Source: Thauera sp. (lineage in GTDB: Bacteria > Pseudomonadota > Gammaproteobacteria > Burkholderiales > Rhodocyclaceae). From it: 64,000 nucleotides of DNA. The notes below the pieces were generated by a model. It did no database searches. It saw only the letters and a list, made by a program, of their open reading frames with translations, and was not told the DNA's origin. The position numbers and the translations under genes were made by a program. The stretch lies in contig JAFLDS010000009.1 of the NCBI GenBank assembly GCA_017302295.1, positions 62,001 to 126,000 on the forward strand, read 5' to 3'. Below, one piece after another: positions 1-64,000 of this stretch. Numbering within the stretch: the first letter of the stretch is position 1; every line of letters begins with the position of its first letter.

Positions 1-1
1 C

Positions 2-424
2 GCGGTGGTCGATCTGAAGGCCCTGGGCGAGCGCCAGATCGTGATCGATTGCGATGTGCTTCAGGCCGACGGCGGCACCCGCACCGCAGCCATCACCGGT
101 GCCTGCGTGGCGGTGCACGATGCGCTGCAGACCCTGGTGGCGGCCGGCAAGCTCGAGCGCAGCCCGATGAGCGACTTCGTCGCCGCCGTGTCGGTGGGCA
201 TCCACCAGGGCGTGCCGGTGCTCGATCTCGACTATGCTGAAGACTCGGACTGCGATACCGACATGAATGTGGTGATGACGGGCAGCGGCGGCCTCATCGA
301 GGTGCAGGGCACCGCCGAGGGCGCCGCCTTCTCGCGCGCCGAACTGAACGCCCTGCTCGACCTCGCCGAGGCCGGCATCGGCCAGTTGAATGCCGCGCAA
401 CGCAGCGCCATCGCCGGAGGCTGA
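2..424 (+). CDS. rph: Ribonuclease PH, C-terminal part (5' end outside window)
   Basis: This is the last 140 codons of RNase PH, the phosphorolytic 3'-5' exoribonuclease that trims tRNA 3' ends in the cytoplasm. The reading frame is open through the first base, so the gene starts upstream of the window. Family hallmarks in view are the [20 protein letters not shown] stretch near the start and the [19 protein letters not shown] segment, which carries the conserved acidic residues of the active-site half. It ends with TGA 3 bp before rdgB, and rph-rdgB-hemW is a common proteobacterial order, so co-transcription is likely. Full RNase PH is about 240 residues; roughly 100 are missing here. Confidence 0.95.
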
Positions 425-427
425 TCC

Positions 428-1024
428 ATGAGCAAGCGACTCGTCCTCGCCAGCAACAACGCCAAGAAGGCCGTCGAGATGCAGGCCCTGCTCGCGCCGC
501 TGGGCATCGAGGTCATCCCGCAGTCGGCGCTGGGCGTGAGCGAGGCCGAGGAGCCGCACGCCACCTTCGTCGAGAACGCGCTCGCCAAGGCGCGGCATGC
601 CGCGGCGGCCACCGGCCTGCCCGCCATCGCCGACGACTCCGGCCTGTGCGTGGAGGCGCTGGGCGGCGCGCCCGGCGTGCAGTCGGCGCGCTTCGCCGGG
701 GAGCCGAAATCCGACGCGCGCAACAACGCGCTGCTGCTGCAGAAGCTCGCCGGCGTCGCGGACCGTCGCGCCTACTTCTACTCGACCGTGGTGCTGGTGC
801 GCCATGCGGAAGATCCGCGCCCGCTGATCGCCGACGGCGAATGGCACGGCACCATCCTCGAGGCCGAGCGCGGCACGGGCGGCTTCGGCTACGACCCGCT
901 GTTCTGGCTGCCCGATCTCGAGCAGACCGCCGCCGAGCTCGACGCCGGGCTGAAGAACAAGCTCAGCCATCGCGGCGCAGCGATGCGCCACCTGCTCGAC
1001 AGCCTCGCCCACCACCCGCTCTGA
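428..1024 (+). CDS. rdgB: XTP/dITP pyrophosphatase (RdgB/HAM1 family)
   Basis: A 198-residue protein of normal family length. RdgB hydrolyses non-canonical purine nucleoside triphosphates (dITP, XTP, ITP) to monophosphates and so keeps deaminated purines out of DNA and RNA. The N-terminus has the substrate-binding LASNNAKKAVEM motif (usual form SxNxxK), followed by the ADDSGLCVEAL catalytic segment and GTGGFGYDPLFW, all diagnostic. The end has the conserved KNKLSHRGAA stretch. The ATG start lies 3 bp after rph, so translation is probably coupled. No oddities. Confidence 0.96.
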   Translation: MSKRLVLASNNAKKAVEMQALLAPLGIEVIPQSALGVSEAEEPHATFVENALAKARHAAAATGLPAIADDSGLCVEALGGAPGVQSARFAGEPKSDARNNALLLQKLAGVADRRAYFYSTVVLVRHAEDPRPLIADGEWHGTILEAERGTGGFGYDPLFWLPDLEQTAAELDAGLKNKLSHRGAAMRHLLDSLAHHPL

Positions 1025-1059
1025 GCCGGCGGCGCACCTTGTCGCGCGCCTCATACCCC

Positions 1060-2289
1060 ATGACCGAACGCCGCATCATCCCCTTGCAACCGGCCTCGCC
1101 GCTGCAGCGCGCCGTCGCGCTCCCCGAGCGGCCGCAGCTTGCCGTGCCGCCGCCCCTGTCGCTGTATGTGCATTTCCCGTGGTGCGTGCGCAAGTGCCCT
1201 TACTGCGACTTCAACTCGCACACCACTCGCGGCGCCGACGCCGCCATTCCTGAGGCGGCGTGGATCGACGCCGTCATCGCCGACCTGCAGGCCGCGCTGC
1301 CCCAGGTGTGGGGGCGCCGGGTGCACAGCGTGTTCTTCGGTGGCGGCACGCCCAGCCTGATGTCGGCCGCCGGGCTGGACCGCCTGCTGACCGCGATCCG
1401 CATGCTGCTGCCGCTCGACCCGCTGGCCGAGATCACCCTCGAGGCCAACCCGGGCACCGTCGAGGCCGCGCGCTTTCGCGACTTCCGTGCGGCCGGGGTG
1501 AATCGGCTGTCGCTGGGCATCCAGAGCTTCGACGATGCGATGCTCGCGCGCATCGGCCGCATCCACGGCGGGGACGAGGCAAGGCGCGCGATCGACATCG
1601 CGCAGACCCATTTCGAGCGGGTGAACCTCGACCTGATGTACGCCCTGCCGGAGCAGACGCTGCCGATGGCGCTTGCGGATCTGGAGACGGCGCTCGGCTT
1701 CGGCACCGAGCACCTGTCGTGCTATCACCTGACGCTCGAGCCCAACACGCCTTTCGCCCACAGCCCGCCGCCGCTGCCCGACGAGGACGCCGCCGCCGAC
1801 ATGCAGGAGGGGATCGAGCACCGGCTCGCGGAGGCGGGATTCGAGCACTACGAGACCTCCGCCTTCGCCCGCCCGGGCCGGCGCAGCGTGCACAACCTGA
1901 ACTACTGGACTTTCGGCGACTACCTCGGCATCGGCCCCGGCGCACACGGCAAGCTCTCCAGCCACGAAGGCATCCGCCGCGAGATGCGCCACAAGCACCC
2001 GACGCGCTACCTCGAAGGCGCGGCGCGCGGCGACTTCGTGCAGGAGGCGCGCGAGGTCGGCACGGCCGAGCTGCCCTTCGAGTTCATGATGAACGCGCTG
2101 CGCCTTACCGGCGGTGTTCCGCCGGATCTGTTCGCCTCACGCACCGGCCTGCCGCTGGAGGCGATCGCCGACGAATTGCGCGCGGCGCGCGATCGCGGAT
2201 TGCTCGAGATCACCGCCGACGCGATGCGGCCGACGCTGCAGGGACGGCGCTTTCTCAACGACCTGCTGCAGGTCTTCTTGCGCGACTGA
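1060..2289 (+). CDS. hemW: Radical SAM heme chaperone HemW
   Basis: A 409-residue radical SAM protein. The cluster-binding CVRKCPYCDFNSH motif (CxxxCxxC) is near residue 50, followed by VFFGGGTPSLM and the C-terminal HemN-like domain. HemW proteins bind heme and insert it into respiratory enzymes; they were once misnamed oxygen-independent coproporphyrinogen oxidases. The first ATG compatible with the N-terminal strand of the TIM barrel is 35 bp after rdgB; an open frame further upstream runs through rdgB in another phase and is not coding. The nearly constant rdgB-hemW order supports the call. HemN proper is longer and has an N-terminal extension that is absent here. Confidence 0.93.
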   Translation: MTERRIIPLQPASPLQRAVALPERPQLAVPPPLSLYVHFPWCVRKCPYCDFNSHTTRGADAAIPEAAWIDAVIADLQAALPQVWGRRVHSVFFGGGTPSLMSAAGLDRLLTAIRMLLPLDPLAEITLEANPGTVEAARFRDFRAAGVNRLSLGIQSFDDAMLARIGRIHGGDEARRAIDIAQTHFERVNLDLMYALPEQTLPMALADLETALGFGTEHLSCYHLTLEPNTPFAHSPPPLPDEDAAADMQEGIEHRLAEAGFEHYETSAFARPGRRSVHNLNYWTFGDYLGIGPGAHGKLSSHEGIRREMRHKHPTRYLEGAARGDFVQEAREVGTAELPFEFMMNALRLTGGVPPDLFASRTGLPLEAIADELRAARDRGLLEITADAMRPTLQGRRFLNDLLQVFLRD

Positions 2290-2390
2290 GGCGGCGGCAC
2301 AGGTCCGCAAGAAACGGATTGCGCCAGCGTGCAGTGCAGCCATACTGGGCTCGACCTCGCGCTGCACCCCGTTCCACGCCGGAGTCCGCC

Positions 2391-3290
2391 ATGCCCGACG
2401 ACGCACGACACCAGTACGCCCTGATCGCGAAGGCGATCGCCTTCATTCGCGCGCATGCACGGACGCAGCCCTCGCTCGATGAGATCGCCGCCGCGGTGCA
2501 CCTCAGCCCGGCTCACCTGCAGCGCGTGTTCTCGGCCTGGGCAGGCATCTCGCCAAAGCGCTTCCTGCAATATCTGACCAAGGAGCATGCGCTGCGCCAG
2601 CTCGCCGCCGCGCACGACACCCTGTCGGTGGCCTGCGACAGCGGCCTCAGCAGCACGAGCCGGCTGCACGCGCTGATGGTGAGTTGCGAGGCGATGACGC
2701 CGGGCGAGATCCAGGCCGCCGGCCGCGGCCTCGACATCGGCTACGGCTTTGCGCCCTCGCCGTTCGGCACCGCGCTCGCCGGGTGGACGGCGCGCGGCGT
2801 GTGCCATTTCGCTTTCGCCACCGCCGACGACGCGGCGATGGTCGCCGAGCTGGCGGCGCTGTGGCCGGGCGCCGCGCTGCGCCGCGACGACGGCGCGGCG
2901 CAGGGTCTGCTGCACCGCATCTTCCCGCGCATGCCGACGCGCGGATCGGTGCATCTGGTGCTGCGCGGCACGAACTTCCAGATCAAGGTGTGGGAAGCGC
3001 TGCTGCGCACCGACTTCGGCAGGCTGACGTCCTACCATCAACTGGCGCAGCGCCTCGGCGCCCCCGGGGCACAGCGCGCGGTCGGCGGCGCGCTCGCGGC
3101 CAATACCCTCGCCTACCTGATCCCCTGCCACCGCGTCATCCGCGAGAGCGGCGACATCGGCAGCTACCGCTGGGGCAGCGAGCGCAAGCTCGCCCTGATC
3201 GGCTGGGAGGCCGCGGGCCTGGATGCCAGCCCGGATGTCGAGCGCGAGCGCAGTGCAGCGGCAGCGACCGCAGCGGCGATCAGCCCTTGA
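2391..3290 (+). CDS. AraC-type HTH / O6-alkylguanine-DNA alkyltransferase fusion (Ada-like, no N-terminal metal domain)
   Basis: This 299-residue protein has two domains. Residues about 10-105 form an AraC-type double helix-turn-helix (DEIAAAVHLSPAHLQRVFSAW, ISPKRFLQYL). Residues about 115-285 form a DNA alkyltransferase with the acceptor motif IPCHRVI (Cys246) and FGRLTSYHQLA. By family knowledge, Cys246 takes the alkyl group from O6-alkylguanine irreversibly. E. coli Ada also has an N-terminal Zn domain whose cysteine is methylated by phosphotriesters and switches on the regulator; that domain is absent, so this protein repairs and may regulate by another cue. RBS-like GGAGTCCGCC precedes the ATG. 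The last 11 bp overlap the convergent PEBP gene. Confidence 0.85.
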   Translation: MPDDARHQYALIAKAIAFIRAHARTQPSLDEIAAAVHLSPAHLQRVFSAWAGISPKRFLQYLTKEHALRQLAAAHDTLSVACDSGLSSTSRLHALMVSCEAMTPGEIQAAGRGLDIGYGFAPSPFGTALAGWTARGVCHFAFATADDAAMVAELAALWPGAALRRDDGAAQGLLHRIFPRMPTRGSVHLVLRGTNFQIKVWEALLRTDFGRLTSYHQLAQRLGAPGAQRAVGGALAANTLAYLIPCHRVIRESGDIGSYRWGSERKLALIGWEAAGLDASPDVERERSAAAATAAAISP

Positions 3291-3909
3291 GCGCCGGATT
3301 CAGCGTGTAGGTGCCGGTGAGCCTGGCCTCGGCCAGCACATGGCCGGCAAGCGCCGCGCGCACGTCGGCTCCGGTGAAACGGCCTTGCACCGCGCAGCGC
3401 GGCACGTCGAGCGCGTACAGCGTGAACACGTAGTGGTGAACGATCTCGTCGTTCCACGGCGGGCACGGGCCGTCGTAGCCGTGATAGTCGCCCTTCATCG
3501 CCTCGTCGCCGGCGAACCAGGCGGTGTAGTCATTCACGCCATGGCGCGCGCCGAGCGCGGCCTCCGGTCCGGGTTTGCCGCCCGGCGTGACTTCGGACGA
3601 AAAATGACCGGCGGCGATCTCGCACAGGTCCGCCGGCAGGTCGACGACGATCCAGTGGAAGAAATCGACGCGCGGCAGGCTGGCCGGGACGGTACGGCCT
3701 TCCTGGTTGACGTCGTCGCCCTTGCTGGGCACGTCGGGATCGTGACAGATGAGCGCGAAGGACTTGGTGCCGGCGGGCACGTCCGACCACGACAGCTGCG
3801 GGTTGAGGTTCTTCCCCAGGCAGACGTGGCCCGCGTCGGCCGGAATGCAGAAGGCGAACTCGCCCGGAATGCGGGCGCCGTCATTGAAGCTCTGGCTGCT
3901 CAGTTTCAT
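3280..3909 (-). CDS. YbhB/YbcL family (PEBP, Raf-kinase-inhibitor-like) protein
   Basis: A 209-residue member of the bacterial phosphatidylethanolamine-binding protein family. Diagnostic pieces are the N-terminal SQSFNDGARIP, LSWSDVPAGTKSFALICHDPD in the ligand pocket, and FFHWIVVDLPAD. No signal peptide is seen, so it is probably cytoplasmic. The biochemical role of bacterial PEBPs is poorly defined; small-molecule or lipid binding is assumed. The ATG is preceded by AAGGAG at good distance. It lies 25 bp downstream of sppA on the same strand and may be the last gene of that transcript. It is slightly longer than E. coli YbhB. Confidence 0.85.
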   Translation of the reverse strand: MKLSSQSFNDGARIPGEFAFCIPADAGHVCLGKNLNPQLSWSDVPAGTKSFALICHDPDVPSKGDDVNQEGRTVPASLPRVDFFHWIVVDLPADLCEIAAGHFSSEVTPGGKPGPEAALGARHGVNDYTAWFAGDEAMKGDYHGYDGPCPPWNDEIVHHYVFTLYALDVPRCAVQGRFTGADVRAALAGHVLAEARLTGTYTLNPALKG

Positions 3910-3934
3910 GCCTCGGTCTCCTTCGTTCGTGTCA

Positions 3935-5773
3935 TCAGGGTGCCTCGCACAGGCAATGCACGTACCGGTGTTGCGGATCGTTCCAGCGCAGCAGCTCGCG
4001 CCCGCTGCGTTGCAGGTCGTCGAGCACTGTCGCCAATGGCGCCGCCGCCACGGCGTGGCCGTCGAGCAGGCCGGCGCTGCCGGCAAGGCCGATCAGGCGG
4101 CGCATCAGGCGCTGCTCGATGGATTCGATCGCCTCCGGCCAGATCACCGCGTAGTGCGTCAGGCCGGCGCGCTGCGCGGTGGCGGCAAGCGCTGCGTCCA
4201 GGCCGCCGAGCTTGTCCACCAGGCCGAGCCCGGCCGCGGCCTGCCCGGTCCACACGCGGCCGCGGGCGACCTTGTCGACGTCGGCGGCCGGCATGCGACG
4301 CGCCTGCGCCACGGTGTCGAGGAAACGCCGGTAGCCATGCTCGATGCCGAGCTGCATCGCCTCGGCGGCGGCAGGGTCGAGCGGCCGGCGCGGATCGAAG
4401 GCGCCGGCAAACGGCGCGGTGGCCACGCCGTCGACGCTGATGCCCAGGCGCTTGAGCGGTTCGGTCAGTTCCGGGAACAGCGCGAAGATGCCGATCGAGC
4501 CGGTCAGCGTGGCCGGCGCGGCCCAGATCTCGTCGGCGCCGGCGGCGATCCAGTAGCCGCCCGATGCGGCGACCGAGCTCATCGACGCCACCACCGGTTT
4601 GCCGGCCTGGCGGGTGAGTTCGAGTTCGCGCCGGATCAGCTCGGAGGCGAAGGCGCTGCCGCCGGGGCTGTCGACGCGCAGCAGCACCGCCTTCACCGTG
4701 TCGTCCTCGCGCGCCGCGCGGATCATCTGCGCGTAGGTGTCGCCGGCCACCACGCCGGCCGCCTCTTCGCCGTCGACGATCGTGCCCTGGGCGACGATCA
4801 CCGCGATCTTGTCACTCGCCGCCGGACGCGCGCTGCGCACCACGTCGAGATAGGCGTCGGCCTCGATGTGGCGGAAGTCCTTGCCGTCGGCATCGATTCC
4901 GACGCGCTCGGCCAGCCGTGCCCGCCACTGGTCGCGCGTGCTGAGCTGGTCCACCAGGCCGGCGTTGCGTGCCGCCAGCGCCGCGTCACCGTTGGCGGCC
5001 GCGAGGATGTCGCGATAGCCATTGACGTAGGCATCCAGCGCACCCGGCGCCAGCTTGCGCGCGGCGCTGACGTCGTCGCGCAGCTGGGTCCACAGGCCGT
5101 CGAGCAGATCGCGCGAGGAGGCGCGGTCCTCGTCGGACATGTCGTTGCGGATGAAAGGCTCGGCGAAGGACTTGTACTCGCCGACGCGGAACACATGCAC
5201 CTTGACGCCCAGCTTGTCGAGCGCGTCCTTGAAGTACATGCCGTAGCGCGCGAGGCCGCGCAGCAGCACGAAACCGTCGGGCGACAGGTGCACCTCGTCG
5301 GCGACCGAAGCCAGGTAGTACTGCGCCTGGTCGAAGTGGTCGCCGCGCGCCAGCACCGGCTTGCCGGAGGCCTTGAAGGCGGCGATCGCCTCGCGCAGCT
5401 CGGCGAGCTTGGACAGCCCGCCCGACTGCAGGCGATCGGTGTCGATCACCAGCGCGCCGATGCGGTCGTCGTTGCGCGCGGCGCGGATCGCCTCGAGCAT
5501 GTCGGCCAGCACCGCGCGCCCGCCCGGCACGCCGCCCGCACGCAACAGCGCCAGCGGCTCGTCGAGCACCGCCTGTTCGACGATGGAGCCGGTCGGACGC
5601 AGCACCAGCGCTGCGCCCTGCGGCACCGTCGGCGCCGGGTGCAGGAACAGCGCGACGAGGATGCCGATGCCCAGCAGCAGCAACAGGTAGAAGAAGCCGC
5701 GCGCGACGAAGTCGAGCGTCCGGCCGATGAAGCGCAGCAAGCCGAACACGAAGCGGAACAGACCCCGGATCAC
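3935..5773 (-). CDS. sppA: Signal peptide peptidase SppA, 67 kDa type (S49 family)
   Basis: A 612-residue membrane-anchored serine protease that degrades signal peptides left in the cytoplasmic membrane. A hydrophobic anchor (residues about 27-45, FFYLLLLLGIGILVALFL) is followed by two S49 domains in tandem. The catalytic dyad is visible: Lys201 in GEYKSFAEP and Ser404 in VAASGGYW, matching E. coli Lys209 and Ser409. The start chosen is GTG at 5773, with AGGGAG eight bases upstream; a longer frame to 5824 runs into trmB and lacks a ribosome-binding site. The gene follows trmB by 13 bp and probably belongs to the thiS-thiG-trmB transcript. Confidence 0.93.
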   Translation of the reverse strand: MIRGLFRFVFGLLRFIGRTLDFVARGFFYLLLLLGIGILVALFLHPAPTVPQGAALVLRPTGSIVEQAVLDEPLALLRAGGVPGGRAVLADMLEAIRAARNDDRIGALVIDTDRLQSGGLSKLAELREAIAAFKASGKPVLARGDHFDQAQYYLASVADEVHLSPDGFVLLRGLARYGMYFKDALDKLGVKVHVFRVGEYKSFAEPFIRNDMSDEDRASSRDLLDGLWTQLRDDVSAARKLAPGALDAYVNGYRDILAAANGDAALAARNAGLVDQLSTRDQWRARLAERVGIDADGKDFRHIEADAYLDVVRSARPAASDKIAVIVAQGTIVDGEEAAGVVAGDTYAQMIRAAREDDTVKAVLLRVDSPGGSAFASELIRRELELTRQAGKPVVASMSSVAASGGYWIAAGADEIWAAPATLTGSIGIFALFPELTEPLKRLGISVDGVATAPFAGAFDPRRPLDPAAAEAMQLGIEHGYRRFLDTVAQARRMPAADVDKVARGRVWTGQAAAGLGLVDKLGGLDAALAATAQRAGLTHYAVIWPEAIESIEQRLMRRLIGLAGSAGLLDGHAVAAAPLATVLDDLQRSGRELLRWNDPQHRYVHCLCEAP

Positions 5774-5786
5774 TGATTGATCTCCC

Positions 5787-6533
5787 TCATGCGACGCGAC
5801 GGAACACCAGGTCCCACACGCCATGGCCGAGCTTGATGCCGCGGTTCTCGAACTTGGTCAGCGGCCGGTAGTCGGGGCGCGGCGCGAAGCCGTCGGCAGT
5901 GTTCTGCAGCGCGGGCTCGGCGGAGATCACCTCAAGCATCCAGTGCGCGTAGTCCTCCCAGTCGGTGGCGCAGTGCAGGTAGCCGCCGGGCGCGAGCTTG
6001 CTCGCCACCAGCGCGACGAATTCGGGCTGCACGATGCGGCGCTTGAAGTGGCGCTTCTTGCGCCACGGGTCGGGGAAGAACAGATGCACGCCGGCGAGTG
6101 CGCCGTCGGCGATCATGTCGCGCATCACCTCGACGGCGTCGTGCTGCATGATGCGCAGGTTGGTGAGCCCGCCTTCGGCGATCAGCTTGCACAGCGCGCC
6201 GACGCCGGGCGTATGCACCTCGATACCGAGGAAGTCGTGGTCGGGCATCGCCGCGGCGATCTTCGCGGTGGTTTCGCCCATGCCGAAGCCGATCTCGAGG
6301 ATCTTCGGCGCCTTGCGGCCGAACGCGGCATCCAGGTCGAGCGGCGCCACGCGGTAGTCGATGCCGATCTTCGGCAGCATGTCGTCGAGGTAGCGATGCT
6401 GCGCTTCGGACATGCGGCCCTGGCGCAGCACGAAGCTGCGGATGCTGCGGCTGGAGAAGCGATGCTCGGGGCTGTCGCGACCGATGATCTCGACGCCGGC
6501 CACCGGCTCCTGCCTGTCTTGCACGTCGCTCAT
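5787..6533 (-). CDS. trmB: tRNA (guanine-N7-)-methyltransferase TrmB
   Basis: A 248-residue SAM-dependent methyltransferase that makes m7G46 in the tRNA variable loop. The Rossmann motif [12 protein letters not shown] and the family-specific [17 protein letters not shown] are present, as is the C-terminal TKFENRG. The N-terminal [14 protein letters not shown] is typical of proteobacterial TrmB. It overlaps the upstream thiG by 4 bp (ATGA), so it is translationally coupled to thiazole synthesis genes. thiG-trmB linkage is common in betaproteobacteria. Confidence 0.96.
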
Positions 6534-7315
6534 GAACCGATCAGCCCCTGCGTCGGCGAGCTAGGGTCGGCCGAATAGAACTTGCGCGGCATGCGCCCGG
6601 CAAGGAAGGCCTCGCGGCCGGCCTCGACCGCCTTCTTCATCGCGCTCGCCATCAGCACCGGCTTGCCGGCGGCGGCGATCGCGGTGTTCATCAGCACGCC
6701 GTCGCAGCCCAGCTCCATCGCAATGGCAGCGTCCGACGCGGTGCCCACGCCGGCATCGACCAGCACCGGCACTTTCGCGTTATCGATGATCAGGCGCAGG
6801 TTCCACGGGTTGAGGATGCCCATGCCGGAGCCGATCAGCGAGGCGAGCGGCATCACCGCGACGCAACCGATCTCTTCGAGCATCTTCGCCTGGATGGGGT
6901 CGTCGGCGCAGTAGACCATGACGTCGAAGCCGTCCTTCACCAGCGTCTCGGCCGCCTTCAGCGTCTCGGGCATGTTGGGGAACAGACTCTTCGGGTCGCC
7001 CAGCACCTCGAGCTTCACCAGCGCATGGCCGTCCAACAGCTCGCGCGCCAGGCGCAGCGTGCGCACCGCATCGTCGGCGGTGTAGCAGCCGGCGGTGTTG
7101 GGCAGGATGGTGAATTTCTCCGGCGGCAGCGCGTCGAGCAGGTTGGGCTCGCCCGGGTTCTGGCCGATGTTGGTGCGGCGGATGGCGACGGTGACGATCT
7201 CGGCACCGCTGGCGTCGATCGCCTCGCGCGTTTCGGCGAAGTCCTTGTACTTGCCGGTGCCGACGAGCAGTCGCGAGTTATAGGACTTGCCGGCGATGAC
7301 GAGGGGGTCGTTCAT
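6530..7315 (-). CDS. thiG: Thiazole synthase ThiG
   Basis: This 261-residue TIM-barrel enzyme builds the thiazole phosphate of thiamin from 1-deoxy-xylulose 5-phosphate, dehydroglycine/iminoglycine and sulfur delivered by ThiS thiocarboxylate. Visible motifs are [11 protein letters not shown], the imine-forming lysine in VKLEVLGD, and [20 protein letters not shown] for phosphate binding. The ATG at 7315 gives the usual N-terminus ([20 protein letters not shown]); the open frame extends 15 codons further but without family similarity. It lies 95 bp downstream of thiS; that gap holds a small hairpin. Confidence 0.96.
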
Positions 7316-7382
7316 GGTGGGGACCTGGAAAAGAAAGTTCTGACTTGTGGGCACGGACAATTCGCGGCGGGGAACCCGCCTC

Positions 7383-7402
7383 CCTCCCCTTCAAGGGGGA
7401 GG
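7383..7402. repeat. GC-rich hairpin between thiS and thiG
   Basis: CCTCCCC and GGGGAGG form a perfect 7-bp stem around a 6-nt loop, in the 95-bp gap between thiS and thiG. There is no T-run on either side, so it is not a convincing terminator; it may be an intergenic palindromic repeat or an mRNA processing/stability hairpin. Confidence 0.5.
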
Positions 7403-7410
7403 CGCCGGAT

Positions 7411-7614
7411 CTATCCGCCACCCACCGCAACGACGATTTCGAGCCTGTCGCCGTCGGCAAGTTGCACCTCGGCATGGCGCGCCTTGGGCACGATCTCGCC
7501 GTTGCGCTCGACCGCGAGGCGCTTGCCGGCGAGGCCGCGCGCCTCGAGCAGCGCGCGCACGGTGAGACCGGATTGCAGGGATTCGGACTGGCCGTTGAGG
7601 GTGACCTGGATCAT
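7411..7614 (-). CDS. thiS: Sulfur carrier protein ThiS
   Basis: A 67-residue ubiquitin-fold protein ending in the required Gly-Gly (VAVGGG). The C-terminal glycine is adenylated and then converted to a thiocarboxylate, which donates sulfur to ThiG. The MIQVTLNGQ start and the [10 protein letters not shown] segment fit the family. It is the first gene of the minus-strand thiS-thiG-trmB-sppA run and is divergent from metX. No TPP riboswitch could be recognised in the short upstream gap. The extra glycine at the very end is seen in some homologues. Confidence 0.93.
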
Positions 7615-7670
7615 GGCGATGCGAAGCCGCAGCAGCAGACGGAAGGCTGAAATCTTAACATGCGCCGGGT

Positions 7671-7699
7671 TTGACTTTTCCCGGGCACGGCGCTACTTT
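7671..7699 (+). promoter_or_regulatory. Probable sigma-70 promoter of metX
   Basis: TTGACT (7671-7676) and TACTTT (7694-7699) are separated by 17 bp. The -35 is good (5/6) and the -10 is weak (3/6). Transcription would begin near 7706, exactly where the riboswitch aptamer begins, which supports the assignment. Confidence 0.45.
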
Positions 7700-7706
7700 C
7701 CAGCCA

Positions 7707-7764
7707 TAGCGCCGATTTGAACCAACAGCTTGCGGGCGCTCAATAAATCCGGCTAAAGCGAGGG
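7707..7764 (+). promoter_or_regulatory. SAM-II (SAM-alpha) riboswitch aptamer upstream of metX
   Basis: The element reads in order: AGCGCC (7708-7713), GATTTGAACC, TTGC, GGCGCT (7735-7740), CAATAAAT, GGCTAAA and GAGGG. This follows the known SAM-II order of a P1 5' strand, GAUUUAACC, UGC, a P1 3' strand, GAUAAAU, GCUAAA and a purine-rich end. The P1 stem AGCGCC/GGCGCT is a perfect 6 bp. SAM-II aptamers bind S-adenosylmethionine in an H-type pseudoknot and repress methionine genes, mostly metA/metX in alphaproteobacteria. Its position 44 bp before metX is as expected. A covariance-model hit would settle it. Confidence 0.82.
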
Positions 7765-7766
7765 CG

Positions 7767-7799
7767 ACCCAGTCCGCGTTTATAGCCGGCTGGGTTTTT
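7767..7799 (+). terminator. Intrinsic terminator in the metX leader, expression platform of the SAM-II switch
   Basis: ACCCAG (7767-7772) pairs with CTGGGT (7790-7795). A further CCG (7774-7776) pairs with CGG (7787-7789) past a one-base bulge, and the stem runs straight into a T-tract (TTTTTCGTTTT) just before the metX ATG. The 3' arm can pair instead with the aptamer: TAGCCGG (7783-7789) is the exact complement of CCGGCTA (7749-7755). That alternative pairing would break the terminator and would also use up the GGCTAAA part of the pseudoknot, so the two states exclude each other. Confidence 0.72.
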
Positions 7800-7808
7800 C
7801 GTTTTCAG

Positions 7809-8945
7809 ATGGCGATCATGATCCAACCTCAATCCGTCGGCATCGTCGTGCCGCAGAAGGCGCGCTTCACCGAGCCGCTGCCACTGCGCAGCGGCGGCAC
7901 GCTGGACGACTACGAGCTGGTGTACGAGACCTACGGCACGCTCAACGCGACGCGCAGCAACGCGGTGCTGGTGTGCCACGCGCTGTCGGGCTCGCACCAT
8001 GTCGCCGGCACCTACGCCGGCGACGCGGGCAGCACCGGCTGGTGGGACAACCTCGTCGGCCCGGGCAAGCCGCTCGACACGCGCAAGTTCTTCGTCATCG
8101 GCGTCAACAATCTTGGCAGCTGCTACGGTTCGTCCGGTCCCAGCACGGTGAATCCGGCCACCGGCAAGCTGTGGGGGGCGGATTTTCCCTTCGTCACCGT
8201 CGAGGACTGGGTCGAATCCCAGGCACGGCTGGCCGACCGCCTCGGCATCGAGCGCTTCGCCGCGGTGATCGGCGGCAGCCTGGGCGGCATGCAGGCACTG
8301 TCGTGGACGCTGCAGTACCCGGAGCGCGTCGGCCATGCCGCGGTGATCGCCTCGGCGCCCAAGCTCACTGCGCAGAACATCGCCTTCAACGAGGTGGCGC
8401 GCCAGGCCATCCTCACCGACCCCGATTTCCACGGCGGGCACTATTACGAGCATGGCGTGGTGCCGGCGCGCGGCCTCAAGCTGGCGCGCATGGTGGGCCA
8501 CATCACCTACCTCTCCGATGACGCGATGGCGGAGAAGTTCGGCCGCAGCCTGCGCCACGGCAAGGCGGTGTACAGCTACGACGTCGAGTTCGAGATCGAG
8601 TCCTACCTGCGCTACCAGGGCGACAAGTTCGCCGGCTTCTTCGATGCCAACACCTATCTGCTGACGACGAAGGCACTGGATTACTACGACCCGGCATTCG
8701 AGCACGGCGGCAACCTGAACGCGGCGCTGGCGCGCGCCACCGCGAACTTCCTGGTGGTGTCGTTTTCCACCGATTGGCGTTTCGCCCCGGAGCGTTCGCG
8801 CGAGATCGTGTATGCGCTGCTGCACAACCGGCGCAACGTCAGCTACGCGGAGATCGACAGCGCCGCCGGCCACGACTCCTTCCTGCTCGACGATGCGCGC
8901 TACCACGCGCTCCTCGGCGCCTGGTTCGACCGCATCGAGGTTTGA
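7809..8945 (+). CDS. metX: Homoserine O-acyltransferase MetX
   Basis: A 378-residue alpha/beta hydrolase that acylates homoserine, the first committed step of methionine synthesis. The nucleophile elbow IGGSLGGMQ carries Ser157; the acid is the Asp of FSTDWRF and the base the His of [10 protein letters not shown], giving the catalytic triad. The family includes acetyl- and succinyl-CoA users; beta/gammaproteobacterial MetX proteins are often succinyltransferases, which cannot be decided by eye. The start could be ATG 7809 or the in-frame ATG 7818; neither has a clear Shine-Dalgarno. It is preceded by a SAM-II switch and terminator and followed by metW. Confidence 0.94.
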
Positions 8946-8978
8946 AATGTTACGACCCCCACGCTCACTGCGTTCGCT

Positions 8979-8993
8979 GCCCCCCACGGGGGC
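8979..8993. repeat. GC-rich hairpin in the metX-metW gap
   Basis: GCCCCC and GGGGGC form a perfect 6-bp stem with a 3-nt loop, inside a stretch with the phrase CGCTCACTGCGTTCGCTG, which resembles intergenic palindromic repeats of high-GC betaproteobacteria. There is no T-run, so metX and metW are probably still co-transcribed. Confidence 0.4.
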
Positions 8994-9028
8994 GTCAGTA
9001 CTTTTGAGACGGCTCGGCACATACTGAA

Positions 9029-9619
9029 ATGACCTCCTACCGTTACGACTACGAAGTGATCACGCAGTGGATCGAGCCAGGCGAGAAGGTGCTCGACCTG
9101 GGCTGCGGCGACGGTGACTTGCTGAAGCACCTGATGCAGGTGCGCCAGGTGCAGGGCTACGGGGTCGAGAACGACCCCGACAAGTTGCTGGCGAGCGTGA
9201 GGAGCGGGGTCAACGTGATCCAGATGGATCTGGAGAAGGGCCTCGTCGGTCTCGAGGACGGCTTCTTCGATCACGTCATCATGAGCCTGTCGCTGCAGGC
9301 GATGCAGAACACGCAGGGCATCCTGCGCGAGATGTTGCGCGTGGGCCGCGAGGCGGTGGTGAGCTTCCCCAACTTCGGCTACTGGCGCCACCGCCAGAGC
9401 ATCCTCAACGGCCGCATGCCGGTGTCGGAGAGCCTGCCGCACCAGTGGTACAACACGCCCAACGTGCGCTTCTTCACCATCGCCGACTTCGACGCCCTGT
9501 GCGAGATGAACGGCATCGCGGTGCACGAGCGCCTGGCCTTCGACGAGGGCAAGCTGGTGCTGGAGGAGCCGAACTTTCTCGCCAGCGTGGCGGTGTATCG
9601 GCTGGGACGCATCAGCTGA
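9029..9619 (+). CDS. metW: MetW, methyltransferase-like partner of MetX
   Basis: A 196-residue protein of the MetW family. It has a class I methyltransferase fold with VLDLGCGDGDLLKHL as motif I, ENDPDKL, and the family-specific FPNFGYWRHRQSIL. MetW is linked to MetX in many proteobacteria and is needed for methionine formation, probably by acting with MetX on homoserine acylation; its enzymatic role is not settled. It lies 83 bp downstream of metX, so both are likely controlled by the SAM-II leader. Length is normal. Confidence 0.94.
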   Translation: MTSYRYDYEVITQWIEPGEKVLDLGCGDGDLLKHLMQVRQVQGYGVENDPDKLLASVRSGVNVIQMDLEKGLVGLEDGFFDHVIMSLSLQAMQNTQGILREMLRVGREAVVSFPNFGYWRHRQSILNGRMPVSESLPHQWYNTPNVRFFTIADFDALCEMNGIAVHERLAFDEGKLVLEEPNFLASVAVYRLGRIS

Positions 9620-9719
9620 TTCACTCACGGCGGCTCGTCGTCGCGCATGCCCGGGCGTCGCTGCGCCTATAGTGAATCGTGAGATGTAATCGCACGCCTC
9701 ACGGCTCAAGGAGCCCTTC

Positions 9720-11393
9720 ATGGCCGACGCGAGCGGCGCAACCCTGATCACCACCGGCATGCTGCCCTTCGTCGTGCTGCTGAGCGCAGTGCTGACGGTG
9801 CCGGTGTCGGTGGCGCTGCTGGCGCTGTACCGGCGGGCAGTGCTGCGCTCGATGGCGGCGGCCGGCTCGGCCGCGGCACGGGAGCCTGTTCGCCCCAGTC
9901 CCCGCGTACCGCCGCCGGCGGCCGAGCTGCAGTTGCAGGCGGTGTCGCCGGAAGCGCGTGCCTCGACGCCGGCGCTCGCCGCGGCCGGGCACTCGCTGCG
10001 AAAGGCGGTTGCGGTGTATGTGGGCGCCGGCCTCGTGTATGCGCTGGTCCTCGGCGGCACATGGATGCTCCTCGCGCGCGACAGCGGCTTTCCGCTGTTG
10101 CGTTTCCTGTGGCTGTTGTCGTGCTACGCGTGGCCCACGGTGCTGGCCGTCGGTCTGATCGCGGCGGTCACGCGGCGCCAGCGGCTGCAGTTGGGCGGAC
10201 TCTATTTTTCACTGCTGCTGGCGCTCGCCGTCGCCGGGGTGGCGCGCAACGCCGAGCTCAGCCTCGGCCAGCTGGCAGGATTCTGGCTGCTCACCAACGC
10301 GCCGGCTACCGTGCTGCTGCTCGCCTTCCTGCAGCGCCGGGTGCGTGCAGTGGGGCCGCTGATCCTGGCCTTCATGGTGGTGGCGATCACCGGCTCGCAG
10401 CTTGCCGTCAGCCTTGTGAGCCGCAGCGACGCCGCGGTCGGCGCGGCGGTGGGGGCGGGCGGAGCGTTCGGGCTGGGCGGCACCGGCACCTTCTTCGCCA
10501 TCATGGCGCTGGGGGCGGTGATCGCCGCGATCGCCGGCTGGAAGTGGCTGCAATGGCTGGGACGCCGTCACCGCGAGCGCCGCACCAGCGACCAGGCGCT
10601 GACCCTGGACGCGATGTGGCTGCTGTTCGGCGTGGTGCAGACGATCGGCTTCGCCTTCGAGGGCATTTTGTGGGTGCTTGCGGGCCTCGTTGCCTTCGCC
10701 GCCTACAAGCTGGCGGCACGGCTGGGTTTCGCGCTTGCCGGCCTGGGCCGTGCGGCGGGGAAGGAGCCGTCGTTGCTACTGCTGCGGGTGTTCGCCCTCG
10801 GGACGCGCAGCGAACGGCTGTTCGATGCGCTGACCAAGCACTGGCTGCGCGCCGGAGACATCAGCCTGATCGCCGGTCCCGACCTCGCCACGACGACGGT
10901 GGAGCCGCACGAATTCCTCGATTTCGTCGGTGGCCACCTGTCACGCCAGTTCGTGCGCGACGAGGCCGATCTGGCGCGGCGCTTCGCCGAGCGGGCGCTG
11001 GGCCCCGACCCGGACGGCCGCCACAGGGTGAATGAGTTCTTCTGCCACGCCGACACCTGGCAGCCAGCGATGCGTCGCCTGGCGGCGAGCGCCGACGCGG
11101 TGCTGATGGATCTGCGCAGTTTTTCGCCGGCCAATCAGGGCTGCCAGTACGAGCTGCAGCAGTTGCTCGACATCGTGCCGCTGGCGCGCACGGTGTTCCT
11201 GATCGACCCCACGACCGACCGCGCCTTTTTCGAGGCGACGCTTCGCCGCCTGTGGCAGATGGTTGCCGCCGAGAGCCCGAACCGCAGCTTGCCGAGTGCC
11301 CGCGTGGCCGTGCTGACCGCCGACGGCGGCGGCGAATTCGAGCTCGCGCCTTTGCTCGCCCTGCTCCACACCGCGGCCGCCGGCGCCGCCTGA
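9720..11393 (+). CDS. Polytopic membrane protein with C-terminal TIR-like soluble domain (unknown function)
   Basis: A 557-residue protein I do not recognise as a named family. One membrane helix lies near residues 12-36, then a Pro/Ala-rich loop, then about seven more hydrophobic helices between residues 95 and 340. The last 200 residues are soluble with alternating strands and helices: LLLLRVFALG, SLIAGPDLA, ADAVLMDLRSFS, then NQGCQYELQQLL and ARTVFLIDP. An ADxVxxDLRxFSxxNxGCxxEL pattern after a strand recalls the TIR-domain SxxxxxSxWCxxEL segment, so a TIR-like fold is possible but unproven. AAGGAG lies seven bases before the ATG. It stands alone between metW and a convergent small gene. 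Confidence 0.6.
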   Translation: MADASGATLITTGMLPFVVLLSAVLTVPVSVALLALYRRAVLRSMAAAGSAAAREPVRPSPRVPPPAAELQLQAVSPEARASTPALAAAGHSLRKAVAVYVGAGLVYALVLGGTWMLLARDSGFPLLRFLWLLSCYAWPTVLAVGLIAAVTRRQRLQLGGLYFSLLLALAVAGVARNAELSLGQLAGFWLLTNAPATVLLLAFLQRRVRAVGPLILAFMVVAITGSQLAVSLVSRSDAAVGAAVGAGGAFGLGGTGTFFAIMALGAVIAAIAGWKWLQWLGRRHRERRTSDQALTLDAMWLLFGVVQTIGFAFEGILWVLAGLVAFAAYKLAARLGFALAGLGRAAGKEPSLLLLRVFALGTRSERLFDALTKHWLRAGDISLIAGPDLATTTVEPHEFLDFVGGHLSRQFVRDEADLARRFAERALGPDPDGRHRVNEFFCHADTWQPAMRRLAASADAVLMDLRSFSPANQGCQYELQQLLDIVPLARTVFLIDPTTDRAFFEATLRRLWQMVAAESPNRSLPSARVAVLTADGGGEFELAPLLALLHTAAAGAA

Positions 11394-11416
11394 GCGCGCC
11401 GCGGCCGCCGCCGCGT

Positions 11417-11734
11417 TCAGCCGACGACGAAACCCTTCACATCGACACGGATCGCAGGACGGTCGAGGGCGGCGGCCGTCGCCCGCGCGAACTGCTGCGC
11501 CCAGTCGCCGGCCTGCTGGAAGCGCGCCTCGCCGCCGTACTTGGCGACGTTGAGGATCATGTCGAGCACCAGCACCTTGCCCATCGGATTGGACGGCGTG
11601 CATTCGAGCGCCTCGAATTCGCGCGCGAGCCAGGTACGCGCCTGATCCTTGCCCAGCGCGGCAACGTCGGCATCGTGCACGCCGAGCTCGTATTCACGGT
11701 TAGCACCGAACGACACGATCACTTGATATGGCAT
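11417..11734 (-). CDS. Small conserved-looking protein of unknown function
   Basis: A 105-residue protein with no signal peptide or membrane segment. It begins MPYQVIVSFGANREYELGV and has a KDQARTWLAREFEAL amphipathic helix and a C-terminal strand (IRVDVKGFVVG). Third-position GC is high, as in its neighbours, which supports real coding. It is convergent with the membrane protein at 9720-11393 (23 bp apart). Function unknown; the start is the ATG that begins the first predicted strand, since the frame upstream has no similarity to coding sequence. Confidence 0.55.
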   Translation of the reverse strand: MPYQVIVSFGANREYELGVHDADVAALGKDQARTWLAREFEALECTPSNPMGKVLVLDMILNVAKYGGEARFQQAGDWAQQFARATAAALDRPAIRVDVKGFVVG

Positions 11735-12185
11735 GGCGCTCGCCCTCCAGGATGCCGGATACAGTGGATGGCGCATTGTTGGCGGATTGCCGCAGCGAGG
11801 CAAGGAAGGTATCGAATTGTGTAAACGCGGCGGCTGCCTGCAATGACACTTCTAAGTTCGTGCCCACCATTCGGTCAGGCTGCGGGGGATGTGCTCCGTC
11901 AGGCTGTGCAACTCGACCTCGCTTCGCTCGGGACTCGAACAGTGCTCGCCTGCTCCGCACATCCCCCGCAGCCTGACCTGCCTGGTCACCATCTTCATGT
12001 CCGCGCCAAACACCCTCCAAGCAGCACCAGCGCCAAATCAGGGATAATCGCGGCCTGTCTTTCATACCCGCCACGCCCGTGCCCTTCCGCACCCCGCGCC
12101 GCGCCCGCGCGATCGCTGCCTCGCCCCTTCCGTCCTTTTTCGCCCTCCGCTCGCCGTGCGGCTTCTGTCGCCGCCGGGAGAGCGC
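11735..12185. other. 451-bp intergenic region upstream of ampG
   Basis: No convincing gene is seen. The left part is lower in GC (GTGTAAACGCGG, AATGACACTTCTAAG) than the flanks. The middle holds the 106-bp inverted-repeat element at 11873-11978. The right part is C-rich up to the ampG ribosome-binding site GGGAGAG (about 12177). A promoter for ampG may lie near 12035-12060 (TCAGGGATAATCG), but no -35 is clear. Confidence 0.4.
11873..11978. repeat. 106-bp element with perfect 21-bp inverted ends (REP/MITE-like)
   Basis: The 21-bp arm at 11873-11893 (starts GGTCAGGCTGCGGGGG) is the exact reverse complement of the arm at 11958-11978. The 64-bp centre contains CTCGCTTCGCTCGGG, a phrase typical of intergenic palindromic repeats in this group of bacteria. 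No target-site duplication is obvious at the flanks, so it may be a REP-type extragenic element rather than a transposed MITE. Confidence 0.7.
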
Positions 12186-13706
12186 ATGACGGCGCACGCG
12201 CTCGGCCGCGGCTGGCGGCTGGCGGCGATCCTCGTGCTCGGCTTCGCCTCCGGGCTACCGCTGGCGCTCACCGGGCAGGCGATGCAGGCCTGGCTCACGG
12301 TCGATGGTGTCGATCTGGCGACGATCGGCTTCTTCGGCCTCGTCGGCGTGCCCTACACCTTCAAGTTCCTGTGGGCGCCGCTGATGGACCGCTTCGAGCC
12401 GCCCTGGCTCGGCCGCCGCCGCGGCTGGCTGGCGCTGACGCAACTGGCGCTGGCGGCGCTGCTGTGGTGGATGGCGAGCCTTTCGCCGCTGACCACGCCG
12501 GGGCTGTTCGCCGCCGCGGCGGTGATGGTCGCCTTCCTGTCCGCCTCGCAGGACGTGGTCGTCGATGCCTACCGCACCGACCTGCTGCCCGAGGACGAGC
12601 GCGGACTGGGGGCCTCGGTGCACGTGTTCGCCTACCGGCTGGCGATGATCCTGTCGGGGGGCATCACCCTGATCTGGGCCGGGCAGTGGGGATCGTGGCC
12701 CCGCGTGTACGAAACCATGGCGCTCGTCATGCTGGCCTGCGGCGTCGTTTCGCTGCTGGCGCTGCCACGCGTTTCGGCAGCGCTGAAGCCCCTCGACTCG
12801 GACCCGAAGCGGGAGCTCGCCGGCTTTGCCGCGATGCTCGCGGGGGTCGCAGCGGGCTATGCGATCGCGCGCCAGGCGCTGATCCTCGCCGGCCTGGACC
12901 CTAACGACGCCAACCGCTGGATCCAGCTGCTGTTCGTGCTCGCAGAGATCGCGCTGGCCCTGCCGCTGGCCGGCTGGGCGGCGCGCCGCGCCGGCTTCGA
13001 GACGCTCAACCGCTCGCTGTCGAGCTATTTCGCGCAGCAGGGGGCGGCGGCCTTTCTCGCCCTGATCATCCTGTACAAGCTCGGCGACGCCTTCGCCGGC
13101 AGCCTGACCACGCCCTTCCTGATCAAGGGCATGGGTTTCGCACAGGAAGAGGTCGGTATCGCCAACAAGGTCATCGGCATCTGGCTGACGATCCTCGGCG
13201 CCTTCGTCGGCGGCCTGATCATGACGCGGCTGGCGCTGTACCGTTCGCTGCTGCTGTTCGGCGTGCTGCAGCTGGCGTCGAACTTCGGCTTCTACCTGCT
13301 GGCGCAGCTCGGCAAGGGCGCGTGGGGCGAGGTCATGGTGCCGGCGTTCGACTTTGGCATCGTCGCGATCGCAGAGCCTGCGGCGCTGGACTGGCTGCTG
13401 CTGACGGTGATCGCCGGCGAGAACATCAGCGGCGGCATGGGCACGGTGGCTTTCGTTGCGCTGTTGATGAGCCTGTGCAACCAGCGTTTCAGCGCCACCC
13501 ACTACGCGATGCTGTCGGCCTTCGCCGCGGTGGGCCGCATCTATGTCAGCCCGCTGTCGGGGGTGCTGTCGACGAGCATCGGCTGGCCGGCCTTCTTCAT
13601 CTTCTCCATCGTCGTCGCGGTGCCGGGCGTGGTCATGGTGTGGTGGCTGCGCGATGCGCTGTCGCGCCTGGGCAAGCCACCCGTCGTGGCGGGAGCGGAC
13701 GACTGA
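12186..13706 (+). CDS. ampG: AmpG-type muropeptide permease (MFS)
   Basis: This 506-residue protein has 12 or more hydrophobic helices. The N-terminal block GFASGLPLALTGQAMQAWL, VGVPYTFKFLWAPLMDRF and the SASQDVVVDAYRTDLL motif are characteristic of AmpG, the inner-membrane transporter that brings anhydromuropeptides back for cell-wall recycling. Arg/Asp residues in these motifs match the MFS A-type signature. The start is ATG 12186, with GGGAGAG just upstream. Its stop overlaps the azlC start by one base (TGATG), so an unrelated amino-acid exporter is translationally coupled to it. Confidence 0.88.
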   Translation: MTAHALGRGWRLAAILVLGFASGLPLALTGQAMQAWLTVDGVDLATIGFFGLVGVPYTFKFLWAPLMDRFEPPWLGRRRGWLALTQLALAALLWWMASLSPLTTPGLFAAAAVMVAFLSASQDVVVDAYRTDLLPEDERGLGASVHVFAYRLAMILSGGITLIWAGQWGSWPRVYETMALVMLACGVVSLLALPRVSAALKPLDSDPKRELAGFAAMLAGVAAGYAIARQALILAGLDPNDANRWIQLLFVLAEIALALPLAGWAARRAGFETLNRSLSSYFAQQGAAAFLALIILYKLGDAFAGSLTTPFLIKGMGFAQEEVGIANKVIGIWLTILGAFVGGLIMTRLALYRSLLLFGVLQLASNFGFYLLAQLGKGAWGEVMVPAFDFGIVAIAEPAALDWLLLTVIAGENISGGMGTVAFVALLMSLCNQRFSATHYAMLSAFAAVGRIYVSPLSGVLSTSIGWPAFFIFSIVVAVPGVVMVWWLRDALSRLGKPPVVAGADD

Positions 13707-14467
13707 TGGCGCACCCGGGCCGCACGAAGCGGGGCGAGTTCCTCGCCGGCTGCCGCGACGAGGCGCCGCTGCAGCTGGGCGTGCTGCCCTTCGGCATGCT
13801 GTACGGCATCGGCGCGCTGGCGGCCGGGATGCCGGCGTGGCTCGCGCAGCTCGCATCGGCAATCGTGTTCGCTGGCGCCGCCCAGCTGGTGATCGTGCAG
13901 ATGCTGACGGCGGCGGCCGGCGCGCTGCCGATCGGGCTCACCGCCAGCCTGCTGAACCTGCGCCACGTGCTGTACAGCGCCTCGGTGGCCGATTACGTGC
14001 GCCACCTGCCACGGCGATGGCGCCTGTTGCTGGCCTATCTGCTCACCGACGAGGCCTACGCGGTGGCCATCCTGCGCTACCAGTCGACAAGGCCGGACGT
14101 CGCCGATGGCAAGCCCGCCCCCGCAGGGGATCTGGGCCACTGGTACTTCCTCGGCTGCGGCTTCACCCTGTGGGCGTGCTGGCAGCTGTCGACCGCGGCC
14201 GGCCTGCTGTTCGGTGCGACCATCCCGCCGGAGTGGGACATCGACTTCGCCGTGCCGCTGACCTTCATCGCCTTGCTGACCCTGCTGCTGCGCGAGCGCG
14301 CGGGCCAGGCCGCTGCGCTCGCCGCCGCCCTCGGCGCGCTGGCCTTCGCCACCCTGCCCTATAAGCTCGGGCTGGTCGGGGCGATCCTGCTCGGCCTGGT
14401 CGCCGGGGTGTGGGCGTCGCGGCGCGGGGAGAGGAACGAGGAGATGGGCAAGGAGGGGGGCCGATGA
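13706..14467 (+). CDS. azlC: AzlC-type branched-chain amino acid exporter, large subunit
   Basis: A 253-residue membrane protein with about six or seven helices. The FGMLYGIGALAAGMPAW and LNLRHVLYSASVADYVR segments are typical of AzlC/YgaZ. With the small AzlD subunit it forms an inner-membrane exporter of branched-chain amino acids and analogues. The start ATG overlaps the ampG stop by one base and the end overlaps azlD by 4 bp (ATGA), so the three genes form one operon. The C-terminus is a short charged tail. Confidence 0.9.
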   Translation: MAHPGRTKRGEFLAGCRDEAPLQLGVLPFGMLYGIGALAAGMPAWLAQLASAIVFAGAAQLVIVQMLTAAAGALPIGLTASLLNLRHVLYSASVADYVRHLPRRWRLLLAYLLTDEAYAVAILRYQSTRPDVADGKPAPAGDLGHWYFLGCGFTLWACWQLSTAAGLLFGATIPPEWDIDFAVPLTFIALLTLLLRERAGQAAALAAALGALAFATLPYKLGLVGAILLGLVAGVWASRRGERNEEMGKEGGR

Positions 14468-14787
14468 GCACCCCCGCGCTGATCGGCCTGCTGCTGGCGG
14501 TGGGGATCGTGACCTATCTGTACCGCTACTCGATGATCGGCCTCTTCGCCAGCCGCAGCCTGCCCGGCTGGCTGCACGCGCTGTGCCGCCACATTGCGCC
14601 GGCGAGTTTCGCCGCCCTGACCGCGAGCGCGCTGTTCGTCCACGGCGGCGAGGTGTCGATCGCGCTCGACGCGCCCAAGCCCTGGGCCGCCCTGATCGCG
14701 GCCCTGGTGGCGTGGCGTACGCGCAGCGTGCTGGCAACGATCGGCGCCGGCATGGCCGCGCTGTACCTGTTCAAATTCCTCCTCTGA
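14464..14787 (+). CDS. azlD: AzlD-type branched-chain amino acid exporter, small subunit
   Basis: A 107-residue protein with three or four membrane helices. TYLYRYSMIGLF followed by the HIAPASFAALTASALF block is characteristic of AzlD/YgaH. It is the obligatory partner of AzlC, with which it overlaps by 4 bp. Length is normal for the family. Confidence 0.88.
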   Translation: MSTPALIGLLLAVGIVTYLYRYSMIGLFASRSLPGWLHALCRHIAPASFAALTASALFVHGGEVSIALDAPKPWAALIAALVAWRTRSVLATIGAGMAALYLFKFLL

Positions 14788-14794
14788 CCGCCCG

Positions 14795-15520
14795 ATGACC
14801 GCCTCCACCCTGATCGCCGCCGCCCGCCAGCTGTGCGCCGAAGTCGACGGCCTGCGCTTCACGCCGCCGGTGACCCACGTCTACAACCCGCTCGACTACG
14901 CGCGCGAGGTCCACGAGCATTACCTGCGCCGCTACGGCGAAGGCCGCAAGCGGGTGGTGTTCGTCGGCATGAACCCGGGCCCGTTCGGCATGGCGCAGAT
15001 CGGCGTGCCTTTCGGCGAGATCTCCACCGCGCGCGACTGGCTGGGGCTGGAAGGACCGGTTGGCCAGCCGGCGGTGCCGAATCCGAAGCGGCCGGTGGAG
15101 GGCTTCGCCTGCAAGCGCTCGGAGGTGAGCGGGCAACGCCTTTGGGGGCTGTTCCGCGACCGCTTCGGCACGCCCGAGGTCTTCTTTGCCGAGCATTTCG
15201 TCGCCAACTACTGTCCGCTGGTGTTTTTCGAGGAGGGGCGCAACCTCACGCCCGACAAGCTGCCGGTGGCCGAGCAGCGCGCCTTGCTGGCCGCCTGCGA
15301 CACGCATCTGCGCACGCTGGTGGAAGCGCTGCAGCCGCAGTGGGTGATCGGCGTGGGCGCATGGGCGGAGAAGCGCGCGGTCGACGCACTCACACGCAGC
15401 GCCCGGGCCTCCAGCGTGCAGTTCGGCCGCATCCTGCACCCAAGCCCGGCCAGCCCGGCTGCGAACCGGGGCTGGGCCGAGGCGGCCACGAAGCAGCTCA
15501 CCGAGCTGGGCATCTGGTGA
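14795..15520 (+). CDS. SMUG1-type uracil-DNA glycosylase
   Basis: A 241-residue member of the uracil-DNA glycosylase superfamily, family 3. The catalytic motif GMNPGPFGMAQIGVPFGE (motif I) and the C-terminal HPSPASPAAN (motif II) are those of SMUG1 rather than of Ung, Mug or TDG. The enzyme removes uracil and oxidised pyrimidines from DNA and starts base-excision repair. It starts 7 bp after azlD on the same strand and could be part of that transcript, though with no obvious functional link. SMUG1-like genes are patchy in bacteria. Confidence 0.88.
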   Translation: MTASTLIAAARQLCAEVDGLRFTPPVTHVYNPLDYAREVHEHYLRRYGEGRKRVVFVGMNPGPFGMAQIGVPFGEISTARDWLGLEGPVGQPAVPNPKRPVEGFACKRSEVSGQRLWGLFRDRFGTPEVFFAEHFVANYCPLVFFEEGRNLTPDKLPVAEQRALLAACDTHLRTLVEALQPQWVIGVGAWAEKRAVDALTRSARASSVQFGRILHPSPASPAANRGWAEAATKQLTELGIW

Positions 15521-15667
15521 TCGATGGCACAAGGAGCACCGTCAGTGAAAGCCGCAGCGACACGCAAGAAGCAGGCAAGAACACGCGCTCGATCCGTGCT
15601 GACAAGCGCCGAGCCGGTCATCCATAATTTGCCCCATCAGAACCGGACACAATCCGACAGGACTTCC

Positions 15668-16318
15668 ATGCCCAACACACCGATCGATCATCTCTTCGCC
15701 AACAACAAGGCCTGGTCCGAGCGCATGCACTCCGAGGACCCCGATTACTTCAGCCGCCTGGTTCAGCAGCAGTCGCCCGAGTACCTGTGGATCGGCTGCT
15801 CGGACAGCCGCGTTCCCGCCAACCAGATCATCGGCCTGGCGCCGGGCGAGGTCTTCGTCCATCGCAACATCGCCAACGTGGTCGTGCACACCGACCTCAA
15901 CGCGCTGTCGGTCATCCACTACGCGGTCGAGATGCTGCGGGTGAAGCACATCCTGGTGGTCGGCCACTACGGCTGCGGCGGCGTGAAGGCCGCCCTCAAC
16001 GACAACCGCACCGGGCTCACCGACAACTGGCTGCGCCATGTGCAGGACGTGCGCGATCGCCACGAAGCGAAGCTGGCCGGAATCGACGATCCGGCGCTGC
16101 GGGTGAACCGGCTGTGCGAGTTCAACGCCATGCAGCAGGTCGTCAACGTGTGCCAGACCTCGATCCTGCGTGAAGCCTGGGCCCGCGGCCAGCAGGTCAC
16201 CGTGCATGGCTGGTGCTACAGCCTGGAGAACGGCCTGGTGAACGACCTCGAGGTCAGCGCATCGAGCCGCGAGGAGGCCCTGGATCGCTATCGGGACGCC
16301 GCCGACAGGCCGCTCTGA
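15668..16318 (+). CDS. can: Beta-class carbonic anhydrase
   Basis: A 216-residue enzyme interconverting CO2 and bicarbonate. The zinc ligands are visible: Cys44 and Asp46 in WIGCSDSRVP, and His100 and Cys103 in VVGHYGCGGV. It closely resembles E. coli Can in length and in the HRNIANVV and GWCYSLENG segments. The start is the ATG at 15668; an open frame upstream adds 48 codons with no family similarity. A 147-bp gap after the glycosylase gene probably holds its own promoter. Confidence 0.95.
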   Translation: MPNTPIDHLFANNKAWSERMHSEDPDYFSRLVQQQSPEYLWIGCSDSRVPANQIIGLAPGEVFVHRNIANVVVHTDLNALSVIHYAVEMLRVKHILVVGHYGCGGVKAALNDNRTGLTDNWLRHVQDVRDRHEAKLAGIDDPALRVNRLCEFNAMQQVVNVCQTSILREAWARGQQVTVHGWCYSLENGLVNDLEVSASSREEALDRYRDAADRPL

Positions 16319-16346
16319 GAGAGACCTTCGCCGCCTCGCCCGCGAA

Positions 16347-16383
16347 TCGGCCCGGCCGCCACGATCGAGCGGAGCCGGGCCGA
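16347..16383. terminator. Hairpin between convergent can and priA
   Basis: TCGGCCCGGC (16347-16356) and GCCGGGCCGA (16374-16383) form a perfect 10-bp stem with a 17-nt loop, in the 71-bp gap where can and priA converge. No T-run follows, so it may act as a weak bidirectional terminator or a transcript-end stabiliser. Confidence 0.4.
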
Positions 16384-16389
16384 ATGCGT

Positions 16390-18576
16390 TCACACCTCGA
16401 GCGGATCGACGTCGAGCTGCCAGCGCAACTCGCGCGCGGTGCGCTGGCGATACAGCAGGGCCACCCAGTCGGCGAGAAAGCCCTGCAGCAGGCCGCGCTG
16501 ATCGGCTTCCACCAGCAGCTGGGCGCGCTCACGGCGCGCCAGCCGGGTGAGGCGCATCGGCACCGCGTCGTAGATGCGCAAGCCGTCCGGCGCGCGCTCT
16601 TCCGCCAGCCGGCGTGCGTGGCGCAGAAACTCCATCGCCTCGTCGAGCGCGGGCGCATCGGCGCGCAGCATGGCCTGATGCGTGAACGGCGGAAAAGCAG
16701 CGGCGCGACGCTCCTGCAGCGCCATGCGGGCGAAGGCGTCGAAGTCGTGGCGGGCGAGATGCTGGTACAGGGCATGCGTCGGATACTCGGTCTGGATCAG
16801 CACCTCGCCGGGCAGGGCCCCGCGTCCGGCACGGCCGCCGACCTGCATCAGCTGCTGAAAAAGACGCTCGGGCGCGCGGAAGTCCGCGGCATGCAAAGAA
16901 GAATCGGCGCCGATCACGCCGACCAGCGTGAGCCTGGGAAAGTCGTGGCCCTTGGCCATCATCTGGGTGCCGACGAGGATGTCGGCGCCTCCGTCGGCGA
17001 TCGTCTCCAGCAGCTTCTCCCACTGCGAGCGCGTGCGCGCGGCGTCGCGGTCGACGCGCAGCACGCGCGCCTGCGGGAAGCGCTCGGCCAGGCGCGCCTC
17101 GACGCGCTGCGTACCGCGGCCGAAGGGCCGGATGTCCTGATCGCCGCAGCTCGGGCAGGCCGGCGGGATCGCCCCGTCGCAGCCGCAGTGGTGGCAGCGC
17201 AGGCGGCGATCCGCGAGATGCACGACCAGGTTGGCCGAACAATGCGGACAGCGGCTCACCCAGCCGCAGGACGGACAGGACAGCACCGGCGCATAGCCGC
17301 GCCGGTTGAGGAACAGCAGGCTCTGCTCGCCGCGCTCCAGACGCGCGGCAATGGCCGCCTGCAGCGCGGGGCTGAGCCCTTCGTCGAGCCGCATGCGCCG
17401 GGTGTCGATGCAGCGCACCGCAGGCATCGCTGCCGCCACCGCGCGCTGCGCAAGCCCCAGCGGCGCATAGCGGCCGTTGCGCGCGTGGAACCAGCTCTCC
17501 AGCGATGGCGTCGCCGAGCCGAGCACGACCGGCACCGCGCGCTGGCGCGCCCGCCACACCGCGACGTCGCGCGCTGAATAACGCACCCCTTCCTGCTGCT
17601 TGTAGGAGGCGTCGTGCTCCTCGTCGATCAGGATCAGGCCCAGCCTGGGCAGCGGAGCGAACACGGCGAGCCGCGTGCCGAGCACGATGTCGGCGCGCCC
17701 GGTGAGCGCCTGCACGAAGCCTCGCGAGCGGGCGCCAGCGGCAAGCGCGGAATGCAGGCTGACGACATTGGCCGCCGGAAAGCGCTGCGCCACCCGGCGC
17801 TCGAGCTGCGGCGTGAGCGCGATCTCGGGCACCAGCATCAGCACCTGCCCACCCGCGGCGAGCACGCGCTGCGCCAGGCGCAGATAAACCTCGGTCTTGC
17901 CGCTGCCGGTCACGCCCTGCAGCAGCCAGGCGCGAAAGCCGGCAGCGGCGCCGCGCACTGCATCGATCGCCGCCGCCTGCTCCCCGGTCAGCTCCGGGGC
18001 GTCGGCCATGCGCGCGCGCGCGTCCGCGTCCACTGTCACGTCCTGCGTCACTTCCAGCCAGCCACGCCGCAGGGCATCGCCCACCGCGGCGCCATGCTCG
18101 AATTCGCGCACCACGCTGCGTCGCAGCGGACCGCCGGCCGCCGCGCAGGCGCGCAGCAGCGCCAGCGCCTTGCTGTCGCGCCGGCTGTCGCCGAGCGCAA
18201 CCCGGCCGGCCTCGGCGACCTGCAGCAATGGGTCCTCGTCCTCGTCACTGACCTCGTCAGCGCGCCGCAGGCCTGGCGGCAGGGCAAGCGCGACGACTTC
18301 GCCCAGCGGGGCGTGGTAATAGCGCGCAACGAAGGCGACGAGCTCGAGCCAGTCCGCAGGCAAGGGCGGCACCTCGCGCTGGATATGCGTCACCGGCTTC
18401 AGGCGGCTGGCGTCGACATCGGCGCCCGCGGGCAGCGCGACGATCAGCCCGCTCTTCTCGCCCCGCCCGAACGGCACCCGCACGCACCGTCCGACGTCCG
18501 TTTCGCAGGCATCTTCCGAAATATAATCAAAGACTTGCGGAATCGGTACGGGAAGTGCGACGCGGACCAGTGACAT
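16390..18576 (-). CDS. priA: Primosomal protein N' / replication restart helicase PriA
   Basis: This 728-residue 3'-5' DNA helicase reloads the replisome at collapsed forks. The N-terminal DNA-binding domain (about 1-110) is followed by a DEAH-type helicase core with Walker A GVTGSGKTEVYL and Walker B LILIDEEHDASYKQQEGVRY. A Cys-rich zinc region comes next (CPSCGWVSRCPHC, CHHCGC, CPSCG), then motifs V and VI (VGTQMMAKGHDFP, QVGGRAGRG). Length and domain order are normal. It is divergent from hemE in transcription direction only with respect to the gap: both lie on the minus strand, separated by a 398-bp AT-rich gap with DnaA boxes. Confidence 0.97.
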   Translation of the reverse strand: MSLVRVALPVPIPQVFDYISEDACETDVGRCVRVPFGRGEKSGLIVALPAGADVDASRLKPVTHIQREVPPLPADWLELVAFVARYYHAPLGEVVALALPPGLRRADEVSDEDEDPLLQVAEAGRVALGDSRRDSKALALLRACAAAGGPLRRSVVREFEHGAAVGDALRRGWLEVTQDVTVDADARARMADAPELTGEQAAAIDAVRGAAAGFRAWLLQGVTGSGKTEVYLRLAQRVLAAGGQVLMLVPEIALTPQLERRVAQRFPAANVVSLHSALAAGARSRGFVQALTGRADIVLGTRLAVFAPLPRLGLILIDEEHDASYKQQEGVRYSARDVAVWRARQRAVPVVLGSATPSLESWFHARNGRYAPLGLAQRAVAAAMPAVRCIDTRRMRLDEGLSPALQAAIAARLERGEQSLLFLNRRGYAPVLSCPSCGWVSRCPHCSANLVVHLADRRLRCHHCGCDGAIPPACPSCGDQDIRPFGRGTQRVEARLAERFPQARVLRVDRDAARTRSQWEKLLETIADGGADILVGTQMMAKGHDFPRLTLVGVIGADSSLHAADFRAPERLFQQLMQVGGRAGRGALPGEVLIQTEYPTHALYQHLARHDFDAFARMALQERRAAAFPPFTHQAMLRADAPALDEAMEFLRHARRLAEERAPDGLRIYDAVPMRLTRLARRERAQLLVEADQRGLLQGFLADWVALLYRQRTARELRWQLDVDPLEV

Positions 18577-18690
18577 GCCGGAAGGGTTCGGGAGAGTTAA
18601 AACTCAATGAAAACAATTGGCTACAGCGCAAAGCTGATGTCGGACCGCGCAAACCGGCGCTAAGGAGTTGTCCTGCCTACCCCGTCAGAA

Positions 18691-18713
18691 TTGTCCACAA
18701 AACCTGTGGATAA
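18691..18713. promoter_or_regulatory. Inverted pair of DnaA boxes
   Basis: TTGTCCACA (18691-18699, one mismatch from TTATCCACA) faces TGTGGATAA (18705-18713, exact box on the minus strand) across 5 bp. The pair sits about 75 bp from the AT-rich tract in the hemE-priA gap. Confidence 0.65.
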
Positions 18714-18880
18714 CTTTGTGGGAAAGCTGGGTGAATCGCCCTCAAACCCCTGCCCTACAAGCACTTCTGTCACTTTGCCTTAACATTGCGCATATTTTTT
18801 TCTTATTCTTTTCAATGACTTATAAAATATGCTGAATAACGCCCCATCCTGAGGCAGGACCATGATCCGGAACGGGGGAA

Positions 18881-18889
18881 TGTGCATAA
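18881..18889 (-). promoter_or_regulatory. DnaA box
   Basis: TGTGCATAA is the complement of TTATGCACA, an exact match to the relaxed DnaA consensus TTWTNCACA. It lies on the other side of the AT-rich tract from the inverted pair. Confidence 0.55.
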
Positions 18890-18974
18890 GTCAAGCACCT
18901 TTCGGTCGATTTTTTGCTTGACAGCTCGCTGCGGGAGCCCGCCGACCAGCGCCCGCAGCAGGCTCTCACAGCGT

Positions 18975-20054
18975 TCAGCCGCCCGCCTGCGCGGACCGCA
19001 GCAGCCGGCTGTGCTCATGGACGGTGTCGACCAGCACACGCACGTTGTCGGGCGGCGTGAACTGCGAAATGCCGTGCCCCAGGTTGAAGACGTGGCCCGC
19101 GTGCGGCCCATAGGCGTCGAGCACGCGTCGGGCTTCGGCGGCGACCACTTCCGGCGGCGCGAACAGGGTGAAGGGATCGAGATTGCCCTGCAGCGCCACC
19201 CTGTCGCCGACCAGCCGGCGCGCGCGGCCGATGTCCATCGTCCAGTCAAGGCCCACCGCATCGCAGCCGATGGCGGCGATCGATTCGATCCACAGGCCGC
19301 CGCCCTTGGTGAACACGATGTTCGGCACGCGCTGGCCATCGCGCTCGCGGATCAGCCCGGCAACGACCTGCTCGAGGTAGCGCAGCGAGAACTCGCGATA
19401 GGCCGCTTCCGACAGCACGCCGCCCCAGGAGTCGAACACCATCACTGCCTGGGCACCGGCCTCGATCTGCGCGTTGAGGTACTTGATCACCGCCTGGGCG
19501 GTAACCTCGAGGATGTGGTGCATCAGGTCGGGGCGCCCGTAGGCCAGCGCCTTGACCTTGCGGTAGTCGTCGGAAGAGCCGCCTTCGACCATGTAGCAGG
19601 CCAACGTCCACGGACTGCCGGAGAAGCCGATCAGCGGCACGCTGCCATCGAGCGCGCGGCGGATCTCGCTCACCGCGTCCATCACGTACTGCAGCTCGGC
19701 GTGCGGATCGGGCGCCGACAGGTTGCGGATCTCCCATTCGTCGCGCAGCGGGCGCTCGAAGCGCGGCCCTTCGCCTTCGGCGAAATACAGACCCAGACCC
19801 ATCGCATCGGGCACGGTGAGGATGTCGGAGAACAGGATGGCCGCGTCGAGGTCGTAGCGGGCGAGCGGCTGCAGCGTGACCTCGCAGGCCATCGCCGGGC
19901 TCTTGCACAGCTGCAGGAAGCTGCCGGCGCGCTTGCGCGTCTCGCAGTACTCGGGCAGGTAGCGGCCGGCCTGGCGCATCAGCCAGACAGGGGTGTATTC
20001 GGTGGGCTGGCGCAACAGCGCGCGCAGGAAGGTATCGTTGGTCAGGCGGCTCAC
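18975..20054 (-). CDS. hemE: Uroporphyrinogen decarboxylase
   Basis: A 359-residue TIM-barrel enzyme that converts uroporphyrinogen III to coproporphyrinogen III in heme synthesis. The N-terminal signature [15 protein letters not shown] and the second signature [19 protein letters not shown] are both intact, as is the C-terminal FNLGHGI. The start is GTG (GTGAGCCGCCTG). Length is normal. It lies downstream of trkH on the same strand, 69 bp away, and next to the candidate origin. Confidence 0.97.
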
Positions 20055-20123
20055 GTCTTATCCTCGCATCGCCCCGATGGGCGGGACAGACCGTGATTAT
20101 CGCCTGTCGGGCGCACCGCTGTC

Positions 20124-21575
20124 TCAGCGTCGCCAGAACGCGGGCGTCAGCACGACGAGCAGGGTGAAGATCTCGAGGCGGCCGAGAATCATCGCGAACG
20201 ACAGCACCCACTTGGGGAAATCGCCGAGGGCCTGGTAGTTGGACGCCGGGCCGACTCCCGCCAGTCCGGGGCCGGTGTTGTTGAGGCACGCCACCACCGC
20301 CGAGAACGCGGTGATCAGTTCCAGCCCCGAGGCCGACAGCAGCAAGGTCAGCGACACGATGGACACCATGTACATGAAGCTGAAGCCGAGCACCGCGTGC
20401 AGGATTCCTTCGGGCACCACCTGCTCGCCGATGCGCACCGGCACGACGACGTTCGGATGCAGCGAACGCACGATCTCGCGCAACACCTGCTTGTAGAGGA
20501 TCATCGCGCGCATCATCTTGATGCCGCCGCCGGTGGATCCTGAGCAGGCAACGAAGCTGCCGAGGAACAGCACCCAGGTCTGCGCGAACATCGGCCACGC
20601 CGTGTAATCGTAGGTGGCCAGGCCGAGCGAGGTCGAGATCGAAACCACGTGGAACGCGACGTAGCGCACCGTGGTCAGCAGATCGGCGTGGGCTTCGGCC
20701 TGCATCAGGTAAGCGGTCAGGATGACGATGCTGACGATCAGCACGCCGAAGTAGAAAGGCAGTTCGGGGTCACGCCGATACGGCCGCGGCGAGCGGCGCA
20801 CGAGCGCCATGTAGTGCGTGGCGAAGTTCAGGCCCGACAGCAAGGCGAAGCCGGCCGCGACCGCCTCCACCGCGACGTTGTTGAAATGCCCGAGCGAGGC
20901 GTCCTTGTTCGAGAATCCGCCCAGGCCGGTGACCGAGAAGGCGTGGATCACCGCGTCCCAGCCGTTCAGCCCGGCCGCCCACAGCGACAGGCCACAGGCG
21001 AGCGTGAGCAGCATGTAGGTCATCCACAGCCCCTTCGCCGTCTCGGTGATGCGCGGCGTGAGGCTGGACTCCTTCATCGGCGTCGGCACTTCGGCCTTGA
21101 ACAGCTGGCGGCCGCCGATGCCCAGCAGCGGCAGGATCGCCACCACCAGCACGATGACGCCCATGCCGCCGATCCAGTGCATGAAGGTGCGCCACAGGTT
21201 CAAGGAGATCGGCAGGTCGTCGAGCTGGGTCAGCACCGTGCCGCCGGTCGCGGTGAGGCCCGAGGTGGCCTCGAAGTAGGCATCGGTGAAGCTCAGGCCG
21301 GGGATGTTGAGCAGCAGCGGCAGCGCACCGAAGACCGGCAGGCCGACCCAGGTCGCCGCCACCAGCAGGAAGCCGTCATGCACCCGCAGATCGCGCTTCG
21401 GCCGCCGCGTAAGGACCCAGATCAGCAGGCCGACGAGAAAAGTGATGGCGATCGATTCGCGAAAACGGATGCCCTCGCCGAGCGCGAAGGAGATCGTCAG
21501 CGGCACGGCCATCAGCAGGCCGAAGATCATGATGATCAGGCCGAGCGCGTTGAAGGCGGGATGGTAGGGACGCAT
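20124..21575 (-). CDS. trkH: Trk/Ktr-type potassium uptake protein TrkH
   Basis: A 483-residue K+ channel-forming membrane protein with the four M1-P-M2 repeats of the TrkH family. Selectivity-type loops are visible: ATSGLTATGGTVL, FSVTGLGGFSNKD and ACSGSTGGGIKMMR. It works with the cytoplasmic regulator TrkA encoded just upstream (15 bp gap), forming a trkA-trkH operon. Length is typical (E. coli TrkH 483). Confidence 0.96.
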   Translation of the reverse strand: MRPYHPAFNALGLIIMIFGLLMAVPLTISFALGEGIRFRESIAITFLVGLLIWVLTRRPKRDLRVHDGFLLVAATWVGLPVFGALPLLLNIPGLSFTDAYFEATSGLTATGGTVLTQLDDLPISLNLWRTFMHWIGGMGVIVLVVAILPLLGIGGRQLFKAEVPTPMKESSLTPRITETAKGLWMTYMLLTLACGLSLWAAGLNGWDAVIHAFSVTGLGGFSNKDASLGHFNNVAVEAVAAGFALLSGLNFATHYMALVRRSPRPYRRDPELPFYFGVLIVSIVILTAYLMQAEAHADLLTTVRYVAFHVVSISTSLGLATYDYTAWPMFAQTWVLFLGSFVACSGSTGGGIKMMRAMILYKQVLREIVRSLHPNVVVPVRIGEQVVPEGILHAVLGFSFMYMVSIVSLTLLLSASGLELITAFSAVVACLNNTGPGLAGVGPASNYQALGDFPKWVLSFAMILGRLEIFTLLVVLTPAFWRR

Positions 21576-21590
21576 GCGGACGGCCGATGG

Positions 21591-22994
21591 TCAGAGGAAG
21601 GAAAAGCCGACCTGGAAGACTTTCTCGACCTTGCGAACCAGTTTCTTGTTCGTGCAGAACACGATCACGTGGTCGTCCTCCCGGATCACGGTGTCATGGT
21701 GCGGGATGATGACCTCGCGCCGGATGACCTTGCCATCCTCGCGCTTCACGTTGCGCACCACCGCGCCGATGGTGGCGCCCTGGGGCAGCGGCACATCCTC
21801 GACGGCGCGCCCCACGACCTTCGAGTCCTTGGGGTTGCCGTGGGCGATGATTTCCAGCGCCTCGGCAGCGCCGCGGCGCAGGCTGTGCACCGCGACCACG
21901 TCGCCGCGCCGGACATGCGCGAGCAAGGTGCCGATCGAGGTGTGCGCGGGCGAAATGGCGATGTCGATCGGGCCGCCCTGCACCAGATCCACATAGCTCT
22001 TACGGTTGATCAGCGCCAGGGTGCGGCGCGCGCCCATGCGCTTGGCGAGCGAGGCCGACATGATGTTGTCCTCCTCGTCGTTGGTCAGCGCGACGAACAG
22101 GTCGGTCTCGTCGATGCCCTCGCTCTCGAGCAGCTTCTCGTCGGTGGCGTCGCCGCGCAGCACCAGGGCCTTGTCGAGCTGGGTGGCGAGCACCTCTGCC
22201 CGGCTACGGTTCGCCTCCAGGATCTTGACGTGATAGTCGTGCTCGATACGCCGCGCGAGGCGAAAACCGATGTTGCCGCCGCCGGCGATCATGATGCGGC
22301 GCATCGGCCGGTCACCGCGCCGCAGCTCGCCCATCACCTGGCGGATGTGCACAGTGGCGGCAAGGCAGAACACCTCGTCGCCCGCCATGATCACCGTGTC
22401 GCCCTCGGGGATGATGGGTTCGCCTTCGCGGTAGATGGCGGCGATCCGCGCATCGACGTTGGGCAGATGGAAACGCAATGCCTTCAGCGGATGGCCGACG
22501 AGCGGACCGCCTTCGAACGCCCGCACGCAGATCAGACTCACCACGCCGTCGGCGAACTCGAGCACCTGCAGGGCCTCGGGGAAGGCGATCAGGCGCTTGA
22601 TGTAATCGGTGACGACCTGCTCGGGGCAGATCGAGAAGTCCACCGCGAAATTGTCGTCGTCGAGCAGCTCCGGGTAATCGACGTAATCCGTGGACCGCAG
22701 GCGGGCAATGCGCGTCGGCAGATTGAAGAGCGCCTTGGCGATGCGGCAGGCGCAAAGATTGGTCTGGTCGGACTGCGTCACCGCGATCAGCAGGTCGGCG
22801 TCGTCGGCACCCGCCTCCTTCAGCACCGAGGGCGACGCCGCATTGCCGCACACCGTTCGCAGTTCAAGCCGCTCGCGCAGGGCAGCGAGGTATTCGGCGC
22901 TGGTGTCGACGAGCGTGATGTCGTTCGCTTCTGAGACCAGGTTCTCCGCCACGGAGGCGCCCACCTGGCCTGCACCGAGAATGATGATCTTCAA
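21591..22994 (-). CDS. trkA: Trk system potassium uptake regulator TrkA
   Basis: This 467-residue cytoplasmic protein has two RCK modules in tandem, each with a Rossmann NAD-binding half (KIIILGAGQVGASVAENL at the N-terminus; IMIAGGGNIGFRLARRIE near residue 235) and a C-terminal TrkA-C half. It gates TrkH according to NAD(H)/nucleotide state. The start appears to be TTG at 22994, as it encodes the conserved first strand and no ATG or GTG fits. A normal-length protein. Confidence 0.95.
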   Translation of the reverse strand: MKIIILGAGQVGASVAENLVSEANDITLVDTSAEYLAALRERLELRTVCGNAASPSVLKEAGADDADLLIAVTQSDQTNLCACRIAKALFNLPTRIARLRSTDYVDYPELLDDDNFAVDFSICPEQVVTDYIKRLIAFPEALQVLEFADGVVSLICVRAFEGGPLVGHPLKALRFHLPNVDARIAAIYREGEPIIPEGDTVIMAGDEVFCLAATVHIRQVMGELRRGDRPMRRIMIAGGGNIGFRLARRIEHDYHVKILEANRSRAEVLATQLDKALVLRGDATDEKLLESEGIDETDLFVALTNDEEDNIMSASLAKRMGARRTLALINRKSYVDLVQGGPIDIAISPAHTSIGTLLAHVRRGDVVAVHSLRRGAAEALEIIAHGNPKDSKVVGRAVEDVPLPQGATIGAVVRNVKREDGKVIRREVIIPHHDTVIREDDHVIVFCTNKKLVRKVEKVFQVGFSFL

Positions 22995-23097
22995 CGGACG
23001 TTCCAGCGTTGCAAGGGAGCAGCAATCTTACGCCCCCCTGCCGACACCCGAAACAGAATGTTGCAGCGCGACAACGCCCGGTAGCTCCCCGCCCGCT

Positions 23098-24345
23098 TCA
23101 GTTTTCCTCGTGCCGCCGGCCCGCCTGAAGCCCAAGCTGCTTGAGCTTGCGGTAAAGGTGGGTGCGCTCGAGTCCGGTCTTCTCGGCAAGCCGGGTCATG
23201 TTGCCGCCCTCCAGACGCAGATGGTGCTCGAAATAAAGACGCTCGAACGCTTCGCGCGCCTCGCGCAGCGGCTGGTCCAGCGACACCCCGGTCACGCCGA
23301 CGTCATGCGAGGGGGCAAGCAGGCGACGCACCTCGGTGACCCCGATCTCGTCATCCAGCGTGCCCAGTGCGAGCGACTTCACCGCGGCACGGAGTTCCGC
23401 ATAGCCGCCCGGCCAGGGCAGGTTGCGCAGCTGGTTCAGCGCCGCGGTGGAAAAGCGCCGCAGCGGCACTTCGCCGCCCTCCACCAGGTGCAGCAGGATC
23501 TGGCTCGCCAGCTCCGGAAGATCATCCTTGACGTCCGAGATCGAGGGCGGCGCCAGGCTCACTTCGAACAGCCTGGACACCATCGCCTCTTCCCAACCCT
23601 CGGCGAGCAGCGCGTCGAGGCTGCGATCGGTGGCCACCACCAGGCGCAGGTCGTAACGCTCGAGGCGATCAAGCGCGAAGGCCAGATTCTTCTGCTGTGC
23701 ACGCGACAGGCGGCCGAGCTCGCCGACGAACAGCAGGCCGCCGTGGGAGGCCTGCAGCTGGTTGAGGTCGAGCGGCGCGGTCACGGCGGTGAGGTCGAGC
23801 CAGGGCGTGCCAGCCGTCTGGACGCTGCGTGCCACCAGCTCGGCGAGGCTGCCCGAGCCCACGCGCAGCAGCAGAACACGGGAGTTCAGCGCGATCTGCT
23901 CGACGCGGCGGCGCAGTTCGCGCAAGGGCACCGAACGGGTGAATGCAGCCAGGGTCAGCGGCGCCGGGGTGCCGGCCTGCAGTGGCCGTTGCAGGCCCCG
24001 CTTCACCGCGGCAAGCAGCTTCTGCAGCGCGATCGGCTTCTCGAGGTAGTCGATCGCGCCGATGCGCGTCGCCTCGACCGCGGTGTCGATCGTGCCATGG
24101 CCGGACATCATCACCACCGGCATCGTCAGCTGCCCGTTCGCCGCCCACTCTTTGAGCAGGGTGATGCCGTCGGTGTCGGGCATCCAGATGTCGAGCAGCA
24201 CCATGTCCGGACGCAGCGCATTGCGCGCCGCGCGCGCGGCCGCGGCGTTCTCGGCTAGCAGCACGTCGTGCCCCTCGTCGCGGAGGATCTCGGACAACAG
24301 CTCGCGAATGCCGACTTCATCGTCGACGATTAGTATTTTTGCCAT
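23098..24345 (-). CDS. ntrX: NtrX-like response regulator with degenerate AAA+ domain
   Basis: A 415-residue protein. Residues 1-120 form a receiver (VDDE; phosphoacceptor Asp52 in LLDIWMPD; MSGHG; KPI). The middle 130-340 is related to sigma-54 activator AAA+ domains (GLLFVGELGRL in place of Walker B; LPWPGGYAELRAAVKSL in the sensor II region). The Walker A GExGxGKE is replaced by RVGSGSLAELV and no GAFTGA loop is visible. The C-terminal FIS-type helix-turn-helix is intact (MTRLAEKTGLERTHLYRKL). The ATP-dependent activation of sigma-54 is therefore unlikely; it may bind DNA and regulate directly. It starts 3 bp after the partner kinase. Confidence 0.82.
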   Translation of the reverse strand: MAKILIVDDEVGIRELLSEILRDEGHDVLLAENAAAARAARNALRPDMVLLDIWMPDTDGITLLKEWAANGQLTMPVVMMSGHGTIDTAVEATRIGAIDYLEKPIALQKLLAAVKRGLQRPLQAGTPAPLTLAAFTRSVPLRELRRRVEQIALNSRVLLLRVGSGSLAELVARSVQTAGTPWLDLTAVTAPLDLNQLQASHGGLLFVGELGRLSRAQQKNLAFALDRLERYDLRLVVATDRSLDALLAEGWEEAMVSRLFEVSLAPPSISDVKDDLPELASQILLHLVEGGEVPLRRFSTAALNQLRNLPWPGGYAELRAAVKSLALGTLDDEIGVTEVRRLLAPSHDVGVTGVSLDQPLREAREAFERLYFEHHLRLEGGNMTRLAEKTGLERTHLYRKLKQLGLQAGRRHEEN

Positions 24346-24348
24346 CGT

Positions 24349-26469
24349 TCAGTTTTCACCACTCGTTGCCGCCAGACGCAGTCGAATGCGCACCTCGGCG
24401 CCACCGCTGTCGCGGTTGACCAGCTTAACCTCGCCACCGTGCTCGTCCACGATCTTCTTCACCATCGCCAGCCCCAGGCCGGTGCCACGCGACTTCGTCG
24501 TGAAATACGGTTCGAACGCGCGCGCGAGGAGTTCGGAGGGAAACCCGGGTCCATTGTCGCGAAAAAGCAGAAGCGCACGTTCGCCTTCACGTCGAGTGAT
24601 GACCTGCATCTCGCCGTGTTCCACCCCGTTCAGCGCATCCTGCGCATTCTGCAGCAAATTGTGTATGACCTGCCGAATCTGCGTGGCATCACCCTCCACC
24701 GCCGGCAAGTCCGCAGCCAGTTCGAGGCGGATGCGCCCTGCCGCGCTCTCGTAGAGGTTCAGTACCTCGCGGATCAGCCCGTTCAGATCCACCGGCGAGA
24801 GCTGCGGCGCCGGCAGCCGCGCATAGTCGCGGAAGGCGTTGACCAGGTTCTTCATCGCCTCGACCTGGTTCACGATCGTGCGCGTCGAGCGCTCGAGCAT
24901 CTCGCGACCATCGTCATCGAGGCGGTCGGCAAGCTTGAAGGCGAGCCGCTCGGCCGACAACTGGATGGGCGTCAGCGGGTTCTTGATCTCATGCGCGAGC
25001 CGCCGCGCGACTTCGGCCCAGGCTGCGGTGCGCTGCGCCGCGATGAGCCGCGAAATGTCGTCGAACACCACGACCAGACCGCCGCCGCCGCTCTGTGGCA
25101 GGCGCGAGCCATGGATCAGCAGGGTCAGCGGCGTGCTGTCCTTCACCGGCAGATCGAGCTGGGTCTGCCAGTCCCCCTCATTGGCCGCAAAGCCTTCCAG
25201 CAGCGCATCGCGCAGCACCGCATGCCGCGGCCACTCGGCAAGCGGGATGTCCTCGAAGCCCGCGAGGTCGTCGGCGAGGATGGCGAGCGCGCCGTGGTTC
25301 GCGGCGCGCAGGGTGCCGTCGGCGGCAAAGGCGAGCACGCCGGTGGACAGGTTGGCCAGCACGCTCTCCAGATACACCCGCGCGGCCTCCACTGCTGCGC
25401 GGCTGCGGTCGGTCGCGGCGCGCGCCTCCTCGAGCTGGCGGGTCATCTGGTTGAAGGACTGGGTCAGCACGCCGAGTTCGTCACGCGCCGGCAGCGCCTG
25501 ACGCGGGCTGAAGTCGCCCTGCGCCACCGCCTGCGTACCTTCGGACAGGATCAGCAGGGGCGCGACGAGACGCCGTGCCATCACGAAGGCGACTGCGACC
25601 GCAGCCAGCAGCGCGAGCAGCAGCGTCAGGGTGAGGGTCAGGGTGTAGATACGCTTGAGGCCCACGCGCCCCAGCATCAGCTGCTGATACTCGCGATACG
25701 CCTCCTGCACCGCCTCGGCATTGTGACCGAAGGTTTCCGGCACCGGCTGGGTGAGCTGCAGCAGATGCGGCTCACCCGCCAGCGTGCGCATCGGCACCGG
25801 AACGATCACGCGGATCACCAGGCGGCCGTCGGGCTGGGTCTCGACGGCGTGCAGGCTGCGGCTCTGACGGGCCTGGCGCAGCTGTGTCGCGCTCGGCAGA
25901 TCGGGAATGAAGCTGCCGGTCGAATCCACCGCGCTGGCGATGATCTGGCCGTTGAGCCCGACCACCGTCGCGCTCGCCACGCCCGCGCCTTCGCGCAGCC
26001 GGTTGAGCAGCGCGGGCGAGACGGGGTCCTGGCCCTCGAGCGCCAGCGCCATCGCATCGGCCTTGTCATTGACCTGGCCGACGAGGAAGTCGAGCGCCTT
26101 CTGACCCAGGGCGATGCCGCCCTCGAGCGCGGCGTCCACCCGCACGTCGAACCACGACTCGATGCTGCGCACGACGAACTGCAGCGACACCGCATACACG
26201 ACGACACCGGGGATCAGGCCCATGAGCGCGAACATCAGCACGAGCCGGTACTTCAGGCGCGAGCCGAACTGCTGCTGGCGATACTCGCGCCACAACAGGT
26301 GCAGCTGCAGGCCCACCAGCGCCGCGAGCGCCACCACCACCGCGCCGTTGAGCGCCAGCAGATAGGGATAACTACCGGCGAACAGCCCGCTGTTCGAGCT
26401 CGCCGAGGTGAGCAGGAACAGCGAAATGGCGGCCAGGGCCGCCGCGACGACGAGCGCGATGCGCTTCAT
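24349..26469 (-). CDS. ntrY: NtrY-like sensor histidine kinase
   Basis: A 706-residue membrane kinase. Helices near residues 6-22, 36-58 and 76-98 precede a periplasmic sensor region (about 100-275), a fourth helix at 277-299, a HAMP domain (about 300-350), a PAS domain (about 365-475), then HisKA with His493 in LAHEIKNPLTPI, and HATPase_c with NLLQNAQDAL, DNGPGF and GTGLGLAMVKK. It should phosphorylate the adjacent NtrX-like regulator. The N-terminus chosen is MKRIALVV at 26469; it overlaps the upstream DUF4390 gene by 4 bp. NtrYX systems have been linked to nitrogen, redox and envelope control. Confidence 0.88.
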   Translation of the reverse strand: MKRIALVVAAALAAISLFLLTSASSNSGLFAGSYPYLLALNGAVVVALAALVGLQLHLLWREYRQQQFGSRLKYRLVLMFALMGLIPGVVVYAVSLQFVVRSIESWFDVRVDAALEGGIALGQKALDFLVGQVNDKADAMALALEGQDPVSPALLNRLREGAGVASATVVGLNGQIIASAVDSTGSFIPDLPSATQLRQARQSRSLHAVETQPDGRLVIRVIVPVPMRTLAGEPHLLQLTQPVPETFGHNAEAVQEAYREYQQLMLGRVGLKRIYTLTLTLTLLLALLAAVAVAFVMARRLVAPLLILSEGTQAVAQGDFSPRQALPARDELGVLTQSFNQMTRQLEEARAATDRSRAAVEAARVYLESVLANLSTGVLAFAADGTLRAANHGALAILADDLAGFEDIPLAEWPRHAVLRDALLEGFAANEGDWQTQLDLPVKDSTPLTLLIHGSRLPQSGGGGLVVVFDDISRLIAAQRTAAWAEVARRLAHEIKNPLTPIQLSAERLAFKLADRLDDDGREMLERSTRTIVNQVEAMKNLVNAFRDYARLPAPQLSPVDLNGLIREVLNLYESAAGRIRLELAADLPAVEGDATQIRQVIHNLLQNAQDALNGVEHGEMQVITRREGERALLLFRDNGPGFPSELLARAFEPYFTTKSRGTGLGLAMVKKIVDEHGGEVKLVNRDSGGAEVRIRLRLAATSGEN

Positions 26470-27053
26470 CGGGAACCGGGCGCGCCGGGAAGGAACGTCC
26501 ACCGCAACCACTCCGTGCCCAGATCCCAGTCGCGGCTACCGATGGCGGTCACCTGAAAGGGCTTGGGCAATTGTGTCGTGTCGAGCCGGAAGCGCATCGC
26601 CACCTGATGCGAAACACCGGGCTTGAGCTCATCCGTCCCGGCAACCTGCCAGTTGCGGATGCGCAGCATCGTCCGAACGGCTCCCTCCAGGCTGTCGAAG
26701 CTTTGCTGGAAGTTGCCGATCGACAGCCGATAGCTGCGGGTGATGGCGTTGTAGTGCAGGCGATAGTCGAGCGTGCGGTCCACCACCGCCTCGTTCAGCC
26801 AATACCAGCGCGGACGCTCGATGCGCAACTCGGCGGTGAAATACAGGGAAACCCCGCGCGCGACGACGTCGGCGAGGCGGGAATTCAGCTCAAGGTCGAC
26901 GTCCGCGTTGAGCACATAGCCACCGTCGCCGGGCACGATCTCGGCAAAGCGTATGGCGCCCTCGTCGCCACGGGCGTTCAGCGCCAGCATCGCCACCAGG
27001 GCGATGCACAGCCCTCGCAGCAGACGCTCAGCGAACCTTGCGCAGCAAGGCAA
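26466..27053 (-). CDS. DUF4390 family exported protein
   Basis: A small exported protein (195 residues from the TTG at 27053). A signal peptide is evident (RLLRGLCIALVAMLALNARG), followed by DVDLELNSRLADVVARGVSL, YRLSIGNFQQSFDSLEGAV and FLPG near the end, typical of DUF4390. The family sits next to ntrYX and rsmB in betaproteobacteria and is predicted to be periplasmic; its job is unknown, but a role in feeding a signal to the NtrY sensor region is a reasonable guess. The start is uncertain: no ATG precedes the signal peptide, and the gene overlaps the end of rsmB by 26 bp. Confidence 0.75.
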   Translation of the reverse strand: MPCCARFAERLLRGLCIALVAMLALNARGDEGAIRFAEIVPGDGGYVLNADVDLELNSRLADVVARGVSLYFTAELRIERPRWYWLNEAVVDRTLDYRLHYNAITRSYRLSIGNFQQSFDSLEGAVRTMLRIRNWQVAGTDELKPGVSHQVAMRFRLDTTQLPKPFQVTAIGSRDWDLGTEWLRWTFLPGAPGSR

Positions 27054-28416
27054 AATAGAAGCCGTCATGTTCGGCAGTCGGAAGGAGCTGGCAATCGGGG
27101 TGCTGGTCGATCGGAAGTTGCTCGGCATCGCCATGGCGCCGGCGGAAGCGTTCGATCTGGAGACGGTTTTCCTCGTCGAACACCGAACAGGTGACGTAAA
27201 GCATTGTGCCACCCGGCGCCAGCGTCTGCCAAAGGGCATCCAGAATCTCTGCCTGCTGCGCTGCAAAACGGCCGATATCGTCCTCCCGCCGCAACCACTT
27301 GATGTCGGGATGGCGGCGTACCACGCCCGACGCCGAGCAGGGAACGTCGGCCAGGATGCGGTCGAACGGACGTCCGTCCCACCACGACGGGAGGTCGCGA
27401 CAGTCGGCGACCAGAACCTTCGCGGCAAGGCCGAGGCGCTCGAGGTTGCTGTGGATACGTCCGGCTCGGCGCGGGTCCATCTCCAGCGCCAGCAGGTCCA
27501 CGTCCGCCCGTTCCAGCATATGGGCCGTCTTGCCACCTGGCGCCGCGCAGGCGTCGAGCACCCGCTCGCCTGCCTGCGCCCCGAGCAAGGCTGCCGCGCG
27601 CTGGGCGCCGGCGTCCTGCACCGACACGCGCCCCTCGGCGAACCCCGGCACGTTCGCCACCGCGACGGGCCGCTCGAGCAGCAGGGCATCGTCGCCTATC
27701 CGGCGGCATGACAGGGACGCGGCCTCGAGCATGCCGACCATCTCGTCCACCGTGGCACGGCGCCTGTTCACACGCAGCGCCATCGGCGGACGCTGGTTGC
27801 CCGACGCCAGCGCCGCTTCCCAGGCATCGGGATGAGCGCGCCGCAGGCGATCGATCCACCACTGCGGGTGGGCGTAGCGTGCGGCCTCATCACCGGCGAT
27901 CCACGCCGGCCAGGACGCAGCCTGGCGCAGCGCATTGCGCAGCACCGCATTGACCATCCCCTTCATGCCCGGCATCTCGGCCGCGGCGGCCTGCACTGCC
28001 TGATCGACGATGGTGTGCGCCTGTTCCGGGCGCTGGGCGAGGCGGAAGACCGCAACCAAGAGCAAGGCCTCGATAAAGACCGGCGGCGGCGAATGCAGCA
28101 GATGTCGCAGCACCACACTCTGCCGGCCGTAGTCGCGCAGGGTCGACCACGCCAGGTCGCGAACCGCACCTCGCGTGGTCTCCGGCCACTCGGGATGTGC
28201 CTGCAGCAGGGACTCGAAAGCGTCGGTCAGATTGCCGCCCTCGATCACCGCGGCGATCAGCGCGGCTGCATGCTTCAGCGCATAAGCCAGGCTGTCCGGC
28301 GGCAGCGGAATCGGAGCGGATGGAGCGGCGGCTCTGGCTCGTCGCGGCCCGGTGTGCCGGGGTGAAGGTCTTTGCGGGGAGGATCGATTCACGGCGTTTC
28401 TGGCAGTGGTGGTCAC
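27028..28416 (-). CDS. rsmB: 16S rRNA m5C967 methyltransferase RsmB
   Basis: A 462-residue enzyme. An N-terminal NusB-like domain (residues about 45-175) precedes a SAM-dependent m5C methyltransferase. Visible motifs are DACAAPGGKTAHML (SAM), LADVPCSASGV and the catalytic YVTCSVFDEEN. It methylates C967 of 16S rRNA. The start is a GTG; the first 35 residues are an Arg/Pro/Ala-rich tail and the true start may be further in. It begins 12 bp after the speE-like gene and is probably co-transcribed with it and with DUF4390-ntrYX. Confidence 0.93.
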   Translation of the reverse strand: MTTTARNAVNRSSPQRPSPRHTGPRRARAAAPSAPIPLPPDSLAYALKHAAALIAAVIEGGNLTDAFESLLQAHPEWPETTRGAVRDLAWSTLRDYGRQSVVLRHLLHSPPPVFIEALLLVAVFRLAQRPEQAHTIVDQAVQAAAAEMPGMKGMVNAVLRNALRQAASWPAWIAGDEAARYAHPQWWIDRLRRAHPDAWEAALASGNQRPPMALRVNRRRATVDEMVGMLEAASLSCRRIGDDALLLERPVAVANVPGFAEGRVSVQDAGAQRAAALLGAQAGERVLDACAAPGGKTAHMLERADVDLLALEMDPRRAGRIHSNLERLGLAAKVLVADCRDLPSWWDGRPFDRILADVPCSASGVVRRHPDIKWLRREDDIGRFAAQQAEILDALWQTLAPGGTMLYVTCSVFDEENRLQIERFRRRHGDAEQLPIDQHPDCQLLPTAEHDGFYFALLRKVR

Positions 28417-28428
28417 GCGTCGAAGGGC

Positions 28429-29304
28429 TCAGGCGAGCGAGGCGCGCAGGTTATTGGGCAGCGCGAACTGCGCGCAATGGACCGCCCCATTGTAGTGCTG
28501 AAGCCGGCCGATACCGCGTGCGACAATGCGCGAGTCGATCGTATCCGGCGTCAGAAGCGCGGGATCGAGCGTATTCGAGGCGACCGCAAAGCCCCACAGG
28601 CTGCCGTAGAGGGGCACATACAGGAAGTAGGGACGCACGAGCGCGAAAACCGCACGCAGGCGATGCACGATGGATCGTACTTGCGCACGCTGGAAATGGG
28701 CGCTGCCGAGATGCAGACTCAATGCCCCGCCATCCGCCAGCAAGGCCTTGCAGCCGCGGAAGAAGGGCTCATCGTAGAGCGGTCGCGACGCGCCGACCGG
28801 ATCGGTGAGATCGAGCACGATGAGGTCGAACGACGTCCCCGTGCCCTGGCACCCGGCGACATACTCGAGACCGTCACCGATGCGCAGCTCGACGCGCGGA
28901 TCATCGAGCGCACCGAGATGGACCGCCTGCAGATGGCGGCGTGCGACGTCGATCACGCCAGCATCCAGCTCCACGAGCACGATGCGCTCCATCGTCGGGT
29001 GCTTGAGCAACTCCTCGGCCGAGCCGCCATCCCCGCCACCAATGATGAGTGCGCGGGTCGGCGCGGGATGCGGCACAGCAGCGACATGCGCGAGATTCTC
29101 GTGGTAGTGGAACTCGTCGCGCTCGGAAGTCATGGCGCAACCATCGATCCTGAACAGGCGGCCGAACCGTGGCGTATCCCAGACTTCGATCTCCTGGTGT
29201 GCGGTGCGAACGCGCTCCAGCAGGCGTCCCCCGCGGATGCAGTAGCCAACATCGCCAGCGAGTTGTTCGACGAGCGGCTCGGTGCCACGTGGGGGTTCAG
29301 TCAT
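28429..29304 (-). CDS. speE: Spermidine synthase-like aminopropyltransferase
   Basis: A 291-residue protein with the spermidine synthase fold. ALIIGGGDGGSAEELLKH binds decarboxylated SAM; IVLVELDAGVIDVARRHL and the gatekeeping FDLIVLDLTDPVG follow. Enzymes of this type transfer an aminopropyl group to putrescine. No S-adenosylmethionine decarboxylase gene is in the window, so substrate is inferred from family. ATG start with GGAG nine bases upstream. It is the first gene of the leftward rsmB-ntrYX-trk run after the parS region. Confidence 0.86.
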   Translation of the reverse strand: MTEPPRGTEPLVEQLAGDVGYCIRGGRLLERVRTAHQEIEVWDTPRFGRLFRIDGCAMTSERDEFHYHENLAHVAAVPHPAPTRALIIGGGDGGSAEELLKHPTMERIVLVELDAGVIDVARRHLQAVHLGALDDPRVELRIGDGLEYVAGCQGTGTSFDLIVLDLTDPVGASRPLYDEPFFRGCKALLADGGALSLHLGSAHFQRAQVRSIVHRLRAVFALVRPYFLYVPLYGSLWGFAVASNTLDPALLTPDTIDSRIVARGIGRLQHYNGAVHCAQFALPNNLRASLA

Positions 29305-29355
29305 TGCCGCATTCTCCGTGCAGACATCGCCTTGCGACAGTCAGGATCCCGCACT

Positions 29356-29371
29356 TGTTTCACGTGAAACA
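29356..29371. promoter_or_regulatory. parS centromere site 1
   Basis: TGTTTCACGTGAAACA is a perfect 16-bp palindrome identical to the universal chromosomal parS consensus bound by ParB. ParB loads and spreads from such sites and, with ParA, separates newly copied origins. parA/parB are not in this window. Confidence 0.93.
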
Positions 29372-29552
29372 ACACACTGCCAGATCTTGTGGGCGGCTCG
29401 CAACGCAACCATCAAAACGAGGGGGCTTCCGCGGACCGGACCTCTGATTCGATGCCCCCTCGATCAGACCGGTCAGTGCCTGAAGCAACGAGCCTCGACC
29501 CGCCAGCACCTGTGAGTCAGCAAGAACGAAAAGTCAGCGTCGGTGACGATGG

Positions 29553-29568
29553 TGTTTCACGTGAAACA
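29553..29568. promoter_or_regulatory. parS centromere site 2
   Basis: A second perfect copy of TGTTTCACGTGAAACA, 197 bp from the first (start to start). It lies 36 bp past the mnmE stop codon side of the gap. Two exact copies this close in one gap cannot be chance. Confidence 0.93.
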
Positions 29569-29604
29569 TCGCGACGCGCGCAGCGACCGCATCCGGTCCA
29601 GCGA

Positions 29605-30954
29605 TCACTTGCCGATGCAGAAGCGCGAAAAGATCACACCCAGCAGGTCGTCTGCAGAAAACTCGCCGGTGATCTCACCCAGGCTGTCCTGAGCCAGGCG
29701 CAGCTCCTCGGCGAACAGTTCCAGCGCGCGCGACTGGGCACCCGCTTCCCGAACGTGAATCAGCGCCTCGCGCAACGCCAGCAGGTGACGCTCGCGCGCG
29801 AGGATCACGTCCTCGCCATGCGCATGCCAGCCGGCAATGCGCAACAACTCCGCACGTACCAGCTCCATCCCGGCACCTGTCCTCGCCGACACCAGCAGCC
29901 GGACCCCGCTGTCGTCCTCGACCCGCTGCGCAGCCTGGCCGGCCAGATCGATCTTGTTCGCGACGACGATGCGTTCGACGCCCGGCGGAAGGCGCGCATC
30001 GATGCCGTCGGACGCAGGCGACGCACTGGCGGTCGAATCGATCAGGCGCAGGATCACGTCCGCGCGCTGAATCTCGCGCCAGGTGCGCTCGATGCCGATC
30101 CGCTCGACCGTATCGACGGTATCGCGCAGCCCCGCGGTATCGATGATGTGCAGCGGAATGCCTTCGATCTGGATCGTCTCGCGCAGCGCATCGCGAGTCG
30201 TACCCGCAATCTCGGTGACGATGGCGCGATCCTCGCCGGCGAGTTGATTGAGCAGGCTCGACTTGCCGACATTGGGCTCGCCGACCAGCACCACGTTGAG
30301 GCCGCTGCGCAGCAGCGCGCCCTGCCTTGCACGATCGAGCACGCCCTCGAGCTGCGCCTGCAACTCCGCCAGTCGCGGCATTGCGCGCGTACGCTCGAGA
30401 AACTCGATCTCCTCCTCGGGGAAGTCCAGCGTCGCCTCGACCAGCATGCGCAGATCGATCAGACCGTCGCGGATGCGGTGGATCTCCTCCGAGAAACGTC
30501 CCGACAAGGACCGCACTGCGGAGCGCGCCGCCGCCGCGGTGGAGGCCTCGATCAGATCGACCACGCTCTCGGCCTGCGCCAGGTCGAGCTTGCCGTTGAG
30601 AAAGGCGCGCCGGGTGAACTCGCCGGGTTCCGCCATCCGCGCGCCGAGTCGCAGGCAGCGCTCGAGCAACATCTGCAGCACGACCGGACCGCCGTGCCCC
30701 TGCAGCTCGACGACGTCCTCGCCGGTGAAGGACCCGGGCGCCGGGAAGAAAAGAACAAGGCCCTCGTCGATCGCTTCGCCCGCCTCATCGAGGAAACGGG
30801 CGAAGCGCGCGACGCGGGCCTCGGGGTCACGTCCGGTCAGCGCGCGGGCAAACTCGCCCAGCCCGCTGCCGGAGACGCGCACGACGCCGATGCCACCGCG
30901 GCCCGGCGCCGTCGCGATTGCGGCAATCGTGTCAGGCTGCCTTTCCGCCTTCAT
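29605..30954 (-). CDS. mnmE: tRNA modification GTPase MnmE
   Basis: A 449-residue GTPase (TrmE) that works with MnmG to make 5-carboxymethylaminomethyluridine at the tRNA wobble position. The N-terminal formyl-THF-binding domain ([16 protein letters not shown]) is followed by a G domain with [12 protein letters not shown] (near residue 225), DTAGLRDT and NKID, and the C-terminal CIGK whose cysteine is conserved. It overlaps the yidC end by 23 bp, and rpmH-rnpA-yidD-yidC-mnmE is the classic origin-proximal operon. Confidence 0.97.
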
Positions 30955-32596
30955 TGCCGCTTTCGATCATCCTGGTGATCTGCCACTGCTGCGCGATCGA
31001 CAGCACGTTGTTCACCACCCAGTACAGCACCAGGCCGGACGGGAACCACAGGAACATGAAGGTGAACACGATGGGCATCGCCATCATCACCTTGGCCTGG
31101 ATCGGATCGGGCGGCGTCGGGTTCAGCTTCATCTGGATCAGCATCGACACGCCCATGATGATCGGCAGGATGAAGTACGGATCCTTCGCCGACAGATCCT
31201 GGATCCAGCCCAGCCACGGCGCCTGGCGCATCTCCACGCTGCCGAGCAGCACCCAGTAGAGCGCGATGAACACCGGGATCTGCACCAGGATGGGCAGGCA
31301 GCCGCCCAGCGGGTTGATCTTCTCGGTGCGGTAGAGATTCATCATCTCCTGCTGCATCTTCGCCTTGTCGTTGCCGTACAGCTCCTTCATGCGCTGCAGG
31401 CGGGGGCCAAGCACCCGCATCTTGGCCATCGACTTGTAGCTCGCCGCCGACAGCGGGAAGAAGATCAGCTTGAGCAGCACGGTGACGAGGATGATCGCCC
31501 AGCCCCAGTTGCCGGTCAGCTTGTGCAGCCAGGCCAGCACCCAGAACAGCGGCGCGGCGATCACCGTCAGCCAGCCGTAGTCGACCACCAGGTCGAGCCC
31601 CGGCGCAATGCCGTGCAGCTTGTCCTGCTCCTGCGGACCGGCATAGAGCCGCGTCTCGACCTTGCCCGATGCGCCGTCGGCGATCTGCGCCACCGGCAGG
31701 ATCACGCCGGCCGAGAACAGGTCCTTGCCGAGGGCGCGCACGAAGAACTCGCGCTGCACGCCTTCTGCCGGCAGCCAGGCGCTGACGAAGTAATGCTGCA
31801 CCAGCGCCACCCAGCCATCGGGCGCGGTCTTGGCAAACTTCGCCTTGCCCTCGGTGATGTCGCTGAAGCTCACCTTCTGAAACTTCGCCCCATCGGTGTA
31901 GAACGCGGGGCCGATGAAGGTCTGCACACCGCCAAAACCCTCGGGCACCTCCGCCGGCCGGCCGTCACGGGTGAGCTGGAAGTAGGCGTGAGGCTCGATC
32001 GCCTTGCCGCTGGCATTGCGGATGTCGTATGCAACGTCAACCAGGTAGCTGCCGCGCTTGAAGGTCAGCACCTTGGTGACGCGCACACCGTTCTGCTCCG
32101 GCGCCTCGAGGCGCAGCACGACCGCATCCTCGCCATCCTTCAGCACGAGCTGGCTGCCCGGCAGCGCGAACATCGTCTTGTGCGTCGGCAGCCCTTCGCC
32201 AATCAGGCCGGTCTGCGCCGAATACACATGGGCCGAGCCGTCATCGAACAGCAGGAAGGGCTTGCTGTGATCTTCCTTCTGCATGTGCTTCTTCAGCTCG
32301 AGGCGCACGATGTCACCGCCCTGAGCCGACACTTCGGCACGCATCAGGTCGGTTTCCACCATCACGCGTGCGGCGTTGGCCGTCGCGGCGGCCTGCTCGG
32401 CCGGCACTGCCGACTGGGTGGCGCCCAGCGTCGCGCTCGGCGTCGGCACCGAGGCATCGGGCGCAAGCGCCGCGCTGCCCGCCGTCGTTGCGGCGCCCGG
32501 CGCGGGCGCGGGCTGGTTGTGCTTTACCCAGCCTTCCCACAGCATGACGATGGAAAAGGCGAAGACGAGAAAGAGAATAAGGCGGCGTTGATCCAT
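30932..32596 (-). CDS. yidC: Membrane protein insertase YidC
   Basis: A 554-residue Gram-negative YidC. The N-terminal signal-anchor ([20 protein letters not shown]) is followed by an Ala/Pro-rich linker, the large periplasmic beta domain (about residues 60-335), and the five-helix insertase core ([39 protein letters not shown]). It inserts and folds inner membrane proteins alone or with SecYEG. The ATG at 32596 gives the canonical N-terminus; a TTG eight codons upstream is less likely. Confidence 0.97.
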
Positions 32597-32629
32597 CGGA
32601 ATGCTTCTATCGTTGGTCAAGAGACAAAG

Positions 32630-32839
32630 TCAGGGAACAGGATCATACCCGCCCGGATGGAAGGGATGGCAGCGCCCCACCCGTTTCAGCGCGAGCCAGC
32701 CGCCGCGCAGCGCGCCATGGCGCTGCACCGCTTCGATCGCGTACTCGGAACAGGTGGGGTGAAAGCGGCAGTTGCGCCCCAGCATCGGGCTGATCGCGTA
32801 CTTGTAGAAGCGCAGCAGGGCGATCAGCACGGTTTTCAT
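32630..32839 (-). CDS. yidD: Membrane protein insertion efficiency factor YidD
   Basis: A 69-residue protein with the family hallmarks [24 protein letters not shown] split over two lines of conserved Cys (NCRF, PTCSEY) and [10 protein letters not shown]. YidD is a small amphipathic peripheral membrane protein that helps YidC insertion. Its first 4 bp overlap the rnpA stop (ATGA). Confidence 0.95.
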
Positions 32840-33198
32840 ATGCGGGGCAGCCTCTGGAGCAAGGCGAGCAGGTCGACATTGAGTTCGGCCCGCGTGGCAT
32901 TCGCCACCGGCGCGTGCAAGCGCACCACAAGATCATGCGCCGGCAAGGTTGCACGCTGACGACGAAAGATCTCGCGTGCGATGCGCTTCACCAGGTTGCG
33001 CACATTGGCGCGCTTGGCCAGCTTCTTGGCGACGACCACGCCCAATCGGGCGGTATCGAGGCCATTTGGCCGGTAATGCACCATGTAGAACCGCCCGCGC
33101 AGTGCGCGCCGAAAAGCAAAAACGGATGAATACTCATCCGTTTTATGCAATCTGTGAGCGCTGCGGAAACCCTGGTCAGCACTCGCGGGCTCGACCAC
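32836..33198 (-). CDS. rnpA: Ribonuclease P protein component RnpA
   Basis: A 120-residue basic protein that binds the RNase P RNA and helps 5' processing of tRNA precursors. The RNR-type motif [19 protein letters not shown] is clear, after GVVVAKK and the aromatic FYMVHY core. The start appears to be GTG at 33198, 1 bp after the rpmH stop, with little room for its own ribosome-binding site, so it is probably translated by coupling. Confidence 0.94.
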
Positions 33199-33199
33199 C

Positions 33200-33334
33200 T
33201 CAGACGGCGAGGCGGTGACGACCCTTGGCGCGACGGGCGCGGATCACCGCACGACCGCCACGGGTCTTCATGCGAACCAGAAAGCCGTGGGTGCGCTTGC
33301 GGCGGACGACAGAGGGTTGGTAGGTGCGTTTCAT
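33200..33334 (-). CDS. rpmH: 50S ribosomal protein L34
   Basis: A 44-residue, Arg/Lys-rich protein. Translation of the minus strand from ATG 33334 gives [19 protein letters not shown], then [19 protein letters not shown] and a final HRLAV, an unmistakable L34. It is the first gene of the leftward rpmH-rnpA-yidD-yidC-mnmE operon and is divergent from dnaA. Confidence 0.98.
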
Positions 33335-33366
33335 GATCGGTTTGCCGGTGTTAGGTCAAACCGAGG

Positions 33367-33395
33367 AGTTAAATGGATAATCCCATGTTTGTCAA
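33367..33395 (-). promoter_or_regulatory. rpmH operon promoter
   Basis: On the minus strand, TTGACA (33395-33390) and TTAACT (33372-33367) are separated by 17 bp, an exact -35 and a fair -10. The transcript would start about 25 bp before the rpmH ATG, consistent with a strong ribosomal protein promoter. Confidence 0.7.
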
Positions 33396-33415
33396 GAACA
33401 ATTTTTGGCCGCCCC

Positions 33416-33446
33416 TGTGGATAAGTCTTCCCCCGGGCGGTAGAAT
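33416..33446 (+). promoter_or_regulatory. DnaA box overlapping a candidate dnaA promoter
   Basis: TGTGGATAA (33416-33424) is an exact DnaA box on the minus strand. It covers the candidate -35 TGGATA (33418-33423), which lies 17 bp before TAGAAT (33441-33446). Binding of DnaA here would give the usual negative autoregulation of dnaA. Confidence 0.55.
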
Positions 33447-33632
33447 TGCGCGTTCTCGTCCTCTGCCAGCCGGCATCCGGAGCGGTTTGCGCCGCCTCCC
33501 CGATTCCGGTGGCAACCAACAGCCGACGACATGCTCCCTCCAGCGGCCGCCTAGCGCGGTCTTGCTCTCCGCGCCGAAACGGCAGCGGACTGCGCTTCGG
33601 GGTGCCATGCCGCACAAACGAAACGCCGCTCC

Positions 33633-35102
<1,470 letters not shown>

Positions 35103-35159
35103 GCCGACACCGGATTTTCGACGCACTTCCGTTCAACCCACTGACCTGATCTGACGCCA

Positions 35160-38820
<3,661 letters not shown>

Positions 38821-38871
38821 TTTCTGTAGCAGCGGCCATCCACTTCGGCGGCCGGCCAAGGGCCATCCACC

Positions 38872-39282
38872 CTATCTGAAAGGATTGAGGCTGCGCACGC
38901 CGCTCGAGACGAAATCGTCCGTATTGCGCGTGACGACGGTCAGGTCGTAGATAAGCGCAATAGCCGCAATCTGCTTGTCGATGGCGTGCTGTGGATGGGG
39001 CGACATGAGCTTGCCCCAGACCTGCGCGCAGTCGAGGTCAAACTCGAGAATTCGGTCGGAAAAGTCGGTGACGACCTTGTCCAGCCAGGCTTCGAGACGC
39101 CCCGCCTGCTCCCGGTCTCCTCGGGCGCGAACATTCTCCAGCCCTCGGCGAATCTGACCGATGGTCACCACCGACAGATAGATCTCCTCCGCCGCCAATG
39201 TCGCGAAAAAAGCCGTCACACCGTGATTGGCGCGCCCACCTTTGCGTAGTTCGCTGATGACGTTGGTGTCGAGCAGGTACAT
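38872..39282 (-). CDS. FitB/VapC-type PIN-domain toxin
   Basis: A 136-residue PIN domain ribonuclease-type toxin. LLDTNVISELRKG carries the first acidic residue (Asp5), AIDKQIAAIAL the third, and VVTRNTDDF the C-terminal motif. The position that is usually Glu in the SxxTxGE motif is Gln here (VVTIGQIRRG, codon CAG), so catalysis may be weakened or lost. It is the downstream partner of the RHH antitoxin, overlapping it by one base, and is convergent with gyrB (51 bp). Confidence 0.86.
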   Translation of the reverse strand: MYLLDTNVISELRKGGRANHGVTAFFATLAAEEIYLSVVTIGQIRRGLENVRARGDREQAGRLEAWLDKVVTDFSDRILEFDLDCAQVWGKLMSPHPQHAIDKQIAAIALIYDLTVVTRNTDDFVSSGVRSLNPFR

Positions 39283-39494
39283 CAGGCCTGCCTGAAGTTG
39301 AAGTCTTCGTCGGCCCCGACGTCGGGCATTGAGGCCAGCACTTCCTTGAAGGATCGGCGTGCCGGTTGGGCGAGCGCCGCCCGGAGGATTTCCCGATGTT
39401 CCGCCTCAGCACTTCGCCCGTGCCGCGCCGCAGCCTCTCGCAAGGCCTGTGCGACCGAAGGCTCGATGTTGCGAACGACAAGATTGGTCGCCAT
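39282..39494 (-). CDS. FitA-type ribbon-helix-helix antitoxin
   Basis: A 70-residue antitoxin. The N-terminal NLVVRNIEPSVAQALREAA and HGRSAEAEHREILRAAL segments are those of FitA, a ribbon-helix-helix DNA-binding protein that binds and neutralises the FitB PIN toxin and represses the operon. The C-terminus (ASMPDVGADEDFNF) should be the toxin-binding tail. The start is ATG 39494, which has GGAG six bases upstream; a TTG four codons earlier is less good. A palindromic operator lies just upstream. Confidence 0.86.
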   Translation of the reverse strand: MATNLVVRNIEPSVAQALREAAARHGRSAEAEHREILRAALAQPARRSFKEVLASMPDVGADEDFNFRQA

Positions 39495-39800
39495 CGCACG
39501 CTCCAAATGATTGCATTGCTTACATGCTAATCAAGAATGCAAGCATTGCAATCACGGAAATCCTGACGCCGAACGACCCACCTTGACTCGCTACTGTGTG
39601 AGACACCGCCCAACGGAATGCCAGTTCGGCTGCCCACCCGGCATCGTGGGCAGTGACGAGGTCGGGCTGCAGGCTGCCGCATCCACCGGGGCGCCTGCCC
39701 TCGTTAAATCTGCGACGGCCGACAGGGGGCATCCAGGCCATGACAAGTGCCTTCAGCCAGAGCCGGTACAATTACGCCATCAGCCCAAACCGACCGCGAA
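39495..39800. other. 306-bp gap between the fit and hsd operons
   Basis: The part next to fitA is AT-rich and holds the fit operator (39508-39554). The right part contains a candidate hsdM -10 TACAAT (39767-39772) without a clear -35. On the minus strand between them a short open stretch (VTAHDAGWAAELAFRWAVSH) reads like a decayed gene piece, but no family could be named. Confidence 0.4.
39508..39554. promoter_or_regulatory. Operator palindrome of the fitAB-like pair
   Basis: TGATTGCATTGCTT (39508-39521) and AAGCATTGCAATCA (39541-39554) are inverted repeats with one mismatch, separated by 19 bp. They lie 14 bp upstream of the antitoxin ATG and span the probable minus-strand promoter, the expected place for FitA-type autoregulation. 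Confidence 0.55.
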
Positions 39801-41362
<1,562 letters not shown>

Positions 41363-41363
<1 letters not shown>

Positions 41364-42673
41364 TGATTTCTTTGCAGCTACTCGCAGACCTGATCACGAT
41401 AAAACATGGGTACGCCTTTAAAGGCGAATTTTTCCGAGATGCTGGCGAGCAGATAGTCGTCACGCCTGGAAATTTTCATGAGGAAGGCGGATTTCGTTTT
41501 CGCCCCGGAAAGGAAAAGTTTTACGCTGGCCCGATTCCGCCTGACTATGTCCTCAATCGAGGTGACGTGATTGTCGCTATGACAGAGCAAGGCGAGGGGT
41601 TGCTCGGAAGTACAGCCATAGTTCCCCAGAGCGATCGATTTCTGCATAACCAGCGACTTGGTCTGATTCGCCCCAAGGAAGGAGTCGAGTTAGATCTGCG
41701 TTTTATCTACTACCTCTTCAACACTCGACACGTTCGACAGCAGATTAGAGCGACCGCAAGTGGCGCGAAAGTTCGTCATACGTCCCCTTCACGCATTGGC
41801 GAGGTGAAGGCACCGATACCTTCCATCGATGTTCAGCGCCGCATCGCCTCCATCCTGTCCGCCTACGACGACCTGATCGAAAACAACACGCGACGGATCG
41901 CCATCCTTGAGGAGATGGCCCGGAGAATCTACGAGGAGTGGTTTGTCCGCTTCCGTTTTCCGGGGCATGAGCAGGTGAAGAGTGTGGAGTCGGAGCTGGG
42001 GTTGATTCCGGAGGGGTGGTCGATTGAGAAACTTGGGAATCTTCTTGAGCATCACATAGGCGGAGGCTGGGGGGAGGAAAGTGAATCTGAGGATTTTCCT
42101 GTTGCTGCTTATGTGATCCGTGGAACTGATATTCCTGATGTTCGGGTTTCCACTCTTGGCCGTTCTCCTTTGCGCTACCACAAAGAGTCAAACTTCAGAA
42201 CGCGAAAACTTCAGCCAAAGGACATTGTTTTCGAGGTCTCCGGTGGGAGCAAAGATCAGCCAGTCGGGCGAGCTGTTTTGCTGACGAACAAGCTTTTTCA
42301 GTCGGTTGATCAGCCTATCATCTGTGCCAGTTTCTGCCGCTTGGTAAGAGCAAACCAGAAGGCTATTCTTCCTGAGTTGCTCAAGTTGCATTTCGAGCGA
42401 ATTTACGAAAATCGGGAGATCATGAGGTACCAAACCCAATCTACCGGGATCACGAACTTCAAATTCACGGTCTTTCTGGAAAAAGAGATGGTCTTGGTAC
42501 CACCATCTAATCTCCAAGAGTATTTCTCGAAGTCTGTCTTGCCTCTCTATGACTTGGCTTCAACCCTTGGGACAAAAAACACGAATCTTCGAGCTACCCG
42601 CGACCTCCTGCTCCCCAAGCTGATCTCCGGCGAGCTCGACGTGTCCACCCTGCCGGAACCCGAAGCCGCCTGA
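41363..42673 (+). CDS. hsdS: Type I restriction-modification specificity subunit HsdS
   Basis: A 436-residue DNA-recognition subunit with two target recognition domains (about 1-150 and 215-400). The spacer helix repeats are conserved (DVQRRIASILSAYDDLIENN near residue 156; LRATRDLLLPKLISGELD at the end). The recognition domains have clearly lower GC and different codon use than the flanking genes, usual for shuffled or transferred TRDs. The target sequence cannot be predicted by eye. GGAGG precedes the ATG, which overlaps the hsdM stop. Confidence 0.95.
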
Positions 42674-42688
42674 ACGGGAGCGCTGAAC

Positions 42689-42958
42689 ATGCCCATCTTG
42701 TCCGTCTTCTTTGGCATCATCGTTCGCATGTGGCACGACGACCACCCGCCGCCGCACATCCATGTCGAATATCAGGGTTTCGAGGCGCTGGTGGAGGTCA
42801 GGACCGGCGAGATCAGCGAAGGCCGTCTGCCCCGCAAGGCCGCTGCTATCGTGAAAGAGTGGTGTCTGCGACATCAGGACGAACTGCTGGCGAACTGGGA
42901 GCACGCGCAACGGTTCGAACCCATGGAACGCATTCCGGGAGCCGATCAGGATGATTAA
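42689..42958 (+). CDS. DUF4160 domain protein inside the hsd operon
   Basis: An 89-residue protein with the DUF4160 signature MWHDDHPPPHIHVEYQGFEA. Function is unknown; genes of this family are often paired with DUF2442 genes, and the pair has been suspected of being a small toxin-antitoxin or regulatory module. Here it is 15 bp after hsdS, with GGGAG upstream of the ATG, and its last 8 bp overlap the next gene. Confidence 0.88.
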   Translation: MPILSVFFGIIVRMWHDDHPPPHIHVEYQGFEALVEVRTGEISEGRLPRKAAAIVKEWCLRHQDELLANWEHAQRFEPMERIPGADQDD

Positions 42959-43202
42959 GATTCTTCAGGTTGAAGCCCTCGCCGATTTTCAGCTTCGGCT
43001 GATCTTTTCCGATGGCAGCCAAGGCGTGTTCGACGGCAAACCGCTGCTGCAACGTAGCGGGCCTTTGCTCGATCCACTGCGCGATCCCGCCTACTTCCGC
43101 CGCGCCTTCATCGATGCTGGCGCTCTGTGCTGGCCCAACGGTTTGGAGTTGTCGCCACGGCGGGCGCATGAGCAATGTCGACTAGAGACGTTGAGTGCAT
43201 GA
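42951..43202 (+). CDS. DUF2442 domain protein, first copy
   Basis: An 83-residue protein. VEALADFQLRLIFSDGSQGVFDGKPLL followed by RDPAYFRRAFID (conserved DGS...VFD and DPAYF pieces) is typical of DUF2442. Function unknown. It overlaps DUF4160 by 8 bp and the second DUF2442 copy by 4 bp, so all are probably translated together. The final residues are divergent from the family (LSPRRAHEQC). Confidence 0.86.
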   Translation: MIKILQVEALADFQLRLIFSDGSQGVFDGKPLLQRSGPLLDPLRDPAYFRRAFIDAGALCWPNGLELSPRRAHEQCRLETLSA

Positions 43203-43522
43203 CCAAGGTCATCGCTGCCCAGCCCTTAGCGCACACTCAATTGCTCCTGAGTTTCAGCAACGGCGAACAGCGGCTCTTCGACGCTTCCGCCTATCTGGAC
43301 AAAGGCATTTTCACCCAGCTTCGCGACCCCGATTACTTCGACCGGGTGCGCGTCGTGGCTGGTCATGTGGAATGGCCGGGCGGGCAGGACTTCAGTCCGG
43401 ACACCCTGTATCTGCGCAGCGTGCCGACCGCCGCGCGTGAGCCCGGCCGTGCGCGAGGCACACTCGAGATCATTGCCGACGACGACGAGCATCTCAGGGA
43501 TTTCGGGGACTACATGCCATGA
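43199..43522 (+). CDS. DUF2442 domain protein, second copy
   Basis: A 107-residue protein resembling the first copy in tandem: LSFSNGEQRLFDASAYLD and LRDPDYFDRVRVVAGHVEWP are its counterpart motifs. It adds an acidic C-terminal tail (IIADDDEHLRDFGDYMP). ATG 43199 sits in an ATGA overlap with the first copy and is preferred over the upstream ATG 43175. The end overlaps the hsdR start by 4 bp. Confidence 0.85.
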   Translation: MTKVIAAQPLAHTQLLLSFSNGEQRLFDASAYLDKGIFTQLRDPDYFDRVRVVAGHVEWPGGQDFSPDTLYLRSVPTAAREPGRARGTLEIIADDDEHLRDFGDYMP

Positions 43523-46500
43523 CCACCGTCCTCACCGCCCGCGAAGTCACCGCCACCTACGGCGAACTCGTGCTCGTCGAGTTGCCCGCGATGGACTGCT
43601 TCGCTTCCCTGGGGTGGGAGGTCGCCAACCTCTACGACGAAACCTTCGGCGTCGATGGCACCGAAGGGCGCAAGTCGTCCGCCGAGGTCATCCTGGTGCC
43701 GCGCTTGCGGCGGGCGCTGGAGCGCATCAACCCCGGCTACCCGGCCACGGCCTACGATCAGGCTATCGAGCAGCTCACCGAGGACCGCGCCAAGCAGATC
43801 CCGGTGAATGCCAACCAGGCTTTCTACACGCTGCTGCGTGACCGGGTGAAGGTGGAGATCGCCGACGACGAGGGCAACCCGCAGACGGTCGAGCTGTCGG
43901 TCATCGACTGGAGCGATCCGGACAACAACGACTTCTTCCTCGCCCAGCAGATGTGGGTGTCGGGCGAGATGTACAAGCGCCGCGGCGATCTGCTCGGCTT
44001 CGTCAATGGCATCCCGCTGGTCTTCGTCGAGCTGAAGGGGCCGCATGTGCCGCTGAAGTCGGCCTACGACGACAACCTGAAGGACTACAAGGGCCAGAGC
44101 ATCCCGCAGCTGTTCCACCCCAACGCCTTCATCATCCTCTCGAACGGTTCGCAGACCCGCGTGGGGACTCTGACCAGTCCGTGGGAACACTTCTTCGAGT
44201 GGCGGCGGATCGACGACGAGACCGAAGCGGGATCGACCTCGCTGGACACCGCGATCCGGGGGCTGTGCGACAAGCGGCGGCTGCTCGACCTCGTCGAGAA
44301 CTTCACCGTGTTCGAGACGGCGCGGGGCGGGCTGATCAAGAAGGTGGCCAAGAACCACCAGTACCTCGGGGTGAACAAGGCCATCGCGCAGATGGTGAAG
44401 CTGCGGGAGTCCGGCGACCGCGAGGCGGCGAAGAAGCTCGGCGTGTTCTGGCACACCCAGGGCAGCGGCAAGAGCCTGTCGATGGTGTTCTTCACCCAGA
44501 AGGTGCTTCGAAAACTCCCCGGCAAGTGGACCTTCGTGATGGTCACCGACCGAGCCGAACTCGACGACCAGATCTACAAGACCTTCACCGCCACCGGGGC
44601 GATCACCGGGGCCGAGGTGCAGGCGACCAGCGCCGAGAACCTCAAAGCATTGCTGCGCGAGGACCACCGCTACGTCTTCAGCCTGATCCAGAAATTCCGC
44701 ACCGACAAGGGCGAGGCCTACCCGAAGATCTCCGAGCGGGACGACATCATCGTCATCACCGACGAGGCCCACCGCAGCCAGTACGACGTGTTCGCGCTCA
44801 ACATGCGCAACGCCCTGCCCAATGCGGCCTTCCTCGGCTTCACCGGCACGCCGCTGATCGCAGGCGAAGAAGAGCGCACGCGCGAGGTGTTCGGCGACTA
44901 CGTGTCGGTGTACGACTTCGCCCGCTCCATCGAGGACGGGGCGACGGTGCCGCTGTACTACGAGAACCGCACCCCCGAGCTGCAGATCATCAACGACAAC
45001 CTGAACCGCGACATCGAGCGCCTGCTGGAAGAGGCGGAACTCGACGAGGAGCAGGAGAAGAAGCTGGAGCGGGAGTTCGCCCGCGAATACCACCTGATCA
45101 CCCGCGACGACCGGCTGGAGACCATCGCCGCCGATCTGGTGAAGCACTTCCTCGGTCGCGGCTACCGGGGCAAGGCCATGATGGTCTGCATCGACAAGGC
45201 CACGGCGGTGCGGATGTACGACAAGGTCCAGGCGCACTGGAAGAAGCATCTGGCCGAGCTGGAAGCGCACCTGAAGACCGCCAGCGGGGACGCCAGGGAG
45301 ACGCTCGCCGACAAGATCATGGTGATGCGGACCACCAACATGGCCGTGGTGGTGTCGCAGTCGCAGAACGAGATCGAGGAGCTGAAGGACAAGGGCCTCG
45401 ACATCGTCCCGCACCGCCAGCGCTTGGTCAGCGAGAACCTCGACGAGCAGTTCAAGGATCCCGATGGCCAACTGCGGCTGGTCTTCGTCTGCGCGATGTG
45501 GATCACCGGCTTCGACGTGCCGACCTGCTCCACGCTCTACCTCGACAAGCCGATGCGCAACCACACCCTGATGCAGACCATCGCCAGGGCGAACCGCGTT
45601 GCACCGGGCAAGACCGCCGGCCTCATCGTCGATTACGTGGGCATCTTCCGTAACCTTCAGGACGCCCTGCGCATCTACGCCAAGCCCAACCAGCCGGGGC
45701 AACTGCCGATCAAGGACAAGGCGGCGCTGGTCGAGCAACTGGAGGGGCTGCTGCGGGAGGCGCAATCTTTCTGCACGGGTCTCGGGATCGACCTGACGGG
45801 GATCGTAAACACCCCGCCCGCACAGCGCCTGGAAGCCCTCCAGAAGGCCATGGACGTGATCCTCGAAGCCGGGGAGGACAAGACCAAGGCCTACCTGCTG
45901 CTCGCCGGTCAAGTGGCCCGGACCTTCAAGGCCATCCTGCCCGACGCGGAAGCAAACGCCCACGCGCCGACCTCGGTGCTGGTCGCCTATCTCGGGGCGA
46001 TGATCAAGGCCCTGCGTCCACCGCCGGACATCGCCGGGGTGATGAACGACCTGGATGCGCTGCTCGACGACTCGATTGCCACCGAGGGCTACCGCATCGG
46101 AGCGCGACCGGCGGCCGAGGCCCTGATCGACCTGTCGCAGATCGACTTCGCCGCCCTGCAGAAGAAGTTCGAGGACGGCAAGAAGGCCACCGAGACCGAG
46201 AAGCTGAAGGGGCAGATCGAGAAGAAGCTCGACACGATGGTCCGCGAGAACAAGGGCCGGATCGACTTCCTGGAGAAGTTCCAGAAGCTGATCGAGTCCT
46301 ACAACTCATCCAGCCACAACCTGGAGGCCTTCTTCAAGGAGCTGATGCACTTCGCCCAGAACCTCACCCAGGAGGAACAGCGGGCCACCCGCGAGAACCT
46401 GAGCGAGGAAGAGCTGGCGATTTTCGACCTCCTGACCCAGCCCGAACCCGCGCTGACCGAGAAGGAGAAGGACGAGGTGAAGAAGGTGGCCAAGGACATG

Positions 46501-46725
46501 CTCGCCAAGCTGAAGGCCGAGAAGCTGGTGCTGGACTGGAAGCTGAAGACCCGGACCAAGGCGGATGTCGAGCGGACGATTCGGGACTTCTACATCAGGC
46601 TGCCGGGGGCGTACACGCCGGAGCTGAAGAGGGACAAGCGGGCGAAGACGTACGCGCACATTTACGAGAACTACTTCGGGGCGGGGCAGAGTGTGTATCA
46701 GGGGGTGGGGGCTGCGGCGCATTAA
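43519..46725 (+). CDS. hsdR: Type I restriction endonuclease subunit HsdR
   Basis: A 1068-residue motor-nuclease subunit. The N-terminal nuclease has the ExK-type VFVELKGPH (near residue 171). The SF2 translocase has Walker A HTQGSGKSLSM (near 313-319) and DEAH at TDEAHRSQYDVF (near 415), then FLGFTGTPL and TIARANRVAPG. The C-terminal third is a helical HsdM-contacting region. With HsdM/HsdS it cuts unmethylated DNA after ATP-driven translocation. Length and motifs resemble the EcoR124 (type IC) group. Its ATG overlaps the DUF2442 stop. Confidence 0.97.
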   Translation: MTTVLTAREVTATYGELVLVELPAMDCFASLGWEVANLYDETFGVDGTEGRKSSAEVILVPRLRRALERINPGYPATAYDQAIEQLTEDRAKQIPVNANQAFYTLLRDRVKVEIADDEGNPQTVELSVIDWSDPDNNDFFLAQQMWVSGEMYKRRGDLLGFVNGIPLVFVELKGPHVPLKSAYDDNLKDYKGQSIPQLFHPNAFIILSNGSQTRVGTLTSPWEHFFEWRRIDDETEAGSTSLDTAIRGLCDKRRLLDLVENFTVFETARGGLIKKVAKNHQYLGVNKAIAQMVKLRESGDREAAKKLGVFWHTQGSGKSLSMVFFTQKVLRKLPGKWTFVMVTDRAELDDQIYKTFTATGAITGAEVQATSAENLKALLREDHRYVFSLIQKFRTDKGEAYPKISERDDIIVITDEAHRSQYDVFALNMRNALPNAAFLGFTGTPLIAGEEERTREVFGDYVSVYDFARSIEDGATVPLYYENRTPELQIINDNLNRDIERLLEEAELDEEQEKKLEREFAREYHLITRDDRLETIAADLVKHFLGRGYRGKAMMVCIDKATAVRMYDKVQAHWKKHLAELEAHLKTASGDARETLADKIMVMRTTNMAVVVSQSQNEIEELKDKGLDIVPHRQRLVSENLDEQFKDPDGQLRLVFVCAMWITGFDVPTCSTLYLDKPMRNHTLMQTIARANRVAPGKTAGLIVDYVGIFRNLQDALRIYAKPNQPGQLPIKDKAALVEQLEGLLREAQSFCTGLGIDLTGIVNTPPAQRLEALQKAMDVILEAGEDKTKAYLLLAGQVARTFKAILPDAEANAHAPTSVLVAYLGAMIKALRPPPDIAGVMNDLDALLDDSIATEGYRIGARPAAEALIDLSQIDFAALQKKFEDGKKATETEKLKGQIEKKLDTMVRENKGRIDFLEKFQKLIESYNSSSHNLEAFFKELMHFAQNLTQEEQRATRENLSEEELAIFDLLTQPEPALTEKEKDEVKKVAKDMLAKLKAEKLVLDWKLKTRTKADVERTIRDFYIRLPGAYTPELKRDKRAKTYAHIYENYFGAGQSVYQGVGAAAH

Positions 46726-46765
46726 CGCGGATCTGCGCTTTGCCCCTATTGGTGTGCATGCCATG

Positions 46766-46786
46766 TACGGCAATTTGCCGTATACT
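46766..46786. promoter_or_regulatory. Operator palindrome over the -10 of the DUF1778/GNAT pair
   Basis: TACGGCAA-T-TTGCCGTA (46766-46782) is a perfect 17-bp palindrome. It overlaps a -10-like TATACT (46781-46786), 22 bp upstream of the antitoxin ATG. This is where the RHH antitoxin of such pairs binds and represses. Confidence 0.65.
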
Positions 46787-46807
46787 TTCAGGCCGGAGGA
46801 ACAAGTG

Positions 46808-47089
46808 ATGCCCACAGCTACCAATACCGCTCGGCTTGAAGCCCGGATAAGCACCGATCTGCATGCGCTGCTGAAGCGAGCTGCTGAACTTCAGGGGCGT
46901 ACCATGACCGACTTTGTGGTCGACGCCGTGCAAGACGCCGCTCAGCGCGCTATCGAGCAGGCAGAAGTCGTCCGTCTTTCGCTCGCCGATCAGGAGTGCT
47001 TTGCGCAGGCGCTGCTATCCCCCCCGCAACCAGCCCCAGCCTTGGAACGTGCTTTTGCTCGTCGCCGCAGGCTCTTGCGTGCTGAATGA
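46808..47089 (+). CDS. DUF1778 (TacA-type) ribbon-helix-helix antitoxin
   Basis: A 93-residue antitoxin. ARLEARISTDLHALLKRAAEL followed by QGRTMTDFVVDAVQDAAQRA is the DUF1778 RHH signature. TacA-type proteins bind DNA with this part and the GNAT toxin with their C-terminal tail, here rich in Arg (ERAFARRRRLLRAE). GGAGG lies nine bases before the ATG. The stop overlaps the toxin ATG (ATGA). Confidence 0.9.
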   Translation: MPTATNTARLEARISTDLHALLKRAAELQGRTMTDFVVDAVQDAAQRAIEQAEVVRLSLADQECFAQALLSPPQPAPALERAFARRRRLLRAE

Positions 47090-47607
47090 GCAACGCACCG
47101 TTCCTCGTCGCGCCGCTTGATGCCGCGCATGAGCGTACTGGGTTCCACAGTGGTTCCGATCCGCTCGACCGGTACTTACGAGAGCAAGTCACCCAAGACA
47201 TTCGGCGACGCATGGCGGCTTGCTTCGTGGCGCTGGCCGATCGGCAGCGCATCGCCGGCTACTACACCCTCGCTTCGGCAAGCCTGATGCTGGCCGATCT
47301 CCCGGATAGCATCAGCAAAAAGCTCCCACGCTATCCGACTGTGCCAGCCGTCCGCATGGGGCGCCTGGCTGTTGATGAGGCATTCAGTGGGCAGGGTCTC
47401 GGCGGTGCGCTGCTTGCCGATGCGCTCGAACGGGCTACCCATTCCGAGATTGCCGCGTATGCCTTGATGGTCGATGCCAAGGACGGCAAGGCGGCCGCTT
47501 TCTATGGGCATCACGGTTTCATCGCTCTGCCTGACTCTCCGCTAACGCTGTTCCTTCCCTTGGCAACCGCCCTGCGATCTCGCAATCCGAGAAATCGAGC
47601 ATGCTGA
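47086..47607 (+). CDS. GNAT-family acetyltransferase toxin (TacT type)
   Basis: A 173-residue GNAT toxin. The N-terminus has the F(H/N)CGxxxLDxYL-like segment (FHSGSDPLDRYLREQ). The acetyl-CoA loop is RMGRLAVDEAFSGQGLGGAL and the catalytic Tyr is in AAFYGHHGF. TacT toxins acetylate the amino group of charged tRNAs and stop translation. Together with the DUF1778 gene it forms a complete pair just downstream of hsdR. Confidence 0.9.
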   Translation: MSNAPFLVAPLDAAHERTGFHSGSDPLDRYLREQVTQDIRRRMAACFVALADRQRIAGYYTLASASLMLADLPDSISKKLPRYPTVPAVRMGRLAVDEAFSGQGLGGALLADALERATHSEIAAYALMVDAKDGKAAAFYGHHGFIALPDSPLTLFLPLATALRSRNPRNRAC

Positions 47608-47668
47608 CTGGCTGACTGCTGGACCTCGAAACTTGACATTGCACCACCAAGACGGCGAATGACAGGAT

Positions 47669-47700
47669 CGACCCTTATGGAAAGTTTTCCATAAGGGTCG
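47669..47700. repeat. Perfect 32-bp palindrome
   Basis: CGACCCTTATGGAAA (47669-47683) and TTTCCATAAGGGTCG (47686-47700) are exact reverse complements with only GT between them. As RNA it could form a long hairpin without a T-run; as DNA it could be a dimeric protein binding site or an element end. It lies next to the YhcG remnant. Confidence 0.75.
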
Positions 47701-47711
47701 CAACCGGCCCC

Positions 47712-47910
47712 TGACAGACGAGCAAATAAAAGACCTGATCCCGCAACCGCATCACCGGTTTGTGCCGGCGCGGCAGATTGCGCAGACGCTGTCAGCGCAA
47801 TCTCGCGATAGGCCAGGTAAAAGCGGCGGTATTGCTCGAGGTTGCGGGAGTCCACAAGGTGCAGCAGGAGCTCGCCTGCAATTTCGGTGTCTTTCCGCAG
47901 CACCAAACTC
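47712..47910 (-). pseudogene. YhcG (DUF1016/PDDEXK)-like fragment
   Basis: The minus-strand frame reads KDTEIAGELLLHLVDSRNLEQ YRRFYLAYREI (shown in two parts) and then SAQSAAPAQ and SGLLFARLS. This resembles the N-terminal domain of YhcG/DUF1016 nucleases, where xRNLxxMRxFYLAYPE and then LSWxHY are conserved. The frame loses similarity after ARLS and has no plausible start, so it is a decayed remnant. YhcG genes commonly travel with restriction systems. Confidence 0.5.
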
Positions 47911-47984
47911 CCCCGCGACCCCGCTGGTATGCTCACGCGCTCGGAATGGCATGCCCCCAAGCCACCGGGACCGGAGCGACCCGC

Positions 47985-48596
47985 ATGAAAAAATTCATCC
48001 GCGACAACCCGACCATCGCCTTCGGGCTCGGCCTGCCGCTGCTGCTCGTCGCGGTGTTCCTCGCCATCTCGGGCATTCCCGCGCTGCTGGTCGCGCCGCC
48101 GCAGTACGAGGTGCTTTACGCGACCAATTACAACTTCTACAACAACGCGCATAACGCGATCCAGATCGCGGTCGTCGGTGATCGCGTGCAGGTCAGCTAC
48201 GTCGGCAACACGCAGCCCTACCAGACCCCGCGGCTGTGGCGCTTCGACCCGAAAACCGGCGCGGTCAGGGAGATCGCCCTGCCCTTGCCGGCCGGCCTCG
48301 CCCCCAACAGCGGACGCCCGGTCGAGGCGGAGAAGACACCGAGCGTGATCCCCATCGACGTCCCCGACCTCGCCGAGCTCGCGGTCGATTCGTCGAGCCT
48401 GGCGCCCGACGGCTACACGTTCCGCAGCGGCGCCGACAGCTACGGCGGAAACGTCTTCGACGGCCTGTTCTTCGGTTCTTCGCGCTACCGGGTCCAGGCC
48501 GAGCTCGTCAAGGACGGGCGCAGCATCCGCCTGCCCAACACCGACGGCGCCCACTACGGCAACACGGTCCGCTTCGTCGGCTGGGTGCTGCCGTGA
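47985..48596 (+). CDS. Membrane-anchored protein of unknown function
   Basis: A 203-residue protein with one N-terminal membrane segment (LGLPLLLVAVFLAISGIPALL, residues about 14-33). The rest is predicted to be periplasmic beta-rich (YEVLYATNYNFYNN, RVQVSYVGNTQPYQ, TVRFVGWVLP). No lipobox. Its stop codon overlaps the GTG start of the next gene (GTGA), so the two are coupled and probably act together. I do not recognise the family. The start has a GGAGCG-type ribosome-binding site. Confidence 0.7.
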   Translation: MKKFIRDNPTIAFGLGLPLLLVAVFLAISGIPALLVAPPQYEVLYATNYNFYNNAHNAIQIAVVGDRVQVSYVGNTQPYQTPRLWRFDPKTGAVREIALPLPAGLAPNSGRPVEAEKTPSVIPIDVPDLAELAVDSSSLAPDGYTFRSGADSYGGNVFDGLFFGSSRYRVQAELVKDGRSIRLPNTDGAHYGNTVRFVGWVLP

Positions 48597-49783
48597 TCTG
48601 GCTCCTGCTGCTGATCGTGCTGGTCGTCCTCGCCGGCGGCTGGTGGGGGTGGCCGCTGGCCGCGGCGCTGTTCGGCAGCCGCGCAATCAACGACAAGAGC
48701 AGCGCGCTCAGCAAGATCACCGAGCTGATGCGTGCCCATGACATCTCGCCGGCCGAAGTCGCTGCGGTATACCGCGATCCGACACTGATCTCGACCGCGG
48801 CCCCCAAACGCAGCAGCGGCGAGATTGCACGGACGCTCTTCATCTACCTCGGCGCGATCTTCATCCTTGCCGGCATCGGCACCTACATCGGCATGTTCTG
48901 GAACCGCATGGGCAGCGTCATGCGGATCGTCGTCACCCTCGGCGTCGCTTATGCGCTGCTGGTCGTGCTGGTCTCGGCGCTGCACGAGAGGAAGTTTCCC
49001 AGGCTCGTCCTGCCGCTGACGCTGGCGACGGCGTTCATGCTGACGAGCGGCTGGTTCGTCTTCATCGACGAGGTCTTTCCGCGCGGCGACGACTGGCGGC
49101 TGGCTGCGCTCGCCGTCTTCGGCACGATGGCGATTCATCAGGGCCTGCTGTTTCGCCAGTACGCGCTGAGCGTGCTCGCCTTCACCGCCCTGTGCTTCGT
49201 CTACGCCTTTCTGTCGGTCGGCCTCGACCTGCTCGACGTGCCGGCGGGCTTCAGCGCGATCATGCTCGGCGCCTCGCTGTTGCTGGTCGCCAGCGGGCTC
49301 GAGAAGTCGCCGCAGCGCAGCCTCGCCGAGTTTGCCTACCTGATCGCGCTGTGCTGGTTCAACGCCGGCTTGTTCGACCGCGTCGCCATCGCTGCCGCGG
49401 CCGACTGGGCCGCGCTGCTGACCGGCGCCTCGGTCGTGTCCGCCGCCTACGGCCTGCACAAGGACGGGCGCCAGCTCCGGCTATCGGGCCTCGGCTACCT
49501 GATCGGCTCGGCGCTCGCCTACAGCGGCCTCTTCGACCTGCTGCGCCAGACCCCGGCCGAGCTGCTCTACTTCGCCGTCACCGCGGCGATGCTCTACGCC
49601 TGCGTGCGGCTGCAGAGTCGCGCGCTGCTCCTGACCACGGTGCTCGCCATGCTCGGTTTCATCGGCTACTTCACCGCCGAACACTTCGTGGATTCGCTCG
49701 GCTGGCCGGTCTCGCTGGTCCTCATGGGCGTCGCCTTCATCGGCGTCGGCACCCTGGCGATGCGGATCAAGCGGCAGATCTGA
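48593..49783 (+). CDS. DUF2157-like polytopic membrane protein
   Basis: A 396-residue integral membrane protein with about ten helices. After one N-terminal helix (IWLLLLIVLVVLAGGWW) there is a soluble stretch that contains a short helix-turn segment (ITELMRAHDISPAEVAAVYR), then SGEIARTLFIYLGAIFILAG, which resembles DUF2157 membrane proteins. GTG start at 48593, inside the previous stop. Function unknown. The high GC and codon use match the core chromosome rather than the AT-richer hsdS. Confidence 0.72.
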   Translation: MIWLLLLIVLVVLAGGWWGWPLAAALFGSRAINDKSSALSKITELMRAHDISPAEVAAVYRDPTLISTAAPKRSSGEIARTLFIYLGAIFILAGIGTYIGMFWNRMGSVMRIVVTLGVAYALLVVLVSALHERKFPRLVLPLTLATAFMLTSGWFVFIDEVFPRGDDWRLAALAVFGTMAIHQGLLFRQYALSVLAFTALCFVYAFLSVGLDLLDVPAGFSAIMLGASLLLVASGLEKSPQRSLAEFAYLIALCWFNAGLFDRVAIAAAADWAALLTGASVVSAAYGLHKDGRQLRLSGLGYLIGSALAYSGLFDLLRQTPAELLYFAVTAAMLYACVRLQSRALLLTTVLAMLGFIGYFTAEHFVDSLGWPVSLVLMGVAFIGVGTLAMRIKRQI

Positions 49784-50020
49784 GGGCGCTGCCTGGAAGG
49801 GGCTGTACCGGCCGGCCGTTTCCTCGCCGTACTGGCCGAGGATCCCTTCCACAAGCGCCCGCCCGACGAGAGACTCGTGGGCGATCTTGCCGGGCCACGA
49901 CGCCGCGCCCTTGATTGATTCACTTTCAATCACTATGATTTTTTCAGCATCGCATTGATTACACGAAGCGGCTCGGCAGGGCCGCTTCCCTACACCCGCT
50001 CCCGACCGACCAGCCTCCAG
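49784..50020. other. 237-bp gap with a coding-like minus-strand fragment
   Basis: On the minus strand from about 49940 down to 49795 the frame reads KGAASWPGKIAHESLVGRAL, then GILGQYGEETAGRY, with strong third-position GC, like real coding sequence. No start or end is credible and no family was recognised, so it may be a remnant. The right part is AT-richer (CTATGATTTTTTCAGC) and may hold the promoter of the antitoxin at 50021. Confidence 0.3.
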
Positions 50021-50290
50021 ATGACACAAGCCGCAACCAAAGTGCTCACCGCCCACGTGCCGCTCCCGCTCGCGGAAAAGGTCGATCAGATGGCCGCGAG
50101 GCTGGAGCGCTCGCGCGGCTGGATCATGAAGCAAGCGCTCTCCGCCTGGATCGCCCAGGAGGAAGAGCGCGATCGCCTGACCCAGGAGGCGCTCGCCGAC
50201 GTGGACGCCGGTCTCGTCGTCGACCCTCTCGCGGTGCAGGCCTGGGCCGACAGCCTGGGCACGGACCAGCCCCTGCCGCTGCCACGCTGA
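50021..50290 (+). CDS. Ribbon-helix-helix antitoxin (CopG/ParD-like)
   Basis: An 89-residue protein. KVLTAHVPLPLAEKVDQMAARL and RSRGWIMKQALSAWI form an RHH DNA-binding fold as in CopG/RelB-like antitoxins. The acidic C-terminal region (ADVDAGLVVDP) is the probable toxin-binding part. Its stop overlaps the next start by one base (TGATG). No operator palindrome was found upstream. Confidence 0.85.
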   Translation: MTQAATKVLTAHVPLPLAEKVDQMAARLERSRGWIMKQALSAWIAQEEERDRLTQEALADVDAGLVVDPLAVQAWADSLGTDQPLPLPR

Positions 50291-50568
50291 TGGAGCTGAA
50301 GTGGACCAGCAAGGCGCTTGCCGATCTGGCGCGCCTGCATGAGTTCCTGGCGACGGCGAACAGGCAGGCCGCCGCAAAGGCGGTACAGGCGCTGACCAAG
50401 CCCCCGACCATCCTGCTGACCAATCCGCGCATCGGGGAACAGCTCTTCCAGTTCGCGCCGCGCGAGGTCCGGCGGATCCTGGTCGCGCAGTACGAGGTGC
50501 GCTACGAGATCCGCGACTCGGTCATCTACGTCCTGCGGCTGTGGCACACCCGAGAGGACCGTGCCTGA
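50290..50568 (+). CDS. RelE/ParE-family toxin
   Basis: A 92-residue protein of the RelE/ParE superfamily. LKWTSKALADLARLHEFLA is the N-terminal helix pair, and REVRRILVAQYEVRYEIRD followed by VIYVLRLWHTRED is the characteristic C-terminal sheet with the HxRE motif. Members either cut mRNA on ribosomes (RelE) or inhibit gyrase (ParE); which applies cannot be told. It is coupled to the RHH antitoxin just upstream. Confidence 0.87.
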   Translation: MELKWTSKALADLARLHEFLATANRQAAAKAVQALTKPPTILLTNPRIGEQLFQFAPREVRRILVAQYEVRYEIRDSVIYVLRLWHTREDRA

Positions 50569-50571
50569 CCC

Positions 50572-51030
50572 ATGCCCCTCGACTTCGCCACCCTCGACGC
50601 CCTGCGCACCCACCACCCCGCCTGGCGCCTGCTGCGCTCGGACCATGCGGCGCTGGTGGCGAGCTTCCTGCATCGGGTCTTCGTCACCCCCAACGTGCGC
50701 GGCATGCCGGCGGCGGACCTCGCCGAGGCGCTGGAGGACGAGCTCTACGCGCTGCGCCTCACGCGCGGCGAGGACGCCTTCCCCAAGCCGGCGATCGACT
50801 ACCTCGACGACTGGGCCGCGGCCGACAAGGCCTGGCTGCGCAAGTACTACAAGCCCGGCACCGACGAAGCGCAGTTCGATCTCACCCCGGCCACCGAGAA
50901 GGCGCTCGCCTGGCTGGCGCAGCTGAGCGAACGCCAGTTCGTCGGCACCGAGTCGCGGCTGCTCACCCTCTTCGCCCTGCTCAAGCAGATGGGCGAGGGC
51001 AGCGAGACCGACCCCGCGCGGCGCATCGCC
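50572..51030 (+). pseudogene. Truncated DUF3375 gene, probable jetA remnant of a Wadjet/MksBEF system
   Basis: The first 153 codons resemble the N-terminus of DUF3375 proteins: RTHHPAWRLLRSDHAALVAS, then NVRGMPAADLAEALEDELYALR, FDLTPATEKALAWLAQL and FVGTESRLLTLFALLKQM. DUF3375 is JetA, the kleisin-like subunit of the Wadjet anti-plasmid condensin. A whole JetA is about 480-500 residues; here similarity stops after about residue 153 and the rest of the open frame (to 51408) is unrelated and runs into the next gene. No jetB, jetC or jetD is in the window. It starts 3 bp after the RelE-like toxin. Confidence 0.7.
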
Positions 51031-51263
51031 GAAGAGATCGAGAGTACCCTGGCCGGAGTCTGGGAAATCGAGGCCAGCAAACACCGCGCCTTCCGACATC
51101 CGACATTGAGAAGACGAACTCCTGCGGGAAGCAGTATGAGTCCGTCTTTGTTCGAAGCAGATCGACCAGCACGCGAACCCGTCACGAACACACGGGCGCC
51201 TTGCATGGAGGCGGGCCGGTCAAACGATCTGCGGCAGACTTTCATCAAAACTTGGTTGCACCC

Positions 51264-51902
51264 ATGCCCGCCCTCACCATCCTCCACCTCGACACCGACC
51301 TGCTCGTCGTCGACAAGCCCGCCGGCCTGCTATCCGTTCCGGCCGGGGGTACCGACCGTCAGGACTGCCTGGCGGTGCGTGTGCGGGCGCTGCACGACGA
51401 TGCGCTGATCGTGCATCGGCTGGATGCGGCGACGTCAGGCCTGGTGCTGTTTGCCCGCGGCCTGGAGATGCTGCGCCGCATGAGTCTGGCTTTCGAGCAG
51501 CGCATGGTGGGCAAGCAGTATGTGGCCCTGGTACAGGGCCACATGGCCGAGGCGGAAGGCGAGATCGACCTTCCGCTGGGCGAGGATGCCGGCAACCGGC
51601 CGCGCCAGATCGTCGACCCGGTGCGCGGCCGGCGCGCACTGACGCGCTATCAGGTGCTGGAGCGTCTGGGCGACGGCGCGGACGCCCGCACGCGCGTGGC
51701 CCTGAAGCCGGTCACCGGCCGCGCGCACCAGTTGCGCGTGCATCTGCTGGCGCTCGGCCACCCCATCCTCGGTGATCCGCTCTACGCACCGCGCGACAGC
51801 GCGGCGCGTTTCCCGCGCATGCACCTGCACGCCACCCGCATCGCCTTCATCCATCCGCGGACGCGGGTGCCGATGCAGTTCGAGAGCCGGGTGCCGTTCT
51901 GA
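51264..51902 (+). CDS. RluA-family pseudouridine synthase
   Basis: A 212-residue rRNA/tRNA pseudouridine synthase of the RluA family. The catalytic HRLDAATSG motif supplies the Asp nucleophile. LLVVDKPAGLLSVPAGG, VTGRAHQLRVHL and HPILGDPLYAP are further family motifs. No S4 domain is present, and the protein is short, like TruC/RluA-type enzymes of about 220 residues. Which uridine it modifies is unknown. The region 51031-51263 in front has no recognised gene. Confidence 0.92.
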   Translation: MPALTILHLDTDLLVVDKPAGLLSVPAGGTDRQDCLAVRVRALHDDALIVHRLDAATSGLVLFARGLEMLRRMSLAFEQRMVGKQYVALVQGHMAEAEGEIDLPLGEDAGNRPRQIVDPVRGRRALTRYQVLERLGDGADARTRVALKPVTGRAHQLRVHLLALGHPILGDPLYAPRDSAARFPRMHLHATRIAFIHPRTRVPMQFESRVPF

Positions 51903-52008
51903 CCGACGGGGCATGCCAGACGGAACGCTTTCGCAGAATGCGTCGCAGGATCACACGATTCCTGGACTATCCTTCGCAGTTCACAACACACACATAGGAG
52001 ACTTCACC

Positions 52009-52353
52009 ATGGTCCAGCGATTCGATGTCGGTGCGCGCATTTCGGAAATGGCGGTGCACAACAGCACCGTTTACCTTGCCGGCCAGATCGCCAAGGATGC
52101 CAGCCAGGATATCCGCGGCCAGACGCGCCAGATCCTGGACAGCATCGACGCGCTGCTCGCGCGCGCCGGGTCCGACAAGTCGAAGATCCTGATGGCGCAG
52201 ATCTTCATTGCCGACCTGAAGGATTTCCCGGCGATGAACGAGATCTGGGACGCCTGGGTGGTACCGGGCCAGACGCCGCCTCGGGCCACGGTGCTGGCCG
52301 GCATGATCAACCCCGACTGGAAGCTCGAGATCGTCGTCACCGCTGCGCTCTGA
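52009..52353 (+). CDS. RidA family protein (YjgF/YER057c/UK114)
   Basis: A 114-residue protein. NSTVYLAGQIAKDASQDIRGQTRQIL and the C-terminal PRATVLAGMINPDWKLEIVV are the RidA family motifs, although the catalytic Arg segment is of the divergent subgroup (PPRATV). RidA proteins deaminate reactive enamine/imine intermediates from PLP enzymes. ATAGGAG precedes the ATG. Divergent subgroups may have other roles. Confidence 0.87.
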   Translation: MVQRFDVGARISEMAVHNSTVYLAGQIAKDASQDIRGQTRQILDSIDALLARAGSDKSKILMAQIFIADLKDFPAMNEIWDAWVVPGQTPPRATVLAGMINPDWKLEIVVTAAL

Positions 52354-52459
52354 GCGGCGATGGAGAGCCGGATCGGGCGTCTCGCTTGACCCGGCTCAAG
52401 ACGATGGCATCGTCCCCTGCCTATACTTGCGCCGTCGCGCCACCAAGGAGGAAGTCATC

Positions 52460-52927
52460 GTGCCCATCACCTGGAGTCCCGAACTCGACACCGGCATAGA
52501 CGTGATCGACCGGCAACATGGCCGCATCGTCGAATACATCAACGCGCTCGAGCTCGCGCATGCGGCCCACGACCGCGCCGCCGTCGGGCAAACGCTGGAC
52601 GACCTCGTGGACTACACGATGTCGCATTTCGCCTTCGAAGAAAGCCTGCAGGAAGACGCCGGCTACCCCTTCGCCAAGGCGCACAAGCGGGTGCATGAAC
52701 TGTTCGTGCGCAAGGTCGGTGAATACGTCGAGCGCCACCGCCTGGGGGACGACGTGAGCGAGGAACTGCACAAGCTGCTCGCCACCTGGCTGATGAACCA
52801 CATCAAGCGCGACGACGCCGACTATGTGGGCGCGGTGAAAACCAGCATGATCGGCATCATCGCCGAGAAGCGCGAGAAGAAGGAGGAGGGCGGCTGGTTC
52901 AGCCGCTTCTTCAAGCGCTCACACTGA
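52460..52927 (+). CDS. Bacteriohemerythrin
   Basis: A 155-residue non-heme di-iron O2-binding protein. The iron ligands are seen in the order His (VIDRQHGRIVEY), His/Glu (MSHFAFEESLQ), His (AHKRVHELF) and His/Asp (MNHIKRDDADY). The last 25 residues are basic/aromatic (EKREKKEEGGWFSRFFKRSH), an unusual extension. The GTG start at 52460 has AAGGAGG upstream. It may store or carry O2, or sense it. Confidence 0.91.
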   Translation: MPITWSPELDTGIDVIDRQHGRIVEYINALELAHAAHDRAAVGQTLDDLVDYTMSHFAFEESLQEDAGYPFAKAHKRVHELFVRKVGEYVERHRLGDDVSEELHKLLATWLMNHIKRDDADYVGAVKTSMIGIIAEKREKKEEGGWFSRFFKRSH

Positions 52928-52951
52928 CCGCGCACGGCCTGCAAGGCCGGG

Positions 52952-52967
52952 GGTGCCGAAAGGCGCC
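52952..52967. terminator. GGTGCC-GAAA-GGCGCC hairpin after hemerythrin
   Basis: A 6-bp stem (one G-U pair) closed by a GAAA tetraloop between the convergent hemerythrin and lipoprotein genes. No T-run follows on either strand, so its role as a terminator is uncertain. Confidence 0.35.
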
Positions 52968-52994
52968 TTCATGCAGCTTGAAAAACGACCAGCC

Positions 52995-53396
52995 TCAGGC
53001 CAGCCGGCACTCGTTGGCGATCGGCTTCTGCGTGCGGCCATCGAGCAGCAGCCCCTTCCACGGCAAGTCGATCCACACCAGGCTTTTTGCTGCGTCCTCG
53101 AAGCGCGGCAGGCCCGAGTTCGACGGGTCGCGCTCCATCGAGTAGGTGTGGCCGTTCCAGCCGAGCTGGATGCGGTGGTTCACCTTGTCGCGCACCTCGC
53201 GGCCGATATGCAGCTTCACGCCCAGCTCGCAGCGGTAGTCGCCGCTGCCGAGCGCGAACTCGAACTGCCCGCCGTTCTGCACATAGCCGCTACCCGTCTC
53301 TGCGCCGGCAGACGGCGGGGGCGCGGGCGGCTGGCTGGTGCAGGCGGCCAGCACGAGGACGGACGCGAAGGCTGCGGCGAACGAATGGGGAGTCAT
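52995..53396 (-). CDS. MliC-like small lipoprotein
   Basis: A 133-residue protein with a signal peptide and a lipobox (SVLVLAAC), so it is exported and lipid-anchored. The mature part has a Pro/Ala-rich linker, then YRCELGVKLHI, NHRIQLGWNGHTY, SLVWIDLPWKGLLLDG and a Cys near the end. Together with the YxC near the start this recalls the MliC/PliC lysozyme-inhibitor fold, but the SGxxY-type inhibitory loop is altered (SGLPRFED). A lysozyme inhibitor role is possible. Start ATG 53396; GTG at 53402 is an alternative. Confidence 0.6.
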   Translation of the reverse strand: MTPHSFAAAFASVLVLAACTSQPPAPPPSAGAETGSGYVQNGGQFEFALGSGDYRCELGVKLHIGREVRDKVNHRIQLGWNGHTYSMERDPSNSGLPRFEDAAKSLVWIDLPWKGLLLDGRTQKPIANECRLA

Positions 53397-53448
53397 GGAC
53401 ACGGGCCGGTTGCTGAAGTCGATCCGCGATTCTAGATCGACGGCCGCA

Positions 53449-53473
53449 GCAGCCGGCGTGGGGCGCCGGCTGC
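53449..53473. other. GCAGCCGGCG/CGCCGGCTGC hairpin
   Basis: A perfect 10-bp stem with a 5-nt loop between gpmI and the small lipoprotein gene (both minus strand). Read along the minus strand the T-run precedes the stem instead of following it, so it is not a standard terminator for gpmI. It may still stabilise the gpmI transcript end. Confidence 0.4.
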
Positions 53474-53504
53474 AAAAACGTAAGCAGACTTTACAGGCGG
53501 CGGC

Positions 53505-55172
<1,668 letters not shown>

Positions 55173-55289
55173 GGTCACTTCCTGACGAAGAGAGGTGTTG
55201 GTGCCCGCCAGACACGACATACCGCGACCGACGATCAGCGCGGAAGATAGCACCAAGACCGCAGCGCAGCATCCTGGAAACGTGGCGCG

Positions 55290-56327
55290 CTAGGAGCGCT
55301 CAGGCGGGCTTTGTGCCGGATCCGGCTGGCAGATGCGGCTGCCGAGTACCTCCTTGCGGATGTATTCGCGCCCATAGTGGTGGCCCGCGTCATGCCTGTC
55401 GGAGCCCTCGTCGAGAATGCGTGCGAGCATGCACGCCACGATGCGCATCGAATGCCCCGCGACGAGCGCCTTGCGATCGAACTGCAGGCCCAGGTCGTAG
55501 CGGTTGTAGCGGGTCGACGTAAACGAGGTCGTGATGAAACGGACCTTTTCGAGGATCTCGCCGCCGTGGTAGATGCGGTAGATCAGCGGGTAGCGATTGC
55601 GCACCGCGCCGTCGAACTTCAGCCGCGTCCAGTTCGTGACCGGCGAAGTGTTGAAGGTCACGACCCGCGTCACCTCGGCAAACTGGTAGCCCGCCTGCTG
55701 CGCCAGGCCGCCGCCGAGGGAATGTCCCACGGCATGGATGACGATCTCCGGGTTGGCATGACGCAGGCCCTTGATCAGATCCGGCATCATGCTGCGCGCG
55801 AGTGCGTATTGCGCCGGTTCGAAACCGAACAGCGCCGACAGATTCGTCGTCCAGTCGCTGATGAACTGGTCCTTGGTGTTCTCCGTGCCGCGAAAGGCGA
55901 TCACCGCTTCCGACGGAGGCGCGTCGCCTTGCCTGAACACGTAAGTTTCATAGAAAAGACCTCGCCCGGGGTCGTCCACACAAGCGTTGCTGCCTCGCCA
56001 GCGCATCCAGCGCCCCGTCCCGTCCGAACTCTTCGGCATGCCGTACGTATCGTCGAAGCCCGTTTCGAGGTAGCCACACCCGCGTCCAATTTTGCGATCC
56101 TCGCGATAGACGACTTGGGCGAATAGGGCCATGAGCCCGAAATCCTCCGCGATCGCCTGCACGAAAGCATCGTCGAACGCCTGGGGGTCGTCCTTCACCG
56201 CATCCCCGTAAGCGCTCAATGTCGCAATCGGGGTCAGCACGAGACCGCAGCCGCTCATCATGCAGACGACGACGAACGCCAACAGCGCCCGCGTCCAGGA
56301 AAAAACGATATGGGGATGCGTCTTCAC
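55290..56327 (-). CDS. Class 3 lipase-like lipoprotein
   Basis: A 345-residue exported lipoprotein. The signal peptide ends in MMSGC (Cys27). AVIAFRGTENTKDQFISDW and the nucleophile elbow VGHSLGGGLAQQAGY are typical class 3 (fungal-type) lipase motifs with a Ser nucleophile. The substrate could be triacylglycerol or phospholipid. The GTG start at 56327 has AAGGAGG upstream. It is divergent from the DUF3616 gene (76 bp). Confidence 0.84.
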   Translation of the reverse strand: MKTHPHIVFSWTRALLAFVVVCMMSGCGLVLTPIATLSAYGDAVKDDPQAFDDAFVQAIAEDFGLMALFAQVVYREDRKIGRGCGYLETGFDDTYGMPKSSDGTGRWMRWRGSNACVDDPGRGLFYETYVFRQGDAPPSEAVIAFRGTENTKDQFISDWTTNLSALFGFEPAQYALARSMMPDLIKGLRHANPEIVIHAVGHSLGGGLAQQAGYQFAEVTRVVTFNTSPVTNWTRLKFDGAVRNRYPLIYRIYHGGEILEKVRFITTSFTSTRYNRYDLGLQFDRKALVAGHSMRIVACMLARILDEGSDRHDAGHHYGREYIRKEVLGSRICQPDPAQSPPERS

Positions 56328-56403
56328 GATTGCCCTCCTTCGCTCGTCCCTGTCAGGATACGCCTACGTCACATTTGCGACGCCCCGACCCGGACCTGAA
56401 ACG

Positions 56404-57492
56404 ATGCCGAACACCCGAATCCCCAATGCCGTGCGGCTCGAATTCGCGCCCGGACAGCTGGTGCACACCAATCTCTCCGGCGCTGCCTTCAGCGGCGACT
56501 GGCTGTGGGTCGCCGGCGACGAATCCTGCGGCGTCGATCGCCTGCGTCGACTCGAACCGACCGGCGCCGAAGCGCTGCGCTACGCCGAACCACATAGCTT
56601 CCTCCTGGCCGACTTGCTCGATCTGCCGGATGCGGCCGATGTCGAGGCCGACCTCGAAGGCATGGCGCTCGCCGACGGCTACCTGTGGGTCGTCGGCTCG
56701 CACGGCCTGAAGCGCAAAAACGTCAAGCCGGGCCGCAGCGATGCCGACAACGCGAAGCGGCTGGCCAAACTTGCGCTGGATGGCAACCGCCGCGTGCTGG
56801 CTCGCCTGCCCGTCGAACATGACGCCGACGGCGTGCCGCGCCTGGTGCGCGAAACCGAGGATGGCCGGTGCGCACTGAGGCTGAAGGGCGACGCGAACGA
56901 CAACCTGCTGACCGAAGCGCTGGCGGACGATCCCCATTTCAGCCCCTTCCTGTCGATTCCCGGCAAGGACAACGGCTTCGACATCGAAGGCCTGGCCGTG
57001 GCAGGAAATCGGCTGCTGCTCGGCCTGCGCGGCCCGGTGCTGCGCGGCTGGTCGGCGATGCTGGAGGTCGCCGTCGAGGAGAAGGGCGGCCAGTTGCGGC
57101 TCGTCCCGCTCGACGACAACGGCACCCTGCTGCGCAAGCATTTCCTCGATCTGGAAGGCCTCGGCGTCCGCGACCTGCACTTCTGCGGCGACGACCTGTA
57201 CATCCTCGCCGGCCCGACGATGGTGCTGAACGGCGAGATCCGCGTCTTCAAGTGGCCCGGCGCCCGCCAGACGCTGGATGCGAACCGCGAGCCGGTGCGC
57301 TTCGAATCCGCCCTGCGCGAAGCGGTCACCCTGCCGCACGGGCGCGGCACCAACCGCGCCGAAGCCATCTGCGCCCTGCCCTCCGGGCTGACCCAACACC
57401 CCCTGGCCTGGCTCGTGCTCTACGACGCCCCGGGCGAAGACCGCAAGGACGGCGAATACACCGTGTTCGGCGACCTGCTCGCGCGCGACTGA
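56404..57492 (+). CDS. DUF3616 family protein
   Basis: A 362-residue cytoplasmic-looking protein of the DUF3616 family, with a beta-propeller-like series of strands. LSGAAFSGDWLWVAGDESCG, ADLEGMALADGYLWVVGSHG, NGFDIEGLAVAGNRLLLGLRG and LEGLGVRDLHFCGDDLYILAG are repeated strand units. No signal peptide. Function is unknown; the WVAGDE/EGMA motifs look like a sugar-lactone-type or metal-binding propeller. Confidence 0.8.
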   Translation: MPNTRIPNAVRLEFAPGQLVHTNLSGAAFSGDWLWVAGDESCGVDRLRRLEPTGAEALRYAEPHSFLLADLLDLPDAADVEADLEGMALADGYLWVVGSHGLKRKNVKPGRSDADNAKRLAKLALDGNRRVLARLPVEHDADGVPRLVRETEDGRCALRLKGDANDNLLTEALADDPHFSPFLSIPGKDNGFDIEGLAVAGNRLLLGLRGPVLRGWSAMLEVAVEEKGGQLRLVPLDDNGTLLRKHFLDLEGLGVRDLHFCGDDLYILAGPTMVLNGEIRVFKWPGARQTLDANREPVRFESALREAVTLPHGRGTNRAEAICALPSGLTQHPLAWLVLYDAPGEDRKDGEYTVFGDLLARD

Positions 57493-57658
57493 CTGCTGCT
57501 GCCAGGTCCCGCAGAGACATCCGGCAGTGTCAAGACCGCGAGCAGGAGCGCGCACGCACGGCTACAGCGCAACGCGGCCCGCGATGCGGCGGCCGATGCG
57601 GGCTGGTGTTAGGATGAGATTCGCCTCTTCCAGCGACCCGACGTATCAGAGCCCCGCG

Positions 57659-58465
57659 ATGTCATCCTCGCCCGTTGCCCATGTCAGCCGGCTGGCTGTC
57701 CTGCTGTTGTCCGCGCTGTCCCTGCATGCCGCGCCGGCGCATGCCGATCGCCTGCAGGACATCGAGGCGCGCAAGACCCTGCGCGTCTGCGTCTGGCCCG
57801 ACTACTACGGCATTTCCTTCCGCAACCCGAAGACCCAGCAGCTGGCGGGCATCGACGTCGACAACGCCGGCGAGCTCGCGAAGGCACTGGGCGTGCGCGC
57901 CGAGTTCGTCGACAGCTCCTTCGCCCGCCTGGTGGACGACCTCGCCGCCGAACGGTGCGACATCGCCATGTTCGCCATCGGCATCACCCCGCAGCGCCAG
58001 GAAAGACTGCGCTTCACCCTGCCCTATCTGGCAAGCGACATCTGCGCGATCACCACCCGGAGCAACCGCCGCATCCGCAACTGGGACGACATCGACCAGC
58101 CGGGCACGGTGGTTGCGGTCGCACGCGGAACGCTGCACGAGTCGGTGATGCGGGCACGCCTCAAGTCCGCCGAGCTGCGCGTGCTCGACACACCGCAAGC
58201 GCGCGAGCAGGAGGTGGAATCCGGCCGTGCCGACGTGTTCATGACCGACTTCCCGTTCAGCCGGCGCATGCTGGACACCAGCGACTGGGCGCGCCTCGTG
58301 GCGCCGACCCAGACCTACCACGTCACCCCTTACGCCTGGGCGATGCTGCCTGGCGACGACCGCTTCCATGCCCGCGTCGAAGAGGTGCTGGCCACCCTGA
58401 AACGCGATGGGCGCCTGATGGAACACGCCCGGCGCTACGGGCTCGAACCCATCGTCATCCGCTGA
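57659..58465 (+). CDS. Periplasmic amino-acid-type solute-binding protein
   Basis: A 268-residue protein. A signal peptide (LAVLLLSALSLHAAPAHA) leads to a family 3 solute-binding domain: LRVCVWPDYYGISFRNPKT, GIDVDNAGELAKALGV and PQRQERLRFTLPYLASD. No ABC permease or ATPase gene is nearby; the next gene is a hybrid kinase, so this protein may act as the ligand-binding part of a sensor rather than of a transporter. Start ATG 57659. Confidence 0.84.
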   Translation: MSSSPVAHVSRLAVLLLSALSLHAAPAHADRLQDIEARKTLRVCVWPDYYGISFRNPKTQQLAGIDVDNAGELAKALGVRAEFVDSSFARLVDDLAAERCDIAMFAIGITPQRQERLRFTLPYLASDICAITTRSNRRIRNWDDIDQPGTVVAVARGTLHESVMRARLKSAELRVLDTPQAREQEVESGRADVFMTDFPFSRRMLDTSDWARLVAPTQTYHVTPYAWAMLPGDDRFHARVEEVLATLKRDGRLMEHARRYGLEPIVIR

Positions 58466-58482
58466 GCGCCACAACCCACCCG

Positions 58483-61062
58483 ATGCCGCACGATCGCACC
58501 CTGCTCGGCCGCCGTGACCTCATGGTCGCGCTGGCGCTCGCCCTGCTGGTGTGTGGCTGGCTCGGCGCCTTCGGTTTCACGCTGTGGCGGCTGCACGGCA
58601 ACGCGCTCGCCAGCGGCCTCGCCGAAGCGCAGACGCACGCACGCAATTTCGAGGAACAGCTCACGCAGACGCTGAAGGTGATCGACATCACTGCCAGCAC
58701 TTTCGAACCGAAAACCGACGCCGGCGGCGGCATCGATGCGACCGAGGCCGGCCAGCGGCTCGCCGTCGCCTTGCGCCCCACGCCGTATCTGCGCTCGCTG
58801 TCGCTGGTCGATGCCCGCGGGCGCATCGTCGCCAGCTCGAACCCGGACAACATCGGCATCACCTTCGATGCCGGCAGTTTCTACCCGGCCGCGGCGGACG
58901 CCCCCATCATGCGCATCGGCCTGCCCACGCCGGGCCGGGACTTCGCCAGCGCGGGCGGCGGGCTGCCCCGACCCGCCGATCTTGCCTTCATCCCGGTCAT
59001 GCGCCGCCTGTCGACGGGGCACGACCCGCTCTGGCTGCTGGCCGCGCTCAATCCCGACTATTTCATCAATCAGTTCGCCCAGTTCCTCGCCGCCGACAAG
59101 GGCGCGGTGCAATGGTTGCGCTACGACGGCCCGCTGCTGGTCTCTTCGGCGCCCGCCGATCTTCCCGGCGCAGACGCCGCACACGGCCCGCTGGAGGAAC
59201 ACCTCGCGCAACACGAAGCCGGCCATTACTCTGGATCGCTGCCCGACGGGCAAGCCGCGTTGACGGCCTATCGCGCATCGCGGCTGTTTCCCGCCCTCGT
59301 CGTGGTGCATATCGATCGCGCCCGGGCCCTTGCTGGCTGGGAGGCAGAGTCGCGCCAGCTCGCCGCCATCGTCCTGCCCATTCTTCTGGGCCTGTGCCTG
59401 AGCAGCGCGCTGGTGTGGCGGCGGCAAAGGCATATCGGACAGCAACAGGCCGAACTCGACCGCGAAAGGCGCCGGGCGGCCAGCGTCTTCGATGCCAGTT
59501 CCGACTCCATCGTGGTGACCGCGCCCGACGGCGAGATCCTGGCCGCGAACCCTGCATTCGAGAAGCTCAATGGCTATGCCGCCGCGGAGGTGCTTGGGCA
59601 GAACCCCCGGTTGCTGAAGTCGGGCCTGCAGGACCGGGCGTTCTACCGTGCGATGTGGGACGCGCTCGGCAGCAGCGGACATTGGGAGGGCGAGATCCTC
59701 AACCGGCGCAAGGACGGCAGCACCTACACCGGCCTGCTCACGATCAATGCGGTGCGGGACGAGGCGGGAGGGCTGCTGCACTATGTCGGCGCCACCATCG
59801 ACATCAGCGCACGCAAACGCTACGAAGCGCTGCTCGAGGAGCGCGCCACAGCGCTCGCCATCGCCAAGGAAGCGGCCGAAGCGGCCAATCGCGCCAAGAG
59901 CACCTTCCTCGCCAACATGAGCCACGAGTTGCGCACGCCGATGAACGGCATCATGGGCACCACCGCGCTGGCCCTGCTCGAGACCGACGATCCCAGGCTG
60001 CGCGAACAGCTCGGGACGATCGATGAAGCCTCGCGGCATCTGCTCGCGGTGATCAACGACATCCTCGACATCTCCCAGATCGAAGCCGAGCGCCTGACGC
60101 TGGAGCAGGTCGATTTCACCCTCGGGGAAGTGCTCGAGAAGGTCGAGGGCCTGACCGGCGAGGTTGCCGCCGCGAAGAGCCTGCCGCTGCAGATCGACTC
60201 CACGCCCGACGCCGCAGCGCTTACCCTGCGTGGCGACCCGTTGCGCCTGAGCCAGATCCTGCTCAACCTGACCGCGAACGCGGTGAAGTTCACCGAAGCG
60301 GGCCACGTTGCAGTGCGCATCCGCATCGACGAGGAGGGGGACGGCGACGTCCTGCTGCATGGGGAAGTCGAGGATACGGGCATCGGCATCTCCGCCACCG
60401 ATCAGCGCCGCCTCTTCACCGCCTTCCAGCAGGCCGACGGCTCGATGACCCGGAAATATGGTGGCACCGGTCTGGGCCTGGCCATCACCAAGCGCCTGGT
60501 GCAGATGATGGGCGGCGAGATCGGCATCGACAGCCAGCCCGGCCAGGGCAGCACGTTCTGGTTCAAGGTGAGGCTGCGCAAGGCGGCGGCATCCGCTGCG
60601 CGCCCAGCGGACGCCACCGCGCCGAGCGCGAAGGCACGTCTCGCGGCCGGCTTCGCCGGGGCCCGCATCCTGCTCGCCGAAGACGAGCCCATCAATCGCA
60701 GTGTGGCGCTGGGGCTCATGCGGCTGGCCGGCCTCGCCGTGGATGCGGCCGAGGACGGCGTCGAGGCGGTGGAAAAGGCGCAGCACAATCGCTACGACCT
60801 GATTCTGATGGACGTTCAGATGCCCCGGCTGAACGGCCTCGACGCCACGCGCGCGATTCGTTCGACCGTCGGCGACACGCTCCCCATCGTGGCGATGACC
60901 GCAAACGCCTACAAGGAAGACCGCCAGCGCTGTCTCGACGCTGGCATGAACGATCACGTCGCCAAACCGGTACGGGCCGAATTGCTGTACGGCATGCTGC
61001 TGAAGTGGCTGTCGGCCACCCGAGCCGGCGCCGGAGACCGCAGCGGCGAGAGCGCCAACTGA
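58483..61062 (+). CDS. Hybrid sensor histidine kinase (Cache-PAS-HisKA-HATPase-REC)
   Basis: An 859-residue inner-membrane kinase. A helix at about 14-35 and another at about 300-320 bracket a periplasmic Cache-like sensor (PYLRSLSLVDARGRIVASSN). It is followed by a PAS domain (VFDASSDSIVVTAPDGEI), HisKA with FLANMSHELRTPMNGI, HATPase_c (NLTANAVKFTEAG; KYGGTGLGLAITKRLV) and a receiver (ILLAEDEPINRSVALGL; LILMDVQMPRLNG). It starts 17 bp after the solute-binding protein. It lacks an Hpt domain, which the kinase at 62063 has, so phosphotransfer between them is possible. Confidence 0.88.
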   Translation: MPHDRTLLGRRDLMVALALALLVCGWLGAFGFTLWRLHGNALASGLAEAQTHARNFEEQLTQTLKVIDITASTFEPKTDAGGGIDATEAGQRLAVALRPTPYLRSLSLVDARGRIVASSNPDNIGITFDAGSFYPAAADAPIMRIGLPTPGRDFASAGGGLPRPADLAFIPVMRRLSTGHDPLWLLAALNPDYFINQFAQFLAADKGAVQWLRYDGPLLVSSAPADLPGADAAHGPLEEHLAQHEAGHYSGSLPDGQAALTAYRASRLFPALVVVHIDRARALAGWEAESRQLAAIVLPILLGLCLSSALVWRRQRHIGQQQAELDRERRRAASVFDASSDSIVVTAPDGEILAANPAFEKLNGYAAAEVLGQNPRLLKSGLQDRAFYRAMWDALGSSGHWEGEILNRRKDGSTYTGLLTINAVRDEAGGLLHYVGATIDISARKRYEALLEERATALAIAKEAAEAANRAKSTFLANMSHELRTPMNGIMGTTALALLETDDPRLREQLGTIDEASRHLLAVINDILDISQIEAERLTLEQVDFTLGEVLEKVEGLTGEVAAAKSLPLQIDSTPDAAALTLRGDPLRLSQILLNLTANAVKFTEAGHVAVRIRIDEEGDGDVLLHGEVEDTGIGISATDQRRLFTAFQQADGSMTRKYGGTGLGLAITKRLVQMMGGEIGIDSQPGQGSTFWFKVRLRKAAASAARPADATAPSAKARLAAGFAGARILLAEDEPINRSVALGLMRLAGLAVDAAEDGVEAVEKAQHNRYDLILMDVQMPRLNGLDATRAIRSTVGDTLPIVAMTANAYKEDRQRCLDAGMNDHVAKPVRAELLYGMLLKWLSATRAGAGDRSGESAN

Positions 61063-61106
61063 GCGAATGCTGCTGCCGACCGGCAGCCTGCATCCGCCGT
61101 CAGCCT

Positions 61107-62062
<956 letters not shown>

Positions 62063-62066
<4 letters not shown>

Positions 62067-64000
62067 GATTCCAGCATGGCGATCAATTGAACTGCATTCT
62101 TGTGCGCAGCGGCAAAATCGAGCCGTGCGATGGCGTCCTCAAGAGGACGAAGCTGGTGCTGGAGTTCCGCCCCGGCTTCGTTCGCGAGTGTACCCACTCG
62201 TTCGATGGCGCGCATGTTCCGATCGCGCAGCAGCATCTCCAGCTCCTTCAGGCGGGCGAGTGTCTCTGCCGTCGTGACGGAAGCCGCGGCGACCATCGTT
62301 CCGGCCTCGAACGTGTCGGCGCAGGTGCTGAATACCGCGAAGGCTTCGGCCAACCGGGCGTCGAGGCGCAGCATCACCGCCTCGGCTGCCCGGTCCTCGT
62401 CCCTCACTGCGTTCTCGGCCTCGGCCGCGACTTCCGCGAGCGCGCGCGCACCGAGCGCAGCGGCGAGCCCCTTCAGCGTATGCAGCTCGCGCGCCGCGTC
62501 GCCGCGCTCGCCGCGCTGCAGGTGGCGGGCGATGCGCGCGATGACATCGGACTGATCGCTCTCGAAGCGGCTGGCCAGGGTTGCGAACAGCGTCCGATTG
62601 CCGCCGAGACGCTGCAACGCCGGCCCGAACTCGAAGCCCCCATGCGGCGCCACGGGCTGGTCCGACAGGGGCGCTGGCAGCGGCCGCCGTGTTCCGGCCA
62701 CGCCGTCCCGGCCGCAGTGCTTGAGCAGGGAACCGACCAGCGTGCTCATGTCGATGGGCTTGCCGACATGGTCGTTCATGCCCGCGGCGAGGCAGGCAAG
62801 GCGATCGGTCGGCAGCGCGTTGGCGGTCATCGCGATGATCGGCACGGTCACGCCCCTTTCCTCGCGCAGGACGCGGGTTGTCTCGTAGCCGTCCATGACC
62901 GGCATCTGGATGTCCATCAGGATCGCGTCGAAGGGCAGCGCCGCAGCGGCCACCGCCTCCAGACCCTCGCTGCCGTTGTCGGCAACCTCGACCTGCGCTC
63001 CTGCCGACGTCAGAAGCTCGCGCGCCACCTGCTGGTTGAGAACGTTATCCTCGACCAGCAGCAGCCGAAGGCCTGCAAGCGGCGCCGATGCAGCCGACGA
63101 CGCAGGCGCCTCGCTTGCGCACGCAGCCGAGCCGACGGCCTTGGCGACCGCCTCGAACAGCATCAGGGGCGTGACCGGCTTGACGAGGTAGGCGTCGAAA
63201 GCGTCGTGATCGTCACTCAGGTTCAGCGCCAGCCAGTCGAGACCGTGCGGGGTGACCATCAGCACGACCGGCGCACGCTCGCCAAGCGGCCGCGCCAGAA
63301 TCTGCCGCGCAACCGCCCATTCGGCCTCGCCGAGCAGGGTCCAGTCGACACAGATCACGTCGTAACGGCCCGCATCCTGCTGCAGCGCATGCACCACTTC
63401 CGCCGCGCTCGCGGTCAGCGTCGCCCGCCAGCCGAACGACGTGGCAGCGGCGGCCAGGGCCTCGCGCACCAGCGCATGGTCGTCGGCGATGAACGCACGC
63501 AGCGGCTGCGGCAGCCCCAGGCTCGCCATCTCCGTGCGAACCGCGCGCTCGGCGGCCAGGACCTCATCGTCGCGGACAAAGCCGAGGACGAAGCGGAAGG
63601 TGCTGCCCACCCCCAACACGCTTTCGACCGTCAGTTCGCCCCCCATCAGTTGCACCAGGCGCTGGCAGATCGGCAGGCCCAGGCCGGTGCCACCATAACG
63701 GCGCGTCGTGGAGGATTCGGCCTGGGAAAAGGCCTCGAACACCGCGTTGAGGCGCTGGGGCGCAATGCCGATGCCAGTGTCGCGCACCGAGAATTCGATG
63801 CGCGCAGCGTGCGCGCTCGAAGGCAACAGCCGCAGCCAGACGACGACTTCCCCATGCTCGGTGAATTTGATCGCGTTGCCCACCAGGTTGAGCAGCACCT
63901 GTCGCAGCCGCAAGGCGTCGCCGCGCACCACCCGTGGCACCTCGGGATCGACCTGGAAGAGCACCTCGACATCCTTGCTCCCCCCCTCGGTGGACAGCAG
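62063..64000 (-). CDS. Hybrid kinase with two receivers and an Hpt domain (N-terminus outside window)
   Basis: The frame is open to the last base, so the protein continues upstream of the window. In view, 645 codons encode: the end of HATPase_c (NLVGNAIKFTEHG, RYGGTGLGLPICQRLV), a first receiver (AFIADDHALVREAL; CVDWTLLG), a second canonical receiver (LLLVEDNVLNQQVARELL; ILMDIQMPVMDG) and a C-terminal Hpt domain (ARELHTLKGLAAALG, phosphorylatable His). The first receiver has an atypical Asp segment. This is a phosphorelay kinase of the BarA type. Confidence 0.88.

Follow-up and report, generated by a model that had tools for sequence, protein, structure and literature searches.

A probable SAM-II riboswitch with a terminator and a competing antiterminator ahead of metX in Thauera sp.

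The leader of metX in Thauera sp. raises the question of whether a SAM-II riboswitch here acts on transcription, and whether this would be of note in a betaproteobacterium. It was analyzed within the window, the whole 64,000-nucleotide stretch of contig JAFLDS010000009.1 under study, and its features are collected in Table 1. The initial annotation had described a SAM-II aptamer followed by an intrinsic terminator, with CCGGCTA in the aptamer and TAGCCGG in the terminator pairing as an antiterminator that competes with both; the motifs which it quoted, among them ACCCAG/CTGGGT and the T-run, were all found at the places given. Its suggestion that transcription control in this group is of note does not hold as a novelty, as terminator-linked SAM-II elements were already reported in alpha- and beta-proteobacteria in 2007 (Barrick and Breaker 2007, PMC2258182). 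Earlier work had described many SAM-II elements as carrying putative terminators and had found the class a few times outside the alpha-proteobacteria (Corbino 2005, PMC1273637), and a 2009 paper lists it as most common in Alpha-, Beta- and Gammaproteobacteria (PMC2704228). The locus in the window is an ordinary one, a known riboswitch class doing a known job.

Table 1. Features of the metX leader and adjoining genes in the window
Feature	Position	Strand	Basis or remark
Promoter, whole	7671..7699	+	promoter-like pair in 73/75 compact metX leaders
Promoter -35, TTGACT	7671-7676	+	sequence
Promoter -10, TACTTT	7694-7699	+	sequence; 17-nt spacer after -35
SAM-II aptamer stem P1	7708..7740	+	AGCGCC 7708-7713 with GGCGCT 7735-7740; RF00521 match
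Loop L1 GATTTGAACC, holds GATTTGA	7714..7723	+	ATTTGA invariant in 64 distinct leaders
AGCTTGC, pseudoknot P2 5' strand	7727..7733	+	TTGC at 7730-7733; GCTTGC invariant in 64 distinct leaders
Joining strand CAATAAAT	7741..7748	+	alignment
GCTAAAGC, pseudoknot 3' strand and putative SAM pocket, also part of antiterminator	7752..7759	+	invariant in 64 distinct leaders
Antiterminator 5' strand, holds CCGGCTA 7749-7755	7749..7765	+	MFE structure, hairpin energy, loop-shuffle p=0.003
GAGGG	7760-7764	+	sequence
Antiterminator 3' strand, holds TAGCCGG 7783-7789	7772..7789	+	MFE structure, loop-shuffle test, hairpin energy
Intrinsic terminator	7767..7799	+	stem 7767-7774/7788-7795, 8 pairs, 13-nt loop; terminator in 74/75 leaders
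Terminator T-run, after ACCCAG/CTGGGT	7795-7799	+	sequence
metX (homoserine O-acyltransferase)	7818..8945	+	NCBIfam NF047916, 673.5 bits, cut-off 560
metW, next gene	9029..9619	+	NCBIfam TIGR02081, 244 bits, cut-off 189.5

The leader and its assignment to SAM-II

The order on the plus strand is promoter, aptamer, intrinsic terminator and metX, the product of which is a homoserine O-succinyltransferase by its NCBIfam name. The conserved start of metX is the ATG at 7818 and not 7809, the ATGATCCAACC start being common to many relatives; the longer frame that opens at 7809 extends upstream of it. No clear Shine-Dalgarno sequence was seen directly before ATG 7818. Divergent minus-strand genes (6530-7614) look from their sequence like thiS (7411-7614) and thiG, so that the metX promoter is confined to 93 bp, from 7615 up to the aptamer. 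Transcription would be expected to start near 7706. A simple promoter and terminator scanner reported neither feature in the window, a miss attributed to a -10 box with 3/6 matches and to the 13-nt terminator loop.

The RF00521 model (SAM-II, SAM_alpha) matched plus-strand positions 7699-7773 over model positions 1-79, scoring 27.9 bits (E 1.4e-4 for a search of 301 bases and 4.6e-4 genome-wide), which was the best match in the genome (4.1 Mb in 53 contigs scanned). The next match (16.7 bits, E 0.51) was considered as a second SAM-II copy and rejected; by the layout of this locus (L002) it lies inside a 464-aa open frame which, judging from sequence, is presumably part of an integrated mobile element. 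An Rfam match above threshold, the lack of which the initial annotation had named as refuting its reading, was not obtained, as nothing in the window reached the gathering score of 36. This cut-off was treated as an operational threshold and not as a structural feature, and because copies with the same consensus fall on both sides of it (42.8 bits in genome G193 of the same genus, 52.0 bits in the order-wide metX leader L132) the lower score was not taken as refuting the assignment.

In common with SAM-II (the metA element), the leader has P1 and the pseudoknot strands, a promoter just upstream, a terminator downstream and met genes, here metX-metW and in relatives likewise methionine or SAM genes. 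The pocket stretches GATTTGA, GCTTGC and GCTAAA are kept in the window according to both the RF00521 match and the leader alignment, with GATTTGA and AGCTTGC both enclosed by P1. GATTTGA in L1 is presumably the third strand of the expected SAM pocket. The window differs from RF00521 SAM-II in its score, in its CAGCTTGCGGGCGC core, in a P1 which near the window is almost fixed as (A)GCGCC/GGCGC(T), and in a P2 that is short outside the pocket, the long P2 helix of many SAM-II RNAs not being evident. The leader was not unusually stable as a stand-alone fold (z -1.53 for 7707-7808, 13/200 shuffles as good; z -0.78 for the shorter 7707-7786, 40/200 as good). With an ordinary fold and a silent scanner, the case rests on comparison with relatives.

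Conservation of the leader among relatives

Relatives were sought with the MetX protein as query, and of the 375 detected the 80 best loci were kept; their labels are mostly those of Thauera, Azoarcus, Aromatoleum, Zoogloea and kin. A compact aptamer precedes metX in 76 of these 80, and in 77 when L080 is included. In this Azoarcus MAG (L080:3817-3928) a roughly 60-nt imperfect inverted repeat is inserted in the aptamer after P1, with the terminator and pocket strand kept; since L080 has an aptamer, a count of four aptamer-free leaders was dropped. No aptamer was found in the MAG metX leaders L063, L070 and L081, two labelled Betaproteobacteria and one Azoarcus. The leader alignment, window included, holds 77 sequences, 64 of them distinct, and a slightly stricter pattern gave 75 compact leaders, again with the window.

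Among these 75, a promoter-like pair was present in 73 and a terminator in 74, L047 being the one leader in which none was recognized, compared with about 0% and 2% of shuffles. The same pair and terminator were found in 21 and 25 of the 26 high-scoring RF00521 copies of the family, and in 41 and 60 of 68 order-wide copies (one place held twice; shuffles 1% and 3%).

P1 is paired in 99.7% of cells of the leader alignment; close to the window, variation of both partners is limited to its outer pair (AU/GC/UG/CG). Across the order the compensatory types GCGCC/GGCGC, GCGTC/GACGC, GTGCC/GGCAC, ACGCC/GGCGT and TCGCC/GGCGA were observed, and the five inner positions were all paired in 167 of 169 pattern-fitting sequences (duplicates included), L150 and L151 being the exceptions. 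The pocket pairs of P2 are invariant and hence silent for covariation. Beside the pocket one pair covaries order-wide (62/97 against 49.6 by permutation, with 3/2000 permutations as high), the only one of 12 position combinations beyond the invariant pair, which lends modest support to P2 next to the pocket. The proposed SAM-II identity is supported by the RF00521 homology, by P1 covariation and by the occurrence of the aptamer in 77/80 leaders.

As judged by eye, extra hairpin-like inserts of differing sequence separate the 3' strand of P1 from the A-rich joining strand in L122, L124, L125, L128, L165 and L167, which come from several families of the order.

Terminator, antiterminator and the proposed switch

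The intrinsic terminator right after the aptamer, as had been proposed, was borne out by its presence in nearly all compact leaders and by covariation. It is paired in 96.6% of cells of the leader alignment, and 4 of its 8 pairs show changes in both partners (11/500 shuffles give as many); the count of pair types was not above that in shuffles.

The CCGGCTA/TAGCCGG pairing forms the core of a 16-pair antiterminator which in the window is exclusive with the terminator and shares a strand with the aptamer. Its computed hairpin energy is -24.1 kcal/mol vs -11.5 for the terminator, and P1 is compatible with either; a competing antiterminator is supported in the window by these energies and by the loop-shuffle test (p=0.003). 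In MFE structures of prefixes grown in 2-nt steps, the antiterminator appeared at 7776 and was complete at 7790, before the T-run. The terminator probability in the window rose from 0.00 in the free RNA to 0.92 with the pocket strand blocked. For 57 distinct leaders this probability was below 0.5 in 19 when free and above 0.5 in 55 when blocked. The free RNA at equilibrium favours the terminator in 38 of the 57, so that in these the antiterminator would be kinetic or absent.

When only the terminator loop was shuffled, 30 of the 47 distinct leaders tested, window included, gave support for the antiterminator at p<0.05; the 17 unsupported comprise 10 of Zoogloea type, 2 of Tepidiphilus and 5 others, mostly Azoarcus MAGs. 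L084 and L086 form an almost perfect antiterminator with the unrelated loop CGCTTTGGC (-25.1 vs about -12.5 for shuffles), although at equilibrium the terminator remains favoured in their full-length folds. With loops swapped among 95 leaders, the own loops gave a mean of -11.53 kcal/mol vs -10.63 when permuted, and 0/5000 permutations were as low, a statistic that ignores kinship among the 95. The antiterminator as drawn from the window is paired in 77.4% of cells. Two of its pairs change on both sides, as in shuffles (366/500 reach 2), and the number of both-side-changed cells is 11 vs 5.2 in shuffles, with 2/500 having as many; little covariation is expected, as most of its 5' strand coincides with the pocket strand, which is nearly invariant. 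Conservation of CCGGCTA/TAGCCGG, which the initial annotation had named among its tests, held for the GGC/GCC core, paired in 60, 63 and 61 of the 64 distinct leaders, but not for the flanking pairs, which were lost in 25 to 37 of them, nor for the Zoogloea and Tepidiphilus leaders tested, none of which supports an antiterminator. Support for the proposed switch is thus good within the group to which the window belongs, and other groups have a different platform.

We conclude that the metX leader is very probably a SAM-II riboswitch acting as a transcriptional OFF switch, a reading based on homology, conserved parts, covariation, exclusive pairings and computed energies; the transcription start, SAM as ligand, binding in the pocket, the change in termination and the inclusion of metW in the transcript are what we infer in the model. 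RNA polymerase would start near 7706 and make the aptamer first. With SAM bound, GGCTAAAGC would be held in the pseudoknot and could not pair with TAGCCGG, so that the terminator (7767-7795) would form and transcription would stop at the T-run just ahead of metX. Without SAM, GGCTAAAGC would pair with 7772-7789 as the antiterminator, which would also take the upper part of the terminator 5' arm and allow metX-metW to be transcribed.

An aptamer that acts mainly on translation, hiding the SD-like GAGG at 7760-7763 on SAM binding, is unlikely. There is no clear SD just before ATG 7818, the window and most aligned leaders outside Zoogloea, Tepidiphilus and Uliginosibacterium contain GAGG, and a precedent exists in Sinorhizobium metA, where SD masking was proposed with the translation start 74 nt further on (PMC9373788); however, Zoogloea leaders read GACGG, so that GAGG is not kept, and the terminator is kept in 74/75. 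We give little credence to a real aptamer followed by a terminator that is a constitutive attenuator, the free-state antiterminator being too rare, as maybe in Zoogloea. The 38/57 leaders with the terminator favoured at equilibrium, and Zoogloea loops that are no better than shuffles, would fit it; the far more stable antiterminator in the window and close kin argues against it, as do L084 and L086, which rebuild the antiterminator with a different loop, though their equilibrium fold favours the terminator.

That the same fold senses a ligand other than SAM, such as S-adenosylhomocysteine, or a protein is highly improbable: the Rfam score is sub-threshold and SAM binding here is a prediction, but GATTTGA, GCTTGC and GCTAAAG are kept, relatives of the element stand ahead of methionine-pathway genes, and SAM-II rejects SAH (PMC1273637). 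The conserved feature could hardly be a small RNA encoded on the opposite strand, the reading implied by Rfam RF02424 (Bp2_287). This model matched the opposite strand in 11 of 20 order-wide loci tested, two over its cut-off, and weakly the window (10.4 bits, E 4.2); against it, the promoter, T-run, aptamer consensus and downstream met genes are all on the other strand.

Distribution and names of the RNA in Burkholderiales

The pattern GATTTGA-GCTTGC-GCTAAAG occurred order-wide in 187/399 genomes and within the family in 132/199; the backward control gave no match among the rows listed. RF00521 exceeded its cut-off in 33 of the same 199 and reached E 0.1 or better in 130, while 2 of 14 control genomes matched at E 0.1, none over the cut-off. 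Rfam cut-off scans would therefore miss most copies in the family (33/199 genomes pass vs 132/199 with the motif). Among 70 order-wide loci examined, in which L148 duplicates the place of L128, metX was found downstream in 23 by tblastn. Family searches on 45 of the 70 added 13 Cys/Met-metabolism PLP enzymes (metZ-type), 6 of metH type, 2 MetN-like proteins (under the NCBIfam cut-off) and a few others; several of the 45 gave no downstream family, and searches with guessed reading frames of L122, L121 and L139 led nowhere. R1, our own model built from 42 window-group aptamers, was applied to 62 of the 70 loci and detected 60, all in sense orientation. It missed L126 (inside a Mg-transporting ATPase gene) and L146, which were taken as chance pattern matches. 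Across the phylum R1 matched 73/299 genomes at E 0.01, of which the weakest may be chance.

Several unusual arrangements were observed among these loci. A threonine ammonia-lyase-like gene (L147:222-1427, minus strand), with a SAM-II element 73 nt upstream, is an unusual target. L139 carries, on one strand, a SAM-I/IV riboswitch (1018-1122; 61.1 bits, above its cut-off) and, some 370 nt downstream of this, a SAM-II element (1494-1546); SAM-I/IV and SAM-II pairs have been mentioned (PMC9481103). Tandem SAM-II-like aptamers on one strand were found with R1 in 17/62 loci (L121, L149, L152, L170-L180, L182, L186 and L187), some second matches being weak. As novelty this was dropped, as 44 cases are already in PMC9481103. 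By eye, a terminator follows the first copy and many second copies read GAGTTAATCGACAACTTGC or similar; the second copy stands 39-105 nt before an ATG in 14/17. Downstream of the tandems in L149, L152, L170, L171, L173-L176 and L178-L180 stands a small conserved ORF that begins with MYDC or MFDC (called at 99-115 aa), and in L149, L152 and L170 a MATE transporter gene comes next. Pfam returned no family for four of these proteins.

Two published RNAs resemble the leader. Leyn 2014 (PMC4239095) described a 'novel' metXZ RNA upstream of metXW or metZ in 35 beta-proteobacteria, with a pseudoknot and a potential terminator/antiterminator; the available text names no ligand and gives SAM_alpha only in Rhizobiales and Rhodobacterales. 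Its consensus has an A-or-C position which would fit AAAT[AC]CGGC here. Of its features, the position ahead of metX and the terminator were found in our leaders, and P2 covariation in 1/12 position combinations. Comparing by description (same genes, group, architecture and A-or-C position), we think that metXZ is this RNA.

Rfam lists RF02424 (Bp2_Cand287_SIPHT) as an sRNA and models it on the opposite strand; the consensus printed for it corresponds to the aptamer motif and terminator in reverse complement. Among the 20 loci, RF00521 gave matches in 12, of which 4 reached 36 bits or more, and RF02424 in 11, of which 2 exceeded 70. All 11 RF02424 matches lay on the strand opposite the aptamer; the best were L122:1460-1632 (minus, 203.9 bits) and L124:1412-1588 (plus, 157.2 bits). 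On rescanning L122, a 12.7-bit partial sense-strand RF02424 match fell at the near-palindromic terminator. RF00521 gave no match in L122, L124 or L123 in the 20-locus scan and only 11.9 bits in L122 on rescanning, so that the tie between RF02424 and SAM-II rests on the shared motif and on R1 (L122 32.0 bits, E 6.7e-8; L124 38.9 bits; L123 30.8 bits for a match to part of the model). RF02424 looks like a wrong-strand model of this leader. Its source paper names a likely cis element upstream of methionine genes and used RT-PCR on cDNA primed with oligo(dT) (PMC3521395), which we take not to prove the strand. A review equates Bp2_287 with RIT77 (135 nt by coordinates) and BTH_s31 (PMC10987360), the latter of 143 nt (PMC4035088), and these sizes would suit a terminated leader. 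A terminator likewise follows the SAM-II element of Sinorhizobium meliloti metZ, although in an Alphaproteobacterium and ahead of a different gene, and there an RNA of about 100 nt was more abundant at high SAM (Scheuer 2022, PMC9373788).

The metXZ element, RF02424 (on the wrong strand), RIT77/BTH_s31 and SAM-II are probably one Burkholderiales SAM-II family in which the pocket strand doubles as antiterminator and the platform was rebuilt several times, including leaders seemingly without an antiterminator. No link of metXZ or Bp2_287 to SAM-II was found in titles or abstracts of the open-licence PMC literature searched, and the new part may be the link between the names metXZ, RF02424 and SAM-II in Burkholderiales. 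For annotation, the value lies in an Rfam family apparently on the wrong strand and in a published methionine element without a ligand in the available text; if the one-family reading is true, that element gains a testable one, SAM. The Thauera-Azoarcus leaders, in which the strand that folds around SAM would also be the antiterminator, offer a compact system for tests of co-transcriptional SAM-II switching.
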